Part shown: piece by piece, positions 1 to 22,641 of the stretch
Numbering within the stretch: the stretch's first letter is position 1
How the letters are laid out: every line of letters begins with the position of its first letter
IMG/VR virus record: IMGVR_UViG_3300037042_001524
Coordinates: 1-22,641 of that record
From: a virus
DNA length: 22,641 nucleotides
Strand: one strand, 5' to 3'
Program-made: the position numbers and the translations under genes
Notes under the pieces: model-generated
Told to the model about the DNA's origin: nothing
What the model saw: only the letters and a program-made list of their open reading frames with translations
Database searches by the model: none

Positions 1-1
1 G

Positions 2-202
2 GCGCTGTTCGACGCAATCCTGTCGAAGTACGGCGACCTTATCGGCAAGTCTGTCGGTCAGGATGCTCCAAGTGATCGCAACCTCTTGCGCCGCGCTGGC
101 ACTCGCATCAACGACTGGATGCAGTCGCGCCGTGCTGGTGAACGAAGGCAGCCCGATGAGGGTCGGCCCGGATTGCAAGACAAAGGTGTACACGATGACT
201 GA
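2..202 (+). CDS. C-terminal part of an unrecognised phage protein, cut by the window edge
   Basis: An open frame runs from the left edge (first full codon at base 2) to TGA at 200-202, giving about 66 residues of a C-terminus. The visible part starts ALFDAILSKYGDLIGKSVG and ends in a charged, Arg- and Asp-rich tail. No membrane segment or known motif is visible in this fragment. Its last 140 nt overlap the next gene in another frame, and that gene encodes a lipoprotein. Such an arrangement is known for inner/outer membrane spanin pairs (Rz/Rz1), but the fragment does not show the coiled coil expected of Rz, so that role is not supported. It may equally be a holin-region gene. The frame is open and co-directional with the late operon, which is the main reason to call it real. 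Confidence 0.5.
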   Translation, partial: ALFDAILSKYGDLIGKSVGQDAPSDRNLLRRAGTRINDWMQSRRAGERRQPDEGRPGLQDKGVHDD

Positions 203-290
203 CACAGGCTGGGAACTGTCTCCCAACCGCGTCGTGATCCCTGAAGGGTGGTACGTCGTGCCACCCTCTTTCGTTGAGGAACCCAAGTAA
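63..290 (+). CDS. Small lipoprotein, outer-membrane-spanin-like
   Basis: This 75-residue protein begins with a hydrophobic stretch ending in a lipobox, STTGC, which places the lipidated cysteine at position 20. That predicts export and attachment to a membrane, in phages usually the outer membrane. The mature part is about 55 residues and carries the pattern RVVIPEGWYVVPP near its end, a style I associate with small phage lipoproteins near lysis genes. The signal peptide has no Lys or Arg before the hydrophobic core, which is atypical and leaves the start uncertain. The gene begins inside the upstream gene in a different frame, as Rz1 genes do. It ends in TAATG, sharing a base with the next start. 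An o-spanin role in lysis is an inference from the lipobox, size and overlap. Confidence 0.6.
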   Translation: MLQVIATSCAALALASTTGCSRAVLVNEGSPMRVGPDCKTKVYTMTDTGWELSPNRVVIPEGWYVVPPSFVEEPK

Positions 291-817
291 TGCCAAGCGT
301 CGCACTCACAACCACCCCTCGCTTTTGGATGAAGGGCTATGGCACCAACCTTGCCATCGCCAGCGCCAACGACACCGACGTCGGCACGCTGTCAACCAAC
401 GTGCCAGCAGCAAACACCGCTGGCGTTCACCACGTCGCCGAGCGCAATCTCGCCAAGTTGGTTTTCTTTGGCGCCGGATCGGAGAACGCGCAGTTCTACG
501 CCAACGTCTACGGCTACGCGCCTGTCAATGGCGGCGCCGCAACCCTGTGGGTTCCGACGCTCATCTGCCGCGTTCTCTGCACGCTGTCGGCAACCGTCGG
601 CGTGGCCGGGCAGGTGATCATCGACACCGACAGGCTGTGCGATGCCATCAGCCTGATTGAAGGCGACCCGACCATCAAGATCGTCAGCGACGTCAACAAC
701 CGCGTCGCTTCGGTGCTTGTCGATCTTGAAGGCGCACACTACATCGCCGTCAAGTTTGACTGGACTTCGCTGGCATCGCAGGCAACCAACGCCAACTTCC
801 TATTCTCGACTCTCTGA
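290..817 (+). CDS. Small beta-rich phage protein, possible decoration or virion-surface protein
   Basis: A 175-residue protein whose ATG overlaps the previous stop (TAATG). A GAGGA ribosome site lies about 9 nt upstream at 276-280. The sequence is rich in Val, Ala, Thr and Gly, with no signal peptide or long membrane helix. It contains stretches such as AKLVFFGAGSENAQFYANVYG, LWVPTLICRVL and VGVAGQVIIDTDRLCDAI. I recall similar small proteins in podophage structural blocks, but they have no established function. Its position just before the LamG and fibre genes suggests a virion component such as a head decoration or fibre accessory. That is context only. Its TGATG junction with the next gene indicates translational coupling. 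Confidence 0.6.
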   Translation: MPSVALTTTPRFWMKGYGTNLAIASANDTDVGTLSTNVPAANTAGVHHVAERNLAKLVFFGAGSENAQFYANVYGYAPVNGGAATLWVPTLICRVLCTLSATVGVAGQVIIDTDRLCDAISLIEGDPTIKIVSDVNNRVASVLVDLEGAHYIAVKFDWTSLASQATNANFLFSTL

Positions 818-2499
818 TGCAGATACCCGGCCTGTCATTCACCAAGTCATACGGCGCCACGGGATACTGGCGCACGACGTGGCGTGGGTTTGACAACGTG
901 ACTCGCTTCAAGAATGAGATGGATGGCCCTTTGTTCGATGCGGCACAGGCGGTTGTTCCAATCTGCATGGCTCCGCTCGACAGCATCTCGACAATCGAAG
1001 CGACGTTCGGAAGCGGCAACTTGATCCTGTTCCATTCGGGAACACGATCAATCGTCAATGCTTTGCCGACCCCGACTGTCACGCACAACGCAAGTCAGTA
1101 TGGGTCGTCGTCCGCTCACGCGTACAGCCTTGCGACGCACTCGTTCAGCACCATTCAGAACACTAACCCCATCACCATCATGGCGTTCGTGAAGGTCAAT
1201 GCGGCGAACACCGCTTCGGAACAAGTCGTTTGTGGCTTGTACGGAACGACGACGTCGCAGAACTTCATAGAACTGTACATGACGCACGATGGGGCTGGTC
1301 ACCGACCAGCGTTCCGCTGGGGCACCCCATCGTCGCCATCAGGCCCGGTCGACGATATTTCAGGTGGTACAACAAGCAATGACAGGTATCCCGGCAGCGA
1401 CTACCTGACGGAGTTTCCGGGATACGTTCACCTTGCCGCCGTGATCGACGGAAACAGCGCAAGGCTGTACGTCAATGGAGCGCTTGTATCGACCTACGAC
1501 CTTGGAGGCGCGTTCACGCAGACGATGGGCGCACGAACCATCTCTGTTGGCGCTCGTCGAATCGGAAGCACGGTCACGCTCGCAAGCCAAGCGTCGATCT
1601 GCTACTTCTCCGTGTACGGAGCGTCGCTTGATAGGGGGCAGATTGCACGCATAAGCAAATGCGGGCTTCGATCTGCCGATTGTGAGATGCAAACCGACGT
1701 CGACGTGGTTCCGTTTCCAAACCCATTTGACAGGCAGGGACAGGGCGTTGTTGTCGCCAATGCCAACAAGATGACCCGGATGCCCATGACGGAATACGGG
1801 TCGTTTGCCGATGAGATCAGGGAAAACGGCAGCATTGGCTTCACGGTGGTCATGGACATTGCGTCCGTCAACATCGCGGCTATGACGACTGGTCAGCGTC
1901 ACACCCTGTTCGACATGATGTCGAACCAAACGGCGACTGGAGGCGGAGGCGGCGGGCCGGGCGGCGGGCCGGGTGGCCTTGGCACAGCCTACTCATGGGG
2001 CCACGTCTACCTGTACAAGTTGAACTCGACGACCGTGTGGCTTGAAGCGCGCTGGGGAAGTCAGGGCGATGGAACTCCGACAAACAGCACGCTCATCAGC
2101 ACGACGTCGGGAACCATTCTGAAGCGCGGACACATAGCCGTCGTGTTCGGAAAAAACCAAAACAGCCCGTCTACAACTCGCATCTACGTCAACGGCAAGC
2201 AGGTGTACGCGCATCCCGTGCTGACCGGAGTCGATGTTGGTCTTGGCGACTTCGACGCTACAACTCCGGCGTGGCATGAGCCATTCGGACTGTCGCACAC
2301 CGAAACTGGCGAAGGAAGCAGCGATCTTTCACCGCGAGTCAAGAGCGGCTCGTTTGCGTTCTTTCCATCGCGGCTGACTGCAACGCAAGTCAACAAGTTG
2401 TTTCGCGTGTGGCGCGGAGTTCGCGGCAACCGCCATAGGTTCAACCATAGGCTTCCGCGACGTTACTTCCAGTACCACGGGCCAACGAGGCAGGTATGA
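817..2499 (+). CDS. Virion protein with two LamG/concanavalin-like domains
   Basis: A 560-residue protein with two concanavalin A-like (LamG) beta-sandwich signatures. The first centres on residues 205-230, with HLAAVIDGNSARLYVNGALV. The second centres on about 438-460, with GHIAVVFGK followed by TRIYVNGKQV. The strand-turn pattern (H-x-A-V-V-x-D/G ... R-x-Y-V-N-G) is typical of this superfamily, which often binds carbohydrates. Between them, at about 375-389, lies a glycine/proline-rich stretch that looks like a flexible linker. No signal peptide is present, so it is not a host-exported enzyme. Its place just before a fibre-like gene and the tail tubular genes suggests a receptor-binding or head-surface adhesin; this is inferred. 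No ribosome site is evident, and the start overlaps the previous stop as TGATG. It ends in ATGA, shared with the next start. Confidence 0.75.
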   Translation: MQIPGLSFTKSYGATGYWRTTWRGFDNVTRFKNEMDGPLFDAAQAVVPICMAPLDSISTIEATFGSGNLILFHSGTRSIVNALPTPTVTHNASQYGSSSAHAYSLATHSFSTIQNTNPITIMAFVKVNAANTASEQVVCGLYGTTTSQNFIELYMTHDGAGHRPAFRWGTPSSPSGPVDDISGGTTSNDRYPGSDYLTEFPGYVHLAAVIDGNSARLYVNGALVSTYDLGGAFTQTMGARTISVGARRIGSTVTLASQASICYFSVYGASLDRGQIARISKCGLRSADCEMQTDVDVVPFPNPFDRQGQGVVVANANKMTRMPMTEYGSFADEIRENGSIGFTVVMDIASVNIAAMTTGQRHTLFDMMSNQTATGGGGGGPGGGPGGLGTAYSWGHVYLYKLNSTTVWLEARWGSQGDGTPTNSTLISTTSGTILKRGHIAVVFGKNQNSPSTTRIYVNGKQVYAHPVLTGVDVGLGDFDATTPAWHEPFGLSHTETGEGSSDLSPRVKSGSFAFFPSRLTATQVNKLFRVWRGVRGNRHRFNHRLPRRYFQYHGPTRQV

Positions 2500-3200
2500 G
2501 CACACTCAAAGCCAACACCATCCAATCAAACACCGCAGGCACGGTCACCATGCCGGAGCCTGTGTCGATGTCGAGCACGCTCAATGTGACTGGCGCAACC
2601 ACGTGCACCACGCTGACATCTCGAAGCATTGCCGACAGCGCGACGACTTCGTCAAGCAGAATCGCCGTCAGCAACAGCGCTGTGACTATCGCCCCGGCGA
2701 CGACATTCTCGTCGACTGTTACGGCAAGCGGACTGATCACGGCAAGCGCTGGATTGACTTCGACCAGCGGCCTGACGGTGTCATCAGGAAGCACGTCGAC
2801 GCAAGCGCTGACATGCACGTCGCTGACGGTCGGAAGCACTAACTTCAGCCCAACCAGCCCATCGCTGCTCAAGGCATGGGGACAACTGGACATCACGTTC
2901 AACGCATCCGCACCGCACACCACGATCACTACCCTGACGCTTGGCGCCAATGCTTCGGGATGCACCGCAGCGCTGATCAACGGCGGCGTTGGCGGAACAT
3001 TCCGCATTACCTTCTCTACGGCGCAGACAGGAACGAACTACATCGTCCTGTTCCAAGACAACCATGAGGGAGCGAATACCAACCTCATCCATCCGAAGGT
3101 GACGACGAGAGCAGCAGGAACTGTTGACTGCACGGTCACAAACACACTCAACGGCTCCAATCCGTCGAAGATCATGTTTATGGTCACACAGAGCGTCTAA
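2496..3200 (+). CDS. Tail-fibre-like protein with Ser/Thr-rich repeats
   Basis: A 234-residue protein. It opens MSTLKANTIQSNTAGTV, a beginning I recognise from many phage fibre or spike proteins (L-K/R-V/A-x-T-I-Q ... G-T-V). Residues 20 to about 110 are a low-complexity Ser/Thr-rich stretch with short recurring units such as SSTLNVTGA and TASGLITASAGL, consistent with a fibrous beta shaft. The region after residue 125 is different: it includes KAWGQLDITF and GTFRITFSTAQTGTNYIVLF and probably folds as a beta-sandwich tip. It may act with the adjacent LamG protein in host recognition. It lies upstream of tubular A rather than downstream of gene 16 as in T7. The fibre assignment comes from composition and position, not from a specific homologue. 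Confidence 0.65.
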   Translation: MSTLKANTIQSNTAGTVTMPEPVSMSSTLNVTGATTCTTLTSRSIADSATTSSSRIAVSNSAVTIAPATTFSSTVTASGLITASAGLTSTSGLTVSSGSTSTQALTCTSLTVGSTNFSPTSPSLLKAWGQLDITFNASAPHTTITTLTLGANASGCTAALINGGVGGTFRITFSTAQTGTNYIVLFQDNHEGANTNLIHPKVTTRAAGTVDCTVTNTLNGSNPSKIMFMVTQSV

Positions 3201-3202
3201 CC

Positions 3203-3820
3203 ATGATGACGATGCTTGAAATGGTCAACGACACGCTGCGCAGGCTTGGCAAGCCGCGCGTTGCTGCGCTTGATACCAGCGGAACGTCGACGCAGTCTGA
3301 AGTCGAGCGTTGCATCAGCGACGCCAGCAGGAGATTGCAGACACGCAAGTGGCTGTTCAACCACATTCCAAAGGCCAAGTACACGGTGGCCGTTGGAAAC
3401 GCCCTGACCACGGCAGAGATTGCCGCCGTACCAATCCTTCACGTCGACGCTGCCGATGACTACATGTACAAGAACTACACCATCAGGGATGGCAAGTTGT
3501 TCGACATCGAACTGAACACAAGCACGTTCCCGAAGGACACCGACTTCTACCTTCAGGTGACCCTGCTGCTGCCTGTGACAGACCTTCCCGACTCATTCGC
3601 ACAGTACGTGGTTGCACAGGCTGCCTTCAACTTCAACAGGCATTTCGTCGGCAATCAGGCCCGGGACGCGCAGTTGCAGCAGGAGATCGTGCTTGCGCAG
3701 TCGCAGGTCAACCGCGAGGAAATCCTTGCCAGCGACGTGAACGTCCTGTCCACCGCAGACGTCCAATCCGTCAAGGGTCGCCCCGCTTTCAAGTACATCG
3801 AAGGGTACGTAGATGCCTAA
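3203..3820 (+). CDS. Tail tubular protein A, first copy (T7 gp11-like)
   Basis: A 205-residue protein matching the T7 gp11 pattern. The N-terminal helix MLEMVNDTLRRLGKPRVAAL corresponds to the gp11 motif VNDILASIGEPPV. Next comes a segment with RRLQTRKWLFN (gp11 has IQSRGWTFN), then LLPVTDLPDSFAQYVVAQAA and FNRHFVGN, followed by a Gln/Glu-rich helix near residue 155. gp11 forms the gatekeeper ring joining portal and nozzle in short-tailed phages. The length is close to T7's roughly 196 residues. The start could be either of two adjacent ATGs at 3203 and 3206; no strong ribosome site precedes them. The gene overlaps the next one by 8 nt. A second related protein follows directly, so this is one of a pair. 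Confidence 0.85.
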   Translation: MMTMLEMVNDTLRRLGKPRVAALDTSGTSTQSEVERCISDASRRLQTRKWLFNHIPKAKYTVAVGNALTTAEIAAVPILHVDAADDYMYKNYTIRDGKLFDIELNTSTFPKDTDFYLQVTLLLPVTDLPDSFAQYVVAQAAFNFNRHFVGNQARDAQLQQEIVLAQSQVNREEILASDVNVLSTADVQSVKGRPAFKYIEGYVDA

Positions 3821-4433
3821 CCCATACACCATCGTCGACGCCATCAATCAGGTCGTGGAAACCATTGGCGAGTTCCCGATGGGCGGGACAACCCGTCCAA
3901 GCGCTGGAGGCGACACGACGTCGATCTACTGGCGTGCAGAAACCTTCATCGACCGCGCTATGTATCAGGTGCTGGCGCAGGGATGGCCGGAGAACACCGA
4001 GCGTGCCCGCGCTTTTACAGCCAACGGCTCCGGCTTGGTGACGGTGGCAAACATCCTGTCGATCAAGGCAACCGGGCCTGATCACTACCGGACGCTGGTG
4101 ATCCGCAACAATGCCGGAACGCCGACCGTGTACGACGCCGACAAGCGCACTTTCAACCTTGGCGCCAGCGCTGTCGTCTACCTAGACGTGACGGTGCTGC
4201 TTACGTGGGAAGACATCCCAGTCAAGTTGGCCGATGTCGTGGTGGCGCAAGCCAAGTTGCTGTTCCAGCGTCGTCTTCAGAACAGCCAGTTGGCTGACTC
4301 GCAGATGCAGCAGGAGTACATCCAGTCGGAAATCAGGGCTGACCGCAACGAAGCAAAGCGCAGCGACCTTCCGCCCAACACCCAACCGCAGTTCCCGCAG
4401 GCCGGAGGAGGCCAGCGCGAGCAGGGAGGCTAA
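3813..4433 (+). CDS. Tail tubular protein A, second copy (gp11-like paralogue)
   Basis: A 206-residue protein with the same overall plan as its neighbour. The N-terminal helix is IVDAINQVVETIGEFPM, followed by RAMYQVLAQGWPENTE (equivalent to the R-x-W segment of gp11). The pattern LLLTWEDIPVKLADVVVAQAKLLFQ and a Gln-rich C-terminal helix (QLADSQMQQEYIQSE) then match the gp11 family. It ends in a Pro/Gly/Gln-rich tail that the first copy lacks. It starts 8 nt before the previous stop and ends exactly where tubular B begins (TAA then ATG, no gap). Identity between the two copies looks low, so any duplication is old. It may form a mixed ring with copy one, or one copy may have taken a different connector role. 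Confidence 0.8.
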   Translation: MPNPYTIVDAINQVVETIGEFPMGGTTRPSAGGDTTSIYWRAETFIDRAMYQVLAQGWPENTERARAFTANGSGLVTVANILSIKATGPDHYRTLVIRNNAGTPTVYDADKRTFNLGASAVVYLDVTVLLTWEDIPVKLADVVVAQAKLLFQRRLQNSQLADSQMQQEYIQSEIRADRNEAKRSDLPPNTQPQFPQAGGGQREQGG

Positions 4434-6806
4434 ATGCCAACGACGAATCTGTATCAGCGCATTCCCGGGCTGATGCACGGCATCAGCAAACAGTCGCCGA
4501 CGATCCGGTATCCGGGTCAGGTTGCAGACGCGCTGAACGTCAACTTCAACGTCGTCGATGGCGCTCGAAAGCGTTCGGGAACAAGGAACGTAGCATTCAT
4601 CAGCGGCGCAGCGTACAACCAGCAGTATCGAATGCACCGCATCGAACGCGATGATGCAGAGGAGTACCTTGTCGTTGCTGGCTCCAGCGGGTTCATCAGG
4701 ATCATTGACGCCAACACAGGTACGGTGGTCACGCCGACAATAACTACTGCTGCATCTCAATACCTTGGGTATGGCGGCGCCAAGGCAGAGAACCTTCGGT
4801 TCGTGACGATTGCCGACAACACGTTCATCGCCAACACGCTGCGTCCTACGGCAACTACTGGCAACGGAACAGGGATCAACGGCAGCACCATGCCTGTCAG
4901 AATGCAGCGAACGACTACGTCGCCGCTGGCATTCAGCATTGATGTGTGCACGTGGAAAGATCGCCCGTTCTACAGGCAGGTTTTGTCTGCTGGCGCAACG
5001 GCTCCGACTAGCGGAGTCTTCAAGTTGAGTTATCTTGGCGACGTCACTCCGACCACGCTTTCGTACCGATGTACGTCCAAGCAGGTCGACGAATGCCTGA
5101 CCGGAAACGGACTTGACCCCGACGACTACCCGGACGACGCGATTCAGGGAATCCGATCAATCGTTCGCGGCAAGATCATCGTGACTGGCGGGCCACTTCC
5201 CGAGAAGGACATCTACATTGACTTCTCGCCTGACCTCAAGGTCGACAGCCTGATCAGCATTGTGCAAAGCACGATGAACGGCTCGTCGTATTTGGTCGAG
5301 CGCGGAGAAGAGTTTACGCAGCCAGCACCGAAGTTCATCAAGGAAGGTCGGAAGATTGTCGACATTGGCTACTTCCGCAACAGACTCATCCTGTGCAGCG
5401 ATGACTTCGTGTTCTTCAGCGCGACCGACGACTTGTTCAACCTCTTCAAGGAGCGCGCTGACCTACTGACGGATGCTGACCCCATTGAGGTTCAGTTGAG
5501 TGCGAACGACGTCACCATTGTCGACCACGTTGTACCATACCGACGATCCGTTCTTGTCCTGACCCGGGCTGGGCAGCAGTTTGAAGTCACCAGCGGTGAC
5601 GTGTTCGGCCCGGGTCAGGTTGCCGTCAGCCCAAGCACGCGGTACTCGACGAAGGCCATTCGCCCCGTTGCAGTCGGTGAGCGCATCTACATGCTTGGCG
5701 ACCACCCAAGCAAGACGCTGCTGTACGAATACTTCTACTCCGACACGGCTGTCAGCAACGTCGCAGCGGACGTCACAAAGCATGTCGACGACCTGCTTCC
5801 AAACGCAGTCATCGGGATGGACGCAAGTGCCAACAGCGACATGGTGTGCTGCATTGCCCGTCCTGATGCCGACGACATTGAGCGTGTTGTAACCAGCGCG
5901 CAAACTGGAAACTGGAGCCTGTCGACGACATGGGTCGGTGACGTGGCTCCGCAGCCGTACGACACGGCAATCATCGCTCCCGGTCACACGGTCACTCTTG
6001 ACTTCTACCCAGTTCCTCCGGCCAAAGGGACGCTGCCTGCATCTTTGATGTACGTGTACCGCTCGTACAACATCGGAAACGAGCGAAAGCAAAGTTCTTG
6101 GAGCGTGTGGCAGTTTGGCACGGACAACGTGCAAGACGCCAAGATCATTGACGATGAACTGTTTATCCTTCGGCGCGACGACGAGCAGATCGGAGGAACG
6201 TCAGGCATCTTCGTCGATAAGATGAATCTGACCGACGAATCATCGCCGCAAACGGGCTGGACGAATCAAGTTCAGATTGATCATTACCGCATGTTCAACG
6301 CCGGGCAAGGCACGTACAACGCTGGTGGCAACTACACGTCGTGGACTCTTGGCTACTACGATTCCGCAATCGACACATGCGTCTTTGACGACTTCACAAC
6401 CGCAGCGGCTACGCACGTCAACGGCGCCGTTCGGGTGACTGGCAATCACAGCGCCAAAAAGGTCATCGTTGGGCGCTCGTACGGCGCATTGATTGAGTTG
6501 AGCGAAGTTATCTTCAGAAACGAAGACCGCCCCGTCACCGAAGGGCGAACCATGCTGCACAAGTTGGTCGTCGACCACGTCAACAGCGGCAAGTACCTTG
6601 TCGACGTGACGAGAACGCCGGGAATCTCTTCGACATCTTCGTACATTCCAGCGGGCGGGTTCAATGAGTACGGTACGTTTACCTGCTGGGTGAGTACGCA
6701 GACCAACAGGTGCACGATCAAACTTACGTCTGACACCGTTCTTCCGGTCACGTGGAGCGGTGTCGAATACCACGGTACGTTTGCAACATTGCGGGAGTTC
6801 AAGTAA
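4434..6806 (+). CDS. Tail tubular protein B / nozzle (T7 gp12-like), with an inserted segment
   Basis: A 790-residue protein with the gp12 hallmarks. GISKQSPTIRYPGQVADALN near the start matches T7 GGISQQPDILRYPDQ, and RKRSGTRNV lies close behind. Further matches are LRFVTIADNTFIAN, the central YFRNRLILCSDDFVFFSATDDLFN (T7 FFRNRLGFLSGENIILSRT) and DPIEVQLSANDVTIVDHVVPYRRSVLVLTRAGQQF. The segment NERKQSSWSVWQFG matches T7 EELRQQSWSHWDFG. The protein forms the nozzle of the short tail, through which DNA exits. Residues about 484-523 do not belong to this plan: NWSLSTTWVGDVAP followed by DTAIIAPGHTVTLD resembles the start of G8/beta-helix polysaccharide-binding modules. It is inserted just before the conserved MYVYRSY strand. 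A strong GGGAGG ribosome site lies at 4423-4428. Confidence 0.88.
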   Translation: MPTTNLYQRIPGLMHGISKQSPTIRYPGQVADALNVNFNVVDGARKRSGTRNVAFISGAAYNQQYRMHRIERDDAEEYLVVAGSSGFIRIIDANTGTVVTPTITTAASQYLGYGGAKAENLRFVTIADNTFIANTLRPTATTGNGTGINGSTMPVRMQRTTTSPLAFSIDVCTWKDRPFYRQVLSAGATAPTSGVFKLSYLGDVTPTTLSYRCTSKQVDECLTGNGLDPDDYPDDAIQGIRSIVRGKIIVTGGPLPEKDIYIDFSPDLKVDSLISIVQSTMNGSSYLVERGEEFTQPAPKFIKEGRKIVDIGYFRNRLILCSDDFVFFSATDDLFNLFKERADLLTDADPIEVQLSANDVTIVDHVVPYRRSVLVLTRAGQQFEVTSGDVFGPGQVAVSPSTRYSTKAIRPVAVGERIYMLGDHPSKTLLYEYFYSDTAVSNVAADVTKHVDDLLPNAVIGMDASANSDMVCCIARPDADDIERVVTSAQTGNWSLSTTWVGDVAPQPYDTAIIAPGHTVTLDFYPVPPAKGTLPASLMYVYRSYNIGNERKQSSWSVWQFGTDNVQDAKIIDDELFILRRDDEQIGGTSGIFVDKMNLTDESSPQTGWTNQVQIDHYRMFNAGQGTYNAGGNYTSWTLGYYDSAIDTCVFDDFTTAAATHVNGAVRVTGNHSAKKVIVGRSYGALIELSEVIFRNEDRPVTEGRTMLHKLVVDHVNSGKYLVDVTRTPGISSTSSYIPAGGFNEYGTFTCWVSTQTNRCTIKLTSDTVLPVTWSGVEYHGTFATLREFK

Positions 6807-7405
6807 TGACTGGTGCAGAAATCCCAGCGATCATCGCCATTACGGCAGCAAGCGCTGCTGCATCTACAGCAAGCGCTGTAATGATGAATCAGCGCATCAA
6901 GCAAGGCATTGCCATGCAGGCTGCTGCAAATCAGGATCGTCAGAAGCAACTGACGTCGCAGCGCAACCTGATCGAATCGCAGATCACCGACCGTGCTGCG
7001 GCAGAATCTCGCATGAAAGAACGTGAAGCGTCAGCCGCTCGCGGTCGACTGCGAGCCGGAGCCGCTATGGCTGGTCTGTCGACTGGAAGCGGCGTTGGCG
7101 AGCAGATGATGAATCAACTGTTCTTCGACGAATCGTTTGCCAAGGACATGATTGAACGTGGTCGGTATGAGTCGATCCGAAGGGCAAACCTCGACTACCA
7201 GCAGCAGCAGTTGTCCAGCACGCAGGCGTACCAGTCGCAGGCGATGAACTACTCTATGCAGGCACAGAACCCGTTCCTTTCGGGCGTCACGGGTGGTCTT
7301 CAGGGGCTTGGAACGGGCCTGTCGATTGTCGGAGGAATGCGGCAACTCCAAGGCCCGGGCCAAGACATGTTTGGCAACGCGCTTCCTGTCCCTACCGGAG
7401 GTTGA
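6806..7405 (+). CDS. Internal virion (core) protein, T7 gp14-like
   Basis: A 199-residue protein if it starts at the ATG overlapping the previous stop (TAATG at 6804-6808). That start was preferred over an upstream in-frame ATG at 6752, which would lie inside the tubular B gene. The N-terminus AIIAITAASAAASTASAVMM is a small hydrophobic alanine-rich segment able to enter membranes. It is followed by a Gln/Arg/Glu-rich helix (roughly residues 30-85) and then RGRLRAGAAMAGLSTGSGVGEQM. This last pattern recurs in T7-like gp14 proteins ('R-x-x-A-G-x-S-G-x-S'). Gp14 is ejected with DNA and forms an outer-membrane pore. The C-terminus is Gly/Gln-rich. The gene sits exactly where gp14 is expected, after gp12 and before gp15/gp16. 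Confidence 0.75.
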   Translation: MTGAEIPAIIAITAASAAASTASAVMMNQRIKQGIAMQAAANQDRQKQLTSQRNLIESQITDRAAAESRMKEREASAARGRLRAGAAMAGLSTGSGVGEQMMNQLFFDESFAKDMIERGRYESIRRANLDYQQQQLSSTQAYQSQAMNYSMQAQNPFLSGVTGGLQGLGTGLSIVGGMRQLQGPGQDMFGNALPVPTGG

Positions 7406-7408
7406 TCA
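7389..7408 (+). promoter_or_regulatory. Ribosome binding site matching the early-gene leader motif
   Basis: CCCTACCGGAGGTT at 7390-7403 sits just before the ATG of the gp15-like gene at 7409, with GGAGG 7 nt away from the start codon. The same CCCTACCGGAG core precedes the starts at 21842 and 22571 and, with the longer match CCCTACCGGAGGTT, the minus-strand start at 21142. Here it also encodes the last residues of the gp14-like protein, so no promoter or stem-loop accompanies it. Confidence 0.7.
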
Positions 7409-9466
7409 ATGGCAGCACGAAACGAAACGCCGCGCTTGCCGACGACCCTGCTGGAAGGGCGAGAACTGCCGCCGCCTCCGCAGACGTCGTTCTACACCAA
7501 CCCGGTTCCGGTCATCGCTGTCAACGTGCCGGATCAGTTGCAGCAGATCATGCTGACGCTCAAGTCGGCGCAAAGCGCATTCGGAGAACTTGGTCAGTTC
7601 TACGGTCAGCAGCGTCAATGGGAACAGCAGTACCTGACCATGAAGCGTGGCGTAGGAGCCGACATGGCTGTTGACGACGTCGCCATCGCCAAGCAGTTGC
7701 CGACGGCTCCGTTTGACCCAAACGTCGTCAAGTATGCGCCACCCGACGCCATCGGCGATGACCAGTTGCCTGATTACTACGGTTCCCTCGCTGACAATCT
7801 TGTTCCGAAGGACGCCGGAGATTCCGTCAGGGCGGGATTCAGGGATAAGTTTGTTCCGGCTGCCGTTGACGCGGCCATTCAAATGCGCACCAACATGCGC
7901 AAGGAAGAGCGAGACAGTCGCGTCAACATGTTCGTCAAGGGAGTGACTGCGCAGGCCGGAATCCCGTCCAAGGATCAGGCATTCGGGGAAATCTTCGTCG
8001 AGCCTCGCGAAGGTAACGAACAAGCGCGATGGGAATACACGTGGATGCGCGAGAACTGGAGCGATCAGATGTACGCCGACACCGTGCTGCTTCCTGCGGC
8101 GCAGTTGGCGTTTGATCAGGGCGATCAGCGCAAGGCTGGTCAGTTGATGAGCGCAGCCGCAAAGGATGCCAGCCCTGACAAGTGGGGAACGATGGAGGCT
8201 CGTCTGCGCAAGGCAACGGTCGATGACGACAAGGAGTTCGTCAAGGCCAACATCCAAGCGCTGCACTACATGATGACCAACCCGACCGGATCGACAATGT
8301 CGTCGCGGCTGGACATGAACATGCGCGCTGATCGCGTTGCACACGGCATTGGTCGACTTCAGGACAACGGCGGGTGGGACGAAAGCGCGCAACGTCAGTT
8401 CGTACTTGATGCAGACACCGTGATCCTCAACAACACGCTTCCCATTGATGACCGGATTGCGTTCGCGCAGGCGCTTGTGGATGGGCTGTACACGTTCCCG
8501 ATTGATGTCGACCGGGAAGCAATCAGTCCCAATCCAAACGATCCAATGGCAGCGCAAAAGATGATGGCGCGCTACAACACGGCGTATGACCGGATGAAGA
8601 ACGGAGAGGAAGTCACCGATAGCGACTGGGAAGACATGGACATTCCGGTCGAACTTGACTCTCGAATGATCTTCTCGCCCGACGACCCGGTTGTCACCAA
8701 CCTGAACATCAGGATTGACAGGCTGATGGGGCTTCGTGAAACGGAAGCCAAGGCCGTCAAGGACAACAACGACAAGCGCACGGACACCATGACCACCGAG
8801 ATCATGCTGTTTCTTGCCAGCCCGAACGCAGCGGAGCCGACCAAGGTCGCAGAGTTCAGCGCCAAGTTGGACGACAAGTACGGCAAGGACGGCGTGGTGA
8901 TGATGCGTCGGCTGGCCGGGCAGGAAGGCAATCAGTTCCGCGACGACAACGCAACGCGGTTGCTGGTTCGCATGAGCGAGGCGACTAGCGCGGCAGACTT
9001 GGCTGCAATCGAAGCGGACGCACAGATGCTTGGCAGCAACGGCCTGTTGTCGCCGGAAGCGTTCAAGCGAGTTCAGGATGCCCGAACTGCGTGGCAGACA
9101 GGCGCAAGCATTCGCGATGACGTAGACGTCAAAGAACTGCGCACAACTATTGCACAAGAGTACGACAACATTGAGTTTGCCGTGTCCAAGGAGAACGGCA
9201 ACGTCGTGCTTGATCAGGCAACTGGCACGTTCAAGGCGATTCCGACCCCGGGAGCGCAGATGCGTCGGCAGAAGATGCTTCGCGACTTCGACCGTCAGGT
9301 CAATCAGTTCCTGATGCGCGACGATGTTCGAGCGCGCATGCGAACAGATCCCTTCAAGGTTCGCGAGGAACTGATGGACAGGATTGAGCCGATGTTTACC
9401 ATAGACGTCATTCGCGGCTTCCATGCCGACGGCCAGCGCAAGATGCAAGAGGGCAACACGCGATGA
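7409..9466 (+). CDS. Internal virion protein, probable T7 gp15-like
   Basis: A 685-residue, largely helical, soluble-looking protein. The N-terminus is Pro-rich (RELPPPPQTSFYTNP). A Gln-rich amphipathic stretch follows at about 44-75 (LQQIMLTLKSAQSAFGELGQ), then acidic helical segments such as QLPTAPFDPNVVKYAPPD. I see no membrane segment, enzyme motif or signal peptide. T7 gp15 (about 747 residues) is a helical inner-core protein ejected with gp16. The size, composition and position between the gp14-like and giant genes make this the natural equivalent, though sequence similarity to T7 itself is not visible to me. A good ribosome site (CCGGAGGTT) precedes the start. It ends in ATGA, overlapping the next start by 4 nt. 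The opposite strand is also open for almost the same length, which is a codon-bias artefact. Confidence 0.65.
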   Translation: MAARNETPRLPTTLLEGRELPPPPQTSFYTNPVPVIAVNVPDQLQQIMLTLKSAQSAFGELGQFYGQQRQWEQQYLTMKRGVGADMAVDDVAIAKQLPTAPFDPNVVKYAPPDAIGDDQLPDYYGSLADNLVPKDAGDSVRAGFRDKFVPAAVDAAIQMRTNMRKEERDSRVNMFVKGVTAQAGIPSKDQAFGEIFVEPREGNEQARWEYTWMRENWSDQMYADTVLLPAAQLAFDQGDQRKAGQLMSAAAKDASPDKWGTMEARLRKATVDDDKEFVKANIQALHYMMTNPTGSTMSSRLDMNMRADRVAHGIGRLQDNGGWDESAQRQFVLDADTVILNNTLPIDDRIAFAQALVDGLYTFPIDVDREAISPNPNDPMAAQKMMARYNTAYDRMKNGEEVTDSDWEDMDIPVELDSRMIFSPDDPVVTNLNIRIDRLMGLRETEAKAVKDNNDKRTDTMTTEIMLFLASPNAAEPTKVAEFSAKLDDKYGKDGVVMMRRLAGQEGNQFRDDNATRLLVRMSEATSAADLAAIEADAQMLGSNGLLSPEAFKRVQDARTAWQTGASIRDDVDVKELRTTIAQEYDNIEFAVSKENGNVVLDQATGTFKAIPTPGAQMRRQKMLRDFDRQVNQFLMRDDVRARMRTDPFKVREELMDRIEPMFTIDVIRGFHADGQRKMQEGNTR

Positions 9467-12400
9467 GTCAGATGCCTACGCCTCCCGATCCAATCGAAGA
9501 AGAGCGCCGCCGACGCACCGACGGCATGGTCGACAAGCGCGGAGGCTTTGCGGCGATGCCGTCGCCGCCTGCTGAATCGGGCATCAACACCCCAGCAGAG
9601 CAGGCGTTTGCCGAGGGCATGCGTGCTACTGGCCGCACATCCATGACCGAGCAACTTGCCGCAGCGGGGGCCGAAACTCCGCAGCAAGCCGGAGCGATGG
9701 CAGAACAGCAACTGCGCAGTCGCAACGCAGGGACTGGATACGGAGCGCCGCAGAAGTTTGACCGAGCAGAAGAGCAGGCATTGCGCGACGTTGCAGCAAC
9801 AGCACGTTCGGGCGGCCCAATGTTCCCGCAGGACGAAATCACGGCCATGCGCCTTATGCAGGCGCAGATGCGTCAGGATGCCAGCATTCTACCGATGGTG
9901 ATGCAGGTCACGGGATCAGAGGACACCAAGGAAAGCAACAACGTCCTCAACAAGATCAGGGCAAGCGTTGCGTTTGACGACGCCAATGCTCCGGCAACCT
10001 ACGAGTCTGCCGTTGAAGCGAATCAACTTGCTCGCCTGAATCCGTACCGCGCCGAGGTTCTTGGTCAGAAGGAACGCGAAGCGCTCAAGGAGTACGGGGA
10101 CATTGTCCTCGACCCGAACTCGTCGCCTGAAGACAGGCTTGCCGCGCTTACCGAGTGGGTTCGTATCGACCGAGATACCGCTCCCGGTCGCGATGCGATG
10201 GCGCGTCAAGCAGCCATTGACTTTGGCAAGAAGAAGGTCGGATACTTCACCTACGACGACTACGTCGCGTGGTACTACAAGACCGAAGGCAAGGACAGTT
10301 GGCTGTCGTCGTGGACGAAGTGGCCTTCGTACCTGACTGTCGGCGAGGCTGGCGATCCCGAGCGCACGTCAGGAACTTATGGCGCCGGATACGTGTGGAA
10401 CAACCTGATGGATGGCGCTGGCCTGATCCTTCAGGCTCCACAGCGCGCTGGCGAATCGGCATACAACCTTGTCGTCAGGGACGTCTTTGGTGGGACGCCC
10501 CTGACGTACACGGACAACATGTACTCGTCCGAGTACGTCATTCCCAACCTTGCTGGCGGCATTGCCCAGTTCTACGTCGGATACGGGCCGATCAAGTCAC
10601 TTGCTGGCCTTGGACGCGCCGGAGCGGCGCCGAACTTCATCCGCGCTGCACTTGCAAGCGAGGCTGCCACGTTCATTGTGTTCGATCCGCGACACGGCAA
10701 CCTTGCGTCGATGCTGCGCGAGTTCGGCATCGGCGAGGAGGCGCTGGCCGGGCTTGACGCCAAGAAACTGGCTGAAGGCGGCGAAGGCTTCAAGGCGCGA
10801 TTCACCAGCGCCATCGAAGGCTTGATCATGGGCGCTGCCGTCGAGAAGGCAATCATCCCCGGCGCCGCGCGCGCTGCCGGAGCCGCTGGCGGTGCTGGTC
10901 GAGCGACGATGGCAAACGCCGTCAGGTACTTGGAGAAGATGGGCGGATTCGAGCCTGACTCCATCCTCAAGACGCTGCCGCGACCGATTCGCGAGGCAGC
11001 GATTAGCAAGGACACGGCACGGGCTGTGGCTGAACTGACCGCGTACGGAGTCGAGCGCAGTCGCCGAATGGGGAAACTGCTATCCGAAGGCAAGACGCAT
11101 GAGGAAGCGCTGCTTTCCGTGCAGAAGGAGTTCCCTCTTCAGCAGTACGTCGATGGCGTTCGTCGCGTGACTCGCGCAATGATTGCAAGTTCGTTCAACG
11201 TGTCAGCGGATCAAGCCGATGTTCTGTTCGGTCGCTTTACCGCTGCCGGGCTTGATTGGGAGCGCGTGTTCTTCACGCTTCCTGACAACGTCAGCGAGCG
11301 CATGCACAAGTTGCTGTACGAAGGCGCCGAGCAGATGCGTCAGGCTGGCGACGCCGGAGTGTCTGCAATCGTTCGAGGTGGCGTCGGCGAAGAGATGGGG
11401 CTGACCATCAACGACGCAGTTGCCGTGTACACCAACAGCAACAACTGGTGGAAGCGCAAGGAACTTTGGCCGAACGGCGAACCTCCGGCGACGTTGAGCC
11501 AAGCCGATGTCGAGCGACTTCCCGGCCAGTTGCGCACAATGGCAGAGGATGCCCTGCGCGAACTGCGAGACAAGTATTCGCCGCAGGACGGATGGTCTAC
11601 TCCAAGCGTCGGTGCGACGAAAGAGAAGCCTGCGCTCAAGTTTGACATCGACGAAGAGGGCGAGTTCAAGGCCATATGGAACTTTCAGAAGCAGAACCAC
11701 ACGTTCCATCTTGATGAGATGGGAGATGTTCTGAAGCCCGGTTCATCCGGTTGGAACACTCGCGTCGAAGACATCGCGACCAAGATGGTTGATGAAGTTC
11801 GGGTCATTGACCTCGTTGCTCGTCAGACTGGACGCAGCCCACTCAAGACTCGAATGCAAGCGGTCATGTCCGCAAGTCGCTGGTATCGCGACGTCGCGGA
11901 AAGCATTCGTGGCAACTACGGCCCGTATGCTGACGTGTTCGCAGAACTGCTTGGAGCCACCAGCGCAAAGACTCCAGTCGCTACCAACTGGAGGTATGCA
12001 ACCGACATTCTTCGCCAGTTTACAAGCGGCAAGTACGACGATCAGATGGCGAGATACGTGTCTCTGCTCGAATCGCAGCAGGCATGGGATGCTTCTGAAT
12101 CGGCGGCCATTGCGGAGATTCGTGCCGCACGCGCTGTTGAAACAAAGGCCGCGATGTCTGCTGAAAGGGCGGCGAAGAAGGCTGGTGAAGCAAATGTTCC
12201 GCAAGGTGCGCGCGCGTATTCCAAGGCTGAACTGGACAAGTTGGTCGAGGATCGAATCGGCAAGCGTCCTGAACTGACGGAAGAGTTCAAGATTCGCAGC
12301 GACGTCGGCAACCTGTTCGGGAGCAACACCGAGCATGCGATGAAGGTTCTTGCGGCAACGTGGGTGACTGTCAAGCAAGGCAGCAATCCAAAGACGCGCA

Positions 12401-15400
12401 ACTTCACAAAGAACCTGCTTGGCGACTTCAGCATGGCGACCGTTGATGTGTGGGCTGCCCGCTCATTGCAGCGGATGGCAAACATGCCTCGAATCGCAAT
12501 GGACGAGTCTTCCGCTGGAACCCTTTGGGATCGGCTTGGTTCTGCTCGAAAGCAAGAGACAGGCCGTATTGCGCCATCGGCAGAAGAGGGCGTTGTCGGT
12601 GCATACCAGCCAACCGCCGGAGCCATTGTTGATCCCGAGACTGGCGCTGTCATGGGAGCAAAGAGAGGCTACGGCATCGGAAGCGCTTATGGCGTCGGTG
12701 CAGAAGCGTTCGATGTTGCCGCCAAGAGACTCAAGGAACAGCACGGCATTGACGTGACTCCGGCAGACCTTCAGGCCATCATGTGGTTTGCCGAGAAGGA
12801 TCATTGGCACTACAACCTTGGGCAGAAACTCGACCTTGGAAGTTTTGAGAAGGGGCTGCGCAGGGACTTTGCTGGCGAGGGCGGTCGGTACATCTCCGGC
12901 ACCCTTGGAGGACAGCCGGGCCGTGATCTTGCAGAGGCTGGCGCAAAGGCGATGGAACAGTCGCTTGCTGGCGATGCCAACCTGCTGTTCAAGAGAGCGA
13001 CCATTGCAAACGGTTCAGTTGGTGGACGCGATGCAAGCGGATTCGTCGTCGACGTCGGCGTCACGAACTACGACATGCCTATTGAAGGCGGGCCGTTTGC
13101 AGCGACCAGCCCGGTTGACGTCAAGAGCACGGGAAACCGACGGCTCAATCAGGCAAGCGCAGATTCCGTCATCTCGCGCATGGCGCAGCATGCCAAGGAA
13201 TCGAACAGCGAGTCGTTCTACGTTGCTCGAATCGTCACCGATATGACTGGTTCGGAGGTTCAGGTAACTCCTCCGGCAAAGTCAGGTCAGAAGCAAGCAG
13301 ACGTAGCGCCTGTGAAGGTTGGAGAGGGAAACCTCAACCCAACGGCAAGCACGGTTGGAGTCGAGTTCCAGTTCAAGACTCCACTCGAAGAGAACAACCC
13401 TGCCATTCAGCGGCTTCGCAAGCAGTTTGCGGAGTTCGGCATGCAGTTCGACTCTGCCGCAGAGCGCGCCACCAACAACGTATCCGGCATTGCTGGGGCT
13501 AGGTCAATCTACGTTCCTGACTTTGATCCGCAGATCGTTGCTCTTGCTGACAGCGGTGCGACGTCCGCAGAGATTGCCAGCATGATTGAGAAGCGGAAGC
13601 GTGACTTCCGTTCGCTCGTCAGCAGGACGAAGCAGATCAAGGAGTTCAAGGACAACTCGACCGTCACTAACCTGACGGCTGAAATCGACGTGTACCATTC
13701 GCATCAGTTCGACGAACTGATTGGGCCGCAGGCAGCGGCAGAAGGAGCAGAAGATGCAACCCAAGCCGTCAAGCGCAAGTGGGCGCCCGAAACCCCTGAA
13801 GATCGAATCGCCCGAACAGCCCAGTTCAAGCGGGATGCAGCCGTCGGAATCGACGCCACCCCCGATGGACAGTCAGTCGAGCAAGCCGTCGGAGCCGGAG
13901 CAGTCAGAGCGACTGATGGTGATGTTTCTCCCAGCGCGACGAACGTAAACCCGACCGACGGAACGAAGATTCTGTTCAACACGTCAGGCGCGCAAGCACG
14001 CGCCGTGGCGGCCATCGAAGAGCAGACTGGCATCGCGTTTGTCGCTGGACTCAACATGCCCGACGTCGTGTCGGCTGCGCATGAGTTTGGTCACGCCCTG
14101 CGCAATCAGTTGCTCAACCGCAACCTTCCGATTGAGCGCCGCGCTGGCATTCCCGACACGACCATCGAAGCATTCGAGCAAGCGTACGGCGTCGTCAACG
14201 GAACGTGGACGCGAGGTCAAGAGGAATCGTTTGTCGACGACCTGCTTGAGGTTCTTCGCGATGGCACCGCTGTTCCGGCGCGGCTTGCTGGCGTCGGGCG
14301 CGACGAGCAGTTGATCATGGCGTCATGGCTGCGTGATCAATGGCGCGTGGCTCGCAAATCTCCGGCATCGACTGGCGTTCCCACCGACACGCGACGCTTG
14401 CTTGAGAACCTGTATTACCGCACCGACCTGCCGATTCAGTACGCGCCGGGTCGCTACCTGATGCCGATTGACCACTCTGCGGTCATCGCACGCATCCAGC
14501 AGGCGCAGGCAAACAACGAGGATTGGCTACAGGTCATCAACCCGAACGACGCGCTTGGCACCGCACGCATGCACGTCTTCGACGGCAGGCCGACCATGCG
14601 CGACGAGCGTACTGGCCGCTTCCGCGCGGGCACGGACAGGGAGCGAGCGTTTGCCTCGCCGAACGGCTACAACCTGACGCCAGCGCAGGTCAACGATCTT
14701 CGCACGCGAGCCGCCGCCGGAGATGCTGACGCGCGGCGTCAGATTGCCGACATTGATTCTCGACGGCAGGAGATTCGCGACAACCTGCGGTTCTTCGAGA
14801 ACCCGGACGACCCGCTGATCTACATGGCGTACTTCGAGTCGCTGGCGCGGGAGATGGAAGCCCGCAACATGCTGGGCGGCCCGGCAACTCGCGACCAGTT
14901 GACGCGGCGCTCGTTGTCGATGTTCAACGAACTGCTGATGAACGATGCCGACGACCTGTCGCAGGGCATCGCTTCGATGTGGGCGCGTATGAACGACGTC
15001 AGCCGGATCGACCAAGAACTTCCGGCGTTTGTCAGCACGGTTCAGTTGGCTCTTCAGGGACAGTTGCGTCAGACCCACAGGCTTGCGCAGCGCGCTGTCC
15101 AAACCAACAACCCGGCAGACTTCGCGTTGCTTCAGCGTTCATTCTTTGACCTTCAGATGCTGCGCTTCCACATGCGCAACACCAAGACGGCGATGGGTCG
15201 TGGACTCAAGTCTCTTGATCCGCAGATGCTGCCGAACGCGGCTGAACTTCGCGACCTTCGCAACGCGCGCAACTTCCTTGAGCAGAACGGCTTTGTCGAC
15301 GACATCGGCAGGCCGCTTGCAGAGACTCTTGCGCGCATTGATCCCGACCTCGACCCCAATGCCGCCGTCCGCATCCTCAACGACGTGTGGCGCCCGGGCG

Positions 15401-17637
15401 AAATGCAGCGCGGGAACTTCCTGATGGAGGTGTACCGAAACGGACTTCTGTCCCTTCCGCGATCTTGGTTTGGCCTTCAGTTGGTCAGCCCGGCGCTCAC
15501 GCTTGGCGTTGAGGGTTTGCAGAAACTGTCGGCAGCCGGAATCCGTGGCGACATGCTGACATCCGTGGAAACGCTACGCAACCTGCCTCGCATGCTCAAC
15601 AACATGCAGCACGGTCTTCGCTTCGGAGCGCGCACGTTCGTGTCCGAATCTCCGACCTTGATGCCGCACGGAACTGGCATCGTGCAGGACACGTTTGTCC
15701 CTGCCATCCACTCTGATCAGGACAACATCCTTGGCAACATGATCAACGTCGCTGGTCGCGGAGTTCGACTGCCGTCTACGTTCATCGCAAGCATTGACGA
15801 GTTTTGGAAGCAGGCGACTGCGCGCACGGAGATGCAGAGCACCCTGTATCGACGGCTTATGCAGGAGCGCATGACCGCAGCAGGCGTGACCGGATGGCGA
15901 GACACGCTTGCTTTCATGCGCGCAAACCACCGCGCCGTTTCGCAGGAAGCGGACGCGATGGGCCAGCGCTACATCCGCGACGGAGCGATTCGCGACAGGA
16001 CGATGATCGGTCGCGAGGCGATGAACGATCCTCGAATCTCTGCGGAGCAAGACCCGCTGCGTCGCGCGTCGATGATGCACGACTACATCAACCAGCATTG
16101 GACGGAAGATCAGGCTAGAACGACGCAAGGAATCGCGGAAGCAGCCAACAGGCAGTCGTACACCGAGCCGATTCCCGGCCTTGGCGGCGCAGTTCGTCAT
16201 CACCTCCAGCAACATTGGTGGATGCAACTCATTGTGCCGTTCTACACGGCGCCCATGAACATCCTTCGTCGCGCTTGGGGATACCTGTCAGCACCAGCCA
16301 TGATGGGCGGCGACGTCGCTGTTGGACTTGCAACCGAACGACGATTCCGGTTGAACCCCAACAGCAGGCTGTATCGCATGCACCATCAGACGATGATGGA
16401 CATGGCTTCGGGCGATCCGGCGCGCATCTCTCGCGCGCAGGGTCAGGTTCTTGTCGGCATGACGATGCTTGGAACCGGATACGGCCTGTTCCAAGACGGT
16501 CGTATCACGGGAGCCGGGCCTGCTGATCCCGAGCAGCGTCGCATGTGGCAGCAGAGTGGACGTCGTCCGTACTCAATCAAGATGGGCGACAGGTGGTACG
16601 CCTACAAGAAACTCGACCCGTTCGGCATGCTTCTTGGGTGGGTTGCCGACTACCACGAACTCACGTCGGGCATGTACGAGAACGACGAAGAAGACGTGAT
16701 CGGGCCTGCAACAGCAATCGCGTATGCGCTTACGACGTCGACCATCAACAAGTCGTACATGCAGACGCTCGACATGCTGCTTGAAGCCAACGACGATCCG
16801 GTCAAGATGGAGCGCGTGATGGCACGCATGCTTATGACCATCAACCCGGTGACTGGCCTTGGCTCAAGCCTTCAGGCTGGCACGCTTGCAGCGGGCGATC
16901 CGTACGCGGTCGATCCGATGAGCGGGGTCAAGGCAGACGAGGGTCTTGGCAAGGAAGTCGAACTGCTGCTCAACGAGATGCGAGCCAAGAGTTGGTGGGG
17001 AACCACCGCTGGCGGTCGCGACGTCATGTCTCGTCGGTACAGCGCGCTTGGCGAACCGATCAAGACGTTCGATCCTGCGCAGGACTACCCGTGGGCCGAT
17101 CTTGTTTCTCCGGTTACTTCGAGCGCGGTTGCCAACGATCCTGTCGTCGAGGCAATGATTGGCATGCCTCACATTTGGCGCTCGACGCCGCCCAACAAGA
17201 ACGGAGTCAACCTCAAGCAGGTTCGCATTCCGCAGACCAAGCGGACTGCATACGACCTGTACAACGAGCAGATCGCGACGGTGCTCATGCCGTTCCCGAT
17301 GGGCGACGGCACGTCGAAGAAACTGACTCTTCGTCAGGCTCTATCGCACATCATCGAAGGCAAGGGCGCCGAAGGAAGGATGTTCAAGTCGTTCACGGAC
17401 ACCAACCCGGAGAACTACCCGGGCGAGAACCCGCCCGACATCTCCATGTTTGTCCGCGTCATCGAACGCTACCGCACCGCCGCTTGGACGCAGACGCTGG
17501 TTTCCAGCCCTGAACTTCGATCCGTGTTCGACGAACAGCGCAACTCCCTGATTGAATCGAAGAAGAAGGACGCTGCTCGCATCAACGCAAACAGAAACTC
17601 CGAACTCGAATCAGCCGTGGAGGCGGCAAGCCAATGA
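9463..17637 (+). CDS. Giant internal virion / ejection protein with HEFGH peptidase-like domain
   Basis: A 2724-residue protein filling 36% of the window. The N-terminus is Pro/Ala/Arg-rich, and a glycine/alanine hydrophobic patch lies around 445-485. An Ala/Lys/Glu helix covers about 880-910. Residues about 970-1125 contain KTRNFTKNLLGDF, ATVDVWAARS and DLQAIMWFAEKDHWHYN, a pattern I know from large phage polyvalent proteins. HEFGH at 1540-1544 with EESFVDDLLEVL at 1587-1598 has the spacing of a gluzincin-type zinc peptidase (two His, downstream Glu). The C-terminal third has membrane-compatible segments (LIVPFYTAPMNIL near 2257, GQVLVGMTMLGTGYGLF near 2327) and KLDPFGMLLGWVADYHEL near 2383. 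Position after gp14/gp15-like genes suggests the gp16 role: an ejected protein that opens a path for DNA across the envelope. I see no transglycosylase motif. T7 gp16 is about half this size. Confidence 0.75.
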   Translation: MSQMPTPPDPIEEERRRRTDGMVDKRGGFAAMPSPPAESGINTPAEQAFAEGMRATGRTSMTEQLAAAGAETPQQAGAMAEQQLRSRNAGTGYGAPQKFDRAEEQALRDVAATARSGGPMFPQDEITAMRLMQAQMRQDASILPMVMQVTGSEDTKESNNVLNKIRASVAFDDANAPATYESAVEANQLARLNPYRAEVLGQKEREALKEYGDIVLDPNSSPEDRLAALTEWVRIDRDTAPGRDAMARQAAIDFGKKKVGYFTYDDYVAWYYKTEGKDSWLSSWTKWPSYLTVGEAGDPERTSGTYGAGYVWNNLMDGAGLILQAPQRAGESAYNLVVRDVFGGTPLTYTDNMYSSEYVIPNLAGGIAQFYVGYGPIKSLAGLGRAGAAPNFIRAALASEAATFIVFDPRHGNLASMLREFGIGEEALAGLDAKKLAEGGEGFKARFTSAIEGLIMGAAVEKAIIPGAARAAGAAGGAGRATMANAVRYLEKMGGFEPDSILKTLPRPIREAAISKDTARAVAELTAYGVERSRRMGKLLSEGKTHEEALLSVQKEFPLQQYVDGVRRVTRAMIASSFNVSADQADVLFGRFTAAGLDWERVFFTLPDNVSERMHKLLYEGAEQMRQAGDAGVSAIVRGGVGEEMGLTINDAVAVYTNSNNWWKRKELWPNGEPPATLSQADVERLPGQLRTMAEDALRELRDKYSPQDGWSTPSVGATKEKPALKFDIDEEGEFKAIWNFQKQNHTFHLDEMGDVLKPGSSGWNTRVEDIATKMVDEVRVIDLVARQTGRSPLKTRMQAVMSASRWYRDVAESIRGNYGPYADVFAELLGATSAKTPVATNWRYATDILRQFTSGKYDDQMARYVSLLESQQAWDASESAAIAEIRAARAVETKAAMSAERAAKKAGEANVPQGARAYSKAELDKLVEDRIGKRPELTEEFKIRSDVGNLFGSNTEHAMKVLAATWVTVKQGSNPKTRNFTKNLLGDFSMATVDVWAARSLQRMANMPRIAMDESSAGTLWDRLGSARKQETGRIAPSAEEGVVGAYQPTAGAIVDPETGAVMGAKRGYGIGSAYGVGAEAFDVAAKRLKEQHGIDVTPADLQAIMWFAEKDHWHYNLGQKLDLGSFEKGLRRDFAGEGGRYISGTLGGQPGRDLAEAGAKAMEQSLAGDANLLFKRATIANGSVGGRDASGFVVDVGVTNYDMPIEGGPFAATSPVDVKSTGNRRLNQASADSVISRMAQHAKESNSESFYVARIVTDMTGSEVQVTPPAKSGQKQADVAPVKVGEGNLNPTASTVGVEFQFKTPLEENNPAIQRLRKQFAEFGMQFDSAAERATNNVSGIAGARSIYVPDFDPQIVALADSGATSAEIASMIEKRKRDFRSLVSRTKQIKEFKDNSTVTNLTAEIDVYHSHQFDELIGPQAAAEGAEDATQAVKRKWAPETPEDRIARTAQFKRDAAVGIDATPDGQSVEQAVGAGAVRATDGDVSPSATNVNPTDGTKILFNTSGAQARAVAAIEEQTGIAFVAGLNMPDVVSAAHEFGHALRNQLLNRNLPIERRAGIPDTTIEAFEQAYGVVNGTWTRGQEESFVDDLLEVLRDGTAVPARLAGVGRDEQLIMASWLRDQWRVARKSPASTGVPTDTRRLLENLYYRTDLPIQYAPGRYLMPIDHSAVIARIQQAQANNEDWLQVINPNDALGTARMHVFDGRPTMRDERTGRFRAGTDRERAFASPNGYNLTPAQVNDLRTRAAAGDADARRQIADIDSRRQEIRDNLRFFENPDDPLIYMAYFESLAREMEARNMLGGPATRDQLTRRSLSMFNELLMNDADDLSQGIASMWARMNDVSRIDQELPAFVSTVQLALQGQLRQTHRLAQRAVQTNNPADFALLQRSFFDLQMLRFHMRNTKTAMGRGLKSLDPQMLPNAAELRDLRNARNFLEQNGFVDDIGRPLAETLARIDPDLDPNAAVRILNDVWRPGEMQRGNFLMEVYRNGLLSLPRSWFGLQLVSPALTLGVEGLQKLSAAGIRGDMLTSVETLRNLPRMLNNMQHGLRFGARTFVSESPTLMPHGTGIVQDTFVPAIHSDQDNILGNMINVAGRGVRLPSTFIASIDEFWKQATARTEMQSTLYRRLMQERMTAAGVTGWRDTLAFMRANHRAVSQEADAMGQRYIRDGAIRDRTMIGREAMNDPRISAEQDPLRRASMMHDYINQHWTEDQARTTQGIAEAANRQSYTEPIPGLGGAVRHHLQQHWWMQLIVPFYTAPMNILRRAWGYLSAPAMMGGDVAVGLATERRFRLNPNSRLYRMHHQTMMDMASGDPARISRAQGQVLVGMTMLGTGYGLFQDGRITGAGPADPEQRRMWQQSGRRPYSIKMGDRWYAYKKLDPFGMLLGWVADYHELTSGMYENDEEDVIGPATAIAYALTTSTINKSYMQTLDMLLEANDDPVKMERVMARMLMTINPVTGLGSSLQAGTLAAGDPYAVDPMSGVKADEGLGKEVELLLNEMRAKSWWGTTAGGRDVMSRRYSALGEPIKTFDPAQDYPWADLVSPVTSSAVANDPVVEAMIGMPHIWRSTPPNKNGVNLKQVRIPQTKRTAYDLYNEQIATVLMPFPMGDGTSKKLTLRQALSHIIEGKGAEGRMFKSFTDTNPENYPGENPPDISMFVRVIERYRTAAWTQTLVSSPELRSVFDEQRNSLIESKKKDAARINANRNSELESAVEAASQ

Positions 17638-17909
17638 GCGACGTGATGCGTGACATGGCAGATCAGTTCGACCGCGCCCTGCTCAAGGTGCTGAAGGATG
17701 GTCGCACCATCATCGGCCCTGACGGCGAAGAGCGGAACATCGACGCCACGGCTGCTGACCTGAACGTGATCCGGCAGCGGCTCAAGGACTGCGGCATGAC
17801 CGTGACCGCAGAGGAAGCCAGCCCGATCAAGAACATCGTCGAAGAGATGCGCAAGCGTCAACTGCGCATCGGCACTCCGGTAGCCAACGATGACAGGGAA
17901 GCGGTGTGA
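17634..17909 (+). CDS. terS: Terminase small subunit (DNA maturase A-like)
   Basis: A 91-residue protein directly upstream of the large terminase. It begins with an acidic helix (MADQFDRALLKVLKDG) and contains TAADLNVIRQRLKDCGMTV. I recognise that pattern from small terminase subunits of T7-like and related podophages (T/L-x-A-x-L-N-V-I-R-Q-x-L-K-D-N-G-I). Such subunits recognise the packaging site on concatemeric DNA and stimulate the large subunit. T7 gp18 is 89 residues, so the length fits. A GGAGG site precedes the start, which overlaps the giant gene's stop as ATGA. The gene in turn overlaps the large subunit as GTGA, so all three are probably translationally coupled. Confidence 0.75.
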   Translation: MSDVMRDMADQFDRALLKVLKDGRTIIGPDGEERNIDATAADLNVIRQRLKDCGMTVTAEEASPIKNIVEEMRKRQLRIGTPVANDDREAV

Positions 17910-19582
17910 CCAAGGAATCGCAGGAACTCGAACAGTACATCTCTCGACTTGTAGATGACTTCCCGTTCTTCTGCGAGGAGTTGTGGGTCGCCGTCGGCCT
18001 TCCAAAACTTGCCAAGCATCAGCATCAGATTGGCGACTGGTTGCAACGTGGGCCGCGACGCCGTGGCGTGCGAGCGTTCCGTGGTGCCAGCAAGACGTGG
18101 GTGACGCTGGCATTCTGCCTGTGGCGCCTATTCCGCAACCCGAACGAGCGGATCATGCTAGTGTCGAAGACGGAGAAGCACAGCCGCGATTCGCTGTACA
18201 TGGTGCGTTCGTGGATCGACAAGGTTCCGTGGCTGGCGCACCTGTCGCCGCAGCGGACGGAAGGTCACCGCGACAGCGCAACCCAATTCGACATCGCGAC
18301 GGCGCCGTCAGACCGCGTCGCGTCGTTCAGCGCATACGGCATCGGCGGTCAGATCACAGGTGGCCGCGCCACCATGATCATTGCCGACGACGTCGAGACA
18401 AGTCAGAACACCCTGACGCTCGACATGCGCCAGCGCTTGCGCGAGGAGGTCAAGGAGTTCGAGAACATCCTGATCCCGGGCGGCGACATCATCTTCCTTG
18501 GCACGCCGCACCATGAGGAGACTTTGTACGACAAGTTGGTCGATGGCGGATACGTGTTCCAGTCGTGGCCCGCGCGCTACCCGAAAGCCGACGAACCCGT
18601 GCCATCGCTGGCAGAAGCGATGAAGAAGGAACTCGAATCGGGCGTCAGGTCGCCGGGCGATTGCGCGTGGCCGGAACGGTTCGACAACGAAGACCTGCTG
18701 GAACGCGAGGCGGCAGAAGGCCGCAGCACGTTCGCGATGCAGTACATGATGATCACGCACCTTGGGGAGGGGAACCGATACCCGCTCAAGTTGCGCGACG
18801 TCATCGTGTTCCCCATCGCCAAGGACAAGGCTCCGGTCACGATCAGTTGGGGCATGACCAACGACCACGGTCGGAGCACGCGGTGCGAGGACATCCCGTC
18901 GCTTGGATTTGGAGTGGACGCCTACCACGCGCCGATCTTTTGGGACAATGAGTGGGCCGGGTACACCGGATGCCGCATGTGGATTGACCCGTCGGGCAAG
19001 GGCGCCGACAAGACCGCTTACGCGATTGTTGCACACCTGAACGGCTACCTGTGGGTCAAAGCCGTCGGTGGATTTGACGGCGGGTATGAGCAGGAGGTGC
19101 TGGATGGGCTGGCCTACCAAGCCCAGTTGCACGGCGCCGGGATCATCCACGTCGAAGACAACTTCGGCACGGGCATGTTTGCCCGGCTGCTGGAACCCGT
19201 GGTCGCCAAGCGCCGGAAGGAAGGCGACGGCTGGGGCGCCAGCATTGAACCCGTGCGCGTGAGCGGTCAGAAGGAACTGCGGATCATCACCACGCTTGAG
19301 CCGCTGTTCAATCAGCACCGGATCGTCTTCCATCCCGAGGTCGCGCGCAACGATTCGTTGCAGCGCCAGTTGACGCGGATCACCCGGATGCGCAACTGCC
19401 TTCGGCATGACGACGAGATCGACGCGCTGGCGATGTGCTGCAAGATGTGGCAGGACGAAATGCAGACCGACCCACTTGCGGCTGCCGACAACGCCAAACT
19501 ACGATGGTTCAAGCGGCAACTTGACGAGCACATGGAGGCATCGGGAATGTTCCCGTCAAGGCCGCGATGGTTCAAACACTAG
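17906..19582 (+). CDS. terL: Terminase large subunit (DNA maturase B-like)
   Basis: A 558-residue packaging motor with both expected domains. In the ATPase half, a Walker A-like loop RGASKT (K63) lies near the N-terminus. A Walker B segment TMIIADDVE has the acidic pair D161/D162 and E164, and the coupling motif IIFLGTPHHEETLYDKL begins near 195. The RNase H-like nuclease half contains MWIDPSGKGADKTAY (D361), IIHVEDNFGTGMF (E417/D418) and HDDEIDALAM (D502-D506), giving a complete acidic set. The length is close to T7 gp19 (586). The start is a GTG overlapping the small subunit stop (GTGA) behind an AGGGAAG ribosome site. The Walker A loop is non-classical (GASKT instead of GxxGxGKT), as is common in terminases. 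The stop TAG is part of the next gene's ribosome site. Confidence 0.95.
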   Translation: MTKESQELEQYISRLVDDFPFFCEELWVAVGLPKLAKHQHQIGDWLQRGPRRRGVRAFRGASKTWVTLAFCLWRLFRNPNERIMLVSKTEKHSRDSLYMVRSWIDKVPWLAHLSPQRTEGHRDSATQFDIATAPSDRVASFSAYGIGGQITGGRATMIIADDVETSQNTLTLDMRQRLREEVKEFENILIPGGDIIFLGTPHHEETLYDKLVDGGYVFQSWPARYPKADEPVPSLAEAMKKELESGVRSPGDCAWPERFDNEDLLEREAAEGRSTFAMQYMMITHLGEGNRYPLKLRDVIVFPIAKDKAPVTISWGMTNDHGRSTRCEDIPSLGFGVDAYHAPIFWDNEWAGYTGCRMWIDPSGKGADKTAYAIVAHLNGYLWVKAVGGFDGGYEQEVLDGLAYQAQLHGAGIIHVEDNFGTGMFARLLEPVVAKRRKEGDGWGASIEPVRVSGQKELRIITTLEPLFNQHRIVFHPEVARNDSLQRQLTRITRMRNCLRHDDEIDALAMCCKMWQDEMQTDPLAAADNAKLRWFKRQLDEHMEASGMFPSRPRWFKH

Positions 19583-19590
19583 GAGGATGA
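19581..19590 (+). promoter_or_regulatory. Strong ribosome binding site overlapping the terminase stop codon
   Basis: AGGAGG at 19581-19586 is a perfect Shine-Dalgarno sequence 4 nt before the ATG at 19591. Its first two bases are the last two of the TAG stop of the large terminase. It is the strongest such site in the late block. Confidence 0.8.
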
Positions 19591-19896
19591 ATGGCAGCAC
19601 CGCTTCATTGGCTCGCGCAGATGAGCCTTCAGTCTTACGACACGCGAACCGCCCTTGGGTGGCAGGCGATGAACGGCAAGTCGCTCCGTCGTGACGATGG
19701 ATCGTTCGAGCATCGCATCCCCGGTGGCGTTCTTGAGGGGCTGGTGCTCCAGCGCAAGTGGAACCCCGACTTCAGGTCATCAATCCAACGCGACGCGCAA
19801 GACGGGCTGATGCCGTTCACCGACAGGCAGGGCAACATCTTCACCCTGCCGCCATCGGACTCTCGCACCAAGAAGATGACGCCAATGGAGTTCTGA
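19591..19896 (+). CDS. Hypothetical phage protein (101 aa) after the terminase
   Basis: A 101-residue protein preceded by AGGAGG at ideal spacing, so expression is likely. It contains LHWLAQMSLQSYDTRTALGWQAMNGK near the start, a central RRDDGSFEHRIPGGVLEGLVLQ, and ends LPPSDSRTKKMTPMEF. There is no signal peptide, membrane helix or known motif. It is basic-acidic balanced and probably a small soluble protein. I do not recognise the family. Its position right after the packaging genes and its co-direction with them suggest a late product. Its TGA is separated by one base from the next start. Confidence 0.7.
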   Translation: MAAPLHWLAQMSLQSYDTRTALGWQAMNGKSLRRDDGSFEHRIPGGVLEGLVLQRKWNPDFRSSIQRDAQDGLMPFTDRQGNIFTLPPSDSRTKKMTPMEF

Positions 19897-19897
19897 C

Positions 19898-20005
19898 ATG
19901 CCACAGAAGTACGGATACAACGACAAGCCTGTTGTTCAGATCAGCAAGCCCGAAATCAAGAAAGCCATGAAGAAAAAGAAGGCCGGGAAGAAGCGGGGCC
20001 GCTGA
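19898..20005 (+). CDS. 35-residue highly basic peptide
   Basis: The frame from ATG at 19898 to TGA at 20003-20005 encodes 35 residues beginning MPQKYGYNDKPVVQISKPE. Its second half, EIKKAMKKKKAGKKRGR, has 11 Lys/Arg in 17 positions. It fits exactly between its neighbours: one base after the previous stop, and TGATG shared with the next start. That, with the biased composition, argues it is a real small gene. A nucleic-acid-binding or DNA-neutralising role is plausible from charge alone but not shown. Such tiny genes are often missed in annotation. Confidence 0.65.
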   Translation: MPQKYGYNDKPVVQISKPEIKKAMKKKKAGKKRGR

Positions 20006-20631
20006 TGCCTCGCACCTTCACGTTCACGCCCGAACTGACGTACATCAACTCCCGGTCGCCGGGAGTGACCTATGAGTCGGCGGTTACGGCGCAGGTTCAG
20101 GGAGCAGACGCTACGGCACGAACCACGCGCGGGCTGATGTACCCAAAGGACGCCGACGCCAACCTGATCAGGCGGCTCAAAGCCGTGTACCGGGTCTTTG
20201 CCGTGCTCAACGCGACCAGTTCGGATTCTTCCGGCGGCCTGTTCAGCATCGACTCTTATGCATGCATATACAACTCGTATCAGATCAAGGTGCCGACGTG
20301 GAACCAAGCGGCCACGGTGTTGCCTTGGATCGGTGGGTCGTGGCATGAAGCGTCGAGGCAGATCAACAACGTCGCAGACGGTGTCCCGGTCACACACGTG
20401 CACCAACTGACCAAGGTCACGCAGTTCGCGGCTCGAAAGGCTGGCGACTGGCCTGCGACGTACGTGATGAAGTATTCGTACGAAGGCGGCAACTTCGGCA
20501 CGGCCAACACCATCTACCACAGCGACAACGCAACGGTGACGGCCAACAGGCCGACGCTCAAACTGACGCTTGGCATCCAGCCGATGCGCAGCAGGCCAAG
20601 CGGCATGTACCGAGGTTTCAGGCGTTCCTGA
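20005..20631 (+). CDS. Hypothetical beta-rich protein (208 aa), last gene of the late operon
   Basis: A 208-residue protein whose ATG shares a base with the preceding stop (TGATG). A purine-rich GGGAAGAAGCGGGG stretch lies just upstream. The composition is Thr/Ala/Asn/Tyr-rich without membrane segments. The order of elements (an opening LTYINSRSPGVTYESA, a middle RRLKAVYRVFAVLNATSS, then ACIYNSYQIKVPTWNQAAT) loosely recalls the carbohydrate-binding-type beta-sandwich 'DNRLRE' domains, in which a strand pair is followed by a conserved amphipathic strand. This resemblance is weak. It ends in a basic tail. A virion-associated or adhesin role is possible given the late operon, but no function can be assigned. 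A GC hairpin follows 6 nt after the stop. Confidence 0.65.
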   Translation: MPRTFTFTPELTYINSRSPGVTYESAVTAQVQGADATARTTRGLMYPKDADANLIRRLKAVYRVFAVLNATSSDSSGGLFSIDSYACIYNSYQIKVPTWNQAATVLPWIGGSWHEASRQINNVADGVPVTHVHQLTKVTQFAARKAGDWPATYVMKYSYEGGNFGTANTIYHSDNATVTANRPTLKLTLGIQPMRSRPSGMYRGFRRS

Positions 20632-20636
20632 AAACA

Positions 20637-20664
20637 CAGCGCCCGGGATCGGCTCCGGGCGCTG
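20637..20664 (-). terminator. GC hairpin between convergent genes, oriented best for the minus strand
   Basis: CAGCGCCCGG at 20637-20646 pairs perfectly over 10 bp with CCGGGCGCTG at 20655-20664 across an 8-nt loop. Read on the minus strand, the stem is followed by TGTTTTC, a short U-tract as in intrinsic terminators. On the + strand it is followed by GCGCATGGGG, without U's. It therefore probably ends the minus-strand transcript of the 20708-21142 gene. It may also slow or partly stop the late + strand transcript. Confidence 0.75.
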
Positions 20665-20707
20665 CGCATGGGGAAAAGATGATGGACACCCTATCGGGCG
20701 ACAGGCG

Positions 20708-21142
20708 TCAGGTCAAGGCCCAGTACCCGTAGACGCACCGAGTTCCGGCTCGCGACGGGTCGTGGGTATCGTTGATGATGCCGTTGATGACGGCGACGTA
20801 GTGCTTGCTGACGGCCACGACCAACTTGCCGTCGGGCAACTCGCCATCGCGCAGGTGCACCTTGCAGCCCTGCCCGACCAGCATCGTCGGCACCCAGCGG
20901 AACCCCAGCGACGCCATGTAGTCCCTGAACCACTTGCGGCTGGTGTTGACGCCGTCGCGGGCGCTCGACTGCCGATTGCCGCCCTTGGTGACTCGCTGGG
21001 CACGACAGCCAGCCGACAGGGCGTCGTAGACCTCGCGGTAGGAGCGACCCGACGCAATGGCAACCGACCGCACCACGCAGTCGCCAGCCGTCCCGCTGTA
21101 CCCGGCAGCCGCGCGGCCACCGTCTGTAATGAACACTCTCAT
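20708..21142 (-). CDS. Papain-like Cys/His protein of unknown role
   Basis: A 144-residue protein on the opposite strand to everything else in the window. It contains GTAGDCVVRSVAIASG (C22), SKHYVAVING (H114) and NDTHDPSRAGTRCVYGYW (N124/D125). A Cys near the N-terminus, a later His and then Asn/Asp is the order of a papain-like triad. I recall this protein type (D-C-V-V-R-A-I-A ... VHL-x-D-G-E-L-P ... H-x-x-A-V-I-D-G-V-I-x-D-T) from phages and bacterial genomes as an uncharacterised family. Catalysis is therefore likely but unproven; targets are unknown. It has its own near-consensus sigma70 promoter, leader hairpin and GGAGG site, so it is probably transcribed early by host polymerase. A hairpin terminator follows. 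Confidence 0.75.
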   Translation of the reverse strand: MRVFITDGGRAAAGYSGTAGDCVVRSVAIASGRSYREVYDALSAGCRAQRVTKGGNRQSSARDGVNTSRKWFRDYMASLGFRWVPTMLVGQGCKVHLRDGELPDGKLVVAVSKHYVAVINGIINDTHDPSRAGTRCVYGYWALT

Positions 21143-21146
21143 GCTG

Positions 21147-21188
21147 AACCTCCGGTAGGGGTTTCGACCACCAGCACGCTGCTGGTTG
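21147..21188 (-). promoter_or_regulatory. Leader module 1: stem-loop plus CCCTACCGGAGG ribosome site
   Basis: On the minus strand, ACCAGC-AGCGT-GCTGGT (21170-21186) forms a 6-bp stem with a 5-nt loop near the transcript's 5' end. CCCCTACCGGAGGTT (21147-21161) follows, placing GGAGG 6 nt before the ATG at 21142. The same order recurs before 21842 and 22571. The first stem pair is A-T here and C-G in leader 2, a compensatory change. Confidence 0.8.
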
Positions 21189-21243
21189 TACGGTGATCAT
21201 ACAGCATGTCCACGCTGCTGTCAAGTGGCAAAAATGCAAGATT
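21189..21243 (-). promoter_or_regulatory. Leftward sigma70 promoter P1
   Basis: On the minus strand, TTGACA (21219-21224) and TATGAT (21196-21201) are separated by exactly 17 bp, one mismatch from full consensus. CACCGTA (21189-21195) follows immediately, as in P2 and P3. AATCTTGCA lies upstream at 21235-21243, 19 bp before the -35. A 10-bp direct repeat (CACGCTGCTG on +) occurs in the spacer at 21211-21220 and in the leader hairpin at 21175-21184; it could bind a regulator. This promoter should drive the papain-like gene. Confidence 0.88.
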
Positions 21244-21736
21244 CGTTCACCGTCACGTAAATAGGGAGATGGGGTGAGCGAGCAGCAGCGAGCGAACCCC
21301 CAACCCAGCCCAACGCCCGTCCCGATGTGCAACGCATTGCACAGGGGTGACAGGGAGGGCGGTGGGGTAGGAAGGTCGGAATGTTAGGTGCACGGACTTA
21401 TGAGAGGTGGTACGTAGTACGTCCCACACCCCAGCCCCCCCGCGCCCCCCGCCTCGCGCGCGGGCACCCGCGAGCGCGACGCGCACGCACGCACACGCGA
21501 CGCGCGCACGCGACGCGCCCACGCGACACGCGCGCATGACGCGCGAGCGACGCCCGGCGAGTCGTGCCGGGACTCGCACCGGGTCGACGGGCACGCCGCA
21601 GCGCCGCACGTCGTCGACCTGCCCGCCGGGCGCCCGGCCCGGCCCGCACGTGCGACGCACGCACGTCGCCCCGGACGTCCAGCCCCCAGCACGCTGCACG
21701 CTCGCATGCTGCCCGCAACCGCAGCACGGGACGATT
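21244..21736. other. Non-coding spacer: dyads and a GC-rich alternating tract; candidate genome-end junction
   Basis: This stretch of about 490 bp has no convincing gene. From the left it holds: a T3-promoter-like string ending in AATAGGGAGA (21249-21269); an inverted repeat TGTGCAA-CGCA-TTGCACA (21326-21343); a 21-bp dyad with half-sites GTGGTACGTA and TACGTCCCAC (21407-21427). A C-rich run follows, then a long CG/CA/GC alternating tract (about 21440-21540) prone to Z-form or slippage. Next is a hairpin GCGAGTC-GTGCCGG-GACTCGC (21557-21577). The reading frame that crosses it and joins the 21842 gene is Arg/Pro/Thr-rich low-complexity sequence and is not credible. The position, between late genes ending in the terminase region and early genes, is where a T7-like phage has its terminal repeat and packaging junction; that is inference. 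Confidence 0.6.
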
Positions 21737-21796
21737 GTGCACAATCTTTCACCTTGCCGCTTGACAGCACCCGATGCATGGCGTATCGTCACCGTA
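21737..21796 (+). promoter_or_regulatory. Rightward sigma70 promoter P2
   Basis: TTGACA (21761-21766), 17 bp, TATCGT (21784-21789), then CACCGTA (21790-21796). AATCTTTCA lies at 21743-21751, 18 bp before the -35, within a 16-bp sequence GTGCACAATCTTTCAC (21737-21752) that is repeated exactly at 22454. The upstream edge also makes a 14-bp perfect palindrome GATTGTGCACAATC (21733-21746), a candidate operator. It should drive the 178-residue gene at 21842. Confidence 0.85.
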
Positions 21797-21797
21797 T

Positions 21798-21833
21798 GCC
21801 CAGCGTGTGCTGGGCCTCGCAACCCTACCGGAG
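21798..21833 (+). promoter_or_regulatory. Leader module 2: stem-loop plus CCCTACCGGAG ribosome site
   Basis: GCCCAGC-GTGT-GCTGGGC (21798-21815) forms a 7-bp perfect stem with a 4-nt loop, starting near the expected transcript start. CCCTACCGGAG (21823-21833) follows, giving GGAG about 8 nt before the ATG at 21842. This supports 21842 as the true start, since any upstream start would lie before the promoter. Confidence 0.8.
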
Positions 21834-21841
21834 CCTGCACC

Positions 21842-22378
21842 ATGATCAGCACCTACCTCGACCACTCGACCCAGTTCAACCCCGCCAACGTCGCGAACGG
21901 CACCGCCTACCGGATCGACTGCGACCCGGGCAGCGACCGCAGCGCGCACTACCTTGGCGATGACCGCACGGTGGCGCCCTACTGGGTCGAGGCCCAGCGG
22001 GCGCTGGTGTTCGCGACGCACGACGACGCCGTGGCCTACGCCCGCGCCCGGCTCGAAGGCGAGCATGCGCAGTACAACCGCGCGCCGCAGTCGCGGCCCG
22101 GGCTGGGCTGGCGCGTCGAGCAGTTCGACTACACGCGCGGCATCGTCGACGGCGACGTCGACCCGGCGATGGGCGACCTCGAACGTGCGCAGATGCTGGC
22201 GACGTTCGCGCGGAACCACGGCGTGGCGGCCTATCCCGTGGTGCGCGCTGGCGGCACCTACGTGGCCGTGCAGTCGTCGGCCACGTTCCGATGGTCTGAC
22301 GACGTCGGCGTCACCGTCGACCACGTCGACGTGGTGCCCGCCACGTGGCGCGACGTGCGCCAGCACATGGGCTACTGA
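21842..22378 (+). CDS. Hypothetical early protein (178 aa)
   Basis: A 178-residue acidic protein starting MISTYLDHSTQFNPANVANG. The ATG at 21842 was chosen because promoter P2 and the leader stem-loop lie directly before it, although the frame stays open upstream. It contains HDDAVAYARARLEGEHAQYN (a helix), WRVEQFDYTRGIVDGDVDP, and a repeating V/D-rich end (SDDVGVTVDHVDVVPATW). It has no signal peptide, membrane segment or enzyme motif, and I do not recognise it. Codon usage is visibly more GC-rich than in the late genes. The strong promoter and position as the first rightward gene suggest an early host-takeover or defence-countering product; that is only context. A UUCG-capped terminator follows. 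Confidence 0.75.
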   Translation: MISTYLDHSTQFNPANVANGTAYRIDCDPGSDRSAHYLGDDRTVAPYWVEAQRALVFATHDDAVAYARARLEGEHAQYNRAPQSRPGLGWRVEQFDYTRGIVDGDVDPAMGDLERAQMLATFARNHGVAAYPVVRAGGTYVAVQSSATFRWSDDVGVTVDHVDVVPATWRDVRQHMGY

Positions 22379-22403
22379 CGCCAGCACGCCAGCCGTCGAC
22401 CAC

Positions 22404-22436
22404 GCGGGCGCCCTTCGGGGCGCTCGCTGTCGTTTG
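22404..22436 (+). terminator. Intrinsic terminator with UUCG tetraloop
   Basis: GCGGGCGCCC (22404-22413) pairs with GGGCGCTCGC (22418-22427) over 10 bp including one G-T pair. It is closed by a TTCG loop in the very stable C(UUCG)G context. A weak U-containing tail TGTCGTTT follows. It begins 25 nt after the stop of the 178-residue gene and lies before promoter P3, so that gene probably forms a single-gene transcription unit. Confidence 0.8.
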
Positions 22437-22453
22437 GTGCCGATAACGAGAAA

Positions 22454-22523
22454 GTGCACAATCTTTCACAATCTTGCACGCTGGGCCTTGCGTGCAGCCG
22501 ACTGATACCGTAAGTTCACCGTA
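22454..22523 (+). promoter_or_regulatory. Rightward sigma70-type promoter P3
   Basis: TTGCGT (22488-22493), 17 bp, TAAGTT (22511-22516), then CACCGTA (22517-22523). The hexamers are weaker than in P1 and P2 but the register with CACCGTA is identical. Upstream are two AATCTTKCA boxes (22460-22468 and 22470-22478), exactly 10 bp apart. The first lies inside GTGCACAATCTTTCAC (22454-22469), identical to P2. The nearer box is 18 bp from the -35, as in P2. Confidence 0.7.
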
Positions 22524-22524
22524 T

Positions 22525-22561
22525 GCCCAGCACGTCGCCGGGCGCCCAACCCCTACCGGAG
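22525..22561 (+). promoter_or_regulatory. Leader module 3: stem-loop plus CCCTACCGGAG ribosome site
   Basis: GCCCAGC-ACGTC-GCCGGGC (22525-22543) makes a 7-position stem with one A-C mismatch and a 5-nt loop. CCCTACCGGAG (22551-22561) follows, giving GGAG 9 nt before the ATG at 22571. The order and spacing match leaders 1 and 2, while bases in the stem differ. Confidence 0.75.
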
Positions 22562-22570
22562 TACACCACA

Positions 22571-22641
22571 ATGCCAACCGCACGCGCCAAGTCCGAACGC
22601 TTCGACCTGTACCAGCACGTCACCGACGCCGTCGTCGCCGC
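22571..22641 (+). CDS. N-terminus of an early protein resembling ArdC/DUF1738, cut by the window edge
   Basis: Only 23 complete codons are visible before the right edge. The stretch SERFDLYQHVTDAVVA resembles the opening of the ArdC N-terminal (DUF1738) domain, whose usual form is (F/R)-D-(V/L)-Y-(Q/E)-x-V-T-(D/N)-x-I-(I/V)-A, followed by L-E-x-G-x-x-P-W. ArdC proteins bind single-stranded DNA and can protect incoming DNA from restriction, which would suit an early phage gene. The match covers too few residues to be certain. The start is supported by promoter P3, its leader stem-loop and the GGAG site. Confidence 0.5.
   Translation, partial: MPTARAKSERFDLYQHVTDAVVA

Follow-up and report, generated by a model that had tools for sequence, protein, structure and literature searches.

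The life of the Escherichia coli ompA and papA mRNAs is lengthened by a stem-loop at their 5' end (Emory, Bouvet and Belasco 1992; Bricker and Belasco 1999, cited in PMC3997798). In the betaproteobacterium Cupriavidus necator, the stem-loop upstream of the Shine-Dalgarno sequence in the T7 gene 10 leader raised expression 1.5-3-fold and increased the amount of mRNA (PMC6146998). This leader is like those described here in being a phage leader with its hairpin upstream of the ribosome-binding site. The Pseudomonas phage LUZ100 has an early layout similar to that of the phage analysed here and carries the host-specific early promoters P1 and P2 (PMC10134795; OP329100).

The window, the whole stretch of 22,641 bases that we analysed, is a virus record encoding T7-like tail tubular proteins, a phrog_457 tail protein and a phrog_38 terminase large subunit; it is a 22.6-kb fragment of an uncultured T7-like podovirus. 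One reading frame of 2724 aa (9463-17637) occupies its structural region and presumably encodes a large virion protein. Terminase relatives among viral contigs comprised three full-length proteins with 94% identity, one partial protein with 95% identity and one with 77% identity, the last from a more distant relative (L027). An integrase-based search returned only the relatives already found, and a terminase search of bacterial genomes gave no prophage or host copies of the lineage. The three cassettes described below sit at the right end of the window, directly beyond the terminase cluster, and the window ends inside the start of the third gene. The 41.5-kb contig G002, of which L025 is the early end, carries the terminase, then genes A, B and C and other small genes, then an integrase and a T7-like RNA polymerase. 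Its order is that of a T7-like early region with integrase, in which the terminase is followed by the early genes, the integrase and the single-subunit RNA polymerase. LUZ100 and Pelagibacter phage HTVC200P, both T7-like phages with an integrase, have a similar layout, and an integrase is encoded by both L025 and L027.

The earlier note had described three genes here as sharing one ordered cassette of an AATCTTKCA element, a -35 and a -10 hexamer, CACCGTA, a stem-loop, CCCTACCGGAG and ATG. All three cassettes were found at the places given, with the parts in that order and a 17-bp spacer in each. Cassette A (21140-21243, minus strand) consists of the upstream element AATCTTGCA (21235-21243), -35 TTGACA (21219-21224), 17 bp, -10 TATGAT (21196-21201), CACCGTA (21189-21195, predicted +1 at the A at 21189), the hairpin ACCAGC (21181-21186), AGCGT loop (21176-21180) and GCTGGT (21170-21175), then CCCTACCGGAG (21150-21160) and ATG (21140-21142). 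Cassette B (21743-21844, plus strand) has AATCTTTCA (21743-21751), -35 TTGACA (21761-21766), 17 bp, -10 TATCGT (21784-21789), CACCGTA (21790-21796, predicted +1 at the A at 21796), the hairpin GCCCAGC (21798-21804), GTGT loop (21805-21808) and GCTGGGC (21809-21815), CCCTACCGGAG (21823-21833) and ATG (21842-21844). Cassette C (22460-22573, plus strand) opens with two tandem elements, AATCTTTCA (22460-22468) and AATCTTGCA (22470-22478), and continues with -35 TTGCGT (22488-22493), 17 bp, -10 TAAGTT (22511-22516), CACCGTA (22517-22523, predicted +1 at the A at 22523), the hairpin GCCCAGC (22525-22531), ACGTC loop (22532-22536) and GCCGGGC (22537-22543), CCCTACCGGAG (22551-22561) and ATG (22571-22573). 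The stem-loop of six to seven positions held in A and B; copy C pairs at 6/7 only, with one A·C mismatch. Each cassette is present at the same gene in three near relatives (A and B in L025, L026 and G001; C in L025, L026 and L024).

The promoters of all three resemble host-polymerase promoters of the sigma-70 type. With the 17-bp spacer, A matched the consensus at 11/12 positions and B at 10/12 (0.4 expected in shuffles), while the weak promoter of C (TTGCGT/TAAGTT) was missed by the hexamer scan. The AATCTTKCA element occurs four times in the window, every time inside A, B or C (0.23 expected; 0/100 shuffles reached four), and its first base lies 18-19 bp ahead of the -35. A perfect 14-bp palindrome, GATTGTGCACAATC (21733-21746), overlaps this element in cassette B, and at cassette C the stretch 22454-22478 holds GTGCACAATCTT followed by the second AATCTT as a direct repeat. 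These palindromic or repeated elements look like a protein-binding site near -55. Taking +1 as 7 nt after the -10, the predicted transcripts have 2-3 unpaired nucleotides before the stem, which starts at +3 in B and C and at +4 in A; the stem ends 14-16 nt before GGAG, and GGAG lies 7-9 nt before ATG.

Two of the proposed parts did not prove specific to the cassette. CACCGTA is replaced in relatives by GCCTGTA, CCCTGCA, CATGGCA, GCATGCA or GCCTGCA, and its one extra copy in the window (4721, minus strand) stands without a cassette. We therefore rejected it as a specific motif, since it varies in every relative and what persists is only a start region whose seventh base is A; judged by these sequences, it is best taken as an ordinary discriminator plus start region. 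Similarly, CCCTACCGGAG also occurs at 7390 before a structural gene (7409) that has no cassette, and L025 has CCCTACC..GGAG-like sites before early genes without promoter or hairpin. It was rejected as a mark of the cassette because it precedes genes that have neither, and CCCTACC before GGAG is, on this sequence comparison, a general ribosome-binding-site style of the phage. Limnohabitans phage YIMV22061 (L057, PQ492660) has a similar site, ACCCTACGGAG. On its minus strand (5250-6900) a structured intergenic leader, GATCCTCTCGC...GAGAC...TCACGGA, occurs three times before early genes, and these repeated leaders terminate in ACCCTACGGAG or a similar site.

Gene A (20708-21142, minus strand, 144 aa) runs leftward from its cassette, belongs to phrog_3754 (unknown function) and is 77-78% identical in three near relatives. 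Gene B (21842-22378, plus strand, 178 aa) is 61-65% identical in two relatives and had no match in Pfam or PHROG. A terminator-like hairpin of 10 pairs with a TTCG loop (22404-22427, plus strand) follows gene B, and a similar one stands at the same place in L025, so gene B is probably monocistronic; such sites arise by chance in shuffles too. Gene C is represented by its start only (22571-22641, plus strand), being cut by the contig end. Its L025 orthologue of 333 aa is ArdC-like (ArdcN plus MPTase-PolyVal), which identifies gene C by homology as an ArdC-type antirestriction gene. Between the divergent cassettes A and B lie about 500 bp (21250-21740) without a clear gene, with a G+C content of 65-72%. 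ARAGORN found no tRNA in this interval, which is possibly a genome end, an origin or an attachment region; it contains a fully conserved near-palindrome, TGTGCAACGCATTGCACA (21326-21343).

The proposal that the cassette is an early-region control unit read by the host polymerase found support in the sigma-70-like promoters and in the position of the genes just right of the terminase cluster. Further support came from the ArdC-type gene C and from the T7-like RNA polymerase downstream in G002, a near relative, which implies that transcription of the first genes should fall to the host polymerase. The hairpin, by contrast, is not a standard part of every early unit, as had been suggested. Two strong L025 promoters, TTGACA-17-TATACT at 10678 and 12074, lead straight to the Shine-Dalgarno sequence without hairpin or AATCTT, which means that hairpin and AATCTT accompany each other in cassettes A, B and C without being a feature of every early promoter. 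A third promoter-like site in L025 without a hairpin (TTGACA-17-TAGGAT, 13840-13875) lies upstream of a small integrase-adjacent gene, has its -35 inside the dyad TTGACAAGCCGTCAA and probably gives a leaderless mRNA. Scans of viral contigs for the cassette patterns gave 66 matching stretches; outside the lineage of the window, none of these had the full unit, with a hairpin adjoining a promoter that departs from the consensus by at most two mismatches. Eight T7-like phages served as comparators, the majority of them carrying an annotated integrase; only three promoter-like sites passed a strict scan and none had a 5' hairpin, a sample too small to generalise from. A literature search, limited mainly to non-subscription papers, turned up no account of a leader of this sort in these phages. 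The cassette is a real, lineage-specific early-gene unit assembled from known parts.

Perfect stems with a minimum length of 6 bp and a 3-6-nt loop, starting at +1 to +4, turn up at 5% of positions in the window, stems of at least 7 bp at 2%, and seven positions with one mismatch at 15%. By this background the hairpins of A and B are individually only modestly unusual, and the weight of the evidence lies in repetition, position and conservation. Eight distinct promoter-like sites were examined: A, B and C, three in L025 (D, E and the leaderless one) and two in L027 (X1 and X2). A mismatch-free stem of at least 6 bp was present in 4/8, a result to which a simple binomial at 5% gives a probability of about 4 in 10,000. 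Because the window copies had been chosen for their hairpins by the earlier note, L027 is the cleaner test of chance. There, the hexamer scan alone found two promoter-like sites directly upstream of genes, and both lead into hairpins starting at +1/+2, GCCGG(GAGTT)CCGGC and CCAAATC(ACGTT)GGTTTGG, which are unrelated in sequence (L027 background for stems of at least 6 bp, 4.7%). The place of these hairpins is kept and their sequence is not, as expected of an RNA structure. L027 also carries two strong tandem hairpins between its first two early genes (4410-4475), CCACCGGC-GCAA-GCCGGTGG and CTTGCGA-CTTC-TCGCAAG.

For the isolated hairpins the folding energies are -9.9 kcal/mol in A (z -1.8), -14.3 kcal/mol in B (z -4.6) and -10.2 kcal/mol in C (z -1.5). 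The whole window leaders fold only slightly better than shuffles (z -0.4 to -1.2), with GGAG partly in weak pairs. Loop length is 4 or 5 nt, depending on the copy. The proposed covariation of the stem amounts to one two-sided change among seven pairs (C-G to A-U), which separates family A from families B and C and does not occur within them. Among the nine A/B/C leaders, 4/7 pairs never vary, the outermost is absent in A, and one shows a G-U as well as the A·C of copy C (three A·C cells). Several compensatory changes across relatives were not found, and one two-sided pair was reached by 418/500 shuffles; the covariation score on the nine leaders was reached by 6/500. When the structure was slid by 1-3 columns, 25-45% of cells paired, compared with 90.5% in register. 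Such poor pairing out of register shows that the helix is present, and the covariation claim itself comes down to a single exchange. Compared by sequence, the L027 stems are a better sign that pairing matters than the covariation of A, B and C.

We assign a probability of about 0.55 to the reading in which the host polymerase starts early transcription at A, B and C from strong promoters, and the mRNAs would open with a protective stem-loop like those of ompA and T7 gene 10. In its favour are the steady place of the hairpin in the predicted transcripts, the unchanged block at C, the L027 hairpins, the loop length that differs between copies, the host-specific promoters of LUZ100 and the effect of the T7 gene 10 stem-loop in C. 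necator. A 5'-terminal hairpin is, by analogy with those mRNAs, a plausible mRNA protector. The sigma-70-type promoters would give short transcripts of the first genes after infection (A, B and the ArdC antirestriction gene), each beginning with 2-3 unpaired nucleotides and a stem-loop of six to seven positions, with the Shine-Dalgarno sequence 14-16 nt further on. If the leader folds in the cell as predicted, the base-paired 5' end would hinder 5'-end-dependent decay, in which RppH removes pyrophosphate and RNase E then acts, while the Shine-Dalgarno sequence would stay accessible. The early mRNAs would thereby be longer-lived and more translated. The three L025 promoter-like sites without a hairpin, the weak covariation, the A·C mismatch that copy C keeps in four genomes, the strong conservation of all the non-coding DNA between A and B, the weak folding of whole leaders and the CCAGC arm, which is more constant across copies than pairing alone needs, speak against this reading.

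The constant arm also bears on the main rival, that the dyad CCAGC-N4/5-GCTGG in the first 20 transcribed bp is a DNA operator at which a phage repressor, binding the upstream AATCTT / GTGCACAATC element as well or not, shuts off the early genes in lysogeny. We consider this unlikely. All three cassettes retain the half-site CC(A/G)GC. Its variable base can be A or G on either arm without preference for pairing, with the result that one copy has a G-U and another an A·C. An operator would also fit the integrase in the lineage (L025 and L027), the palindrome GATTGTGCACAATC over the upstream element of cassette B, and the dyad GCGCATAAGATGCGC that P1 and P2 of LUZ100 share over the -10. However, the copies are not uniform in half-site spacing, which shifts by 1 bp, the dyads of L027 share no sequence with one another or with A, B and C, and no MarR-like repressor was recognised upstream of the L025 integrase, where a 75-aa ORF has no Pfam match.

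It is quite improbable that the cassettes are simply copies of one ancestral promoter-leader, with an inherited hairpin that has no function itself. Aligned as an inverted repeat over 51 bp, A and B show 73% similarity, and a stem of at least 6 bp is found by chance at the 5% of positions given above. Regardless of the hairpins, relatives share about 90% of the non-coding sequence surrounding A and B, and the roughly 500 bp between them are strongly conserved, which makes hairpin conservation at these two copies the weaker argument. Compared with the window, the block from +1 through the stem was identical at 19/22 positions in A and at 20/22 and 19/22 in B (pairs compared), and the promoter spacer at 7/17 in A and 11-12/17 in B; discriminators matched at 1-3/6 over A, B and C. 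Divergence has thus affected the spacers and discriminators and spared the hairpin block. This is clearest at C, where the 22-nt block is 22/22 identical between the window and L025 while the discriminator matches at 1/6, the -35 at 3/6 and the spacer at 13/17, and the Shine-Dalgarno region has changed. The hairpin of C is unchanged in four genomes, A·C mismatch included, and in all genomes having the cassettes the hairpin starts at +3/+4 of the predicted transcript. The L027 hairpins, in the same place with other sequences, also argue against mere inheritance.

It is still less probable that the hairpin is an RNA-level site through which a phage or host protein or a small RNA tunes early-gene translation. 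The CCAGC...GCTGG core and the similar loops are conserved beyond the needs of pairing, and hairpin C is conserved exactly; however, GGAG is left uncovered by the hairpin, which ends 14-16 nt before it, no Rfam family scored above its gathering threshold and matches were at chance level only, and the L027 hairpins differ in sequence. It is very improbable that a single dyad works at two levels, binding a repressor as DNA and shielding the 5' end as an RNA hairpin, in a modular unit of integrase-bearing T7-like phages through which one short sequence would set lysogenic silence and mRNA longevity in infection.

If the preferred reading of mRNA protection is right, the phage would be a clear natural case in which the same stabilising 5' end stands on several host-transcribed early genes, with an antirestriction gene among the beneficiaries, and the cassette could serve as it stands as an expression unit, probably a strong one. 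The T7 gene 10 leader is that of a late gene and is read by the phage polymerase, whereas the cassette promoters are host-type and presumably early. Like LUZ100, the phage is T7-like and integrase-bearing, with repeated TTGACA-17-TAnnnT promoters in its early region. Unlike the cassettes, the P1 and P2 leaders have no 5'-terminal hairpin of at least 5 bp and have instead the shared dyad over the -10 (L058, OP329100, 356-606), which the text of the LUZ100 paper (PMC10134795), searched for operator and palindrome, does not mention. As in ompA and papA as described in PMC3997798, the cassette hairpin lies within a few nucleotides of the predicted 5' end and a separate Shine-Dalgarno sequence follows. 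The cassettes differ from these in serving phage early genes, in occurring in three copies on both strands and in having the upstream AATCTT element, and protection by their hairpins is what we infer. Protective 5' hairpins are an already known device and the cassette is of a known kind, which apart from the possible protection role agrees with known biology.

Follow-up and report, generated by a model that had tools for sequence, protein, structure and literature searches.

The window analysed here is the whole of the IMG/VR virus record IMGVR_UViG_3300037042_001524, a stretch of 22,641 bases classed as linear. Its terminase large subunit (17906-19582; phrog_38, E 9e-104) is of the T7 type and finds its best tblastn matches, at about 38-42% identity, in Pelagibacter and Rhizobium phages; on these matches, the window is a fragment of an uncultured T7-like (autographivirus-like) phage. 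Three related contigs, whose terminases are 94% identical to that of the window, were compared with it, namely G001 (7,540 bases), G002 (41,539 bases; the nearest long relative) and G003 (23,275 bases), and the four genomes referred to below are the window and these three. Both ends of G002, a record classed as linear, carry the same 156 bases with at most three mismatches (starts of L046 and L042), and this genome is therefore probably complete. G002 encodes a helicase, a primase-like protein, a RecE-like nuclease and a single-subunit T7-like RNA polymerase (PF00940, E 3e-86; phrog_414), which is known from G002, the window fragment ending short of that gene. The early region of G002 also contains a tyrosine integrase gene (phrog_1, E 7e-31), preceded by a 75-amino-acid gene with its own promoter (P6) in place of a MarR-like gene.

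The locus under study comprises three promoters present in all four contigs (P1, P2 and P3), the genes behind them and the DNA in between (Table 1). The P3 core promoter retains only 6 of the 12 consensus letters in the window and 8 of 12 in the relatives (TTGACG-17-TAGGGT); it was missed by the promoter scan in the window and falls below the scan threshold in G002 too, and was placed by alignment in both. The gene behind P3 is cut by the contig end, and its G002 orthologue, which lies directly behind P3, encodes a protein with ArdC N-terminal and zincin-like domains. The structure model of the 178-amino-acid protein encoded behind P2 was unusable (pLDDT 34). The hairpin that follows the P2 gene, ahead of the P3 box, resembles a terminator and is conserved in the relatives, although the terminator scan alone was not above chance (1 found vs 2.6 expected). 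In all three transcripts the 5' leader forms a hairpin and the ribosome site is CCTACCGGAG.

Table 1. Features of the first promoter cluster of the window, with the integrase gene of G002 in its own coordinates.
Feature	Position	Strand	Remarks
Gene behind P1	20708..21142	-	144 aa, PHROG 3754 (function unknown)
P1 core promoter	21196..21224	-	TTGACA-17-TATGAT; promoter scan, 11/12
P1 AATCTT	21243-21238	-	19 bp before -35; inside 28-nt invariant block
Dyad TGTGCAACGCATTGCACA	21326..21343	.	P1-P2 interval; identical in 4 genomes
P2 palindrome GATTGTGCACAATC	21733..21746	.	perfect in window; overlaps P2 box
P2 box GTGCACAATCTTTCAC	21737..21752	+	core AATCTT 21743-21748, 18 bp before -35
P2 core promoter	21761..21789	+	TTGACA-17-TATCGT; promoter scan, 10/12
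P2 transcript 5'-leader hairpin	21798..21815	+	
Gene behind P2	21842..22378	+	178 aa; no family found; relatives 61-64% identical
Terminator-like hairpin	22404..22427	+	interval between P2 gene and P3 box; conserved in relatives
P3 box with tandem GTGCACAATCTTTCACAATCTTGCAC	22454..22479	+	AATCTT 22460-22465 and 22470-22475
P3 core promoter	22488..22516	+	TTGCGT-17-TAAGTT; alignment with relatives
Leader hairpin at P3	22525-22543	+	similar to that of P2; another at P1, minus strand
Gene behind P3, start	22572..22641	+	cut by contig end
Leaders	21790-21815, 22517-22543 (+); 21195-21160 (-)	+/-	equivalents in L042, L043, L041
G002 tyrosine integrase	L047:6495-7457	-	phrog_1 match

Upstream of P2 and P3 lies a 16-mer, GTGCACAATCTTTCAC, that recurs exactly, as reported in a preliminary description of this DNA, at 21737-21752 and 22454-22469, and in both places GTGCAC precedes the hexamer AATCTT. 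With up to three mismatches allowed, the window contains three matches to the 16-mer, compared with an expectation of 0.25 from shuffles; the third match (22464-22479) is the tandem copy at P3. The two hexamers at P3 start at 22460 and 22470, exactly 10 bp apart as had been described, and the spacing said to be common to P2 and the nearer P3 copy also holds, AATCTT starting 18 bp before the -35 in both (21743 to 21761 and 22470 to 22488) and the far P3 copy 28 bp before it. P1 does carry a single AATCTT, but the place that had been called equivalent is displaced by one base pair, with an offset of 19 and not 18 in all four genomes. Similarly, the palindrome noticed at P2 is perfect in the window, but the same site reads GATTGTGCAGAATC in G001-G003, with one symmetric pair broken; because the relatives break the symmetry, the palindrome was rejected as a general feature and dropped as a general operator. 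Exact repetition on the plus strand of the window is limited to three 16-mers, namely the box, a piece of the leaders (TCACCGTATGCCCAGC) and one other, while each of 30 shuffles contained 0 or 1. Sharing of a 6-mer at one offset (±1), as seen in these three upstream regions, occurred in none of 20,000 shuffles and in 1 of 20,000 triples of pieces drawn at random from the window; the box is therefore not explained by chance.

Comparison of the four genomes shows how strictly this element is kept. All 16 copies of AATCTT stand at fixed offsets (19 at P1, 18 at P2, 28 and 18 at P3), 18 of the 19 columns of CGATTGTGCA-x-AATCTTTC at P2 are invariant, and so are 23 of the 24 columns of the P3 box. 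Between the box and the -35, identity of the window to the relatives is 0.50 at P2 and 0.42 at P3 (12 nt), with no indel, and the P3 -35 itself is at 0.50. The contrast between box and gap is weaker at P1 (gap identity 0.78), because the P1 box sits within a 28-nt block that is invariant throughout. Since G001-G003 are near one another, this contrast between the window and its relatives represents mainly a single divergence. From its recurrence and conservation, the AATCTT box is a genuine promoter element conserved within a small group of phages, with a function that we infer below. A duplication of a promoter-leader cassette surely made P2 and P3 alike: in G002 the two are 77% alike over 71 nt, and shared ancestry therefore accounts for part of the box likeness. 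The likeness could even be nothing other than a remnant of this duplication, the box having no function of its own, as the leaders of the window share TCACCGTATGCCCAGC as a second exact 16-mer and there is also repetition among terminators, hairpins and ribosome sites. However, duplication leaves unexplained why the box outlasts its surroundings: within each promoter it is preserved whereas the gap next to it, and the -35 as well at P3, drifted. Moreover, P1 has the 6-bp core in common but little else, which makes a functionless remnant unlikely.

The box marks the first promoter cluster specifically and not all early promoters. In G002, the promoter scan gave eight places with at least 9 of the 12 consensus letters, three of which (3569, 31523 and 37776, each 9/12) were dropped because they lie within structural-gene regions; the five with at least 10 of 12 are P1, P2 and the box-free P4, P5 and P6 (11, 11 and 10 of 12, respectively). 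The preliminary description had named absence of the box from promoters of the same cassette as evidence against it, and the outcome is divided: the box is kept at P1-P3 but absent at P4, P5 and P6 of G002 and at P4 of G001, which are strong sigma70-like promoters, and it is therefore not general to the early promoters of the phage. At P4 and P5, GC-rich, hairpin-like DNA lies directly before the -35. With up to one mismatch, the 11-mer TGCANAATCTT has three matches in G002, only at P2 and P3. Among viral contigs, both the exact tandem and a composite box-plus-promoter pattern occur only in G001, G002 and G003, and CACAATCTTTCACNNTG occurs in 24 stretches, about chance by our own estimate. None of the looser relatives (L031-L037, L044, L053-L068) carries the full box at a promoter. 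One of them, L044 (terminase large subunit 77% identical), has a promoter in a similar position, where ATTCTAC stands at the 18-bp offset of P2 and P3 and recurs a further 18 bp upstream; the upstream region has 72% A+T. This offset likeness, seen in one sequence, is suggestive. The exact tandem has one match in a collection of 84,980 bacterial and archaeal species, in a Gemmataceae genome (L052), which was judged to be chance (intergenic in a bacterial contig, with no TTGACA at the fixed place); a search run without a positive control gave no terminase match in that genome. Publications combining AATCTT with phage and promoter included nothing relevant among the matches listed. The same distribution bears on whether the box is part of a promoter for the phage-encoded T7-like RNA polymerase. 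Such a polymerase is indeed encoded by G002, but its promoters would be expected to recur before middle and late genes, whereas the tandem and the 11-mer are absent outside P2 and P3 of G002, and we regard this origin of the box as very improbable.

The reading that we place first, though tentatively, is that the AATCTT box activates three early promoters of sigma70 type from upstream, either as a contact of the alpha-subunit C-terminal domain (alpha-CTD) or as an activator site. AATCTT lies at about -48 to -53 from the inferred start, with the second copy at P3 one helical turn further up, and from this placing and the one-turn repeat a bound protein would share a face of the DNA with the alpha-CTDs of the polymerase. 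The alpha-CTD of the host polymerase would dock at the box in a UP-like manner, or a host or phage activator would do so, and transcription of the first genes (the 144-amino-acid gene, the 178-amino-acid gene and ardC) would be raised on entry. An activating contact would suit the fixed offset, the one-turn register of the tandem and the greater number of copies where the core is weaker. Copy number is inverse to core promoter strength: P3, the weakest core (6-8 of 12), has two boxes, P2 (9-10) and P1 (11) have one each, and P4-P6 have none. The earlier suggestion of a regulator site or polymerase contact in fixed phase with the promoter thus stands as regards the offset, kept in all four genomes despite the drift of the gap, but not as regards the palindrome, which the relatives do not support.

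Counted from the putative start sites, the boxes at P1-P3 occupy the position of an UP element, at about -40 to -60 and upstream of the -35. Against the consensus of that element, NNAAAWWTWTTTTNNAAANNN, 6-9 of 14 positions match at P1-P3, 1-2 at P4 and P5 and 6 at the box-free P6; in G002, 244 of 5,000 places taken at random match at 7 or more positions. Upstream A+T content is 44-60% at P1-P3 vs 16-20% at P4 and P5. Several points weigh against an activating element: AATCTT is unlike the classic A-tract UP element and matches the consensus partially, its sequence is conserved more strictly than an alpha-CTD contact needs, and the core promoters of P1 and P2 are already good. Phage T4 has early "UP/-35/TGn/-10" promoters with conserved upstream contacts in the same region (PMC2988021). 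As in T4, the boxes are a conserved -40 to -60 sequence at early sigma70 promoters, which serve takeover by the host polymerase at once; unlike the A/T-rich sequences of T4 and UP elements, a specific AATCTT flanked by GTGCAC or GCAC is found in a GC-rich phage, and the tandem copy is confined to a single promoter. The promoters with one, one and two boxes, together with box-free controls in the same phage, make a compact, testable promoter set, with which one can ask how an integrase-bearing T7-like phage launches or tunes its first genes, including ardC.

The boxes could instead be operators at which a regulator encoded by the phage (a repressor or a recombination directionality factor) would damp the first promoters later in infection or in a lysogen, which we consider possible but somewhat improbable. 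This remains a serious rival because a relative has an integrase and because the dyad GTGCA-N6-TGCAC is conserved, occurring in the P1-P2 interval of all four genomes and at P3 in three of the four. The integrase of G002 implies that lysogeny control may exist, the boxes are confined to this phage group, and the exact tandem, with its single match judged chance, is not a widespread host sequence. The P1-P2 dyad has the same arms as the P3 box of the relatives and lies in variable DNA. GTGCA and TGCAC are paired in G002 four times at N6, three times at N16 and at none of the other spacings from 0 to 19, with 0.073 expected per spacing; since all three N16 places and those with N6 at 2097 and 14349 fall, by position, within coding ORFs, they were set aside, and only the P1-P2 dyad and the P3 dyad of the relatives were retained. 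On the other hand, a protein bound at -48 to -63 would not cover the -35 and -10, which is unusual for a simple repressor, and no regulator gene was identified, the 75-amino-acid gene before the integrase having no Pfam, PHROG or PDB match. Nor is there a tandem copy near the G002 integrase (14083-15048, in a separate coordinate set), the vicinity of which lacks TGCACAATCTT within two mismatches. The assignment of the 75-amino-acid protein by eye to the ribbon-helix-helix regulators was rejected; a single-sequence model of it (pLDDT 72) shows two helices, and no PDB entry matches this model with E < 5. Fits to the Fis and CRP consensus sequences, judged by eye, were not convincing.

Known phage systems offer likenesses to the box, and identity is claimed for none of these or for T4. 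Direct repeats one helical turn apart, found at P3 in all four genomes while P1 and P2 have single copies, are the reported site form of Apl of phage 186 (PMC7498355). Both phages have an integrase, and the one-turn direct repeats at P3 resemble the early-promoter repeats of 186; unlike in 186, no matching repeats lie near the integrase, no Apl-like gene was identified, and the tandem occurs only at P3 and not between divergent promoters. The T7-like phage LUZ100 (PMC10134795) likewise combines an integrase with three early promoters of the host type, of which the third is off consensus, but it carries a MarR-integrase lysogeny module, whereas no MarR-like gene lies beside or before the G002 integrase and P3 drives ardC instead of an integrase. 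The Mor site at the Mu Pm promoter (PMC4390567) is a 16-bp element of two 5-bp inverted repeats that precedes a sigma70 promoter. GTGCA-N6-TGCAC agrees with it in size, but the Mor element is centred at -43.5, and no Mor homologue was noticed in the present phages. A further proposal, which we hold to be quite unlikely, is that a small phage-coded non-MarR protein reads the 10-bp-phased AATCTT/GCAC half-sites and sets the choice between early expression (including ardC) and lysogeny. If true, such a protein would act on the three earliest promoters of T7-like phages that carry an integrase, among them the promoter of the ardC anti-restriction gene.

Two further observations concern the DNA around these promoters. 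The first transcribed bases covary across the three promoters, reading TCACCGTA at P1, P2 and P3 of the window and being of a (G/C)CCTG(T/C)A type at most promoters of the relatives (deviants are GCATGCA at P3 of G002 and CATGGCA at P2 of G003), which may reflect gene conversion or a shared constraint. Between P1 and P2, a conserved block at about 21379-21434, around GGAATGTTAGGTGCA..GAGAGGTGGTACGTAG..ACGTCC, gives way to GC-rich CG repeats that extend to about 21700. A similar block ("aatgttag...tttatgagggg") lies at 3490-3530 of L044, and the block is possibly an origin or an RNA.
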